Part shown: positions 1 through 64,000 of the stretch, piece by piece
Numbering within the stretch: the first letter of the stretch is position 1
Layout of the letters: each line of letters begins with the position of its first letter
Source of the DNA: Physcia stellaris
Lineage: Eukaryota; Ascomycota; Lecanoromycetes; Caliciales; Physciaceae
DNA length: 64,000 bases
Assembly: GCA_018902385.1 (NCBI GenBank)
Contig: JABSSW010000003.1
Span: 806,001 to 870,000, forward strand
Direction: 5' to 3'
Made by a program: the position numbers and the translations under genes
The notes under the pieces: model-generated
What the model was told of the DNA's origin: nothing
Databases searched by the model: none
What the model saw: the letters and a program-made list of their open reading frames with translations, nothing else

Positions 1-1473
1 GGGCCACAAATGATATTGTCTTCGCTTGCAAGAACCTAGCAAAATGGATGAAGGACGAGAAGCCAGCAGATATACCGTTTACCAATTCTTTCATGAACCC
101 AAGGATCAGGAAAGACCCTCTTGGCTGCGTCCTTATCATTGGGTATGTCACTCATTTGGTGTCCATTGCCCAACCGGATCAGCCTGAAATACAGTTACTG
201 AACGCTCAATAGCCCTTATAATTTCCCCGTCAACCTCACTGTGAGTCCTCTTGTTGGTGCCATTGCAGCTGGCAATACAGTCGTTCTCAAACCGAGCGAA
301 AATGCGCCAAACGTTGCAGTAGTACTCCAGAAAATCATTGAAAAGGCTCTCGATCCGTCTTGCTTTGCAGTCGTTCAAGGCGCCATCACCGAAACAACCA
401 AGCTGCTAGAAGAGAAATGGGATAAAATTTTCTATACCGGCAGCGCAACCGTAGGCACTATCATTGCCAAGAAGGCCGCCGAAACTCTTACACCCGTCAC
501 TCTTGAGCTTGGAGGTCGTAACCCAGCCATTGTTACGAGGAACGCGGATATCAGACTTGCTGCGAAAAGGCTTCTGTGGGGCAAGACCTTAAACGCAGGC
601 CAGGTATGCATCTCACAGAATTATACTCTCATTGATCGCGAAGTTCTTCCGGCCTTCCTTGAAGAAATGAAGAAGGCCGTTCAGGCATTTTACCCCAAGG
701 GCATCAAATCCTCTTCAGACTTCGGTCGCATCGTCAACGGCCGGCAATGGACTCGCCTGAAGAAGCTGCTCGACGAAACAAATGGTAATATCCTCATAGG
801 TGGCTCCACCGATGAAAAGGAGAGATATATCGAGCCCACCGTAATCCAAGTCAACTCCATCGACGACAGCCTCGTCATGGAAGAGTCATTTGGGCCCCTG
901 ATGCCCCTCCTCCCAGTCGACGACCTCGACCACGCCATCCGACTCGCGAGAGAAGTCCACACCACACCCCTCGGCCTCTATCCCTTCGGCAAAAAAGCAG
1001 AGACTGATCGCGTCCTCCGTGAGCTCCGTTCAGGCGGTGCTTCGGTCAACGACGCCATGACCCACGGCACCATCCCCACGCTCGCATTCGGCGGTGTGGG
1101 CGACTCTGGCCAGGGTGCTTACAGAGGCAGATCGAGCTTCGATTGTTTCTCGCATCGGCGTAGCATCACGACTACCCCTGGATGGATGGAGCGGTTGCTC
1201 GATGTGCGGTATCCGCCCTACGAAGGGAAGATGGCCAAGATGAGAAACATGAATACTCTGAAGCCGGATTTTGACCGCGAGGGAAAGGTCACGTTTAGCT
1301 GGGTGACATTCTTTGTGAGTTTGGGTGCTGGTAGTAAATGGGGGGCCTTGGCGAGGTATGTGGTAATGCTGCTCGGTATGTTGTCACTTCCTGTGGGGTG
1401 ATCAGGATGATACTAATGGAATGTAGTGGCGGTAGTGTTAAGGCAGTATCTTGAGCCTAAATCAAAGCTATGA
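1..1473 (+). CDS. Fatty aldehyde dehydrogenase (ALDH3 type), 5' partial
   Basis: NAD(P)-dependent oxidation of long-chain aldehydes to fatty acids, as in yeast Hfd1 and human ALDH3A2. The window opens inside the gene. Spliced model: 1-142, 213-1375, 1427-1473, giving 449 residues in frame from base 3. The first junction rebuilds IIGPYNFPVNLTVSPLVG of the Rossmann region. LELGGRNP carries the general-base Glu and NAGQVCISQ the catalytic Cys. The last intron (1376-1426) has a TACTAAT branch site. Splicing it gives a hydrophobic tail (ARYVVMLLVAVVL) ending in LEPKSKL, like the membrane anchor of ALDH3A2. Without splicing the frame stops at 1401. An upstream donor at 1356 would instead give a short non-hydrophobic end. 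Family assignment is firm; the exact 3' end is inferred. Confidence 0.93.
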
Positions 1474-3021
1474 CTTATATGGAGCAGGGTTTGGCTTCGT
1501 GATTTAAGTTATGGGAGTTGCGAACTACGGAGTCGGCGCAAAGCAGCGGCCTTATTAAGCACGCATTCTAGCTAATGGCAGACACTCATTACAAACCGTC
1601 TCGTCTTCCGACTTGGTCATGATGAGATGATGCATACTCACTACTCATGTGTACAGTGGCCCGGCCCACATCATCGGAAAATTACTCCCTATCACCATCA
1701 AAGACTCTTTTGGATGACATTCGGGGAAGCATGAAGCCAAATCCTGATATAGTGGCGGTCTACTACAATGACTGGCTCACTATCTTTTCAGATGACCAGA
1801 CAACATAAACCGTTCTCTCCAATCCCCCTTGAAGATCTCTAGCATTGGGAAAACTTCTGAAAGAGGGATCAGTCGTCAATTCGACGATACTTCTTGACTT
1901 GTCCTGCTGCGCCATATAAAAGTGGGCTATTGCAGGATAAATTGAGAGCAATTGATTGCGCGTCCAACCAATATTCTTCACAGCGTTCGATTGGTTTCGG
2001 CAACATCAGGTCATACACAATCGAATCGAAACGCGCATGCTTTGTGAGTACGTGGCCTGGGCTGCGAGGTCTCCAGGGCCAGTCATGGTCTCTGTTAAAC
2101 TGAAACAGGATGACACACTCACATTTCGGAATCATACCTTACCTATTGGCGGAAGGAAACCGGCCAAGATGGCTCAGGACATACGATACGATTTCAGTCA
2201 AAATCCTCAGCAAAGGACCAAAAGAACTTCTGCAGGCTTCTCGCTGGCTTTGAGAAGCCGACATTGATCGGCAAATGCAAGTACCCCAAAGCGGACGAGC
2301 ACGCGATCTTCGTGAGGAAAGAACCCACAGGGCTACCATCTCAACCCGTGTGCCTCAGCCTTGGAAAGCCGAGCGAAATATCGACTCTGAGCCACGATCA
2401 CCGTTATTGGGGACTACTCAGATACCGCAAACAGGTGCACTACAGCTGTTTCTGAAGAAATGAGCCAAGAACCTTCGCGAACAGAGCAGCAAGTACGCAC
2501 TCAGTAGGACCTTTTTTCCTTTTGCATGAAAAGCCTTTTTGGTGAGTACTTCGTATTCGCCTATCGGCAGTTTGGGTCCAATCGTAGCGAGGCCCGTGGA
2601 GCTGGTTCAGCCGTGTTCTTGTGCGACGTGAGATTATGCATTTTACTAGAGGCGCATTGGTTCCGCGATCCGCGGGGCCCCGTGTGATCAGCCAATGACG
2701 AGCGATTTCAGCCGCCCCCTCTTCCTTCTGGGTGCTTGAGCCTCTTTTTCGGGGTTTCTGAGAGCCCCCAAGGTCCAAGTCCTGAGAAAATATCTTGGTA
2801 GGATGAAATATTACAGTGGAACTTTGTCCGGAAAGATTGACATGTATCTGAAATCTAGTACGAAATTTATAATGCCCTCATCGTCTATGCTCAATGTCTA
2901 CGCGTATAACAATCCGCTACCTCTTGTTCTCGTACTCTTGTAATGTCACTTTCATGTCTCGCTCGTGCACCAATTTGTTCGTTGAAATTCCTGAAGCCTC
3001 GAAGATCCGACCTAACACAGC
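1474..3021. other. Intergenic, no supported gene
   Basis: The tails of the aldehyde dehydrogenase (+) and the desaturase (-) converge here. Several open frames of 60-112 codons occur on both strands between 1760 and 2780. None resembles a family I know, and none extends by splicing into a convincing protein. Confidence 0.6.
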
Positions 3022-4529
3022 TCAGTCTTGACTTGACCTTCCGTCGACTGGCTTGAGCTTCAGTGGTGGCACTCCTAGATTGTTGCGGTTCCTGTAGAAG
3101 ACGATGTCTTTGCCTTCACCTTGAGCGTCTTGGCTTGGCTCAACCCACTGACACCATCTAGCACTGTGCCAGAGAGACTTGATAAATCCAACTGAACCGT
3201 CCTTCGTGTTGGAGCGATAATGTTGCCCCATCACGGGCTTTATCGCTTCGGTGGCTTCGTCGGCATGATAGAAGGGTATGGTCGAGATGTAGTGATGGAG
3301 GACATGCGTTTCGATGATTCCATGAAATAGCGAGCGTCCTATGAATCCAAATTCTCGGTCAATCGTCGTCGCCGCACCTCTTGTAAAGGTCCACGATTCC
3401 GGGCCGTAGTGAGGGATGGTGGGATCAGTATGCTGAAGATACGTAATTGCAACTGTCCAATTCCATCAGCAAGTGTCTCAGTCGCGAAACACTTTGCAAG
3501 AACTCTCACCAAGCCAATGATTCACCCACAGATACGGTACGATGTACCATACAAACACACTCCCCATCCATAAAGTTGTGCTATCTCGTACAGTAGCGTG
3601 GCCATCAAGCCAAGACCTAGATCACTCAGCGCAATATACTTTGCGTCTTTAGCTTCGTAGAGAGGGCTTGAAGGGCTGAAATGGTTGACACCCCCGAAAG
3701 GCCCGTTCTTCTTGCCTTTCCCTCTTCCTTCAGTTTGTCGCTGGTGATTGTCATGCCCTGTGTTGTTCTGCAAGAGATATAGTGGCCAACCAATAAGCTG
3801 ACGACCTATGAGGACCAAAGCTGTCACGATTGGGGTCTCCTCTGCCAGCTCGGAGATTTCGTGCACATATCTTCCAATGCGCTCAGCATAGACTTCGCGC
3901 GTCTTAGGTAAGAAGACCATGTCGCGTTCCATATGACCGGTACTCTTATGGTGTTTACCGTGCGATATCTTCCATGAAAAGTACGGGACAAAAAGAGCTG
4001 AATGTATTAACCAACCCGTCGAATCGTTCACAGTCTTAGAAGTCGAAAAGGATTGATGCCCGCATTCATGCGCTATGACCCACAAACCAGTCGCGAAGAG
4101 ACCTTGGATAAATCCGTAGAGAGCCCATAGACCAAAACGAAGAGGCGCCAAAGGAATGTGATCGGGTGTAACAAAATGCTGCCAAAACCCGAAGGTCGAT
4201 GCGAGAAATACCATATCTCTTGCCACATATGTAAAGCCTCGCACAGCCGACCTCTCAAAGCAGTGAGGAGGTATAGCTTCACGAATTTGCTTTATTGTGA
4301 AGTCGGGAACGGTGAAAGGGTTGCCGTACGTATCGAGGAGGGTGCCATATGTTGGTGAGGCTGTAGGCTTTCCTGCTTCAGGCTCTGCATCGCTGCGTAC
4401 ACATACGGTATGCTCCGCAGCTTGCGAGCCTGACTGACTGCTAGAAAGCTGAGCAGCAGTAGAAGACTGACTCTCGACTCCAACCCTGAGGTTGGAGACA
4501 ATTCGATGATGAATCGTCTGGGTGCTCAT
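3022..4529 (-). CDS. Delta-12 (oleate) fatty acid desaturase, with apparent frame break
   Basis: Membrane-bound ER desaturase that would convert oleoyl to linoleoyl chains, using cytochrome b5 as electron donor. Exons 4529-3510 and 3452-3022; the intron 3453-3509 is GT-AG. Three histidine boxes are present: HECGH (residues 154-158), HGKHH (190-194) and HVLHH in the second exon. The ER-facing block FGGVNHFSPSSPLYE and the motif VNHWLVAITYLQHTDP are typical of fungal oleate desaturases. After LLYEIAQLYGWG the family sequence continues only in another frame (FVWYIVPYLWVNHWL). One base is therefore missing at about 3553-3565, next to a run of four C on the plus strand. With one base restored the exons sum to 1452 bases (483 residues), normal for the family. 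Either an assembly error or a recent inactivating deletion. Confidence 0.88.
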
Positions 4530-6024
4530 TGCAAGGCTAGAGTAATTTTACTAATAAAAGGGCTGTAATAAGGTGATGGAGGGAAGATTGATGTTATCGG
4601 AGCCAGCCGGTTCACACGAGAATATATTTTCTCCCTGTTCATCACGTGTGAGACAACTCGTTGGGCTCGGCTATCTATTTGGGTTAAGACCGTCTGCAGG
4701 GGAGACATGCAGTCATGTTGATGCGAGCATACTGAGGGTGCGATTGGATGGGCCAAGTGCCGCTGGCTGGAAACCCCGGCATAATGGCAAGGCTGTGAAG
4801 GGGTTGAAACTCTTTGTGCTGCTGGGATTTGCGGTGATCGTCGTTACAAGGACTCCATCAAATCCACTCCATTTGTGACGATCTATCTTCTGTTGTACGA
4901 CCTACTCCAGCGTCATTATTGCGAGAGCTAGAGGTACCCTCGACGTCCTCGGTGGGCAGCCGACAATCAAATGTGAGTACAGTATCATAAAACGTCTAAG
5001 ACCTAAGGTAGTACAGTAAGGTATGAATGGTATCATATCATAATCGTGCCGGAAGACTAGCCGCTTCCCCGCGGGCGAACCGCGCATTTGTGCTGAGCAT
5101 CCCCACCTTACTATGTAGATACCTACTTACATCGCTTTAGCGCTTGAACAAGCCTTGTACTGATCATGGCTAAAGTACGAGTATGGTATCCAGCCAATTC
5201 CTCAAGACGGAGTGCGTAGAATGTATCCATGTACCGTCGGAATCCCCTACTTTCTCCGTTCTTCAGAACACCTTGTTACAGGAGATAGAGGGATCAGCCA
5301 AGATGTGAGTCGAGCAGAATAAGATAATTCATGACTTTCACAAATGTCAATCATTGTGGCTGAGGATGCAGTGCTGAGTCCTGCTGTCCAGTTTCCTAGC
5401 TTCAAACTCTTGTAGGGAAGAGTGTGGTTGCACGAGGAGCCAGCCTTCCTCTGGTACCTGTTATATTTACAACGCGACGAAATGCTGCGACTGCTGAGCC
5501 AATCGTGAACGCCCGCTTGCAATAAGTGCCTTGGTAGGATGCTCTGTCCTGAGGACGACGATCCCGGGCTCCACGTCATTGGAGAACCATTCTCGGGTTA
5601 TCTATACCAGCCCTCAGGAGGTCTTGATGTTCGGGGGTATCAATTGTGTTTGAGGTGGTGCAGCCATCCGCTGCGTAAGAGGGGATTCTGGCCAATCTTC
5701 ATCGGACTCGGCTGTCCATTCTCAGGCTTTTGGAGACGTCCTAAAATTAGCCAATACACCACCTTCAGTTTTACATGGGATCAATGTGACAACCCACGGT
5801 TGGCAGTCCGTTCTAGGCTCTGCGTGCCCACGTCTGCGAACACGATTGGTATCGTATAGCGATACTACAGGCACCGATGACTTGGGACCCCAAGCGCCCA
5901 TGCACGTCCCAAACTAGGCTTTATATGAGCACCTATCTCACTTTGAAGTAAGGCCAGAGAGAAAATCAGAACATCGTCCTATCTTCGGGCCAAATCTACC
6001 TCTCCATCAAGAATTGCTTGCAAA
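4530..6024. other. Intergenic between divergent genes
   Basis: Upstream region shared by the desaturase (-) and the membrane protein (+). Open frames of up to 110 codons on both strands show no recognisable motif. I see no repeats or RNA gene. Confidence 0.6.
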
Positions 6025-7765
6025 ATGCCATCGAAATCCGGATTGATCACTGCCGGCAAATCCGCCCAGCCGTTTTCTTCTTCGGCGGCTGTGGGAGCTA
6101 TAGCAGCAGATGCATTCTCCAGGATCCGTATACTATGTCGTCGACTCGGCTCATCTGTTCCATATTTATATTTATATTCAAGTGTACCGAGGGTCTCTGC
6201 TTCACCTGGTGGACCCCTATCCAATCCAGACTCCAACGGGTTGAATTCTTCTCAAAGTGCCAACCTGACGACATCCTCTCTCGACGTCCAATACCTTATC
6301 GAGCTATTCGACTGGAAAGCTTGGCGAGGGAGAGGAGAACAGATCCGCTCTGGTGTCAGTCGAGCTCAGTGTCTGGCTAATCTGGGAAACGTTCTATCCG
6401 CCGTAGGCTCTTTGCAAAGCGCCGAAACCAACGGGGCATCGGGTGCTCTGACTTTGCTTCCTACAGCCGGAGCGCTCATTGGCGCCCCTACTAAAGAGCT
6501 CTGGGTGGTGTATAAGTTGATGCCACTGGCGGGCGTGCTCTCCATGTTACTTTCCTTAGGGGGCAATATTGTTCCCACAGAAGCCAGTGATTACGAACTG
6601 AAAGCCTCTCGCTTCTCATATGGAGGGATGATCGCTACACATTCACAGGAAGAAGAAGCCGAAGAGATGGAAGAGCGCAAACAGTCAGCTGAGCCGGACT
6701 CGAAGATTTTTGCGGCAAGAGTAGAACAGAGATCGAAAGATATGCGAGGTGGTCAAAGATTTTTGCGTGTCTGGTATGGCATTGTTTTGCAATGCTTCTG
6801 GCTCGGCGTTTTGCTTGCTGCATGCTGGTTCACGCAATCAGGCTCGACTCTCGTGTGGTGGTGCAAGGTAAGTGGATACTACGCCCTGCCTTACTGTGGA
6901 GTCACAAGCTTTAGAGATCACTGACTGTATTTCATAGTCATGGTGGTGGATGTGGTTCTGGTATCTCATGGTCGCTGCATCGTCGATACTAGAGAACGTC
7001 GCAGGCGTTCCGTTCACCCGCCAGTGGACACTCCGCGTCTCCCGCGCCCCAAGGGTTCGCATTAGCGAGGATGCTCCGCTATTGCGACAGCTCAAGCAAA
7101 CACCGATGTTACATAGCATCCCAAATGAATCTTCCGGGATACCTGCCTCTTCAGGCAAGCCTCCATCCACTCCAACAGTACAGGTGTTCGAAGAAGTGCC
7201 ACTTGTACGAAGGACTGCTTCCGGCCGTTCGACAGAGATTCTCGATGCTCTCGAAGCGGGGTTCAATTGCAAGGGACAAGTCATCCGGGATGGCAATGAG
7301 CCATGGTCATCATCACGAGTACCGTTCTATGTCATAATCTCGTTGGAGGGTATATCTGGCTCTCACGCAATGTTGCGAGTTGTGTCCAAAGCTATCACTG
7401 TCGGTGTTTTTGCCGCCGGCACGGCCATGTTCGCATCGGCTCAATTGATCACCATATCGGTAGCCTTGACAGTCCTATGCCTAGTTCTGGGCGCTGGCGT
7501 TTTCGGACGAGTCATCGCAATGTGGATGGCCTCAGAAATGATGAAGACCAAACCAGTTTTACATCGCGTCGTCAAAAGCAGAGGCCTAGCAGCAGAGTAT
7601 ATCGACCGTATTTTGGCTATCGATGGTCTTGTTGTTGAGGTCATGGGCCACGTCATTGTGAATGGCAGATGTATCCAAAGATACAATCAATGGCTGAGGT
7701 TATCTAATTGGCTCGGCATCCTGGCCGGACCTTATAACATCCAGAAATTAACTGTCGTCAACTAG
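6025..7765 (+). CDS. Unrecognised multi-pass membrane protein
   Basis: Two exons, 6025-6867 and 6938-7765, split by a 70 bp phase-0 GT-AG intron inside a Trp-rich segment (WWCK/SWWWMWFWYLM), giving 556 residues. Hydrophobic segments lie near residues 160-185, 250-272 and 285-305, and a long pair (about 440-480) precedes a C-terminal hydrophilic domain. A Glu-rich charged loop (EEEAEEMEERK) sits at about 210-220. I do not recognise the family. The clean splice, long open frames and spaced membrane segments support a real gene. The start is the first ATG of the frame and an upstream exon cannot be excluded. Confidence 0.75.
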
Positions 7766-8384
7766 GGAAAGTAACAGTAGTTATGGCGCATCGGTTTAGT
7801 AAGATGGATATATAGCGCGGACCATCAGGAACTCTTTTAGTCGCTGGTGATTGGATCGACGGGGCGTTGGCGTTACCACTCTTGGGGCTCTGATTAATGA
7901 TGTCAAATCTTGCAATTGCACGGTCCGCTAGTATACGACAGCTATCGATGAAACTTCCCACAAAGTACTCTCAAGCCTTACTTTTCTAATAATGAAAGAA
8001 GTCTTAAAGTCCGTCGTAGCAGAGAAACCTTCAGCATTTGCCGTCTCATCGAAGATCGTTCTTATCCGAACGCTATGTAGTCTAGGCTATTATTGATGGT
8101 TTTGTATCATCCGTGGCTTTCTTTTTCTTTCCTTTGATAGTAAACAAGGAATTCGAATGCTATGTAGTATTCGCAATATTCCCTTCTCTCGCTTTTGCTC
8201 CTCCCACAACGCTATATATTCCATTCGCACCAACACTTCGCTCCTGGATAATGTGTTCTCTACCAAATCCCATTCCCGGGTGCAGTCGTGGGGTCAAATC
8301 CATTTTCACCCCGTAAATATACCCCTAATCAGGCGATAAAAATATCACCTCCCTTCCTTCCTTCTCTACCATCGATCACGCCCC
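7766..8384. other. Intergenic
   Basis: Convergent 3' flanks of the membrane protein (+) and the glucan synthase (-). AT- and pyrimidine-rich, with nothing else identified. Confidence 0.6.
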
Positions 8385-11300
8385 TCAAGGCTTCTGCAAC
8401 TGCTCCTTCCTAAAAAACATGAAAAACCCCACACAAACCACGCCCTGCAGCCCAAGCCCGACCCAAAACGCAGGCTGCCTCAACCCCAGAGTCCCAAGCA
8501 CCAAATTCGGGAACACGGTGCCGGGGCCATCCTTATCCGGCGCGGTCGCTCGCGCAAGGATCGTCGCGACACTGCCCAGCGCCTGCGCGCACACGAGCGT
8601 GAACACGACATGGAAGCGGGTCAGCGTCTGCAGCAGGATCATGCCGAAGCCAACCCCCTGCAGCGCATCCAGCACCCCGAGCCAAAGCCACAGCGCGCGG
8701 CCCACGAGCGCGCCGGCCACGGGGTTGCCGGCCCAGGGCACCCACTCGCCCATGCCGGAGGTGCCCCAGAGCATCTGCGCCCAGCGGGGCGCGCCGAGGC
8801 CGATGGCGAAGACGGGCAGGATCCAGCTGTGCCGGCGGGAGGCGAGGGCGAAGGCGCGCAGCGCGAGGGCCCAGACGCCGATGAAGAAGGCTGCGACGAG
8901 GAGGGCGATGGCCCATGCCGGCGCGTGCTGGCTTGACCAGAGGTATTTCCAGTTGCGGCCGTAGGGCGCGGAGAGGAAGTAGTTCTGGATGAGGACGGTG
9001 ATGAAGAACCAGACGATGACTTTGCGGCGGAGGGCGGACCGGTAGAAGGAGGGGACGCGCCCGGGGGATTGCCGGTAGTAGTCTGGTAGGCCGAAGAAGA
9101 GGAGGAGTCCGACGGCCCACATGAAGAGGGCGATGGGTACTGTGATGCCTGTGAGGGCGGGACCGTAGGCTACTAGGGTGGAAGCCTGCACGCCGTCGAG
9201 GGTTAGTTGGTTGAGGCGCGAGCCCCAGAACCAGAGTAGGACGATGTAAATCTGCTGGGTCCCTTGAATGGCGCAGGCGCGGAAGGACCAGGTGGCGACT
9301 GGGACGGAACCCTCGCTGCCAAAGTTGAGGGAGAAGTAGAAGGCGCCGCTGGAGGAAGCGGAGGCGTAGAAGCCTGTTGCTACGTTTTGGACCCAACCTC
9401 GGCCTGTTTCTGTGGGTGCATAGGGGGCCAAGCCGAGGAGGAAGAAGGCGAGACCGTAGCAGCCGAAAGGGGCAGCGAGGACCCATTTTGATTGAAATTT
9501 GCGGAAGACCAACCACCAGAGTATGGAGGTGATGAGGTATATAGAGGCGACGATGTACAATTTCTCGGCTGCTTGGCCGACAGCGCCGGTTAACAGAGTA
9601 ATCTGGTACGAGTTGGCGGAAATTATTTGTCCCTTGTGGTCATAGTCAGTAAGTTGCCACACCAGGCTTCATCAAGCGTAAACTCACAAAAGCAAGAAGG
9701 AATGTGTAGACAGGCCAATCTCCAATCTTCCTTAGTAGTATCTTCTTCAAGCCAGTAGGGGGCTTGTAGCCTTCTTGTAACAGAAACTGCTCTACACCTT
9801 CCTCAGCATTAGTACTCACTGAGTTACTTCGCGTTCGACCGTTGGAGATAGAAGGTGCCGGGCTGTTTTCTCGAGTCCTGAACATAGGTGATACCGGGAA
9901 GGACGTTCTCCCCATCTTCGCGCCACGGAACCGATTGAACCAGTCTCTCTCGCTTTTGACGAGATACTCCTCGACGCACAACGGCCCCTCCGATGTCTTG
10001 CCATTGAGTTCGTCAAGCTTCTTATCGAAAGCCTTGTAGTAGAGACCTGTGGGGTCATCAAAGAATGGATCTACATTTTGAAGCTTGTAGTCCTTCTTGT
10101 CTTTCACGACAGTACCGAAGCTCAGATGAGCAACAGAAGCAGCTATTAGACCTGCACCGTCCGGAGCTTTACTAACGTGAGCAGATTCAGGCATTAGAGG
10201 CTCTTCAGCTCCAGATGACGCTACCGGCGAACCAGCAAGGATGTTTTGTGATAAACTTGTATCTGGTGCGAAAGATGGCTGGTAGAGATGACCGTGGGTA
10301 TTTGATTCAGAGAAGTCGTTCAGCGCAGCCAGCTGGCTGGTTTTCTTGTTGGCTTCCGCCTGCTCAGGTGTTATGAGATATTCATCGGTGGAATCTACAA
10401 TAGAATCTTCGTTGTCTGCTTCGATAATCCTTGATACCCTGTTCTCAGCTGGCGCAGGCGTGGTCGCATCTGACGCTTCTAAAGGCGCGCTGATGGCCAC
10501 GCCAATCTGTGAAGCGGCCGAAGAGTCTCTGTGCGGATTTGGCTTATTGAGTCGGTTCCGTTTACGACCTCTTTCTGAAATGTCCGGGCTATGGCCTGGA
10601 CCAAGCTTCCTCCCAAGACTCGGTAGTCCAAGCTCGGATCCTCGTGAAGGGCTTTGAGCTCTGGATGCGGTTTGGCTTTGTGATCTACTTTGCGATCTAC
10701 TGTGCGGAGCCGTAGAGATAACACTAGAGAGACCGCTTCGATACCAGAAGCGTAGCGGCGTTGTATTACCTTCAGAATTGGTCCCCTCGCGTGGAGTTCT
10801 CAGACCTTGCCTAAGAGTTTGTTTCTGATTGAGTCGGATCGCATTATCTTGTAGTATACCCAACGTCTCTTTCCATTGAACCACTGGATATCTTTGCATT
10901 GCTGACCGTGCTCTCATGGTTTTTCGTACTTCAGGCTTTGAGGCCAAAGCTTTCTGTACGGCGATTTTGAATTGACTGATGAGATGTTTCGTAGTAGTTG
11001 ACTCGATGGTGAACCACCAGCCTGGCATTGAGCCCAGGCCTCCAACTCGAGACCCAATACAGAGAGCACCTTTACGGCCGAATTCGACAGCTACCAGTCC
11101 GAATGGCTCGTCACGGGAGGGCATTAGGCCGAACTCGACGCCGCTATGAAAGAACGATGGTAGCTGGACGAATTCTGGCTTAGAGTAGACCCTACCAGGA
11201 TATTTCTTCATCAGCTTGTCAAGTTTCAGAGCGGCAAATCTGCCATAGATGTCAATGACCGGCCCAACACAGATCAACTGGGCCTTTGGGTGATCCTCGA

Positions 11301-14300
11301 GGATTCCAGCAAAAATGTCTGCGACTAGATCGATGCCCTATACAACCGTCAGTGCTGTTGTAGACTAAAAACATGGATTATTGCGCAGACGCAAGTTCTG
11401 GGCATCTAAAGTTCGTTCAATTTTTTGGATGATACTCACTTTCTGGATGGACCACCGCCCGACAAAAGCGAAAAGCTCTGCTTCTGGATCCACCTCCAGA
11501 CCCGCCCACTCCTGAACTTGACATCTGAAATTGCTCCTCTCGGCCTCGAAGGCTGAGTCAATGGTTGTCAATTTTGGGGAGCCTTCTTATCCCATTCCTC
11601 TAGATCACTTGGATCCGGATTTGGCAGGCTTCCAACTTTGGTAAGACCCCAAAAGATGGGGTAACGCGCGAAAGAGCGTCTTCCATACTTGTCTGAGACC
11701 CCTACTGCGCCATAACCTTTTTGCCACACCCGAAGGTAGCTTGCACCTGCATGGAGAAGGTTGAAGACTTCCCCAAATTGCACATATTGACGGACAAGGT
11801 CCGGAGCTAAGTTGTACGTACGGCAGACTTCATCCATTTCAATTGCATTCCGAATAGCCCAAAGTCCCTGAAATTCGGCGTTGTGAAGCGACAAACAGCA
11901 TGGAATCGTCTTTGGTAGGAGGTGAAGTGGAGCCAACGCGCCATGATAATCGTTGATATGGTAAAGATCAATGGGGAAGCGTCTCATGGTTTCCGCAATG
12001 CAAGAATTCCTTGACGCCTCATTAGTAAAATGGACACAGATGTAATCGGCGCGGCTTTTAGTGAGTGATCATAACAGGTCCACCAGGTTTGGGTGCAGAC
12101 ACGCCAACCCGCTTATGATTTCTCACCAAAAACCGCATTGAGTAGAGATCGCTAAAAGAGCATGATCAATTTCGGAAGAGACGCGAGGACGTACCATGCA
12201 GAGTAGTAGATAGCGCTCTCCATGTCGTCCATTCGTCTCGGGTATGGCTCCTTTGCCGTCTGGTGTCTGAAGATATCTGCATCGAGCAAAACATACGTAA
12301 TGTTTGGTCGCACATGGTGATACTGTACAAGCACACAGTCAGCACAGATTTCTCTCCGGCTTGGGAGTGTCCAGTTTTACCTGAACTTGAATGCTATACT
12401 CCACATCAAGGATCGTGACTGTCATCGGTTTGGCACGCTGATCTGTCGGATAATCGATGCCACCCATGCAAGGGACTACCCAGACAAGGTCTTCATGTTG
12501 CAAGTGTTTGCTCATGAGCTGGGCCATCACACCAAGTCCGCCAATCTTGATTTTGATAGCCCAATCTTCTATATCATATTCCATCGTCGCTATCAGCACT
12601 GTTCGCCGGCGCTGGCTTGCAACTGTAGTCACTTGATTGATGCCAGCCTGACCTGACGAGGCGTCGTCCAAGCTCATGTTGCGCTTTTCAAAGGGTTTGG
12701 ACATTCTCTGAGAAATCCAGTGCTGGAGGTGAAGATCATGGGACCTGGCGAAGGGAAGAAATCCATGCTTCTCAGTCTGCCCTACACGGTTGAATTTGAC
12801 CGCATAGAAAGCGCGCCGATAAATCCAGACACCCGCGACAGCTGTCAATGCAGGTACCGATGCGAGGAATATGAAAAGAACGATTTGTGCTGTCCGAGAC
12901 CCAGTTGGGACTAGAAAATACCTGAGATCCGCATCGTTGATTTTGACGCGATATGCAAGATGCGGTGACGGAGGGTGCTCGTACATCCATATCACGTTCT
13001 TAAGTAAGGACACTGGAGACAAAAGGTCGAGTACAGTATCGTTGTCGACATCGCCAAATGCTCGAGTCAGGTCAGGTTTACCGGCTGGCGTTACACCCCA
13101 GACGTTCGCTTGAAACTCAGTAGGCCACTCTGCCATAAAATCATATTGCCACAAGCCATCATCGTTCTGATGCATTTGTGCGGGGAGCCCAGCGTCGTAC
13201 CCATACTCGTTGAACGACCCATGGACAAACATGTTGGGGTATCTTCGAGGACTGAGACGAGCTTCGAGATCGCCTTGCTGTATGTGATCACTGCTGCCTA
13301 TTAGTCTGCCCCAATATTGCACCATCACATGCTTTCCTGGCCATTCTTGATCTTTAGTACCACTCCATTCCTGGCTCTGGATGGTTGTGTTTCCACCCAG
13401 GTATGGCTCCCACTTTGACCATGTAGAAGCGAAGTTGGTCGAATAGCGAAACTTGTCCGCCCCAGCAGCTTTATGCGAGATGTAAAGACTGCCATCAGCG
13501 TGCTCATGGAAGAGAGTGTTTGAATAATTTCCGCTTCTCGGAAATACTATTGGATTGTCATGCTGTCCTATGCGAAAAAGAAAGCGATCCACGGACTGTG
13601 GCATGGTCAGTACTGATGCATCAATGAGGGGATAAGCAGTCGCTCACACTCGTTGAGGCAATACCGGTCTCAGTTGAGGCATTCGATATCGTTACTGAAT
13701 GCACTCCATCGGAGACGTTCACCAATTTCGCGGTGAGCTTCCAAGCTGATGAGATTTGACCAGTGATTGGCCCAGTGTGCTGGGATACGAAAGTTTTGGT
13801 GTCGTGTTCAATGCGGCATTTGACGCTGTCCTTGTCTAGAGATGCAACGGAGCCGTCTTCTGTAGTAGAAGAGGTTGAGATTGCACTTACGACGCTATTA
13901 CAGTTCATCTCGTCTGAGAAATGAAGCTCGATGAGAACGGTGTTTTGCTCATCATGGCTGGAATTGGACAGTAAGCGATAATCGTGGCCTGGAGAGAAAT
14001 ATGTGATGACTGGAGAAGGCCTCAGCCACTTCTCAATTGGAACGTAGGCCTTGTAGCCAAACGGGGTCATTGGCAACTTTGTAAGACAACCATTGAAATC
14101 AGTCGAATCATCTAGTCCTGGAAGAGAACGGTCAGTATTGGCTGACTATGAATAAAAGATGCGCATACCTAGCTTCTGAGTTGATGCAGAGAGGATAACG
14201 CTTTCGTAAGGGTACAGTAAATTCTTAACGGCGGTACCTTGATCGAACGGAGAGAGCAAAGCCGAGGTGTCGTTATCACAATCAAACTCATATTCCTTGT

Positions 14301-16529
14301 TGAGGTCCTCGTTCATATAAAGTAGCCAGATGCTTTGATTTCCCTGGCCTTGTCCGGTGAAATCTTGGTATCCTGTTTGGCATCAGCTTTATGTCCCTTT
14401 TGAAATACAGGCCTCAACTTGCCTGGCCAGCGGCTTCGGAAAACACTCCATAAGCCTGTTTCTGTCGCTGTTCCCAAAGACCCAGGCAGATAGATTGGAT
14501 AAGTCTGCTTGGATAGAGTTTTCACATAGAAACCATCATTCAAGACGGGATAACGTGCCCTCATCTCGAACATACTTTTGAGAACATTCCGGATCGGATG
14601 CGCTGGATCTCTGTGGTCCAGGCTGTTCCAGTCGTCTTTACAGCCTGAATCGTAACCACCGGGTAGCCAGGTGTTCCAATTCGTAAATTTAGCATTTCCA
14701 ACCTTATAGCAACCGTGGTCTTGCCATGCAGTAGCAGAAGACATCGCTTGTCGCCCGAAAACGTAATTATCGGCAGTGTTGTCTAGCACATAGAATGCTT
14801 GTTCTTCGCCCCATTCCAACATCGGAATTCCCGGCAGCAGCATTGTGGTGATGAAATTGGCTAAATTCTGCCTGATCGTGCCATTCATGATTGTAGGCCA
14901 CCGGAAAACGTCTTGGTTTTGAGCACCGTACATGTGCCTGGGATCAAACACGCCGGTGTTGGCGTTGATGAGGTCGTTCGTCCTTATAAAATCATTCCAT
15001 GCTTCAACCTAAAATAATGAGGATCCGGATACATCATGCTAGGCCCAATAAAACTCACAAAGTCGACAGGCGTTTCCCCGGTCGCTCCTTGGTCACCGTC
15101 CATGCTTGCGATTTGTCAGATCAATAATTCTGCTCGAGGTTTGAAGCTTACCCAAGAAATCGTGTCATTGCACGGTATGTCGAATAGTGAAAGCAAGCAG
15201 CATCGAAGGCTTGTTTACCTTCGCCGCGGATGAAAGCCGAGCTGTCAGAATTATTTGTCGTGAGCCGAACTGCTTTATCAGTGTCCTCGATTTTCATCGA
15301 CGGCTCTTTGCCTCTTCCCAGATAGACTGCCCCAAAAGCATTACCTGACACAATCTCTCCAGGAATGAAGAAGTTGTTCTTGCCCAAAGAAGCAGCGCAT
15401 TGACGAACATGGTCCGCGAATTCTCCTTGGGCGTCCACTGTGATCTGCTGACCCTTGTCCATTCGAAAGCCATCCACATCAAGCATTGCGATCTGAATGC
15501 ACGAAAAGTGTTCAATACGAGTTCGGACCGAAGGTTTCCACTCGCGAAGGCGATCTTGAACCGACGCAAATTTACTGATTTGTCTTTGCCACTGGACCGA
15601 TAAGCAATCAATGAGTATGAGGAGGTCGACGACTTACTTCAGGGTAGATGTCGAAAGCAGCTATATCCCCATATTGGTCGAAATCACTGTCTCTGCAGCC
15701 TTTAAGACCCTCCGTGCCGTTTCCTACGACAGGTTCCCCGTCTGGTTGTTGTCAGTATTGCTGATACGAATCTCCTGGAAATTTCCTTACAATCGTCCCA
15801 AAATCTTGGGTACTCGCATTCGTCAATCTCAGTATTATTGAATGTAAAGTCATGATATCTTCTGGAAGTTTTCCACAACGCATTATGTTCTCCTAGAGCG
15901 AGTGGCGTTGAGACATTTAGGTAGCCTTCGAACCCAATCAAATCTCCTAGTGTTGCCATAGTGTTATCGAGCACAACGTACATACCTCTTGAATGCATTT
16001 CGGCAATACAATCCCGCCAAGCCTGGATGACACCGAAGTGAGGGTCCAGTAGCGTAAGGTCAAGTGGACTGAAGGCGTCTGCTCCCCATGGCATATTGAT
16101 CAAAGGACTGCCAGCAAGGTAAATCCCTTTGATCCCCATTCCTGTCAAGTAGTCGAGTGTATCTTGCAGGCCTTTGATGTCGCCGCCATGTCTTAACTGG
16201 GTTCCTGTCAAGTCATGCTCCCACGCAGTACCGTTTGCGTCATCATTTGTAGGATCGCCGTTAATGAACCTGTCGAGCATAAGTGTGTAGAACGGGAACC
16301 TCCAATTCGAGGGCGAGGGGTTGTATGCTTTGAACAGTCAGCTTGCTGGTCTTTTTGTTTCTATGCCGCAAACCCTACTGTGGTTCGGCCATTCTCCCCA
16401 ATAATCAAGAGGGTCGGTAGCTGTTGAGTTCTGGTTCAGGTTCCAGGCCACTTGATCAGAATCGTAGATTAAGGGAGTCACCGAGCGAAAGGCGGTGGCT
16501 AGAACAACCGAAGTAAGAAGGCGGTGCAT
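8385..16529 (-). CDS. Cell wall alpha-1,3-glucan synthase (AGS/Mok1 family), with one frame break
   Basis: Plasma-membrane enzyme making the alpha-1,3-glucan layer of the cell wall. Thirteen exons: 16529-16379, 16327-15791, 15741-15638, 15591-15152, 15104-15059, 15008-14423, 14372-14169, 14117-13648, 13595-12381, 12322-12195, 12009-11440, 11337-9688, 9632-8385. Domain order is signal peptide, extracellular GH13 amylase-like domain (LDVDGFRMDKG holds the Asp nucleophile region), one membrane segment, cytosolic GT5 glycogen-synthase-like domain (KIGGLGVMAQ; PSRDEPFGLVAVEFG), a Ser-rich linker, then a multi-pass C-terminal domain. Intron 14373-14422 is GC-AG (GCAAGT donor). The frame is lost at about 11572-11579 (a CCCCAAAA run on the coding strand) between EEWDKKAPQ and TIDSAFEAER. 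Adding one base makes the exon sum 7350, i.e. 2449 residues, full family length. No neighbouring amylase gene, the common companion of AGS, is seen. Confidence 0.95.
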
Positions 16530-18971
16530 CTCGATTCAAGACGCCGAGCAAAGCAGAAATATGATGACTGCCGCCAGTCATGCGAACAAGCATGTAGTAT
16601 CTGGAGAACACTTTACATAGACTCGAAACAAACAGAAGTGTACTGTGCGAGCTCGCATAGGCAGAGGGAGACTCCCATGGTAAGGATCGAAGATGCAGAG
16701 CCTCATAGTTCATATGAGAGAGACTTTTATACCTTGCCATCGGCAACAGTGTTAATGATAAAATTGGAACGAGGCTAATGGGAGCACTGTTTACATGAGA
16801 CGACAAGGAGACTTGCCAGTTGGCTTAGGACGAATGATGAGCCAAGGCCGAACAGCAATGCGTCTTCAAGAAACACGCAGGCCGGCAACAACGAAAACAG
16901 TATACTTTACTCTAGACCTAAAGCAAAAGCAATATCCAAGGGTAGCTGAAATCAGACACATTCTTGCAGTGGCAAGAGGACTGTATGCAGGGCTGCTAGT
17001 AGCTTCCGCGCATCAAGATCTGACTCTCAGCTACTAGAAGCCTTATTGAATGACTCGCTGTGAGTATGAAGACCCCTCTTACCCTTGTATTCTCTTCGAT
17101 GTCATCGTGCGACAATTCTGTTTGGCTGGCACGCGGAGCGTACTAAGACCTTGTCGACCAGATTCAGCGATGCGGACACCACAGTAGGCTAGACATACCC
17201 CATCGAAGGATTGTTGACTCGTTTGTTTCAAACATGATCTTCGCCGTTGAGTGGCGTTTGCAGGTGCCGGCTATTAGCCCCTGCAATGAAATACCCCAGT
17301 CTGTGGAGTGAAGCCACAGCCGTCACTTCGGCCGAAGCATCACACACATGCATCGACCTTGAAGCATTTGCTCTGGGGACAGTATAAGGCATATGGGATC
17401 TGAAAAGCATAGAAATGAGCTTCGTCGCGCGTTCTCTGTTGTACATGCCTTTTGACATTGACCCCAAGCAATATGCGGATTTCCAACCGGAGCGCGCTCC
17501 GGTTAATCCTCAATTAGAAAGCAGGGGTGTTAGTCTAGTATGTACGTATTGTTATCCAAGTGTCTCGAATGGATCCAAACGTGCAATCCCGGTCATGCCC
17601 CTGGATGGCGAGCTCACGGCGAGACTAGCGACTGCACACAAGATTAGCACGTTGCTGTCAGCAGGCGGCAACGACGGGAGCCAGTGAAAAGGTAGACTTG
17701 GAAGCTTTGTGAGAGCGTGGACCCCCAATCAGTCGAGGCGACTACGGATGTTCCGCATTGCCGTTGGTACGAATAGCCAGAGAAGCGCGGGATGTTCAGT
17801 TCCGAGATGGTCATCTGTAGTGCTGCCGTACTTAGTTTTGATGGATTCCATTTCTAGATACTTTTGGTGTTGAAGTGTCGATTTGTTGGCAGATGGATCG
17901 TCGATGGGATCCAAATGTATTTTTGCAATGATCGACCGCGCTTTTCCCAAATGGGCTCCATCCCATCTTTAACCTACCTAATGGCAAGTGTTACCTTAAC
18001 CCTATCTTCACCATCTCAATGGCGCAAAGTATTTCGAGAGCGATAGTCCCGCCAGCTGATTATATTGTTTCGTCTTGATACCTGGGCGGAGATATGGGTA
18101 GAAGCTTGCAGCTGGACCTTCGACGCCTCCTGTTGGTCTAAGTGTGGTGTTCCGGAACCGACGCCACCAGCCTTTCGTGTTCCAGCGACCGTCGAACAGG
18201 ATTGTCTGAGGATATGTTGAGGACCATGTGCGGACTTGACACTTGAGTCCGGAGACTTCTGGCTTCGGTGATATACAATCCTGCGTTTTCGATGGATCTA
18301 GCTGCAATAATAATGCAGGCTTTCGTATCAGCCAGAAGATATGGTGCGCACGTGTGTCGGAAAATTAACATTATGCTGTGCAACGCTGCAAAAATGCAGC
18401 ACACTCGCTGGGACATGCAGGTAGCAACCCGTTTTCTCCGACAGGTCAGGTACTTACTCCACGATAATGCATGCAACACGTGTGCGTTATCCTGCGAACA
18501 ATCACGAAAGATCGATTTCCGAGCAACAATTTGAAAAATATATTCTTGCAAGAATATCAAGAGAACAGAAACACAAGAGGTTGGCGATTATAGGGAATGC
18601 GGATTCGCTATAGGAAAGAGACATCGGGCGTCGGAACATCTGCTTGAAGCCCTTGCGTTGTCGTTGAATCTGATGTTCAACGTCACGATCGATCGATCTC
18701 TGCTCGTAGGTAGAAAGGACTGTATGTGGGATTTCATTTAGTCAATCCACAAACTTCTTTCATCAACGTAGTACTACCTATCATACCATGTAAGAAAAGT
18801 GCCACGAGCAGTATTTCTTAGAGTGGTGTTCCCGTCTAGATAGGGTGATAGCATTGAGTCTCATTCCCTATAATTTGATTGACTATACATTTCTTCACCT
18901 TTACGTCGATTTATACGCAAACACTGTGGCGGTCAGCAAGAAGGAGTAGATGTTTCAGCTATTCAACGCAC
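16530..18971. other. Intergenic, upstream of the glucan synthase; possible weak gene on the minus strand
   Basis: It holds the promoter of the glucan synthase. Two minus-strand open frames (18307-18008, rich in Trp and Arg with several Cys, and 17950-17729) have protein-like composition and could be exons of one unrecognised gene. I cannot join them with convincing splice sites. No motif is recognisable on the plus strand. Confidence 0.45.
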
Positions 18972-20006
18972 CTAGGTCCCTCGATTTATTCCACTCATGT
19001 ACCCGGTCGCTAGTGCAGCATTGCCGGTCGTGCCACCGAATAGGAGTTCAATCGGCCAATTTCCCTGACGAATGAGCTCTAAGATTAGTTGGCACTGCAT
19101 TGGGCTGAACATGTAGCGACTACGAAAGCTCAGGTCGTAGTGTGCAGCAAGCAATGGTGGGACAGAAGGAACTTGTCTCGTAACGGTTACGGGTTCGTAG
19201 TAGCGATGCACTATCCATCGATTTCAGGTCAGCAATTTTTCACCGCTAAGCTTTACTTCACAGAAAGTGTTCCTTTGAGCGGACTAGAGCCATCGTATGC
19301 ATGTTTGCTGATCTCGAAAGGCAGCTCGCAAAGGGAGGTAATGGGTGAAGACATACCCCCAACAGCCTCTTGAGCCTGGTTCGTATTGAGACGGCGACGC
19401 TTCGGTGGACTGCTTCCCCCAAGCTCGGAAGTTGTAGAAGTAGCCGTTCCATGTCCAACAATCTCGTGCTGACTTCGCAAGGCCTTGCTCCGAGGACCAC
19501 GATGCATTGGCTCAATAGTCTTGGTACAATCGGCGCCCAAGGCAACGCATGCGCGGCATGGGACATTATCGTCACACTATGTCATCAGCTTAATCGGTAT
19601 GATACGTGTATCGAAGAACGCGAAAAGTAGGAAAAGAGGCAGTAAGTTCTGGTAACGAAGATGGATGATCGGGGCAAGCTCTTGATGAAACAAACAACTT
19701 GGATGCGAGACTTACCTTTGTCTTTCGCGCGTGGCACATATCACAGGCTCTAGTGACGCGTTTCGATGGCTCAAGAGGACTTTGTGAGCCGACGCCCTGA
19801 GCACCCAGAAGGGAGTAGCTCGGAGCATAAGCTACAGATCCCGGGCCAGGACTGCCATCTTTAACATTGACTTTGGAGGCCGAGATATTGATTGCGGATA
19901 CTGGATCGAGAGGTTCCGACTTTAGAGTTGGCTCAGAAGCTTTATGCTCAGGATCCGAAGCAGGAAGCACGGACTTGACGTTTGAAGCTGACATTTGATT
20001 CTCCAT
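18972..20006 (-). CDS. Small Zn2Cys6 DNA-binding protein
   Basis: Fungal-type zinc cluster protein, probably a nuclear transcriptional regulator. Exons 20006-19716, 19576-19357 and 19210-18972 give 249 residues; both introns (139 and 146 bp) are GT-AG. The zinc cluster spans the first junction and has the canonical spacing C-x2-C-x6-C-x5-C-x2-C-x6-C, starting at CDMCHARKTKC. A basic stretch (PPKRRR) follows, as expected for a nuclear signal. Nothing resembling the usual middle homology domain of about 400 residues is present. The C-terminal part (LILELIRQGNWPIELLFGG) could be a short helical activation or dimerisation element. The start ATG at 20006 is preferred; an in-frame ATG at 20105 also exists. 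Target genes are unknown. Confidence 0.78.
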
Positions 20007-22166
20007 GGGCGATGACTGTTTAGACTGCTCTGTTTGGTTAATTATGGCGACTGAAAGAAAGAAGTGTAAACAAACTTGGGCAGGGCTAGGAGTCAAGTGG
20101 ATCAAAGCCCGGTGTCAAGCCATGTCGCCCTCAGCGCCAAAGAATTGAATTGTAGGACAAGTCGCGTCGCCAGGACCCAGGAGCAGCCGCATCTCCGCTC
20201 ACAATGATATCATAAGCCTTCTCATTCCTTCATAGCGAGAACAAGAATCAAGGTACAATGGTGATACAACTCATTGTTCAATCAATTCGTGCCTCTCGCT
20301 GGCCAGATTCCGGACTCCCCTGGACACAATCACACTGTGTCAGAGTGAGATACTAATACGACCAGAAAACTTTCGCGAAACGTTAGATGAGAATTCAGAA
20401 TTGGTGTATGTTTCACTTTGCTTTTCCAAATCGGATAACCGAGCTTCACCAATCCGAAGTCATGGGAATCTTTATATGGTATCTGACCACTCAACAGTTG
20501 AAAGAGAAGCATTCTCCTAACGGCCCCAAATATGGTGCCAGCCTTCAACGACCTTGCATTTCCAAAAATCAAAGAAAGCCTTGAAAACGATAACTCTAAA
20601 GAAATATTGGATCACGAGGTAACTAATTTCACAATTCTGATGGAGCTAATGTCAATGCATGCAGGAACATTCACCAAATCCAGCCCTTGACTAAATCTAC
20701 TTTACTCATATCATGTACCGACAAACATCTACAATATGGCACCAAGACACGGTCAATAGTAGAAACATAGCATCATTCGTACTCATGCCTACCTCTAATC
20801 CCGCCAATATGATACATGGAAGATACGATTAAATCACCCTGCCTCCAATGCTTTCACTATATCAAAATCTGTGTTCATCCAGATAATATTCTGCCGGCTT
20901 ATTACAAACGTGTTCCCCTATCCAGGCCAGGCGTATCAGGTCTCAGAGGCCGAGATCGGGTCACAGCCAAGCTCTGGTCTTGGATCTGCCCCGGAGAGGC
21001 CAGTCCAATGAACGAACGCAAGCCTATGGACGCGTAGAAGAAGTGAGGAGCATCAGACAACATCTAAACTTCTCTACTAATATTCCTTATCGAGCCTTGG
21101 AGTCTCCTTTTCAACTCACGACCTTCGGGATGTAATAACGAACATCCTATGGGCAGGTACCAAGTGGTGTACTTTTCCATAGATACACCTCTACAGCCCT
21201 ACGATCACCAGACTTAGGAGGGAATCAAAAGATGATGTTACCTTCATGTCACATTCGTCTGTTCTGTGGCAAGAACCGGTACAAGTACGCGTCTTGCCAT
21301 AATGAAATAACCAGGATATCAATGACGATGCATAAGGCACAGTTGCACCAAAGCAGACCATCGGATACAGAGACCCACAATACATTGAATCGCCTCATTT
21401 CTAATTTCGCACGCCATCAGGGTTCCGTCCGCAGCCTCACTTCACTATCAAGCAAAGAGCGCCCCATCGCCCGGCGATCGGGCTTTCTGAAATACCTCAG
21501 GCGATAGTAAACCGCTCACGGAGCACTTCCCCCACCACACGGGTCTTTCCCACTCAGAGCGAATTTGGCAGTTGAACACAGTGCCGTGCAGTGTAGATAC
21601 CAGTGTGCTTCTGCACGCATTCGCCGCTTGAGGATACATTGATACGGGCCCCCTCCCTGGGAAGAAAGGGGCAAAATCTATCTGATCGTCAAGCTTTACG
21701 GTGTTTTTCCAGGTATAAAACTCGATCCACCTCCGAGTCCGAACCGGAATACTACCACTCTTTGCCGCGTTCACGATGGATCACGGTTTTATTCAACCCG
21801 GCAAGTGAATGTCTGTTGGCCTTTCTTGGACCGATTCCTGCCGAGTTCAGTATTGTTAACAGAAGCTGTTAGCATTCCATGCTCAAAACAGTATCCTACA
21901 GGATGAATTGTTAGGCCTTGGTGAGTAGATAGCCATCAGTGCGGATGGAATGCAGGCAGCAGACAAGCAGCTCTCGTTGATTAGAGCCGGCGCCAGAGCC
22001 GACCCTACTAATACATTGCGCATTTCCCTCATATCCACAATCACCTTCGGCGTGATCAAAAAGCCCGCATCCCACGTTCACCCCGGACATTTTCCGGTAA
22101 CATGAACATCTAGGTTCCTTCCAATCATCCATACCTTCTAATCAGACCGACATTGCAAGATTTTCA
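20007..22166. other. Intergenic, no supported gene
   Basis: Small open frames only. The longest with protein-like content is on the minus strand at 21774-21448, about 108 codons, Trp-rich and without a known motif. No repeats or RNA genes were recognised. Confidence 0.55.
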
Positions 22167-22646
22167 ATGTTGCGATCCACATGCCTAATCCTACTCACTC
22201 TATTGATTTCGGTCACTTGCGAAGACCAAGTGGCCTGCTTCGCAGGAGGCCCCGGAAGCCAAGTGCACCCAACGACATTCCGAGCCTGCCGCGACGTCAT
22301 CAGATGGATCGGTTTCCTGCACCAAGATGATGGACTCATCACATTCAGCCGCAGCTTCAGTGTTGGCTACAAAGTGCCTGCTCATTGGGTAGGAGGAGAC
22401 TGCGCTCTCGGTATCGACATGCGCTCCGACCATGATGTGGACACCATGTTCTTTCGCGATATCTCTATGGAGGCTTATCGCATTGCGCTGGCTTGCATCA
22501 TCCACCCGCCGCATTTGGGTGGTACGAGGCCGGTTGGGCCTAAAGGGGTGCTGAATGTGACTGTTTGGGGAATTGCTCAAAGGCCCGGAGGGATTGTGCC
22601 GCTGATTGCGCCGAAGCTCAATGAAACGCGGATTTTGCATGAGTGA
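22167..22646 (+). CDS. Small secreted protein, family not recognised
   Basis: Single exon of 159 residues. A clear signal peptide (MLRSTCLILLTLLISVTC) is followed by a mature chain of about 140 residues with four cysteines (CFAGG, RACRDV, GDCALG, ALACII). This would suit two disulphides. It is conserved-looking, with Gly/His/Trp-rich motifs such as KVPAHWVGGDCALGID. Its size and cysteine content would class it as an effector-like candidate, but no function can be read from the sequence. No intron is needed. Confidence 0.72.
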   Translation: MLRSTCLILLTLLISVTCEDQVACFAGGPGSQVHPTTFRACRDVIRWIGFLHQDDGLITFSRSFSVGYKVPAHWVGGDCALGIDMRSDHDVDTMFFRDISMEAYRIALACIIHPPHLGGTRPVGPKGVLNVTVWGIAQRPGGIVPLIAPKLNETRILHE

Positions 22647-23322
22647 TGCGCGCTGGTCGAGGTGAGAAGCTGAACAGTTGTGGAGGCGACTAGGTTTGCT
22701 GAAGGAGAATGTCAAGCGTGGGTGTTCCATGGGGGCGTTCGATCTCGTCAGTTGTCGTGAGAAGCTTATTGCATGATTAATTTCTATTGGTGAGTCCTAG
22801 CCAAGTCAAAGTCCGGCAGTCTTTTCTGATTGTATAGCCCATGGCTTAGCAACTCTTTCACTGCTTACAGACGGTCAAGACTCCCCGTACTAAGAAGTCT
22901 AATTAATTGATGAGATATTAGCTCATCTTGGAACAAACCATAAGAACAAAGTAGGATACGGATGAGTGTATTTCCCTTTTGCTGATTCTGAATTCGGGTA
23001 GTCCTCTGTCCAGGAGATACCGCACCTCATAGCGCCAGGCGATTGAATAAGCCTTTGTGAAACCCTGTGTATCAAAGTCTCTGGAGACGCAGCAAAGTAA
23101 AGTTGCCTGGTTATTTAGGGCGGAGAACGAGAGGTGGTTTTGATATATTTGGTAATGCTTTAGCTGTATTTTCAGCATTCCTCAGAATGCTTACGACTGA
23201 CAGGGGATCCTCTTCCACTTGAGAGCCAAGTCTACATTACTTTAGAGCAGTTTCACCCTGTTGTTCCTCATTTCTGCCTTCGCCCCGTGACTTAAAAGGA
23301 ACGTAATGATATATCAGCTACT
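22647..23322. other. Intergenic
   Basis: AT-rich, with only short frames and no motif recognised. Confidence 0.5.
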
Positions 23323-23565
23323 TTAGCTAAGTGCAACAGTATTGCCCTTGAAAATTTGGGAAGTCTCCAGCCACATACTTTGGGATTCTGCCCTCTTCAT
23401 GAGCTCCTTGAGGCTAGACAAAAACCCATTGACACTGCTTATCTCAAGCAGTATCCGATCGCAATCTGTGGAAACGCCTTTAATCTTGTAGACATAGTCA
23501 ATGATAGTTCCACTCAACTCAAGGATCGCAATAATGCTGCTGATGGCTCCAAGGACTTCCGCCAT
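23323..23565 (-). pseudogene. Relic of the N-terminal (Helo-like) domain of a fungal STAND/NLR protein
   Basis: An 80-codon frame starting MAEVLGAISSIIAILELSG and continuing through IDYVYKIKGVSTDC to FLSSLKELMKRAE. This matches the start of the helical N-terminal domain found on many fungal NACHT and ankyrin-repeat proteins, which are linked to non-self recognition and regulated cell death. The domain normally continues for another 60-120 residues and is followed by a nucleotide-binding domain. Here the frame stops after NTVALS, and no NACHT or repeat sequence follows on this strand. It is probably a truncated remnant. A short stand-alone domain protein is the alternative. Confidence 0.55.
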
Positions 23566-24535
23566 TGCGTGTGCGACGAAGGATGCCCAAGGATATGGTC
23601 AGGATCTGTCATCCGAACTCGGGAGACGGAACTTGCTCTTGAAGCCAGCGTAAAAACGTCGGCCATTATAGTACCCTGTGTCGCAGCAGGGGACGATGAG
23701 CTGTACTCATTCACGACATATCAAGTGAGACCTCGAGGCTCTGAACACGAATGTGAACTTTGAAAACAGCTTCGAACGGCAGCCTTGGCACATCCCGAGC
23801 TTAAGGTACTGCACGCGCTAGTTCACGCGCTAAGACATTTTACGTGTAGCGCGTCAAGCACGCGTCGAGGCCATCATCTTCAATAATTTCCCTGACTTCC
23901 TCTAATCGTTCCCTCTCCCAACACTCCCCGCGGTCTCAGGACGTAGAGACCTCTTAATTGATGATATTCTGAAAGCGGCTCTCGGCAGCCGTGAATGTGC
24001 TTCTAGCGCTCCTAGCAATGGATATCTACCTCTACGCATCCGTTTTCGATACCTCCAGAGAGAGGGTCAAGCCATACATAGATGGTAGCCTTTTGCTGAT
24101 CCTGCGAGCCAGTACCAATACTATGCGCTCATCCTAGCGGTGCTTCAGGCCGAAGCGAAGCGGTGTCGCTCTATGAAAATACCCTTTACTGTATGTCCGG
24201 CTCTACACTTTCTCGATGAGGGTTTCCAACTCGCAAGTCAAAGACCAGGTAGTCTCTGGACTGTTTCGGTGGTTCCACCTATTAAATATCAGAAGATGGG
24301 CTGCTCCCATATACAGTATTCTCGTAGTTATCAGAGTCATCATGTCCAAGACAACTAGTACCATGTCTCTAGCCGCGATTTCTTTGTCCTTAGTTGACCG
24401 CTAGATCTCCTCACCTACTATTCCATAACTCATGTAGCGAACATTCCTCATGCTTCTGCTTCTGCTTTCACATCCGTAAATCGATCTCCCTAAACAGTCC
24501 ATCAGTCTATTGGCCTCTTCCAAGCACACACAGCA
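23566..24535. other. Intergenic
   Basis: Contains a GC-rich patch at about 23810-23880 with several copies of cacgcg/gcgcgt that could form an inverted repeat. No gene was recognised. Confidence 0.5.
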
Positions 24536-25242
24536 ATGGCAAGCTCAAACGACGGCGAGGGGCTTTGGGCACCGTTCCTCCGCTTGAAGAAGGTTGAACT
24601 CCCAAAGAACTTTGAACTCCCCAAGGTACTGCATACAGCACCTGTACTGATCAGAAGTATTGCAATGTTCGTCGCTGACATCCCTGCAGAGCATAGATAC
24701 CTTCTTCGACGACAAGAAGGTGTTGAATAAACCTGATCTCGCGTCTAAGGGCCTTCTGGGGCTGATCGAATATAAAGAGCAGCTGGAACACCGGCTAATG
24801 ATGGACCATTTCCGGCGCCTGTTCGTATACATCCAGCAAGACGATCTTCTAGAGCTCATCCGCCCGAAGAGCTCTCCCGAGGCTAGGGGGAAGCCTCTAT
24901 CTCTTGAGGAGCTAAACGGGTTCCTGGAAATTCTTCACATGCCAAAAATCTCGGACCAACAAGTAGTGAACACGATCAACGAAAATGCGGCGAAGGGAGC
25001 GATCATCAACCGCTTCACCGCCGAATTCGGAGCTGGGTGCATTTTCTTCTTAGGGAACGAGCTGAGCGAAGAATTGTACGTCCGCCGCCTGATCCAGTTA
25101 CATGATACTCGCTAACTCGGTTCGCAGTTTGTCCCGCTGTTCTCGAGAGGAGGGACTGGAGATCCATAAGACGATTGAGAAGCTCACCGATCTTGGTCTG
25201 GCAGAGAAGTCGAAGGAGAGTGGAGCTGTCGGACAGAAATGA
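24536..25242 (+). CDS. Hypothetical helical protein
   Basis: Three exons, 24536-24625, 24690-25075 and 25128-25242, join in frame to 196 residues with GT-AG introns of 64 and 52 bp. Without the second splice the frame would stop at 25115. With it the protein ends in a charged helix (IEKLTDLGLAEKSKESG). The sequence is rich in Leu, Glu and Lys and is predicted mainly helical (SIDTFFDDKKVLNKPDL; LIEYKEQLEHRLMMDHFRRLF). No signal peptide or membrane segment. I do not recognise the family. It lies 1 kb from a relic of a STAND-protein N-terminal domain. Confidence 0.62.
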
Positions 25243-25827
25243 GTTTGGGAACGAGGTGTTCTTCGATGAGAACAAGGTTTTCTCGACTTTGGCTCGTAGA
25301 CGATGATATGCACATGAAATTTGTCTTTGTAATCAACTGTTTTTCTCAATCTGGCCAACCGTGTCTCTCACGTTTCGGCACTCAAATTTTGTCCAGAGCG
25401 AGTGTACGAAGCACAAGTGAACCAATCAAAGATTCGTCTCTGGAATCAGGGCAGCAATTGGTAAACAAATGAAGACCCTAACGAGTATGATTGTTATCTA
25501 TGCAGACACCTAATCCGAAACAAGCAGCAATCTCTTCTGAAAAGCTGCAAAGATATGTTGTGATAAAAGTGGAAGGTCGTCTATCATCTTTTCGATGACT
25601 GGTACTCGTCCAGTGATGTTCCGTCCAACGCCATGCTATCCCTATCGCTGTACAGAAGAAATCCCGAAAGGAGGCCTCGCACTGCTCTTGGAAGCCTCGA
25701 CCATGAAGATGCCTCTACGCTTGAACAGCCTGCTTGCAGCTTAGTTTATCCATTCTTCACATTACCACCATTGTCTGTCCCCTCCTTGCCGTGCCAATGT
25801 GGGGAACCATTTGTTTCATGTTTGACT
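25243..25827. other. Intergenic
   Basis: 3' flanks of two convergent genes; no feature seen. Confidence 0.5.
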
Positions 25828-26490
25828 TCAATGTTGACCGGGGCCAGTGGGACGGTTTGCGTCCAGTGTTGACTCTTCCAAACCAACCGACCTCTCAACG
25901 TAGTCTGGCGGCTTTTGATCGTTGTTATGAAAGACCTGTAATGGTATGGCTGGCTCAGCTGCTCCATGGCTCGTTCCCGGGTGTGTCGGTTTCGGGGCTG
26001 CAGGTATGTAAGGTGGTGGAGGTAGGCCTCTCTCATCGAGGCCCTCTTCTGGCCTAGTATCGTTTGCTGGTGATGTCCTCCAGCGCCCAGGACCCCAGTA
26101 TCTGCCACCCTGCCATCCTTCAAGATCTCGTTCTAACGCATCTTGCCTGTTGGTACGAAGAAGTACCACCCTCCTCCTTCGTCGCCGAGAGATGCAACAG
26201 TAGGAGAGGGTCACCAGGATGACAAACAGAGCCAGGAGTAGGAAGTAGTAATTGACGACGCCACTATCCGTAGATTCGCCGCCATCTTGGTTGAAAGAGT
26301 CGTCATTCGGATTGTATGTCTGGCTCGTCTGGCTCGTCCGGGTATATGTGGGGTTGTCAAGGGATGTGGCGGTTGAGGGATCTTGTGCCATGGGAGTTAA
26401 CGAGAGTATGGAGAAAAGTAAGAAGGAAAGCAGCGTTAAGGTATTTAGGCCCAACATTCGGTCCACTATCTGACTACCGACACGTGCCAT
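25828..26490 (-). CDS. Single-pass membrane protein with PPxY motifs
   Basis: Single exon, 220 residues. An N-terminal hydrophobic stretch (LNTLTLLSFLLFSILSL) looks like a signal sequence. A Thr/Ser/Asn-rich extracellular segment follows. Then comes a membrane span (NYYFLLLALFVILVTLSYCC) with a stop-transfer cluster SRRRRRR, and a cytosolic tail. The tail carries two PPxY motifs (PPPPY and PPDY), the recognition sequence for WW domains of Rsp5/Nedd4 ubiquitin ligases. This layout fits a membrane adaptor or ubiquitin-regulated surface protein. The role is inferred from motifs only. Confidence 0.7.
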   Translation of the reverse strand: MARVGSQIVDRMLGLNTLTLLSFLLFSILSLTPMAQDPSTATSLDNPTYTRTSQTSQTYNPNDDSFNQDGGESTDSGVVNYYFLLLALFVILVTLSYCCISRRRRRRVVLLRTNRQDALERDLEGWQGGRYWGPGRWRTSPANDTRPEEGLDERGLPPPPYIPAAPKPTHPGTSHGAAEPAIPLQVFHNNDQKPPDYVERSVGLEESTLDANRPTGPGQH

Positions 26491-27160
26491 AGGCTCATAG
26501 CAAAGGTGCGGAGCTTATGCCTTGGCAAAGGTGGTGGCGGAGGTAAGCCCGTCGTAATCTCTTGGAATTTGGTGAGCTTTGGGATACAAGGCTGGTGAGA
26601 GAAGGTTTCTTCTGAGGACTTATCAAATGAGTCCGCGTATGATCCTCTCAGTGAGATGTGGGTCGGTCGGAGAGCCTCATCGCTGTGAGCCTGGGAGGAA
26701 ATGAGAAGGCTTGGAAACTTGATTACATATTGCTCGTCACAATCGCGGATGCGCATCCCCCGCACCTTCCACTCATTCCAAAAGGCTTGAATTTTAGCGG
26801 GATGCTAGACTGATTTAGGTGTGAGGTCACGCAACCTAAGGGATACGTATTGACACTTTTATTTATATTGCCAAGGTGTAGCGAATAATTAATTTTTATC
26901 GAATCGCATGGATTGCTCCAACAATCATCTTCCCTTACTTGCGAAAATCATGGCTATCAGTATGATATCCGTAAAGACGCAATATGCGCTAAATAGCGAC
27001 TCTACACGGACGATTACATGAGTCTAGGTACTCTACCAGCAGCGATCGACAGAAGGAGTCGGTTCTAAGACCATCAGATGACGTTGATTCTCGAGCTTCA
27101 TTAATTCGGCAATGGTGGAACCAATGAGATCTCCACAAGATTACTCCCTGTCTTCAACTC
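26491..27160. other. Intergenic
   Basis: Upstream of the PPxY protein gene and downstream of isocitrate lyase. AT-rich from 26860 to 26960, with no gene recognised. Confidence 0.5.
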
Positions 27161-28930
27161 TCATTTGAATTGATCCTCCGTGACTCCTACGCCCATTGCT
27201 GCGGTAGAACTTATCCCTCCAGTTACCATCTTCAACATGTTATCTACATAGTTCGCGCCCGACCATTTCTGATGGGTCACCACGTCAATCTTAGCTTCAA
27301 TCTCTGGCTCCTGCACCAGCTCTCCGTACGCTCGCATACCATTCTTCGCAAAAGCTCGTGAGAACTGATCTGAGATCAGAGCTGTGGTATGTAGACCGGC
27401 TAAGGTGATGAACTGCCAGCAGTAACCCAGCTTTCCAAGACGCTTGATGTATGTTTCTTGCTCTTCACGAGCCATTGCCGTCTTCCAGTTGAACGATGGG
27501 GAAAGATTGTAAGCGAGTTTCTGCTCTGGCCAAACCGCATGCACCCCGTTGGCAAATTCTTCCGCTTGATAGAAGTCTGGGAGTTTGCTTTCCATCCAAA
27601 TCATGTCGGCATAGGGAGCGTATGCAATTGCGCGGTTGATGGCACATCCGCAGCCGCCCTGGTACCGATAGTAACCTTCCCGCGTCCTTGGAGAGTCCCA
27701 GTCCCAATGGATGTCCACACCTGTAAGACCTTTGGCGAGAGCGCGGGCTTCTGAATTGCTTTTCCCTTTCACGGCGGACTGATATTGCTGAATTAGACCC
27801 GGCTTGTCCACATGGACGCCAGCATTGATCATCTCAATAACAGCTTCATCAAAGAGCTTTAGCCCCGATTGCGCCATCCACTGATCTTCGATTGCTTGAA
27901 GTTGGTCGCCTGCTTTACCCGCTTGCTCGGCTGCTACCATGAGGTCGTTCAGAGGTTGCAAGGCAGGGTTGGTTATACCTAGAATGAAGCCATGGTCTCG
28001 ATGATCGATGGTCGATGTGATCAGAGTTGCAGCTTCTGAGTCGGTCCGGGCTACTGCAAGAAGATCCGTCCCTATGATTGTCAGTACAGGAGTTCAGTTC
28101 ACAACTAACAACCCAGGACTTACCCATGATGTCTGCTTGTGCTCGAATAGCGACAAGACGATTGATGTGCTCGCTTATTGGTACTAGGACTTTGCCAGCC
28201 ATATGACCGCACTTCTTCGTTCCAGGTGCCTGGTCTTCGATATGAATTCCTGCAGCGCCATTTTCAATGAACAACTTGGTCAGTTTCATGATGGCTGTCA
28301 GACCACCATGTCCTGTGTCTGCGTCGGCAATGATAGGTCTCAAAAAGTCTGTCCTCGCAATACTACCGCGACTCGCTTTTGGTGTGGTTATGCGCTCTTC
28401 CCGTTGTTTGCGGTCGTGAAAAAGCTGGGCTAGGAAGAGCTGATGTACTTTGTTTGGGACTGTGTTCTAGGTACGATAAATGGTTTGTCATTTTACTATT
28501 TACTCAGACACATACCATGGGATAGTCGGCAAGATCTGGCGAAGGTTCATCCGTGGATGATGCCGTCGAAGAACACTGCCAGCCGGAGACATAGACTGTA
28601 TCCAGGTATTTCGCCATTTGTGTGAGCATCGTCGGCTCCAGACATCCGTAGGTGAAGCTGGCTTCCCCATTCTAACGAGGCAAGTTAATAGTCTGCTGAA
28701 ATGGCTTACGTCCGACACACCTTGAATCTGCCCTCGATAATGCTCCACAGCTTTTTACTCATGTCATTGCTGGGATAATTGATTTTTAGGCTCCCCCTCT
28801 TAGCTACAATCTGTTCGGCCGTGAAAGGTCTCTTAGTATATCTCCATCGGGAATGGCTCCACCATTTCTTGACACCCTCCACATCCTCCTGATACAGCTG
28901 GTCTTCTTGGTCCTCGGGAGACATTGACAT
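27161..28930 (-). CDS. acuD: Isocitrate lyase (glyoxylate cycle)
   Basis: Cleaves isocitrate to glyoxylate and succinate, allowing growth on fatty acids and acetate; peroxisomal or glyoxysomal in filamentous fungi. Exons 28930-28721, 28671-28516, 28466-28124 and 28071-27161 (introns 49, 49 and 52 bp) give 539 residues, the usual fungal length. The catalytic loop [11 protein letters not shown] is intact, as are [12 protein letters not shown] (metal-binding Asp region), NLSPSFNW and [14 protein letters not shown] at the C-terminus. The N-terminus starts directly with the short lyase leader ([17 protein letters not shown]) and has no mitochondrial presequence. That favours isocitrate lyase over the related mitochondrial 2-methylisocitrate lyase. 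The C-terminus (DQFK) is not a canonical PTS1. Confidence 0.95.
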
Positions 28931-29554
28931 AGCATATACGAACTTCTTGAGGGTATCCAGGACTGCTAGCAGTTTGGCCTAAGTGTAGGATGGCAGCTCT
29001 GTATGTCTCAGAGAAAACCTGCGATGTCGTCTTATGGGGCTTGCAGGGAAGACTGGACAAGTCACAAGCTTTTGAAAGCTATGCCTCGGGAAGCCATGGT
29101 CAGCCCGGTAGAGGCGGACCATCCCCAGGCCTGAACAGTGAATGGTCATGTCGCAAGCTAGTCTGTGACTGTGTCGGATCAAAGGGAGGTTATCCAAACC
29201 CAGACTGTGGGGAAGCGTCAGGGGTAACGGAACCACTTTTTCCTGGAAAATTCGACACAATGCAACAAAAGAGATCAGATAAAGTATCGATGCGTGAAAA
29301 AGCGTGAATCGCTCCTCATGGCTAATGTTAGTTACGCATATACGCTATTATTCTTGAGATGATACAGATTCACCGTGCTTGACGGTAGGTTACGTCGTGG
29401 AGCTTCCACATGCTGCCTCGGTCCGTCCCAGCGGATCCATTTGCATGTGCTCTTTGCCGGCAGAATGTTCTTCCTGCCGACTTCAAACCTCGAGTCCTCC
29501 ATCATTCACAATCTCTCGCACATCAATAATAGTAGTGAGTATTATGGGCTTATA
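28931..29554. other. Divergent promoter region of isocitrate lyase and OTU protease
   Basis: About 620 bp between two divergently transcribed starts. Open frames here have no recognisable product. Confidence 0.55.
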
Positions 29555-30478
29555 ATGGACGACTTGCACAAAAGGCATCGCCAAGAGCACAAAGATCTTC
29601 AGTCTAAGATCACCCAAAAAAAGAAATCAGCGACCAAGAAGACGCGCAAAGGAGTAAACGATGAGTGTGCAGAACTTGAACGACAGCTGAGAGAGAGACA
29701 GCAAACCGAGTTGACCGAATTGACTGGGCCTAGTGGACCTTCTGAAGATGAGCAGGCCAGACAGTCTCTGGATAATCTAACAGAACCTCAACAAGAATCG
29801 CCAGACGATGTCAATGACTTGACTAATGGCCTCTCCAACTATAGTGCAACCATGACTCCCCAGGTAACTAAGAAACCTAATCGCCAGAAAGCGCGGCTTG
29901 CTCGCCGAGCTGCAGAACAGGAAGCAGTAGCTGCACAAGCTGCGAAAGAAGCAGAGGACCTCCCGAATCTACGTGTTAGAGAACGTGAAAGCATGGAGAA
30001 GCATTACACTTCAAGAGGTCTCAAAGAGCAAGAAATACGATCTGACGGTCACTGCTTGTATGCGGCGGTCGGTGACCAGCTACTGAATGCTGACGTCGGC
30101 CTACAACCTATAAGACGCATCGACGGTCTCAATCTAGATGATCTTATCTTGAAGCCGGCTTACAAAGCTACCAGGCAGGTTGCAGCATCGTACATTGCAG
30201 CAAATGCGAGTGACTTTGCGCCTTTTCTGGAACAGCCTTTAGAGGACTACGTACATACCATCAGAGAGACCGGCGAGTGGGGTGGACATCTCGAATTGAT
30301 GGCTTTAGCCAGAGCATACGAAGTAAACATCAATGTCCTACAAGCCAATGGTCAAGTGGACACAATTGAGAGTAACTCACAAAGCGACACAAAGTGTCTC
30401 TGGCTGGCCTACTACAAGCACAGTTTTGGCTTGGGCGAGCACTACAATTCATTACGGCAATCGCCCTTGTCATCATAG
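29555..30478 (+). CDS. OTU-family cysteine protease (deubiquitinase, Otu2 type)
   Basis: Single exon, 307 residues from the ATG at 29555. An in-frame region opens further upstream but starts without a family match. The N-terminal half is a charged coiled coil (MDDLHKRHRQEHKDLQ, then an Arg/Ala/Glu-rich helix KARLARRAAEQEAVAAQ). The OTU domain occupies about 150-300. The nucleophile motif SDGHCLYAAVGDQL (Asp and Cys of the catalytic site, about 161-175) and the C-terminal HYNSL His (about 295) are both present, so the enzyme should be active. The layout matches yeast Otu2 and human OTUD6, which act on ubiquitin linked to ribosomes. The function is by family. Confidence 0.92.
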   Translation: MDDLHKRHRQEHKDLQSKITQKKKSATKKTRKGVNDECAELERQLRERQQTELTELTGPSGPSEDEQARQSLDNLTEPQQESPDDVNDLTNGLSNYSATMTPQVTKKPNRQKARLARRAAEQEAVAAQAAKEAEDLPNLRVRERESMEKHYTSRGLKEQEIRSDGHCLYAAVGDQLLNADVGLQPIRRIDGLNLDDLILKPAYKATRQVAASYIAANASDFAPFLEQPLEDYVHTIRETGEWGGHLELMALARAYEVNINVLQANGQVDTIESNSQSDTKCLWLAYYKHSFGLGEHYNSLRQSPLSS

Positions 30479-30651
30479 TAAATTCAAGGATTTTCGGCTG
30501 TTCAGCTTTACGAACCTCTTAATACGCCGTCTGCTGTTGTCCGTAACTACGACAACCTCTAGTCACTGGCCGATTCAAGACCTCATCGACCTTGCAAAAG
30601 AGCTCATAGAGCCAGAAGGTAAGGTGACGCCAGACGAAGGTACTTACTTCT

Positions 30652-31562
30652 TTATTGATCTGGTTTAGACAAGTGGCGCCATATGCTTACCCAGTCAGTC
30701 CCTTTACCGATTTCGTGCGTGCGCGTTGGCTGGTAGTGGGCTATCCTCTCCAACCCTGCTGGGCCCTCATCTTCAACAGTGCCAGTCTTCACATGTCCAT
30801 TTTCATCGTAGGGAATATCTTTCCCGGGATGGCTGAGATGCTCATAATATACTTGAGGTGGTAAAGAGAATGGCGGACCACCTGTCGAAGGATCTTTGTA
30901 TGTGGGAAACTCGATGCAAATAATCAAGCCGTTAGGAGCCAACAATTGCTTCATTCTGGACGACCAAGCAGGTCGCTGCGAAGGGTGTAGCGCCGAAAGA
31001 AACTATCCTGGCCATCAGCGACGAGCAGAGATCGAGCACCTTTGGGAAACGGTTCTACCGTGTAATCGTAAATCAGGTCGAATACATCGACACCGGTCTC
31101 ATGGATCCAGGCATCACGGAAGAAATCGCCGATCAGAAATTCCGTCTTTCCTGCACCCTCGGAATGGGCAACTGGATATTTATGACCGTTTCCCTCCTGT
31201 TCTTGCCTGCACTTCTCCACGGCGGCCTCACTAATTTCAAGACCGTAAGCATCAAAGCCAAAGCTTGCGAAGAGCAGAACATCGTATCCTCGCCCACAGC
31301 CAGGAACCAAGACCCTTTTACGTCGTCTGTGACCGCTTGTTCCATGGTTGATCATGGCGTCTGTAGGAGTGTTCCCTTCTCGACCGGAGAGTAGGTCGAT
31401 CAGAGCCGGATTGGGTGCTCCTCTGTCCCAGGGTAAGAAGTCTCCTTTATCCCACAATTGTGACCAACGGTTCGGGTGCTCCACAGTGTCCCCTGCAAAG
31501 TGGGCCGCCAGGCGGGCTCTGGCATCAGTAGGTTGATTTGACGATATCTGCGACATGTTCAA
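30652..31562 (-). CDS. TPMT-family S-adenosylmethionine methyltransferase
   Basis: Thiol/thiopurine S-methyltransferase family, a class I SAM-dependent enzyme of the cytosol. Exons 31562-31059 and 31002-30652 (56 bp intron) give 284 residues. RWSQLWDKGDFLPWDRG is the family N-terminal signature. VLVPGCGRGYDVLLFA is SAM motif I and GLEISEAAVEKC motif II. The splice rebuilds DLIYDYTFLSALHPSQRPAW. This is the pattern of fungal thiol/halide methyltransferases as well as of TPMT, so the natural substrate (thiol, halide or other nucleophile) cannot be fixed. It converges with the OTU gene, 173 bp apart. Confidence 0.9.
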
Positions 31563-32118
31563 CCTCTCTCCTCGTGTTGTCAGACGGCAAGTCTTTTAAT
31601 CTATCGTTTTCTATATCTGTAGAGGCTCGTCGGATGTGCTCTCAGATAAGAATTAGGATTAAAGGCTGGTCCATTTGGCTATTATTCACTATTATAATGT
31701 ACGTCTGGTAATACCTTAAGTCGCGGTAACTATCTTTTTCCATCCGTCACGTGGCCGATCTACTTTGCAGCTGCACAGTGACGTGAAGATGTACTAGATC
31801 CGGCAATTAGCCGGATCTACCGGCAGCTCGACGGCTTGCATCCCACCACTCAATCGTGCTGCAAGTCTTCGCTGGTTATCGCATCCACTATTGCACGAAA
31901 TCTCCATTGTGCTTGGGGCTAATGCCCCTTAAGCTTTTCTGTCAAGACTCTTGTCTCTTCTCATATCAAGTGCGAGCTTTCCTATCCCATTTCAATGTCA
32001 CAGAGGCTATCATCTGTGGTCCCTTATGTCTCAGTAATTCTGTAACTGTTAGCATCTCAATAGTCCAGACTTGAGTATATCGTCATCTTGCATGGAGATC
32101 GGTCCGTAGCCATCAGCT
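31563..32118. other. Divergent intergenic region of methyltransferase and MFS transporter
   Basis: Contains a small inverted repeat at about 31795-31830 (ccggcaattagccgg). No gene seen. Confidence 0.5.
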
Positions 32119-34117
32119 TTGCCCCAGGACATGGAGCCCCAAACGGATGAAACCCTCGGTCGACCTTTGCCACCCCGCGACACTGACGATATTAAAACGG
32201 ATTCTACGGGAAGAACAAGCCCAAATGAGAGAGAAGAGTCGTTTACGACCTCTAGCCGTACACCGTCCATAGTCCATGAAGAGGAAGCCCGGCCTCAGGA
32301 TGAGAAGGACGTCGGGTTGGCAAAGACTAGATCGGCCGCAGACTCAGTGACCCCGCCGCCGGTAAAAGTACCCAAGTCGCAACGGCGAGGTTTGTTTGCA
32401 CGGTTCACCATCATCGCTGAAGTGGAGGAGCCAAAGCATTATTCGCGCGGAACAAAATGGTTTATTACGTTCATCATCGCCATGGCTGCAGTTGCTGCTC
32501 CATTCGGAAGTACCATCATTTTACGTGAGCAAATTCTCTAAGACAAGCTGGCATCTTCGATCCTGTAGCAATGCTCAAAGCCCGTTCGCCTCAGGGCTGA
32601 CAATGTTGAATAGCTTCCCTTTCGCAGATCACGGTTGATTTTGATACAACACCCACAGTCACAAATCTCTCGGTCGCTTTCTATATGCTCAGCATGTCAA
32701 TCTTCCCGCTGTGGTGGTCTTCGTTCTCGGAAACTCTTGGCCGACGAACAATCTACCTCGTCTCATTTGCTCTCTTTGTCCTGTGGAATGTATTAGCGGC
32801 AATCTCCACAAACATAGCAATGTTGATAATTTTCAGACTGCTCGGTGGTGGGGCAGCAGCCAGCGTCCAGGCAGTTGGAGCAGGCACAATTGCAGACATA
32901 TGGGAAGTCCGAGAGCGTGGCAAAGCTATGGGTGTCTTCTACCTTGGGCCATTGATGGGGCCGTTATTCGCTCCAATCATTGGAGGTGTCTTGGCTGAAA
33001 AACTAGGCTGGCGAAGTGCACAGTGGGCACTTGGTATTTATGGTGGAGTGTTGCTGATCTTGTTGTTCTTTGCCCAGCCTGAAACGCTCAAGAAAAAGAG
33101 TCCTCCAGCAGAAACCCCGGTAGGAGAAGCAGCTGAAGGCCGTTTGGAATTAAGCCGAACCACATCCACCCAGAGGATTCTGCAAAAGACTAGCAAAACA
33201 GTTCGCTCGCTCAAGCGCTTTTTCCTGGACCCATTAAAAATAATACTCTGTCTCCGCTACCCTGCCGTTGCGATCACTGTGTACTATGCCAGCATCACCT
33301 TTGGCTGTCTCTACCTGCTGAACATAAGCATAGAGACCACCTTCTCAAAAGCGCCATATAATTTCAATTCCATCGAAGTAGGGCTTTCATATATACCGGC
33401 CTCGGTGGGCTATCTCCTCGCAAGTCTCTTTGGCGGTAGATGGACGGATAAAATCATGGCGCGTGAAGCAAGGAGAGCGAAACGGTACGACGAAAAGGGG
33501 AAACTCATCTACCGCCCCGCAGATCGAATGCGAGAGAACGCTTGGATCGCTGCATTCCTATATCCATCCGCACTAATATGGTATGGCTGGACCGCCGAGA
33601 AAGGGATCCATTGGGTCGTACCCGTAAGTCTCTCATCCCCCTTTCTACTCTACAGTTCGATCTAGCGTAGCACACACCACCGTCAGAGCACCATTCCCTC
33701 CCTCTTCCACTCCGTTTTCCTATTTCGAGATGTCAGTCAACAATTATCAAGCCTCCCTCCACCATCCTATCCCCCAGTTCCAATAAGCACTAACTAACAA
33801 CCTCCTCTCCCCTCCCACAGCTCCTCGCCAACTTCTTCTTCGGCATCGGCAGCATGCTCATCTTCGCCGTCGCAACAACCATGCTCACGGAATTCATGCC
33901 CCGCCGCGCCTCCTCCGGCGTCGCAGCCAATAACTTCGTGCGCAACATCTTCTCCAGCGTTGGCGCCATCGTCGCGGAGCCCTTGATCCAGGCTATTGGC
34001 AATGGGTGGCTGTTTACTATCATGGGCTGCTGGGCGATGGCTAGCTGTGTGGTTGTGTGGGCGATGAGGAGGTATGGGGAGCGGTGGAGGGATAGGATGG
34101 ATGGGGTCGAGGGGTGA
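32119..34117 (+). CDS. MFS transporter (drug:H+ antiporter-like)
   Basis: Exons 32119-32524, 32614-33623 and 33821-34117 give 570 residues. The N-terminal cytosolic tail of about 110 residues is hydrophilic. The first membrane segment (WFITFIIAMAAVAAPFG) and the first junction rebuild STIILPSLSQITVDF, typical of DHA1-type fungal multidrug and polyamine transporters. The loop 2-3 motif is seen as SETLGRRTIYL. A GTIADIWEVRERGKAMG loop and the motif GPLMGPLFAPIIGG (motif C region) follow. The last intron is long (197 bp). Plasma-membrane efflux of small molecules is the family role. The substrate is unknown, and no biosynthetic cluster is adjacent. Confidence 0.9.
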
Positions 34118-34623
34118 GGGGTGGAGATTGGGCTTTTGGGGGGTGCATTGATGGGGTTTCTATAGACGAATTTGAGTGTGAAGCGGTACAGGCGTTATTT
34201 TTGGATGCCATATGAAGTAGTTCGGTTGTATCAGAGAGAGAAAGCGAAGTTCGGTCCCTGTCGTCTAGCGCGGAGTTGGTGTCCTCCACTTCCTCTTTCT
34301 TCCTCATGTTTTCTCCGAGCAGCAAACCCGCCAGTGTAGCCCGATTCCAAATGGATTCGAAAAGGGGAAAGAAAGAAAAGAAATGAAAGTGGGAATGTGA
34401 TCCGCACGATGAGAGGTTTGCAAGATTCTTAGAAGCTAACAAGGCCTTCTTGGAAGACAACCGTCTAGTCAGCCGGTCACAGATCAGAGTAATAAGTAGA
34501 TACAACAAGTAATCCATGCACAAGCTAACCATGTAGCAAAAAATGGGGGGTATCTCACGCCTCCGATCCCGGAACGCCATCACTTACCACCTTCCCTTCA
34601 TTGAGAAAATACAACCCCCCTCG
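34118..34623. other. Intergenic
   Basis: Convergent 3' flanks, with purine-rich tracts around 34350-34400 and no gene. Confidence 0.55.
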
Positions 34624-36840
34624 CTACATCCGATACTGCCTCCACGCATTCTGGCCGGCACTAGGCATGGGCCGATACGACTCATACTGCGCCTCGTACC
34701 CATATCCCCTCGATGGCGGCGGCCCTTGAGGCAGTGGCGGCTGAAGCGCGTACGCGCGGCGATCGTAGCCGTTGTCTGCACGGTGATCGCTGCCTCTGTA
34801 GCTATTGTAGTCCTGGTACTGGGTATACCGGGACGAGGGCGGGGTCCAATTGCTCTGAGGAGCCTGAATCACGTGTCTCGGGGCCTCGATACGGATCTGG
34901 CCCGTCTTTGCAGGCGGCGGGACCTTGGGGCGGATGAGGGAGGGGTGTTCGTCCGAGGAGGGGGAGTCGAGGGAGATATATTGTTGCTGCTGCTGGGCTC
35001 GGCCTTTGATGCTCAATTCGCCTTTCGAGCGGATCGAGAGCTGGGGTTTGGAGTGTTGGGTCGACGATGCGCGGGTGTTGGACCAGGTGCTTGTGCCCAG
35101 CGGTTTGCCAGGCCGGCGCGTTGGGCAGTCGTTGCCCAGGTGCGAGCGTCTGCCGCATTCGTAGCAGAAGATGTACTTGAGACGGGGATCGCTCACGTTG
35201 ATCACGCCTGGGAGCCCGGAGGTGCGCCAGAGGAGCTCGCAGTCGTCTTCTATGTGGCCCGCGTTGGAGCAGAGGTCGCATGTGAGTTCGCTGTTTGGCG
35301 CTTTTAGTTTGCTCTTGCAGTGAGCTTGGGTGTGGCCTGGCTCTCTGCATTTGGGACATTTTTGGGTTGCAGGGCAGAAGGGGGGGAAGTGGTCGTTGTA
35401 TTTCCCGCAATGGGCGCAGGTTAATTGGGGGCAACTCGCTGCCATGTGGCCGGCGCGAGTGCATACGAGACACCTGATGGGAGTGGCTTTGAAGTCTATG
35501 GTCTTCGGGTCGTGGGTGATGTAGAAGTACTTGACTTGTTCACGGAGGTCTCGCTCGCTGAGTTCTGCTAACGTTGAGGGCTCGTAGATTTGTACAGATC
35601 TAGTCTCTAGTTGTGGTCCGGGTCCATCGAAGTTCATAGCTTGATCTGCGTTCGAATATTCCAGCATGGCATCATCGGGACCGCTGTCAGTGCCACCTCT
35701 GATGTCGACGGGGTAGTCCTGCTGCTCGTTCTCTGAATAATCCTCCCCATCGCTGATGTTGTGGGCTGGTGGGCTATTTTCGGAGATTTCACCGCTTTCA
35801 TGATCATTGGTGGTTAGATTGAGCACCACTCCACCGTCACTCTCGGAATCCTCGTACCCGCGAGACCCTGGCGCCGGTTTCGACGACGGTACCGCCTTGT
35901 AAGGAGTTTCATGCAGAGGAGCATGCTCAAGCTTGGAGGACTTGTTCGTCACGATGTGCGAAGGCTCCTGATACTGTGCGACTTTGCCTTTGAACTCATC
36001 TTGTTCCATTGTAGCATCTTTTGACGCTGTAGTGGCATGATCTTCTGCTATGTCCCTAGTTTCAGGGAGGATGGTGACTTCAGGTCGCAGGTTTTTACCA
36101 GCAGTTTCAGGTGTAAAGCTAAATGGCTTTCTGGGCTGTAGTTGAATCCCTTTCTCAAAGAGCGTAGTATCGAGTGCTCCACTCCTGAGATCAAGCAACG
36201 TTCCATCCTTCATGCATTGCTCAACTACATCCCACATGGGCTGCCTTAAATCGCGAAGAACAACTCCTGGCGCTTCGGCAGAGAAAAGCCGCTCATATTC
36301 TTTGGTGAATGGGAAATTCAGGCAATATTGAAGGTCAACCTCTTTCTGGTAGATTTCTTGCTGTATTCCTTTATCTTCACCACTGCCAATAGAGTCGTAA
36401 GGAATTTCAGCAAGAGCTTTTTTGAGTAAACGCAGCGTTTTCTGGCACTTTTCGCTCTCAGCAAATGCTAGAGGGAGATCAATGAAACGTTCTTCATTTG
36501 TATACAAAAACTCCATTCGTTACTGACCTGCCATCGGTCGTTTCAGCACTTGGCTGTCTTTCCGCGCAGCCAAACGCCGCCCGCGCTTCTTGTCCTTGAG
36601 AGTGGTCCTAATGGTCGAATTGGTCCCGGCATTCCAGTTTACGTTGCGACCGGCTCCCGACTTCTGCTTCTTCGCACCATGTTGCGGCGGACTTGCATCA
36701 TCTGCGACTTCTGGCGATGCACGTTGGCGCTTGCTGCTCGAGGGATCTATCACGTCGGAACTTTCGTCTTGGTCTGCATCATGAGGTCGCTTGATGGAAG
36801 CGTTCCGTGAATCAAATTCCTCCTCCATGTTGCTTCCCAC
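34624..36840 (-). CDS. CCHC zinc-knuckle protein, Air1/Air2-like
   Basis: Exons 36840-36528 and 36467-34624 (60 bp intron) give 718 residues. The N-terminus is basic and disordered with nuclear-signal-like KKRGRR. The zinc knuckles lie at about residues 435-550: CLVCTRAGHMAASC, CAHCGKYNDHFPPFC, CPKCREPGHTQAHC, CDLCSNAGHIEDDC and, after an insert, CYECGRRSHLGNDC. This array, with the knuckle IFCYECGRRSHLG, is that of Air proteins, the RNA-binding subunits of the TRAMP poly(A) polymerase complex that feeds nuclear RNA to the exosome. The C-terminus is Pro/Arg/Tyr-rich and disordered. It is much longer than yeast Air2, as is usual in filamentous fungi. The splice is inferred from exact frame continuity (GCAG/CATTTGC). 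Confidence 0.85.
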
Positions 36841-37623
36841 CTTTGGTGATCTCTATAGCAATGAACGGTTGGCGATGAGAGCCGAGTCAATGGTTGTCCA
36901 TGCTTCGGCTGGTGCAGTCGTCCCTCAGGCAGGTAATTATTTCAGTAGTTGGTTATTGAACGGGCGAAATGTGTGATGAAGTTATAAATATCTTCCCGAA
37001 TCGAGACCCTGAAAGACCGCTGCATGCCGCTAAGGCAAAGCCAAGACTTTCGCCTTTCTTTGGCTGACCGTTTGGCAGCTGCATGCTTCTTCGGGACATT
37101 GATTTCCCCAAAGCTCCAACGACAGTATCAATTACCAACTTCTGTCCTCATCTGATCCATAATCTACTATTCACTTCTCACTACCAACATTGTTCAAGAG
37201 TCACTTGAAGCACGCATTCACCGTCCGACCTGTCGCTATCCTTTGGCCCGTTCCGGACACAATTCTGGTACGCCCTGTGAGACAGTCGTCCACCTATCTC
37301 GTACGCCCTTGTGATCGTTTTCAATCGTGCAATTTCAAATCCAATGACCTTTGTGCCCTCTTAATGTCCTTTCCATGCCTACAAATTTGCTTTTCTCTCC
37401 AGGCTATGAGGATTTATCGATTCGATACTATTACCTTTACTAACTCTGGCCCAGACACTGTCCAGAACAAGTAATACTCTAGCGGTAGACAGCGACGAGC
37501 AGCTCTCCCCTTTGGAGTTGCAATACCGCCAAACTGTCTCCCTTGATCATCCCCCGTACCATCTCCTACGCCGCGAGTACAAACCAGGCACCCGGAAGGA
37601 GACCGGCGTTTGGTGATTACAGT
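36841..37623. other. Divergent intergenic region upstream of the Orm gene
   Basis: Pyrimidine-rich near 37150-37450, compatible with a fungal promoter and 5' UTR. No additional gene seen. Confidence 0.55.
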
Positions 37624-38417
37624 ATGAATGATGGGAAGAAGGGGCGGAGGCGGCGGTCTAGCAGCCTGCTGTATCAAGAACCGCCGGAGTCGATAGAGCA
37701 CAAGAGCGATCAGTCGGCGCTGCCAAACCTCAATGCGGATTGGGTCAATGCAAAAGGTGGGTCTTCAAACAGTCCCTCTTCTCCCAACGACTCGGATCTC
37801 GTACCAGAGATTCTGATCGGACAGCTTCGATGCCGCCAAGCAGACCGGAAGAGTGATTGGTGTCAATTCAACATACTCTACCTCTTGGCTTTGTAGCACA
37901 CGCTAACATCCTCTTCTTTCTCTAGGCGCATGGACAATCCACATAGTCCTCATAATCGCACTCAAAATCCTCTTTGACATCATCCCCGGCGTCTCGCAGG
38001 AAACCTCCTGGACGCTCACAAACATAACATACATGTTCGGCTCCTACCTAATGTTCCACTGGGTGCAGGGCGTGCCCTTCGAATTCAATGCTGGCGCCTA
38101 CGATAACCTGAACATGTGGGAGCAGATTGACAACGGGGATCAATATACGCCGGCGAAGAAGTTCCTGCTGTTGGTGCCGATATTGCTGTTTTTGTTGAGC
38201 ACGCATTACACGCATTATGGGTTTGTGTATTTCATGATTAATTTTCTTGCGGTTTTGGGAGTTGTTATTCCGAAGTTGCCTTGGGTATGTCTGACTTCTC
38301 TTCACGCTCTCCCTCCCTCCTTTACTTTGAAGGGAACCAAGCTGGAATACTGACACTCAATTTCAGAGTCATCGTTTGCGGGTCGGCTTTCTATCCGGCA
38401 ATCCTGACGATCGATAG
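37624..38417 (+). CDS. Orm family regulator of serine palmitoyltransferase
   Basis: ER membrane protein that restrains the first step of sphingolipid synthesis. Exons 37624-37756, 37926-38284 and 38367-38417 (introns 169 and 82 bp) give 180 residues. The N-terminus holds the Ser cluster RRRRSSSLLYQEPPES, equivalent to the phosphoregulated region of Orm1/2. NLNADWVNAKGAW, GSYLMFHWVQGVPFEF, DNLNMWEQIDNGDQYTPAKKFL and STHYTHY are family hallmarks, and four membrane segments are visible. The ATG at 37624 gives the expected start. An AG just before it (GATTACAG) leaves open a 5' UTR intron. Confidence 0.95.
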
Positions 38418-39520
38418 CTTTAGCGTGTTTTTTCCTGCAGTTTTGGGTGGTCAAAATGGGACTGTACGACGAGGAAGTCGGGATAGGGATAAGAAGAAGC
38501 AGTACGCTGCCATTCTCACATAGCAGTGACCGCTCTGAGGAACCTCCAAGTCTTCACAGGACACCTCCTCAAATTTCGTGCTGTGGTCAGTATATTTCTC
38601 ATCCAACGCCACAAGTTCTTTAGGCGTCAGCACCATCAGACACAGTCGCGTCGAACGCACCGTTTCCCTTTCTCGTTTCTTCTCCCGTCGCTCCCTCGTC
38701 ATACTCAGCCCTAAGCCTGACAACCCCTTGTATTTCCCTTCATGTGCCATTAAAGCCACCCCCTACAGAGACACCATCTGTTTTCATATCCCGAGCTCTT
38801 CTTTCCAAGAATCATTAAGGCTCAACAGATGATGCTTTCGAACAGATGCCGCGTTGCCCACTCATTTCGTACTAGGGATAGTACGGTGGACCAGGAGCGC
38901 AGCAGCAGCCTCTCGAGCAGCAGCGGCAGGATATCCCAAACTACCCAACTGCAACTCCGGAAATGCAGGCTCGGCACGGTGGTAGGCCGTGGTCTCGTAG
39001 GTATTCGATATCCGCACCGTGCCTACCAAGGGCTGTGAGGACTTGCTGGTGGTCGCCATCTCGATCCGTTTCTGTTTCTGTTTCTGTATATTTCTGATAG
39101 GGAATGAAGCAGGATCATGGAAACGCCAACGAGTATTTTCAATTGTATTCACGCACGCTTCCTCAGGGTGAATTCTCCTTCCTTGGGTTACAGATCTGAA
39201 GCATACGAGGCTGTTTTTCACTCTGTTCAGTCACCGCAGTTTCGAGTTGAGCATATTCATGTGCCATTGATGCAGCTTCAAGTCAATCACCATGTTTCGA
39301 GGGAGGAAACGCGCGGCGAGAAAGGCATATAAGTACCTCTTGAGTCGCCCTCTGTTCTCTCTTTTTTTCCAGCATCCCCTTTCGATATCTACAAAGTCTA
39401 CCTCGAGAAACACCTCACACACAACTCCTCTACAAAGCATCGACTCAACCGGCCTACTATTCAATACCTCTCTCCAGCATCTCTTTCAGCGAAATCTCTG
39501 CAAGACACACCCAGCACAAC
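38418..39520. other. Intergenic; possible very short minus-strand frame; TATA element at about 39328
   Basis: A 65-codon minus-strand frame (about 39059-38862) contains an Ala-rich run and no known motif; I do not call it. TATAAG at about 39328, followed by a long pyrimidine-rich tract, looks like the promoter and leader of the next plus-strand gene. Confidence 0.5.
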
Positions 39521-39901
39521 ATGTCGTATGCAAATCAGGAAGAAGCAGATGCAGCAATCGACCATTCCCGGCATCAAAACAACGAAATCTTCGTTTACGA
39601 AAAAGTTATAAATCGACCATACAGCGTCGGCGAGCAACTTTTTCTCTACCACGCCGTTTACCTCCGACACTTAGAGGGCGCCGAGCTCGAAAGCACTTGG
39701 CAAGATTTCGCGGGCCATAAAGGATGGTCCGCAACACATAATGTCGCTCTCGCACTTCTAGCGGTCGCTCGCTATATTCATGCTATGACCGCGCCAGGGA
39801 AGCGCGACGGTGTTCACTTCCAGCGGTTGAAGGGCAATGCCTGGGCAATGGCCCATCACAGGTGGAATTCTGCGGAGGAGAAATGGCTATTCCCTGGTTG
39901 A
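39521..39901 (+). CDS. Small orphan protein
   Basis: Single exon of 126 residues. It has a well-placed TATAAG 190 bp upstream and a CT-rich leader, both typical of a transcribed fungal gene. The protein is acidic to neutral and soluble, without signal peptide. It contains EIFVYEKVINRPYSVGEQLFLYH, a Trp-containing motif (ESTWQDFAGHKGWSATH) and helix-like ALALLAVARYIHAM. I do not recognise a family. A tandem repeat begins 29 bases after the stop codon. Confidence 0.6.
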   Translation: MSYANQEEADAAIDHSRHQNNEIFVYEKVINRPYSVGEQLFLYHAVYLRHLEGAELESTWQDFAGHKGWSATHNVALALLAVARYIHAMTAPGKRDGVHFQRLKGNAWAMAHHRWNSAEEKWLFPG

Positions 39902-39929
39902 GGCATGGCAGGACTGTGGTGGAGGTGTT

Positions 39930-40025
39930 AGATTGTCACGGCAGAGATCCTAGATTGTCACGGCGGAGATCCCAGATTGTCACGATCGAGAGAGATCACA
40001 GATTGTCACGATGGAGCGAGATCCC
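39930..40025. repeat. Degenerate tandem repeat, about 22 bp unit, four copies
   Basis: Copies start at 39930, 39952, 39974 and 40000. Each opens with agattgtcacg, followed by a variable g/a-rich part and gatcc/gatcac. Spacings are 22, 22 and 26 bases. A further short direct repeat (cccagaatat, twice) follows at 40024-40045. Confidence 0.85.
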
Positions 40026-40188
40026 AGAATATCCCAGAATATCCCGATTACGGCGGAGCGAAACCCCCGAAAATCCCAACAGAGCTACTAGCTTGCCACA
40101 AAAGAGCTATGGAGGACGGTAATGCGGTGGAAGGGGAAAAGTTAATGCGGTGGATTTATTTGTACGAGTTACTACACCCCCAAAAAGA

Positions 40189-40244
40189 ACATACACCAAA
40201 AGACATACACCAAAAGACATACACCAAAAGACATACACCAAAAG
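40189..40244. repeat. Perfect 14 bp minisatellite, four copies
   Basis: The unit acatacaccaaaag is repeated four times without change. It is followed by a gacgatagacgatag duplication and a gatata/gataga microsatellite-like tract to about 40300. Confidence 0.92.
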
Positions 40245-41237
40245 ACGATAGACGATAGATGAGACATAGATATAGATGTGATATAGATAGAGATAGAGAT
40301 AAAGGAAATTTGAAACCCCTCTCATACGATCCCTTTTCAAGTAAAATTGCCTCATTCCCTTGGAAAGGTATGCATACATAATAGAGAGGAGCAGACTTTT
40401 TGATGGCTAGATTCATTCTCTCCCATGAATACTCGACATTTAACATTCAGCAGCCCTGTTTGATGGACACATTTATCGATCCCATCCTTAACTTTTGACA
40501 TTCAGCCCTGAAATCAGCACAAACCCAAACCCAAACCCCTCCAAATCCAAACAAAATCTCTAACAACCCCCAAAACAAAACCCCCAAACCAACGAAGCAG
40601 CCAATGAAAAAAGACCGTAAACATTAAATCTTCCCACGCCTTTCCAATCCCATCAAGCGAGAGAGGGAATTTTATAGTATTCGAGGAGGAATATACGGAC
40701 CGATGAGTGCGGGTTGGGGTGGGAGGTGTTTTGGAAGTGTGTGTGTGCCGATCTGGGGGTCGTTTATTTAGGATGGGTGGGGATGGTATGGTATGGGTTT
40801 GTGAATATTTGGGGTTTGGGGGTTGAGCAAGGGGTGGTTGGCTGAGATGGGGAGACGGACTTAGACAGGGGAAGGAATGGGAGTGTTTCGCTGTCGAAGG
40901 GCAAACAGGGATCTTGAGGAAGGGGAATAGTGCTCGCTGAGGATCCAGAAAAGAAAACATCATCACACCCAGCAGAAACAGCTCAGAGATCACGAGGTAC
41001 CTAAGCTTAATGCTTTCTAGTCGTTTCCACTCTATCGCCACCTGCTCTAGCCATGATTCAATAGCGAGTCGTGTGCCTCAAGAGTTACACAAAGGCCGAC
41101 ATCCAGGCCCGGCAGCACAGCATTCTTGATTCATGGAGCCCATCTAACATTACCCGTCTACGCCATCACGGACTTTAGAACTCCCTCGTGTAGCATGCAA
41201 GCAAGCATCATTATGCAAAGACCAATGGGTATGCCTT

Positions 41238-42950
41238 CTATTCTTTGCCTTCAGCCTTCTTGGCTGGGTCGAAGGTTTCGCCTTCAACGCCGCCGAACAT
41301 CTAATTTCATGTTAGCTACCATTTCTCTGTGACGGAAGGTAGGATAATGGTGGAAGAGGGAAAAGAGTGAGTCTAGTAAAATTGGGATTGGAAAGGATAG
41401 GTGGCTCACAGTCTCCATCATAATGCCCGTGATTTGGTACGGATCCCCGTTGCTGGCCGGCCGTCTATCTTCAAAGTACCCCTTGCCCGCAGCAGCACAT
41501 TGTCTCGGTACACGCACACTAGCGCCACGGTTGGCGACGCCCCAAGAGAATTTGTCGATGTTAGCCGTCTCGTGCTCGCCGGTCATACGTTCTCGATTGC
41601 CCTCGCCGTAGACCTCAATATGCTCGACGTTGCGCTTATCGAGCTTCTCCATCATAGACTCGATAATTTTCATGCCGCCGTCTTTCCTCATAGAGGCCGT
41701 TGAGACGTTGGTGTGAAGGCCGGTGCCATTCCAGTCGCCTTTGATGGGCTTGGGTTCAAAGGTGATGACGATACCGAACTCTTCAGCAACGCGCTTGAGG
41801 ATAAATCGGGCCATCCAAAGTTGGTCACCCACTGTGTGGCAGCATTAGTTCATCCTTCGGTAGATGGAAGTTTTGCTGAGTATGAGAAGCTTACGTGCGA
41901 TACCCTCACAAGGGCCGACTTGGAATTCCCATTGTGACGGCATAACTTCCGCATTGATTCCTGAGACCTCGAGACCAGCATACAGACAAGCCTTGTAGTG
42001 AGCTTCGACAACATCGCGGCAGAATACCTTGTTGGTGCCGACACCGCAATAGTAAGGTCCTTGGGGACCTGGGAATCCATTCTTGGGCCAGCCGTATGGC
42101 CACATATCTGGGCCCAAGAGGGTGTATTCTTGCTCTAGACCGAACCAGGGCTCTTCCTTGGCATGGGCCTCCATGAGTCTAGCAGCTTCGTGACGGTAAT
42201 TAAACTTGTTGGGGCTGCCATCGTGGTCCCAGGTTTCCGTCAGGACGAGGATGTTCTCGCCACCACGGAATGGATCGGGATACATGGCGACAGGGCGAAG
42301 GTAGACATCGGAATTGTCGCCGGGAGCTTGGCCGCACGACGATCCATCGAAGTTCCATTCCGAAAGCTCATCGACGCTCTTGGGGGCTTTGTCAAGGGTC
42401 TGTGAAGCACCAATGGCTAATATTAGCAATCGTATTCAGGTCTGCTGCGGCTCAAACTCAATAACGAATGTTCGGGGATTGCGATTGACGCAGTTCGAAT
42501 CGCTTCCGGTTGCGGGTGCATGGCTGGCGTGGGGAATGTGGCTTGCTTATCGGCCATGCAGCACGATAAGAGTCTTGCCCCTGCTTGTGCTGCGGGTTTT
42601 TCCCAAAACCGAACAAAGGCCCCATTGGTGCGAGGATGGAGCTCTGCCTTGTGTCGTGATATCGAGGATGCCAAGCTGAACGAGCAGAAGTGTCATAAGA
42701 AGAAATGACTGACCTTGGTTTTTGAACGCACACCGTTGCTGCCGTCAATCCAGATATATTCGGCCATGACTTTGCCCTTCTGGTCCAGGTTCATGTATTT
42801 CATAAGCTAAGAAGCTGTCAGCTGTTGGTTGTCGTGTTTCCGCGGATTCAGGACTTACATTGGAAGTGTTGGAGATTGTAGTTGACTCGGCCTTGATCCA
42901 ATTGTTAGCTGTTTACAGGTGTCAAAGTGAGCATGTGCTCAGCTCACCAT
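41238..42950 (-). CDS. glnA: Glutamine synthetase
   Basis: Cytosolic ATP-dependent ligation of ammonium to glutamate, the central step of nitrogen assimilation. Exons 42950-42948, 42891-42859, 42806-42714, 42399-41895, 41831-41410 and 41300-41238 sum to 1119 bases, 372 residues. Family blocks are [40 protein letters not shown] (Mg-binding Glu residues; central segment GLEQEYTLL), [33 protein letters not shown] and the ATP loop [10 protein letters not shown]. The first coding exon is the ATG alone; its 56 bp intron uses a GCTAACAA branch site and CAAG acceptor, giving [12 protein letters not shown]. The third intron is unusually long (314 bp). One GATA-factor-type site (AGATAG) lies upstream at about 43032-43037, consistent with but not proof of nitrogen control. 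Confidence 0.95.
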
Positions 42951-45595
42951 GATTGCGAATGTTGTAAAAAGTACTGGGTGCGATTAGGGACAGATGTTGG
43001 AGATTGATGAGAGGCACAGGTATGCAATAACAGATAGACCGAGAGCTTCGAGGGTATTTGGGGTAAATAATAGGATCGAGGATGAAGAAGCTGGGGAGAG
43101 AGTGAGGTTTTATGGGATTGATTCACGCCACGGGTAGATTGCAGGGGTGCCAAAAATAAAATACGGGTTTTTACCGGATAAGGGCTTGCCCCTAAAGCAA
43201 GGACCCCTACTCCTAAAGCTTTCTCCACACTCTGCCTTCACCCACGCTACGCCATCACACCCATAACTGGCTCACCACAGCCAAACAGCTGTGTGGGGTA
43301 GCATCCATATGCACCCTCCCAGCTGTCGTCCTGCGTAATGATATAGAGGGAGACTATCTCATTGGACATGACAGCTACATGCCCTACGGCGATTATACGG
43401 ACGAACGGCGAGATGGTTTCATCAAGATCTTGCATGCAGTCTAGATGGAGAAGCGACCATGTGACGTATCTCCAGGTCTGCCTCTTCGATGCATCATTAT
43501 TGTTTCGAATTTCCGCCTGCATCTTGACACTTCTAGACCTCTGGCTAGTCCTACCCAACGGTCTGATAAGGAGTGTCGATGCTCGATTGGGGTCTTATCT
43601 GGAGGCAGTGCAGTCTTCCCACTTTATGGACTGGACCAGCCGCCGTGCAGGTTGCAGGGAGAGCAGGCCGTTGTAGAGCCCCGACAGCGATGACCGATGT
43701 CATCCGATGCAGCCGGCGCACATCTGAAGCTCCGAAGGAGATCTGTAATTCCAGACCGGATCCCCACGCGAGCACACTCAGCTTTAACCCTTTGATAGTG
43801 CAGATCAAGAGTACCGGCTTATCGCGCGCTTGTCATTGGTCCAACCCCCAAGCCGTCTTTGTCAGGCTTTTATGTAACCCTAAGCCTGAGTAAATCCATA
43901 ACATCACCGTCCGCTGCGAGCGCGGTTTGTTTTATCACCGCTTGAGCTGTAGCAGTGCTTCTAGTATCACTGCGTATTCATCAGAAGTCGCACGGGTCTT
44001 GACCTTCTCCAAGAATACCATTGATGATGCTTGCGTATTCAGAGCTTGCCCTCTTTCCACCCTCTCACCATTCCCCAAACTCTCCCCTAACGAAAAGACC
44101 ACAACACAACCAATGATCAAGGGAAGGTGAAAAGTTTAAGTATAACATCTGATGCTATGTCTCCAGTTCTCTACTACTAATCTCTTCTGCTCTCGCAAGT
44201 TCTCTATACTTCAAACTGTCACTTTGCTGTTGAAGGCGGATTTCCATATGCAGCCTATTATAGCCCCTGTACTATCCAGACAAGGGAACATAAGATTATG
44301 GATATTTGATATCCATAAATCGCTTCCTCATTGGACACCACTGATCAAATGAATGAAGCCCAAGCCCTTGCTATTACCACCGTCTGTTATATTGATTGAC
44401 TGATTGATTGATTATTTCATTGAACCGTCTCTTGTGTGATCTTGGAAAGCGCTTGAGGCGTTGGGAGGTGTCATTGTCCTGGGCGTTTCCAACTCGTCGG
44501 GACAAGCGAGGAAGAATAGTATATGAGGTACACCAAATGCACCTAAGGCCGAACTCGTCAGTGACTGGCAGCAAGACCTCATTTATCCATGTGCGTGGCA
44601 AAAACGAGATCGCCGATAGATAATAAAGCCTTCTCTCAATGTGCACATCTTTGGCACGACGATTTCTTTTCTTTGAATTGGAGAAATCACAGCCGGGCTT
44701 TTGGCACACTGATATGACGACGCAACTCAAGCTCCTTCATACCCGAACACGAGATTGTCAGGTAATCACATACCACGTGATACGCACGTGATGAAGTTTG
44801 TCTGAGATATTGACAGAAGATATAGGAGATCCAGGACAGCATTCTTTGCCAAATGCTAGGATCCCATTGGCCCAGAACTGTTTGTCGCAGTGGGGCCCAG
44901 TTTTGCTTTCTCGATGCGTTGTTGAACGCCTCTACGTGTGGGTTGAAAGAAGCCAGCATTGGGCACGATTTTGCCTGCTTTGTGTGAACCACATCTCTGG
45001 AATGCATGCTTGTCTTACAGCGTTTGGGCAAGATGAATCTGATAGGCCCTGCAATTATGCTAAGCCGCCGATCGATAATATCTTCCGCGTACGAAGAATC
45101 TCCCGCGATCCCCGCTGCCATCAAGCGGAGATCTACGGGATGAATCATAGAGGCGAGACGGAAAGGAACCTCAAAGCAACAAACGAGGTACATGGTTCAT
45201 GTTCCTCAACAAAGAAACACAGAGAGTGTCATCAGGCCCAACCAACAACGATGATTGTGCTTTACAGCAAACAAAAGCCAGATGCACAAAATCTGTACCA
45301 TTTCCCTATGGGCTCAACAAAGACCACAAAGCAATTGTTTTAAAGTTGGCTTGAGTGCGTTGACTTCCTTTGGGATCTGGCAAACCTGCACTGCCAGCAA
45401 GACATTTTCTTAAACTCTACAAAGCTCAGATGCATTCACGGAGTGGACAAAGGATAAGAAAAAAAGAAATGAGACTTAATTGCATACCAAAAGCCAGATT
45501 CCCCTTGACACTCGGTAAAGCCATTGGCCATAAGAAATTAGGCTCAATCTATGACCAAGGAAGACCAGCGTTTATCACAGTAGAGAGACCTTACG
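42951..45595. other. Large gene-poor interval
   Basis: Promoter of glutamine synthetase at its left end. Overlapping frames of 100-181 codons on both strands between 43240 and 45340 have no family resemblance or coherent splicing. A small gattgattgatt microsatellite lies at about 44395. I support no gene here. Confidence 0.5.
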
Positions 45596-45922
45596 ATGTG
45601 CTATCTCGAAGAGACATATTACACCTCTTGCGGTCACTTTGGTCAGAGAAACAACACAAGACCTTGCCAGGTGGCCATTGCTCAGCCGCAGGTTGACTGC
45701 TGCAGTTCTCAAGTCGAAGGAATGAGCCGGGTCGATGGGAGATGTAGAGACTGCCAAATTCGAGAAAGGCAAGAAAAAGTGTTCAAATGGAATATTAGCC
45801 CACAAGGCTGGAACCGAATCCGTACCCGAAGGAGGAGGCTCCCTGACCAATTCTCATCTATCCTACAGGCTGACCGGGGATGGGAGAAAAGGTCTGATCC
45901 AGACCACCAGGTTCGATGGTAA
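45596..45922 (+). CDS. Small Cys-rich protein, hypothetical
   Basis: Single exon of 108 residues beginning MCYLEETYYTSCGHFG, with later Cys in RPCQVA, DCCSSQ and GRCRDCQ. Seven cysteines and one conserved-type CGH motif fall in the first 55 residues, followed by a basic tail. Short fungal proteins that open MC...CGH with paired CxxC motifs occur widely and may bind zinc. That likeness is a pattern impression only. The last 40 residues overlap another open frame, so the 3' end is uncertain. Confidence 0.42.
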   Translation: MCYLEETYYTSCGHFGQRNNTRPCQVAIAQPQVDCCSSQVEGMSRVDGRCRDCQIRERQEKVFKWNISPQGWNRIRTRRRRLPDQFSSILQADRGWEKRSDPDHQVRW

Positions 45923-46524
45923 TGCTGATATTCTTAGACGCTCCAATTATTCGCCTTACACCCCATCGGCGCCCGTTGGATATTGGCATAACTGAACTTT
46001 TGGAGGCTAGCTTGGCCGATGTATTTGCAAGGTCCCTATGTGCATAAATTGAAAAACCCTTGAAGTACGAGACGCAAAAGAGATAGGCCTACTTAGCTAT
46101 AATCAACCGTCGATTTTGTGTATGGAGGAGCATTGATCGCTTCCCCTCTTTGTCTGGATACTCTCTTCCCATCCCGTCCTATCAGCTTCGAATCCAAATT
46201 AGCTTGGCGCAGAGACTTCTTGCAACCTAACCTGAGGCTAGAGCTGTCATGTTCTGGAGCGGTTATGACTTATGAGCACGCAAGCCGGCGGTAGTGGTCG
46301 TACGCATTCGAGCCTTACGCAGCAATTCGATTCTGCAAGGAGTAGCGCTCTTGCTGTTTTGCGATCCGCGGAGCCGCGTTAAAGATGTCGCTAAGCCTCA
46401 TAATGTCCTCAGGTAATAGCTCTATACTTTTGTCACCCAAAAATGCTCCGTATCCGTTTCCAAAGTCCTTTGCGCCAAGTCCCGCTGTAGGAATAGAAAG
46501 GAAATAAGAGAAGAGAAAACCAAA
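45923..46524. other. Intergenic
   Basis: Nothing recognised. Confidence 0.5.
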
Positions 46525-47482
46525 ATGTTAGGACGTCGATCTTTTTACGTTTTGATGATGGCTTTTATCGAGGCATTCGCGGTCAATTTTTCTGAATTCT
46601 CACCATTGAAACCGTACTGCCACCCTTTCTATGGTCTCGGGTTCAACCAGGGATCGCTGTGTCTTGCAGCTCTACATCAAATGCCTAATAGCAAGGCGGT
46701 GGAGATATATGAGGTTAACCCAGTAGGACGAAGTCCCCAGAGTCCTTACACCTTCCCGGTCCGCTATGTTGATGCTTATTGTCAGCTCCCCTTTTCTCTA
46801 CGTTGCAGCTTGCCTTATTCAAACTCCACTTATTAAAGCTGACATATTTGTCGCCCACAGCGGGATGCGCCATTACTCTCGAGGTTGCAGGTCCGAAGGT
46901 CCCGCGTTTTATCCGAACTGTTCCTTACGACCTGTTGAAGCAAGCGACGCAAGTTTTCGAATCATGTGTATTGAGTACACCATTCGGTAGACCGCGACAA
47001 GGTGGCTTTATGACACAATCCCTTGACCGCTTATGGCATTATGTCACGGACTTGACAGTAAATCTGGACGATGCATATCGTATGTTTGGGGTTCGTCTGT
47101 CACCTTGGATGCCTGCAAGCGACGTTGACAAAAAGTCTTTGCAGCCCAAGAAACGAGCTTCATAACCGTAACGGTATCCACGGTTGACCACGAGAAGCCT
47201 GGCCCTGGTGACTATGACCCAGAGATACCATACCAATTATCGAAACACACCGAGAATCTGGCCAAACATGCTACCGACAGAGACCAGCGCTCATTGTTGG
47301 AAGCACGTGCAGCGCGCTGGATGTTGCGAGCCCAGCAGATGTTTCCAAGAAATTGGAACAAAAGGATCGACTGGTGGCATGACCCTTACGAAGCTGATAG
47401 TCAAGGAAGGTACAGCACCGCCAGTGTTACTACGCCATCTATTTTGCAGCTGTCCAATTCCACAAGCCGAGAAACCCAGTGA
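46525..47482 (+). CDS. Orphan gene with possible signal peptide and one frame break
   Basis: Proposed exons 46525-46780 and 46861-47482 (80 bp GT-AG intron with a GCTGACAT branch site). The first 20 residues (MLGRRSFYVLMMAFIEAFA) could be a signal peptide. The second exon reads GCAITLEVAGPKVPRFIRTV through ASDVDK. Protein-like sequence then continues in another frame (VFAAQETSFITVTVSTVDHE) to a stop at 47482. The switch occurs at a run of five A (47130-47134). One extra A gives 879 bases, 292 residues. Otherwise the frame ends KKRAS at 47165, 186 residues. Family unknown. The first exon and its donor (GTCAGC) are the least certain parts. Confidence 0.5.
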
Positions 47483-48782
47483 GAAGTCTGCAAGACATTT
47501 AATTATGCTTTATCAAACATCGAGACTCCTAATCTGGTGTGGCGGGCTTCCTATACCTCAGCGGTACCATATGTCAGAATCATGATAAAGAAATCTGCCG
47601 TTGTAGTCAAAGGTCAGGGGAAATGTGTGATGCTGTATCGGTGTTCGCAAGTGTTTTTCGCCGTGCGTGCTAATGCGGTCAATGACTTTCTGAAGTAGAG
47701 GTCGAACATGATACCACAATAGGCAATATATATCTGCTTGCGTTAAGACAGCGACCCGTTTATAGCGAATAAAAGACCGAATAGCTTAGAGTTGGGACAA
47801 TATTCTTGCCGTCCTTCAGATGGTCTTGTAACCTGTGCGTACTGTAGGTTATTAATTTTATTCCACCGCGATATTACTTTTCCTATTATCACACGATAGG
47901 ATTGATACCTCCATAGCGAGCAACAACGTGATGACTCTTAAGGAAAATCGTCCGAAGTCGATCCCTGTCCCTGCATTTGCATGTGAAACGAACGAGGCTT
48001 GGCTGTTGATCCCCCTTCGGGCTTCAGGCCTAATCTTATTCAGGAGCTATCCCCTGAGGGTTTGAGATGCATTAGGGGCACTTAGAGGCTTCAAGTAGCG
48101 AGTAGGACGTGGAGCGCTCGGGCATTTGCTGCAAGAGAAGCCCATCTTCCTGTGCGACGCCGCACGGATATTTTGCGCGGCGGTAGAGGCTGAGCGTGAT
48201 ATCTCACTTACTGCACAAAACAATCTTTTGTCGTCTCCGTCGAAGGCTGTCTATTGTCTCATTGTCTCATTGTCCGGATGAGGGACCTTCACCTGTAAAT
48301 TAATTACCGAAGTTCCAAGTATGATGCAGTGAGTCAGACAATTAGCCGGTCTATTGTCCGTTTCCCCAATCAGGTGACCGAAGTGAATCGATAATTTTTC
48401 GATCCACGGCTTGTGGCTAGCTGATCCCGCCGTGTTATTGTGCACCTACGATCACCACCTCCGTTCTATTGTTCGTGGCCCGTCATCTACCCTGGTCGAA
48501 CGTTCTGTTCCCAGCTACCAGCGTTGCCTTGCTGCGAAACAACTCTAAAGCTCTGCTTCAAGATCTCTAATCCGTAGCTGCGAATAGCTAGCACCCTCCA
48601 CTGTCACATTTGCTCCTCCTTCGCTACCGCTCGAAGCGAAGTCATTCAGCAAAAGCCCGTATTGCTCTTGCGATGCCTCCGCAATGATCTCTGGCTCCAA
48701 CATCGCTCATCCTTGATTAAACAAAGGAAGACTCCGGTTTTTCGTCAAAGCTCCCGTTGAGCTTTGATTTTGAGTATTTGCC
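47483..48782. other. Intergenic; promoter of the large disordered-protein gene
   Basis: The pyrimidine-rich stretch 48450-48780 looks like leader sequence. A short tandem ttgtctcattgtctcattgt lies at about 48255. No gene seen. Confidence 0.5.
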
Positions 48783-51700
48783 ATGCATTCCCAACTCACC
48801 ACCGAAATTCAGGAGTCGTCCCGCGACCGCCAGGGAGTGAGGCCAGGCATGTCAAGAGACCGGACGAGCTCTATCCATGGAGGAGCTCCAATGACGGCCC
48901 CACCTTCAGTGAGCCCTGAGCCAGCATATATCGCCGCATCTGCGGCTTCCCAGATAGTGACTACCGACCACCAGACTCAGACGGAGAATTGGTTTGAAGA
49001 TAGGCCAGAAAATGCCGATTCGGATACAGCTATAGTCTCGCCCGCTTCCCTCACCCTCATCAACGCCTTTCTCGACCAGCTCTTATACAGCTTTCTCGCA
49101 AATGCGCGATCAACTTCGATAGCAGCATTACGTCCCGCTGTATCGGAAGTGTTGAAGCCTCGGCTTGCAAGAGATGCTATCAATGGTGCAGACCAAGAAT
49201 TGGCGGAATTCCTTGGAGGCGGAGATGCAGAAGAGTTCTCAGCATTCCACAACGGATTGGGACCTCGTGGGTCATGGGACTTGCAGCTCGTTTGGAGGAG
49301 GACGCGCTTGAGATGTATGGTTTATACACGTCTTGGTGACATGGAAGAAGAAGATGAGGAGGCGTTTGTGAAAATGGAACGTGCAGAGGACGAAGAAGAG
49401 GGAACTCGCCGCTTGTCTCGAGACCTTGGGATCGTTTCTCCTGCAGCAGCGATTTTCCTGACTTCCATCCTCGAATTCATTGGTGAGCAAGTTTTGATAG
49501 TTGCTGGGGAAGCAGCATACGCCCGAATCGACACAAGGAGGATGAAAGAATCTGCGGAAGATGCATCCAGCTCTTCTGAAGCATTAAGGGTGACTGTGGA
49601 GGACTCAGACATGGAGAAATTGGCCTTCAGCACGACTTTTGGTCGTTTGTGGAGATCTTGGAAAAAACGCGTCAGGACACCTAGTATGTTGAGCGCAAGG
49701 ACCATGTCCCGAGACTTTAGCCGCAGTAAAGGGTCACTCAGTCCAAATGGTAAGCAACCCAGCAGGAAAGCAAGCATCGGCGAGGTGGATAGACCTGGCC
49801 AAGATTCCGAAAACCCTGCGAGGCCTTCAGTCGCAGCAATGCCAGAGAAACCATTGAGCGCGGATGACAGCACCGCTGTTTCGACTGCAGAAACAACCAT
49901 GGAATATCGAGAGCAACTGGGAGCGAAATCGCAGAATTCCGGTTCGGCCTCGCGCCATATAGGTAATCGACCACATAGCATTGTGCTTTATCCGCAGTCG
50001 AACTCTGAAACGTCGATTCATAATGGGTCTAGACCTGCAGCGCCCTTCAGCGTAATGCAAAGGAGTAGGTCTTCGTCGCTGCCAGCTCTCCAACCGGCGC
50101 CATATGCTTCTCCGCTCAACGACACCTTCTTCAACCCCAGTCCACCCGTAGACCAGTCTCGATCTTTCCAAGGAGAGGAGGAGCCTCTGTCAGCAGACTC
50201 GCCTCTGTGTGCTCCGAAGAGCCACGCCACGAACATTGTTGGTGACGACAGTAAGCTGACGCTTGCATCACAGCGCAAGCAACAGCCAGATGGTATAAGC
50301 AAAGAAGAATTCGATAGGCAAATGCTCGAGATGGTGCAGGACGCAGATTCTCATACTCCTGATACTGCAGCATCAGTTACGGGTGATCGAGATTCATCTC
50401 CACAAGCTTTTACATCTGAACGTGCGAATGCTGCTGGTGATGAGCAGATTTCTGGTGGAACGCAGAGTGTTCAACCTGAAGGGTATTCGCGCCCACAACC
50501 ATCGGGTAATCGAGGTCTCCAAGAGGATGTACTCAAATATTGGCGCGGTGGGGAGAATCTCGACCAGGAAAGCGCTTCGGTGGCTCCCCATCAGACTGAT
50601 CTCGAAGGAAGTCGGAGGGTTAAAGGTGGACTAATGCAAGGGGAGAGACCACAAATGGCCAGCGCCGACCACGATTACGGAAGAATGTGGGAACATCAAG
50701 CTCCGTACTTCTACCATGGCCCTGCAGCTTCCAATAGCGACCCGATTACCAACGATGCGATACCGGAGAGCAGAGATTGGCAGAATGGTATTCCAGAGGC
50801 ATATGGCGACGAGAATTGTGCACCTCCTCTTACTCCTTTGCGCGAGTTGATGGAGGCAGCCCATGACACTTCGGACGAAGCATCCTCGCTTGCACCAAGT
50901 CATGAGGCACCAAAGCCTGAATATATTTCTCCAGAACGGTCTCAAACCGTCGATTTTGCGAGAGCCGAGCCCTACTCCCCGCGGGTAGTATCGCAGGCAA
51001 AGCATACCTCCAAAAGCTCAGACCTGCGAAGTAAGCTACCTGCGGTGAACACTGGCACGGAACGTGCAGCTGTACAACGAGTCTTGCCGTCTCCCGTGTC
51101 GGCACGTGAACCTCTCACCCCTGTACCTCGGACATCCACAAGTAGCAATCGTGATTTGAGACAGATTCAGACATCCGGTTCGTCCACTTCGCAAGTCTCT
51201 CAGAAACTGAAAGGCCTTGTGGGAAGAGACTCCAGCGATGGGAGGCGTCCCACGACTTCACGACGTTCCTCGGAAGGCAGCAGTAGTATTGTAAGCGATA
51301 AACGCTCCCTTCGAACACCCAAGGCAGACGAAGCACAGCGTAATTTCGACCAGCTCATCAAAAGCGACGAGACCATTCAATACACACTGACGCCACAGAA
51401 CATGCGTGAAATGGAGGTATGTTGAGGGTTGATCGTTGTTGCCTCCTTTCCCGGTTGCTAATTAGCCTTAGGCGCCCAGTTGGAACCCTCACCAACGCAC
51501 CAACACTGCTGAAATGGCCGATTTCTTTCGCAACACTGGACCGGAAGAGTCGCTGCGACCTTGGACAAGCCATTCGAAGGTATCGCTCAAAGGTCTCAAC
51601 GGCCTTGCTGCAAATCCAATCAATATCGTAAAACCCACCGAGCCTACACGTCCAGCGCCCGAATCAAAAGGCACGCCAGCTAAGACCGCATCAAGACCCT

Positions 51701-53193
51701 CAACTTCCCATTCCCATTCAGGCGTTGCCCGGCAAGCCAGGGCCAATAGTGAGAGCACCCGTGATTTTGCAGATTTTTTGCGCTCTACTGGACCGAGCCA
51801 GGCAGGCCTTGCAGAAGCCCAAGCATCACAACAACAGACAGGGCCACCCGTTGCTGCGCCAAGGCCGATAAATGCTTTACCCGCAGTTTCACGACCATTA
51901 TCAGGCCACGGTCCGAAGAAAATCACTAAGCAGAACCCTAGCAGTGCTAGTCAACACACGGAGCCGCTTCCCTCAACGAATCCAGTCGTGCTGGGCGAAG
52001 CTGCCGACCCAGTTCCTGTCAAGAAGCGGCTGCCCAAGCTCCAAGCAAGAGATGCTACGGTTTCAACAGAGACAAGCTCAGACCTAATTGAATTCATCAG
52101 ACAAGGTCCCTCAGAACGAAGCGAAGGAAGGCTAAGACTTCCTCGCACCGGTGATCCTGCGCGACCATTTGGGGATACTAATGGTATCACAAGAGGAATA
52201 AATGGCAGACCTAGCGAAGGCGACGATCCGAGACTGTCAGTGGCTAGCACACAGTTGAGCTCGGTACCTTCCAAATCAGCTCATTCGGTCAACTCTAGGA
52301 CAGGGCTTCTCGAAACGGGCAGTCCTACAAGGGATGCGAGACATAAGATCTCAGAATCGCTAGAAACCCGACAGAGGCCTCACGATGAGGCTCCTCAACC
52401 TATACGCAAACAGCATCGCAACAAAGATCCCTATGCGATAGACACCGATAGCGAAGGCGAGGGCGATCCACGCGTACCTCCGCATAAGGTAGAGGAAAGT
52501 CTCATCGATTTCCTCAACAGTGTAGCCCCTCCCTCTTCACAATCTTCTACAAGCAACGCCTTGGCCCACGGTTCGATGCCAAGTAAGAATCCCGCACCCT
52601 TGAAGAATCAATATCCTAATATGCGAGATCGCCTGACTCGGAATGGTGTCTCTGGCGCAAAGTCAAAAGTCGTGCCGCAGGAGGCTCCAATGGGTATCCC
52701 ATCCATCAGTAGTAAGAATGAGTCTCGACAAACAGCTAAAACAACTACACCGAGCAGAATTCAAGCATCACAGACAACGTCCACATCCATGCCGAATACT
52801 CGGGGAAGACCTGAGGCTACGCGTGCAAATCCGGGCAACATTGTCCGAAGCCAGGCACCGCAACTACCGCCCTTAAATCCACGCGAGACTTCTCCGCACC
52901 TTATCTCCCAGGTCGGCAGGAAGGTTGACTCATACAAGATCACACATCCCACATATGCTGCTCATGTCGATCGGGAGCGCAACGGGGCAGCTCACCGCTC
53001 GCCAGTACAGCACTACCAACCACGTGGAAACCGCGAGCCGGATCATGGGCTCAGCGATCTCGCTGATTTCCTGAAGAATTCGGAACCACCTACAGCACCG
53101 ACCAAGGTGGAGAGCCCACCAGCGAAAGAGAAAGAGAAGGAAAGTGGGTTTGGGAGGATGTTCAGTCGAAGGAAGAAGGGTTCTCAGACATGA
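48783..53193 (+). CDS. Large disordered protein with N-terminal helical domain and five repeated short motifs
   Basis: Exons 48783-51416 and 51472-53193 (55 bp phase-0 intron) give 1451 residues. The conserved part is N-terminal, about residues 80-290: SLTLINAFLDQLLYSFLANA, then LRPAVSEVLKPRLARDAI, an acidic loop, and IFLTSILEFIGEQVLIVAGE. This resembles proteins often labelled FLO11-like in filamentous fungi, though it has no signal peptide or GPI site, so adhesion is unlikely. The rest is Ser/Pro/Gln-rich and disordered. Five copies of a motif of the form [AI][DE]F[LFI]xx[ST/G]xP occur in the second exon: MADFFRNTGP, ADFLRSTGP, IEFIRQGP, IDFLNSVAP and ADFLKNSEP. The C-terminus is basic (RMFSRRKKG). 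A nuclear or cytoskeletal scaffold is possible; function is unknown. Confidence 0.85.
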
Positions 53194-54188
53194 AGACTGC
53201 ATTTGCTGTAGTCAGATGGAGCCAAGTGAGTGGAAATTGGATGATGACACTGATGCTTCCGAGTTATGAGAGATGATATCTTTTATTCGCGTTCAGCAGC
53301 GATGAAACAATATTCCCCCCTAAATTTATGCAGCAAAATTGCCTTCTTTCGGAGGCTGTCTATAGAATGAATACCAAAACATACGCTCCTGCCAGGATGA
53401 CACCTTTGCAAGCCTTATTCTAGTGTCAGTGCTAAAAGTGTTCTCTCAGGTCCTGTCTTGCCCAGCCCATCCTTCCGACCTCGAATCACTCGCTCCGTAC
53501 TAGATTGAGTGCCGAATCATTCTACGCAATGCTTCACATCACTGTCACGCGATATCGAAAGTGAATCAATGGTAGGGAGACTAGGGAAGAAGATTGATCA
53601 TCGAATTGTATTCCATCAAATCTATCTTCTGCCTTCCAAAGCCGGCAGTCTGCTTGACCAACGATTTTTATGGAGCACGCGGCAATTACCGGATCACGTG
53701 TCAGTTCAGTAATCACGGAAACGGCTCCGCGGGCCTTGCGTCAAACGGATCTAGGGACTCCACGGATTTTGTTTACTTTATTCAACATGCATAATCCACC
53801 CAGGGTTGACATCATCGCAATTCGGTCCTTCACTGCTCGAGCGAGTCTGCCAGCAAGTGCGACCCAAGGATTGCTCATGTACTAATCTGGCAAGACCGCG
53901 TCATTTGTTCCACTGTCGGCTCTTTCCTGACAACTTGAATCATTCAAGTGTTTTTCTCAATCCCCGCTCCTCCAACACTGATAGCGTTCGCTATCAGGCC
54001 CTCTTCACATTCACGTAGCTTACATGATCACAATCAGTCACCGGAAACCGAGTGATTACACAATAGCATGACTTGGGAAATACGTCAAAGATTAAAGCTC
54101 CATTCATGTTTATTTGCGTTCTGAATTCCAAAGACCGGCAACCTTGATATCTTTCATCGGCACTCAATCTTGTCTGGGGGGGCTGGTC
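53194..54188. other. Intergenic, containing a diverged copy of an intron element at its right end
   Basis: No gene recognised. From about 54020 to 54180 the sequence resembles intron 5 of the downstream gene (listed separately). Confidence 0.55.
54020..54180 (+). repeat. Diverged copy of the intron-5 element of the downstream gene
   Basis: Blocks shared in the same order with 56149-56380 include acatgatcacaat, cttgggaaa/cttggggaaa followed by acgtc, tccaaagac, aaccttgat and ctttcatcggc. The last is followed by ctcaatcttgtctggg here and ctcgattttgtccggg there. The copy ends just before the start codon and lacks the common intron 3' end. It could be a 5' UTR intron, a decayed insertion or the source sequence. 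Confidence 0.7.
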
Positions 54189-57100
54189 ATGAAAATGAGT
54201 CGTAGAGAGGAGGGGACTGACATCCGACCCATTCTCTCACCACTCTCGGAGACCACTACTTGCAATCCACTGGACGGCCGAAATCAATCCAGGCCAAATA
54301 AAAAGCGCACAGCTACGAATTGGCCAGGGAATCGGACACAAAGCTCTAAGCAAGGTGGAAGGATAAGTGGTACGAAGCCGAGTTATGACGCGGATCCCTA
54401 TGGCAGATTCGCGGTTGGCAATGACAATTATACAACGAAAGGAAAAGTCGACAAAACAAGTGGCAGGCTTGATATCAGCGTGAACGAGACTGCAAACCGT
54501 GGATATCTGGCTAAGGCCCTTTCTACCTCATTGAATCACCATCTGCTTCCGAAATCCGGTCTGCATGATCAATCGCACCGGCAGCCGCCAACAAGGACTC
54601 AAGACAGTGGTCTTCGCCGACCTGACCTTGGCTCACGTCTGTCCACAACTCTAGGCCTCCCCAGTCTTGACGACTTCTCATCAATTCCCGTCCTCAATAT
54701 TGTGATTATGGTGATAGGCAGTCGGGTAAGTAGATCTTTTAGGTCTTAATCCAACGCTTACCCCAGAGTGGCAATGCTGACTCTGGAATCCCCAACAGGG
54801 CGACATCCAGCCGTTTCTCAAAATAGGGAAGCTACTTAAGGAAGATTATGGGTAGGTCTTCTGTTGGTAGCTTTCCCCTTTTTCCGAGTCACTCGGAAGG
54901 CTGAGCTAGGAAAAATCTCAGTCTCAAAGCTACTTCTCATACGCATATGCAACACCTAAAGTCCAAAGTCAAGAAACCTTAGTCATATATCAACAACAAT
55001 ATGCTGTTTGCGGTAATCAATCTTGTCCGGGGCCAGTGGCTTTTTTCTGGGGTTTTTAGGAGAAGCTTGTCCTGCAAATCAAGGCCTACATTATTCTGGC
55101 AATGCTGACTCTGGGATCTTCAACAGACATAATGTTCGTATCGCTACACATCCCGCGTTCCGAAAATTTGTTGAAGAAGATTGTGGTTTAAGTTTCTTCT
55201 CTGTGGGAGGAGATCCTTCGGGTACGTGTTTTTGGCTCCTTCACTGCTTATATTAGCTTCCTTAATCGAAAAGACCAAACGTCCAAGCGATCAACTCAAG
55301 TTGAACTCTACGCTTACCCGAGATTGGGAATGCTGACTTCAGAATCACCCATAGAATTGATGGCATTCATGGTCAAGAATCCAGGCCTGATACCATCTGT
55401 GTCCACGATATGGGCTGGGGAGATTGGCCGCAGGCGAGATGCTATGTTCGAGATGTTTCAGGGGTACGTATTTTCGGAGCCTTATTCTTTTCCCGGCTCC
55501 TCGATTGAATGTCCAAGTATCAGTCAAGCCGTGGCTTATCCCATGCACTGGTGAAGGGTGGCACGATCGCTGTGAAATCGTAGAAACGTCAGGACGACGT
55601 TGGAAGTCAGAACGCGCTGTATGGGCATCGGAAAGTTTACCTGAGCCGATAGTGCCATCCCAGTACATGGGTTATTTGATCAGCCCAATGGTTACTCCAG
55701 AGTGGGATTGCTGACTTCGAAATCACGAACAGTTTCTGGCGAGCGTGTATAAACGCAACGGATGACGAAAATAATACTTCGAATCTCCGTATGATGGGCA
55801 AGAAAAACCCTTTCGTGGCGGACGCAATTATCGCCAATCCCCCCAGTTTTGCTCATATCCACTGCGCGGAGGCTTTGGGTATCCCGCTCCACCTAATGTT
55901 CACGTTTCCCTACAGTCCGACACAGCAATTTCCACATCCTCTGGCAAATATCAAAACGAGTAATGTTGACCCAGGATACACGAATTTCATGTCGTATCCC
56001 CTTGTTGAGATGATGACCTGGCAAGGCTTAGGTGATTTGGTCAATCGTTTTCGCGTCAAAACGCTTGGTCTTGAACCGGTTTCCACGTTATGGGCACCAG
56101 GACAGCTGTTTCGTTTAAAAGTACCGTACACCTATCTATGGTCTCCAGGTACGTATCGTCCATACTCAATTGCTCACATGATCACAATTGTTCACCAGAA
56201 GTCAAACGAACAAGTGATAGCCCGACTTGGGGAAAACGTCGAGTCTAAAATTCCTCTTTTAATCCTTACTTCCAAAGACGAGAAACCTTGATCTAACCAG
56301 TGATTATCTTTCATCGGCGCTCGATTTTGTCCGGGCGAGTGCCCGAGATTTCAGATTACTGACTCTGATATCACGAATAGGTTTAATACCGAAGCCACCA
56401 GACTGGGGCTCAGAGATCGATATTGCGGGATTCGTGTTTCTTGACCTTGCCTCGTCGTTCGAACCACCGGAGAGCCTCAGCAAGTTTTTAGACGAAGGAG
56501 AACCTCCCGTGTATATTGGCTTCGGAAGCATCGTCGTTGATGATCCTGACCAATTCACAGAACTCATCTTCGAAGCCGTTAAACAAGCGGGAGTCCGCGC
56601 TCTTGTAAGCAAAGGATGGGGTGGCCTAGGTGGTACGTACTTTTGTAGCTCAATTGTCACCCGAAAATGGAATGGGAATGCTGACTTTGAAATTTGTGAT
56701 AGAGGGGAACACTCCTGGCAACGTCTACATGCTTGAGAACACCCCTCATGATTGGCTTTTTCCACGTGTTAGGGCAGTCGTACATCATGGGGGAGCTGGA
56801 ACAACAGCCATTGGACTGAAATGTGGCAAGCCTACCATGATTGTACCGTTCTTTGGCGACCAACCTTTCTGGGGTGCAATGGTAGCCAAGGCCGGTGCTG
56901 GTGCTGAAAGTGCCATTCCCTACAAACGACTTACTGCCGAGACTCTCGCAAACGGGTACGTGCCTTTCCAGACCCTCCTTTTCTTTGAGCTTATGGAATG
57001 GAATGGAAAAGCTGACTTCGAAATCGCACCTAGTATCGGACAATGTCTCTCCCTCGAAGCGAAGCGCAATGCCGAGCAGATAGCTCACGATATCGAAGTG

Positions 57101-58558
57101 GAAGGTGATGGAGCACAGAACGCAGTTGAAGCATTTCATCGTCACCTGCCCTTGTTTGGGGAGAACACTATGCGCTGCTGTATTTTCCAGGACCGGGTAG
57201 CAGTCTGGGTCGTCAAGGACACTCGGTTGACGCTGTCCAGCCTTGCAGTTGAGCTTCTTGTTAAGAAGGCAAAACTCAAGTGGCGGGATCTGAGGCTGAC
57301 AAGACATTGTGACTGGAATGACTTCGAAGGGCCAGGAGAACCAATCACGGGTGCCGGTGCTGCACTGGCGAAATCTTTCGGGGATATCGCCAAGGGTGTT
57401 GGCAGTGTTCCTGTGAGATGGGCAAAGAGTCTCAAGAAGCATGAGCAAGACAAGGACGCGAATGATGCGGCTGGCCGTCCACGGAATAACAACACAGAAA
57501 CCTCCTCGATATCTTCAGATAACAGTCCATCAACTGTTGCAAGGGAGTCTCAAGCCATCGAAGACGCAAATGGGGATGAGGTTCGCCGTCTTAGGAATAA
57601 TACAGAAACTGCCTCGCCATCGTCAAGTGATAACAGTTCATCAGAGAATATTGCGCAAGAATTAGCAGAGGAGACAGGGAAGGGCTTCGCGAAATCGGGC
57701 CAAGCTTTGGCAAAAGTTCCTATGGATCTCTCCCTGGCGATTGCTCAGGGGTTTCACAATGCTCCACGTCTCTATGGCGATACCACCGTCCGACCCACTG
57801 CACGCGTAACGGGCTTCCATTCTGGCCTTCGAGCTGCTGGCGAAGAACTCGTCTTTGGTGTCTATGATGGTGTTACCGGCCTGGTGCTTCAGCCATATCA
57901 TGGAGCGAAGCAGCACGGAACACTGGGGTTCTTCACCGGTATCGGTAAAGGCCTTGGTGGCTTCGTGTTGAAAGATCTCGCTGCAGTGATCGCACCGGTC
58001 GCATACACGTCGAAAGGAATTCACAAAGAACTAACCAAAGGTAGACAGCCCACAGCATTCGTCCGCCGGGCTCGCATCTTTCAAGGCCATAAGGAATTCG
58101 GAGCACTAGATGAGGCCGCGCGACAGCGCTACGAACAGCAGGTCGAAGTCGCGTGGAAATTGGTACGCGAGATCACGGAGGAGCTGGAGCCGAACGGGAA
58201 AGAAGGGCTTCAAGGGCGCATACGCAGAAGATGGGAAATGCGCAAGCTGGACAGGCAAGGCGCCTTCAAAGGCAGCGTATGGTCGGCCAAGAAAACGGTC
58301 GAAGAGAGACAGAGATCAAGATTCATCAAGGATGGTGGGAAATCCGGAAGGGGAACGTCGCGAATGGTTCGGTCCAAGCCTGACAGGCGAGACGACCAAG
58401 CGAATGGTCATACCCAGCAGAATCCGGCGCAGAACGACACTGGGACCCTCACAGACAGCGGTATAGCTGAAAGCCCTCCTGCGACCGACATTTCGACTAA
58501 GGAACTCCATCATCCTGACCCTGGAGGCAATGACTGGGAAAGAAACCAAGGAGATTAA
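54189..58558 (+). CDS. GT1 glycosyltransferase, sterol 3-glucosyltransferase-like, with lipid-transfer-like C-terminal region
   Basis: Exons 54189-54725, 54799-54851, 55127-55221, 55355-55463, 55733-56148, 56381-56632, 56703-56955 and 57034-58558 sum to 3240 bases, 1079 residues. The N-terminal region is disordered ([20 protein letters not shown]). The GT28-like acceptor domain begins [20 protein letters not shown]. The UDP-sugar domain carries [32 protein letters not shown] (signature segment [10 protein letters not shown]) and [10 protein letters not shown]. These are the hallmarks of fungal UDP-glucose:sterol glucosyltransferases (Atg26/Chip6 relatives), but the PH-GRAM domains of Atg26 are absent. 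The C-terminal 400 residues contain amphipathic, Gly-rich segments ([33 protein letters not shown]) similar in style to the VPS13/ATG2 C-terminal region. The sterol acceptor is inferred by family. All seven introns share one 3' sequence. Confidence 0.92.
54726..57033 (+). repeat. Family of seven sequence-related introns (introner-like)
   Basis: Introns: 54726-54798 (73 bp), 54852-55126 (275), 55222-55354 (133), 55464-55732 (269), 56149-56380 (232), 56633-56702 (70), 56956-57033 (78). Each ends in a version of tggnaatgctgact + tcgaaatcacgaacag. In all seven the CTGACT block lies exactly 16 bases before the exon. Five start GTACGT; the others start GTAAGT and GTAGGT. The longer ones also share internal blocks, for example tccaaag..gagaaacctt and ttgtccggg in introns 2 and 5. 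CTGAC is the expected branch site, but the shared flanks go beyond splice-signal consensus. Confidence 0.88.
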
Positions 58559-59374
58559 GGGCAACTTGGCAACATGACCGCCTTTGAGCAAGGAGAGCCT
58601 TATCATGGAACGGAGTGGTAATGACATAGACATCGTCTTTTAGCATGCATGATACCCAGGGGGTTTGGCTTATGGGAGCATAGCGATGGTATTGGGGTCG
58701 TTCATCGATTAGGTAGATAGTGAGGCCAGCACCCGCCCTAGACGGTGTGAAATCGGCGTTTCCCTTCTCTGGGCTGTACACTTTTGTGAACATGAGTGGA
58801 TTGTGCAACTTTTGTTCTTCCCATGTCTGCCTACCGTTTGTCTGTTAACATTGTTTCTGCTCTTGGAGTCGTCGGGGCTAACCGGCGTCCCTATTCCCGT
58901 GCCCATTAGTGCCAGAAACGAAGCATTTGATATCGCAGCAAACCATCTAGATGATACAATTCCGAGTTTCTTTCGTGTATTACCTACTCTATATACCCTC
59001 TCACGCATGTGCTCGCCTCATATGTACAAAAGCCATGACCTCCCAAATCGAACCCCGAAACTCCGCTACATAATGGATAGCAAAACCTCCGATATTGCAA
59101 AAAAGTGGTATCACTGCGCCCCAAAAAATCAGATGAACAAGTAGGCTTTTTTTCCCCATCTTTTTTCTTTCCGGGTATTACCGCTGTCGTTCGTTTGCGT
59201 ATTGTGCATAGATGTGTGCTTGAGCTGGGCTGAGCGCCTTTTCCTCGGACATTTCAGCATAATTACCTCCCCACACCTCTCCCCCTTTTTTTCTCTCTGC
59301 TTCTTCTTCTTCGTAGTTAGCCGGGCCGCTTCCTCGAGTTATCTTCCTATTTGTCTTCCACGCTCTCCCTCCGC
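58559..59374. other. Intergenic
   Basis: Convergent 3' flanks of the glycosyltransferase and the Kelch gene; T/C-rich at 59145-59320. No gene seen. Confidence 0.55.
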
Positions 59375-61901
59375 TCAATCCCGATTAATAACCCTCAAGC
59401 TCCTCCTCGGATTCAGCAGCACCCCCACAAAAGTCGGTTCCCGCCCAGCCATCAAGTCCTCACTGCTGCTATTCGCCGTACTGTTGCCGCCCACAGGCAT
59501 GCCCTCTCCACTGTCATGATGCAGCCCCGCTATCGGCGGCACGGGCGGTATGCTCCCGTTGCCGCTATTCCCGCCGCTCGTCACGGCCGCGGTGCTGCTC
59601 TGCTCGGTCGATCTCTCCTTACTGGTCCTCGAGTCGGTCAAGAAGGCCGCTTTCTCACCGTGCATGTTCGCGCCGCCGCCGGTAAGCGCATTGCGCTGCG
59701 TCATCGCGACGTGGTTCTTGTAGAGTGCGAGCTGACGGCGGTAGACCCAGGCGCAGAAGCCGAGGTAGCAGGCCAGGACAAAGAAAAACCCGGCGACGAC
59801 GCCAGCGACGATGGCGGCGATGTTAGGTCCAGAATGGCCTTTTGAGGGCGCGGTTGTCGAGGAGGTGGTGCCTGTTTCTGTGACGACGGAGCCGTCGGCG
59901 CCGGTTATGGTGAAGGTGCCTTGGATGGTGTATGTTATTGGTTTCCCGGTTGCGAGTGGGCCGTCGGTGGCGGTTTTAGCAGGGGCGGTGATGGTTGCGC
60001 CGCCGGATGCGCCGCCGCCGATGATAGCCTGGACGGCGGCGGGGACTTCGTAGCCGTAGGAGCCGGAGAGGCCCATTGGATCCTTTTGCTGTGCGATTTG
60101 CTGGTTTTGGGGGTTGGATTGGGGATCGCCGCCGCTGAGAGCTTTAAAGGTATTTTGCCATGTTAGGTTTGTGGTGTCGAAGACGTAAACTCCAGTGTCA
60201 CAGATAGGATCAAGTGTTTTGTATCCTCCTATGCTGATGATCTGGCTGTCATAAAGGTTGCAGGTGTGCCCTACACGGGGTGGAGGCACAGACTGGTGGG
60301 TGGTGTCGACTTCAATCCAAGTGAATGACGGAATTGTCAAGATCCACATGTCTCCATATTGTGTCTGGTTCTCGGGTGGAATGAGATTCTGGCCACCGTA
60401 CATGTAGATATTTGTCGATGTGCCGTCTGGAGCTGAAGCTGCGACTGCGCAAGGGTTGACGCGGAGAATAGGCGATGTCCCGTTTGTAGACTGCTTGTAC
60501 CATGTCGAAGTGGCAATGTCATAGACGTCGACGATGTTCATTTGCGTCTGGAAAAGCGTTAGTCGCCGGAGTATTGGAAGTACGCTGTGAACAGGAACTC
60601 ACGTAAGAATTATTCGTCCCTCCGCCTAGATTGACAAGGATTCCGTCTGCACCAAAGCCTGGAACGTGCACAAGAGCACTGTCAGCTCTGTTCGGAAACT
60701 TCGCTTCATCTTGAATCCCTCCCTGCGTGATATTTCGCCATACACCATCCTCACCAGCAGTTTTCCCACCCCTCAAGCTTTCCACGCCGTCGTTGGTATA
60801 CCCAGGAAACGTGTATTCGACAAGAGATTTGAGATACACCCTCGGAATTGGAAGAGGCCATCCCTGCGTAGTGAAAGGGTCAAGATGACCTGCGAAATAG
60901 TAACCCCTCCCAAGTTCAGGTATACTAACACCAGCACCCTCAGCAGCTTGCTGTACTGGCTGGTCGCCGCCATCACTATAGTTTCCCACAGATGTTTTTG
61001 GGTTGTCGTGCTTCGTCCACTTCGCGTTCTTGATGTCATACGCCCATAGTGAGAATGGTGGGGGAAAAGCACGTGGTGCTGAAGACACCTCGCCGCCGTA
61101 AAGATATAATGTATCGTATGACTGCCAGAGATAGCCATTGGATACAGCTGGTATCTCAGATGGCTGCGGAAGTCCTTTCAATGGAGCGCTGGCGATGTCG
61201 AAGTCCTTAGTGAGATCCATGGAGAGGAAATCGTTTGTCCAGGTGCCGTCAGTCTGGTCAGCTGTTTCAGTTGCATGGCCGCCGAAAAGGTATATCGTTC
61301 CATTCACAAGGGCACTCTGTTGGCTCCAGCGATTGCATACATCAGTCGATGAAATGGATCTTTTGGCGGCCAGTGGCCCTGTCCGCGAAGGTATATCTTC
61401 AAAACCTGGACGCCCGATCACTCCAGCTTTGGCTCCAATTATGCTAGGACCTGGCTTTCCCAGTATGGGCATATCGTACAGCAAGGGCATCATGACCACC
61501 ATGAAGAAAGCCAAGAATAACAATCTGGTGAGGGTAGAAGATGAACGGGATCCTGGCACGGCGTCTATGTTTTCGACTAGATGTACTCTTCTGCGCGATT
61601 GATCTGAAGGCTTTTCATTGCCCAAGCTGAAGTAGTCTTCCTCCATGTTGTCGCTCGACGCGGCGAATGAAGCATGTGTTGATCGATTGCTCTCATCCAT
61701 GACACCGTCAACATCTACCTCTTTGAAAACTGATTGCCGTGGACACTGGCTCGGATTTGGCATCTTCTCGGCTATTGCCCGGAGCTGGGCGCGTGATGTT
61801 GGGTTGCCTCTCGTGCGCTTCACCGGTAGACCGAGATCCAATTTTGAGGATTGTTGTTGTGATGGGTGCGACTGTGTAGTGAAGGCAAACTCTCTAGGCA
61901 T
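59375..61901 (-). CDS. Kelch-repeat membrane protein
   Basis: Exons 61901-60603 and 60547-59375 (55 bp intron) give 823 residues. The N-terminal tail of about 120 residues is polar, with a membrane segment at about 124-142 (LTRLLFLAFFMVVMMPLLY). A beta-propeller domain follows, with Kelch-type motifs such as SALVNGTIYLFGGHA, LYLYGGEV, ILVNLGGGTNN, NIYMYGGQN and QIISIGGYKT. After a Thr/Gly-rich stalk a second membrane segment lies at about 675-701 (IAAIVAGVVAGFFFVLACYL), then a Ser-rich cytosolic tail. N-glycosylation sequons in the propeller fit an extracellular location. Fungal Kelch proteins of this layout are linked to polarity and cell-wall sensing; the precise role is unknown. Confidence 0.9.
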
Positions 61902-62702
61902 ACTTGCTAGAAGTCTCCATGCGAGTGAAATATTCTGCCATGGGAAGTCGGAAATGTACTAATATCCTCGGTGGCCCCGAGAGGTGAAGGTGCTCGTTAT
62001 TGCATCGTATGTTTCGTTGGTCAGGGTTTGGATTAGCGGACGCAGGGCAATCTAATCCTGGAGAGCATCAGGCTCAGGGGAGTTTCCTCCATCGCATCCC
62101 AGTGCGCATGACGCCAGCGGCAATTGGCTTGAATCTCGATTGCAGATGAAGGACTGGCCGAATGGCGAATGAGTGATTCTTTTCGGGCCAAGCTAGCAGC
62201 CGAAAGGGGAAGCTGAGGCAGCCGATCAAGTCATGGCTCGCATTGCATTTGACACTTGCCAGCGAAACCACCCTTGACCCTTCCTGGCAGTGGCACAACT
62301 CTTTAACCCTAAGAGATGTAGCAATTTTCACTTGGCTTCAATGAGAAACAGAAGGACGTCAAGGGCAATTCGTCCTGAAACTTTCTTGGTAAGGCTCCGA
62401 AGGAGTATCACGCCTTCCTCGGCACAACGATCTTCGAGACTGTTGTCATGCTAGATGCTGAAATTCAACAGCAAAGGGTCTAATTCCGGGAGCAATCTAG
62501 AGAGTAACTGAAAATGCAAAGACCTCAACCCGACAACATCATGTTCGTAACACCATTGCAAAGGTTGGAACAAAAGTCGTATGTGACGAGCAACGAGTCA
62601 CGGCACAATTCCAAACGAAGAGGACTACTCGTACACGACGTAATTAGCAAGGTAACAGAACAAGAAGGGAAGTCTGGATATATCCCTTTCCATTAATTCA
62701 TT
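61902..62702. other. Intergenic
   Basis: Upstream of the Kelch gene and downstream of the SGNH-like gene; both are on the minus strand. Nothing recognised. Confidence 0.5.
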
Positions 62703-63813
62703 TCATCTGTTGAAGGTGTTCGGCACCACCATCAACCCGTGCTCCTCATTATGCTCAATGAAAACGTCCAGCGCGACCTCGGCGAAAGCATCCTTCATAG
62801 CACTGTAGCCTTCTGACGTGGGATACATAGCAGTCTGACCAGCTTTCGAATCAAACCAAGGATCCTTGTCACAAATTCGATGCCAATCGAACTTCTTATC
62901 GACATCCACAAAAATGACACCGACTTCGTTTGCAATTTTACGGAGTTTGTCGTTCCACTCCGTGATAAAATTGTTGATATCTGCTTTGAGATCATGCGGT
63001 GGTAACAAGTGCTTATCGGGACATGAACTTTCAGTCAAAGAGTAGGTACGCGGAAACCCGATCACGTAAACTTTTCTGTTCTGATTTGGCGCGAGGTCAT
63101 GTGTTTGTATTTTTCTAAACAATGCTTCATACTCCTCTTGTATGTTCATGATGATCGTCCTGCCAGCAGCAATAGCATCTAATTCAATCCGAAGTCAGTA
63201 GGGTCGGTTAGGGATGTCTTTCTGGTATAACACCATTCGCAATGTCCAGAAGAAAGGGGGGAGACGTCGATATTTACTTACCCTGGCATCCTATGATATA
63301 CCATTGATTGTCCACGAAGGGTCCAACTACAGAATGTATGCATTTTTCGCCAATTTGAGTATATGAATGGTGTTCCTCGACGCCTATGCTAATCGTGACA
63401 AGATCCGGCTGACCAAAATCGTACCACACACGAGGAAGCGGAGAAAGAGACAATCCCGACTCGATTTGATCCCCAATTGATTTATAGCCAATGTCGAGAT
63501 TGCAGGCGGGAAAATTAAAGGTCTTTAGTCCTATACTGTCGCCGAATTCGTTGATGAATAGATATGGATAGGAGTTGACGGAGCGTTGACATCCGTAAAT
63601 GTCCGTCTGGTTTTCAATGTAGATATCACCGCCGCCAAAGCCGGCTGCTAGCCCACCTCCAAGGGCAGTATAATGATTAAAAATCTTATTGTTGGGATTG
63701 TGACCGCGATCGATGTACGTGGTGACTCCGTCCCGTTTATGCGGAGACCCAATAGCCAGAATTAGCTGGACTGAGAAAAGGGTGAGAGTATAGAGGTAAG
63801 CTAGAAAGAACAT
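62703..63813 (-). CDS. Secreted SGNH/GDSL-hydrolase-like protein, catalytic residues lost
   Basis: Exons 63813-63282 and 63178-62703 (103 bp intron) give 335 residues. A signal peptide of about 20 residues (MFFLAYLYTLTLFSVQLILA) is present. The fold is recognisable from the order of blocks of fungal secreted SGNH lipases/esterases: YTALGGGLAAGFGGG (block I, residues 48-62), C-x7-YP, FPACNLDI (block II), DLVTISIGVEEHHS (block III) and YPTSEGYSAM (block V). In active members these read GDS, CSGA, GGND and HP. Here the nucleophile Ser is Gly, GGND is absent and the catalytic His is Tyr, while the frame, signal peptide and cysteines are intact. This points to a pseudoenzyme rather than a decaying gene. 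Substrate or ligand is unknown. Confidence 0.82.
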
Positions 63814-64000
63814 TTTAGAGATGCTTGTAAGATTTCTATGGATTTAAAGACTTTCTATGGATGGAAAGATTTTCTATGGATTGATGATACCGTGAAAGAG
63901 AAATCCAGAAGGTGAGACGAAAGATATAGACCTTGAATATATAATATGTATAGAAATGTAGGTTGAGTTGCAAAGTATCCCATGGTCTGGTAATTAGTGG
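63814..64000. other. Upstream region of the SGNH-like gene with a short direct repeat
   Basis: The element tttctatggat occurs three times between 63832 and 63880, about 20-22 bases apart, directly upstream of the start codon. It may lie in the leader or promoter. Confidence 0.6.

Follow-up and report, generated by a model that had tools for sequence, protein, structure and literature searches.

Seven introner-like introns in a sterol glucosyltransferase-like gene of Physcia stellaris

The host gene and its seven introns

The DNA analysed here, hereafter the window, is a stretch of 64,000 nucleotides (C3:806001-870000) from the 44-Mb, 147-contig genome of Physcia stellaris. Its forward strand carries a gene whose product resembles sterol 3-beta-glucosyltransferases. 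Once seven introns are removed from 54189-58560, a single open frame of 1079 residues plus stop remains, and it is from this frame that the splicing of all seven was deduced. The product contains glycosyltransferase-28 and UDPGT-type domains (Pfam PF03033, PF06722, and PF00201), and its top match in the PDB is the sterol 3-beta-glucosyltransferase 5xvm (E 7.7e-73), followed by 5gl5. The introns were compared with a model, R1, built from an alignment (A1) of 26 introns, none of them from the window; A1 comprises 26 of the 31 copies with a donor at 136-152 nt, with L027, L044, L057, L071:374, and L075 omitted. The features of the locus are as follows, with R1 ranges given in model positions.

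54022..54179, + strand: MITE copy just 5' of the start codon (80% to positions 38-164 of the MITE consensus, E 4.9e-26; the piece 54152-54179 has E 0.13)
54189..58560, + strand: host gene, sterol 3-beta-glucosyltransferase-like (8 exons, 1079 residues plus stop; presumed start codon)
54726..54798, + strand: intron 1, introner-like, internally shortened (73 nt; R1 93-146, E 7.7e-10)
54852..55126, + strand: intron 2, introner-like, probably with a degenerate MITE inside (275 nt; R1 71-146, E 8.8e-10; R1 1-48 at only E 0.75)
54956..55037, + strand: probable MITE remnant (right part) in intron 2, left border uncertain (repeats D4 and D6)
55222..55354, + strand: intron 3, full-length introner-like element (133 nt; R1 1-146, 44.3 bits, E 9e-13)
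55464..55732, + strand: intron 4, introner-like, interrupted by an inverted-repeat insert (269 nt; R1 94-146, E 2.3e-8; R1 1-47, E 0.013)
55536..55675, strand not assigned: inverted-repeat insert in intron 4 (arms 55536-55551 and 55660-55675, 13/16 complementary)
56149..56380, + strand: intron 5, introner-like, mostly replaced by a MITE (232 nt; R1 match at 56248-56380, E 0.0023)
56175..56340, + strand: MITE copy in intron 5, right end kept and left end lost (71% to consensus 37-216, E 6.8e-18)
56633..56702, + strand: intron 6, introner-like, internally shortened (70 nt; R1 89-145, E 1.5e-7)
56956..57033, + strand: intron 7, introner-like, internally shortened (78 nt; R1 113-141, E 7.3e-4)

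The original prediction for this DNA held that the seven introns share a 3' block, with CTGACT always 16 bases from the exon, and that five of them have the donor GTACGT. Indeed, exactly 16 nt separate CTGACT from the exon in 7/7 introns, and GTACGT is found in 5/7, with GTAAGT in intron 1 and GTAGGT in intron 2. The shared block, tggnaatgctgact, is well matched in six introns and poorly in intron 5 (TCAGATTACTGACT, which differs from the 30-mer by 5 mismatches). All seven introns are matched by R1, with best E-values between 9e-13 and 2.3e-3. In intron 5, nhmmer detects introner sequence only over roughly the last 40 nt (12.7 bits). Taken alone, this intron is a weak family member in the R1 search, as is intron 2 in its 5' part. 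All 9 R1 rows up to E 5 within the 64 kb fall inside the seven introns, which, at the sensitivity of R1, agrees with the earlier statement that introns of this kind occur in none of the window's other genes. Rfam gave no matches in 53800-58700 at gathering thresholds.

It had also been claimed that the long introns share inner blocks. The sharing is real, but the blocks are other repeats and not introner sequence. A genome search with the repeat in intron 5, which aligned copies show to be a MITE, gave 23 further rows, 22 with an E-value under 1e-7. From the 20 loci fetched out of these 23 rows, 8 records yielded a consensus of 216 nt with the inverted ends ACTCGCCCC and GGGGCGAGT; duplications flanking the MITE were judged by eye. 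Intron 2 probably contains the same element. Its repeats D4 and D6 match the MITE copy upstream of the gene over 31 nt (68%) and 28 nt (71%), respectively, and a right terminus is found at 55017-55037 (86% over 21 nt, E 0.46 in a search of the window); we call this MITE only probable because the traces are weak one by one. The remaining window rows of the MITE search, at E 0.038 or worse, are no better than the intron-2 trace. The insert in intron 4 is a different element. When 55536-55675 is cut out, two partial R1 matches (35.5 and 11.9 bits) become one match over positions 1-146 with 46.3 bits; among four cuts tried, this one and 55533-55676 gave a full-length match, and two wider ones did not. 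The whole of intron 4 found only itself in the genome. The MITE in intron 5 and the different insert in intron 4 thus show that the introners have themselves been hit by other elements.

A genome-wide family and its insertion sites

A genome search with the 3' consensus, which the original prediction had proposed as a check, found the 30-nt block at 86 places in 44 Mb when up to 3 mismatches were allowed, with no match for the control. The 14-mer TGGNAATGCTGACT has 45 matches in the genome and none when read backwards, the 5' block alone has 48 (control 2), and the middle block alone has 29 (control 0). The union of the genome-wide searches amounts to at least 156 places on many contigs, or 168 including model matches in fetched DNA, all of these being sequence matches of which only part were checked as introns. 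The union includes 42 of the 43 rows of the consensus search and, from 22 subfamily rows, the 6 that no other list contained; both searches give minimum numbers. The consensus used for genome search and folding was typed with ambiguous positions filled with a likely base. Pairwise recapture estimates of the family size are 139, 251, and 294, which are rough because they assume independence, an assumption violated by decayed copies.

For closer study, 85 of the 86 30-mer places and 44 of the 45 14-mer places were fetched (C7:194706 was left out). In 60 of the 84 3'-block matches in fetched DNA, a donor lies 95-160 nt upstream and the copies align over their whole length with internal gaps. The donor distances peak at 141-150 nt, the full-length unit measures ~146 nt, and the aligned copies have one donor at the start and one acceptor at the end. 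A subfamily of ~129 nt has at least 22 rows including the query, the best other copy reaching 93% among the matches listed; the closest pair among the matches listed, a C19 and a C23 copy, is 93% identical. The R1 search for copies covered 92 sources, from which overlapping loci and L085, a near-duplicate of L076, had been omitted, and returned 116 rows, 113 of them unique, at least one of which (L008, minus strand) is a reverse-strand match of an element already counted. Subtracting the 4 window rows from the 80 of the 113 rows with both ends leaves the set of 76 copies used below. R1 found nothing up to E 1 in 25 loci (28 kb) that had been retrieved for unrelated purposes; one further such locus, a paralogue of the host gene on C13 (L109), carries a match. 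An 18-nt block had no matches in a scan of viral contigs, and an exact 15-mer of the 3' block had none in the literature searched, which says little. Two loci, L028 (C43, 1291-1618) and L097 (C21, 624-820), hold tandem chimeric introners, in which one copy breaks off close to its branch site and runs straight into the inner part of a second copy; in L028 a further donor-like GTACGT comes right after the AG, and the model match is weak (E 0.075).

Ordinary ancestral introns could look alike around the branch site through splicing constraint, and the branch site TGCTGACT is the most conserved stretch of the family (0.84-1.00 per column), as such a reading would have it. However, the similarity runs from donor to acceptor over ~146 nt, the 5' and middle blocks each find the family alone, and the ordinary introns of a second paralogue, on C35, give no match to R1. 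We therefore regard ordinary ancestral introns as scarcely credible. The candidate that the 3' block is the common intron end of this genome was rejected on the 86 places and on the retrieval of the family by either of the other two blocks alone; a common intron end would be expected to give thousands of matches in 44 Mb. The seven introns are introner-like elements of a real, genome-wide family. The original prediction of such elements is supported by this family, by its full-length unit, by sites that are empty in three paralogues, and by the lack of a consistent target-site duplication.

The three paralogues in the same genome lie at C13:690588 (62% identity), at C35:384-385 kb (59-63%), and at C3:117.7 kb (37-42% in the search and 34% over 419 positions in the alignment). 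All seven intron positions are empty in them, and their frames run straight across; at the position of intron 6, the alignment to the C13 and C35 genes has a two-residue gap. Read by eye, the C35 alignment shows an ordinary intron that lies 8 nt upstream of where intron 5 sits. The single intron of the C13 gene in the compared stretch lies at another position and is itself an introner (L109:2515-2647, E 8.2e-8), in which CTGACT again stands 16 nt before the exon. By comparison with these genes, the seven introns would appear to be recent gains. The paralogues could instead have lost old introns, for example through cDNA, and all three are indeed intron-poor over the compared region. This would, however, require the loss of all seven in three genes, and the C35 gene keeps other introns while the C13 gene has its one introner elsewhere, which leaves loss very improbable.

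The 76 copies with both ends show no consistent target-site duplication. When the exon end is compared with the intron end and the intron start with the exon start, repeats at the joints number 16 for k = 2, with 16 expected, and 5 for k = 3, with 5.2 expected from permutation; the best of 49 offsets reaches 5/76 at k = 3, where 1.2 are expected per offset, and 2 at k = 4, and the offsets give none for k from 5 to 8. In 53/76 copies the exon before the element ends in G. After splicing, the flanks are fully open in 36/76, compared with 16, 11, 10, and 16 for shifted acceptors and 3 for unspliced sequence. The other 40/76 are not fully open, a point against the interpretation given below; flanks may enter other introns or gene ends, so that 36/76 counts the true introns incompletely. 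When open frames over the joint are compared over 60 nt on each side, the longer one lies on the strand of the element in 42/76 copies and on the other strand in 12, with 22 tied.

These sites bear on whether the introners moved as DNA, that is, as a non-autonomous inverted-repeat element whose ends double as splice sites. The family consensus is largely inverted-symmetric, and most families outside ascomycetes have DNA-type signatures according to passages of Gozashti et al. (PMC9860276). No consistent duplication was found in the 76 copies, either at the joints or at the 49 offsets, and the frame prefers the strand of the element by 42 to 12, although only splicing-competent orientations may survive. 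On balance, movement as DNA seems unlikely, though it deserves more weight than intron loss.

Probable repeated insertion, fold, and decay

The original prediction had suggested that the introns multiplied locally within the gene. One intron copied inside the gene by unequal exchange or gene conversion would account for seven copies in one place, for the similar 3' ends of introns 1 and 2, and for intron 1 being the second-nearest relative of intron 4, and the tandem chimeric copies on C43 and C21 are in line with such events. Yet over the last 48 positions of the model the seven introns average 0.658 in identity, and sets of seven drawn at random from the other copies average 0.630 (sd 0.038), with 24% of these sets reaching the within-gene value; for 7/7 introns the nearest relative lies at another locus. 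The seven thus resemble one another no more than random copies do, which leaves local multiplication unsupported, and even given the limited power of a test on only 48 decayed positions we consider it highly improbable, slightly more so than loss from the paralogues.

Insertions are nevertheless clustered. Among the 86 block matches, 22 pairs lie within 3 kb of each other, compared with 0.5 expected for points placed on one uniform line, and 7 remain without the host gene, compared with 0.44. Other dense places are found on C7, with four within 2 kb, and on C3 near 1.17 Mb, with three. These counts suggest that certain genes are hit repeatedly from a common pool. The C7 locus (L012, C7:60883-63912) has its four introner matches on one strand. 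In a pyruvate carboxylase gene on C28 (L048, C28:96500-98500, at ~945-1130), two introners surround a 5-nt exon, GTGAT, which is required for the frame and for the conserved Y-S/T-G-D stretch.

The family consensus folds at -54.2 kcal/mol (z -5.7; 0/200 dinucleotide shuffles as good) into an outer and a long inner stem, with a small hairpin at the side. The consensus from the 116 model rows has the same fold (-57.4), and its reverse complement reaches -53.8. Near the donor, TTTCGGAGCA pairs with TG-A-CTCCGAAA near the acceptor, leaving the branch-point A as the sole unpaired base; the ends are complementary close to the termini, with the last two bases unpaired. In single copies, the median z is 0.03 over 66, and 4/66 fall below -2. 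Pairing in the copies matches independent decay of the columns in all four helices (0.731/0.723, 0.617/0.633, 0.539/0.543, and 0.642/0.626), and RNAalifold predicted no pair on 26 copies. Maintenance of the fold by selection after insertion was therefore rejected as an explanation, and the fold was presumably a property of the founder, as single copies, paired columns, and RNAalifold show no retention of it; it does not seem to be needed for splicing. The younger 129-nt subfamily lacks much of the inner stem, and the consensus of 9 of its copies has a terminal stem but reaches only z -1.07, which argues against a need for strong folding in recent movement. Shuffles kept dinucleotides for the z of the family consensus, and base content only for those of the single copies and the subfamily.

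The copies have decayed to a mean identity to the consensus of 68% (81 long rows). Repeat-induced point mutation (RIP) was discarded as the cause of decay, as its bias is absent from the change counts: C>T is seen in 70/359 CpA versus 276/1586 elsewhere, and G>A in 91/702 TpG versus 221/1409 elsewhere. Scoring 39 of 2644 candidates gave one 5.8S match (L146, C41:45899-46052, including flanks), and the rDNA copy that holds it is strongly AT-rich and RIP-like.

Taken together, the seven introns are very probably seven separate, now decayed insertions of one introner-like family into the sterol-glucosyltransferase-like gene. The founder would have been an intron of ~146 nt with its own donor GTANGT, branch site, and AG, whose ends and middle were self-complementary; like the consensus, its RNA, or one strand of its DNA, would have been able to form a long stem in which the branch-point A is the single unpaired base. 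Copies would enter exons mostly after G, with no detectable target-site duplication and with a tendency towards the splicing orientation, as the joints in part indicate, and would presumably be spliced out from the start. They would afterwards drift independently and lose the fold, the state in which the present copies are found. The host gene would have been hit repeatedly from the genome-wide pool, with no copying inside the gene. Later, a MITE would have inserted into intron 5, and probably also into intron 2, and intron 4 would have received another inverted-repeat element.

As for the route of insertion, the likeliest would be that the excised, folded intron RNA is returned to transcribed DNA, either through reverse splicing into an R-loop or because a break captures it. 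We give this route, in its details, an even chance: it builds on the absent duplications and on published models, and a self-complementary consensus would suit a DNA element as well.

Introners are shorter than the length on which RIP acts. Tentatively, and with a chance that we put somewhat below even, insertion might be steered to hot genes, with a pool of a few hundred copies hitting the host gene seven times, the C7 locus four times, and the pyruvate carboxylase gene twice. The same reading would include a self-complementary founder, would explain the reported lack of terminal repeats in ascomycete introners by decay after insertion, and would hold that a length below the range of RIP may let introners multiply in these fungi.

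The origin of new introns is a long-standing question. Seven separable insertions beside paralogues that are free of them represent a series of intron gains in one place, and, as apparently separate insertions of a self-copying family, they make the host gene an unusual spot for studying how introns arise. That the fold shows in the consensus and has gone from single copies gives a hint of what the mobile form had and of what splicing can do without, and the clustering makes insertion into hot genes testable with data on expression, R-loops, and chromatin.

Comparison with known introner systems

Among the closest known counterparts are the introner-like elements (ILEs) of Dothideomycetes (Torriani et al. 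2011; van der Burgt et al. 2012; Collemare et al. 2015, PMC4457414). As described in passages of PMC4457414, these are similar spliceosomal introns in unrelated genes that form families of different age, are longer than ordinary introns, occupy positions that are empty in related genes, and decay rapidly, in all of which the present family resembles them. In those passages, four genes are described with two ILEs apiece, and a single peroxidase gene has been hit in three species, whereas the gene studied here has seven recognisable copies. The state of preservation also differs: pairs of ILEs are 98-99% identical, whereas the main founder has here decayed to copies with a mean of 68% to the consensus.

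A second group comprises the symmetrical sister stwintrons and cropped sister introns of Hypoxylaceae and Xylariaceae (Fekete et al. 2021, PMC8469720; see also a 2025 paper, PMC12403724). Going by excerpts of PMC8469720, these too are proliferating ascomycete introns with inverted symmetry and seamless integration without target-site duplication, their symmetry is lost in older copies, and paralogues without the intron exist; three genes of one strain have two such introns each. They derive from donor-disrupted twin introns, with terminal repeats of 45-55 nt around TTTCTAGAAA, and are described there as having no site preference. By contrast, the present family consists of single introns of ~146 nt with more copies and with G as the last exon base in most of them.

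A survey of introners across eukaryotes (Gozashti et al. 2022, PMC9860276) reports, in its relevant passages, 5 to more than 2,000 copies per family and genome, and describes the ascomycete families as an outlier without terminal inverted repeats or duplications. Like the surveyed introners, ours are multi-copy introns in genes, with a copy number within the reported range. Duplications are absent here as in the ascomycete outlier, but complementary sequence is found close to both ends of the consensus. No earlier report of seven introners in one gene turned up in a limited search of the open-licence literature. Set beside the published families by their descriptions, the present one fits the ascomycete kind in most testable features, and it looks like a further family of ascomycete introners with an extreme host gene.
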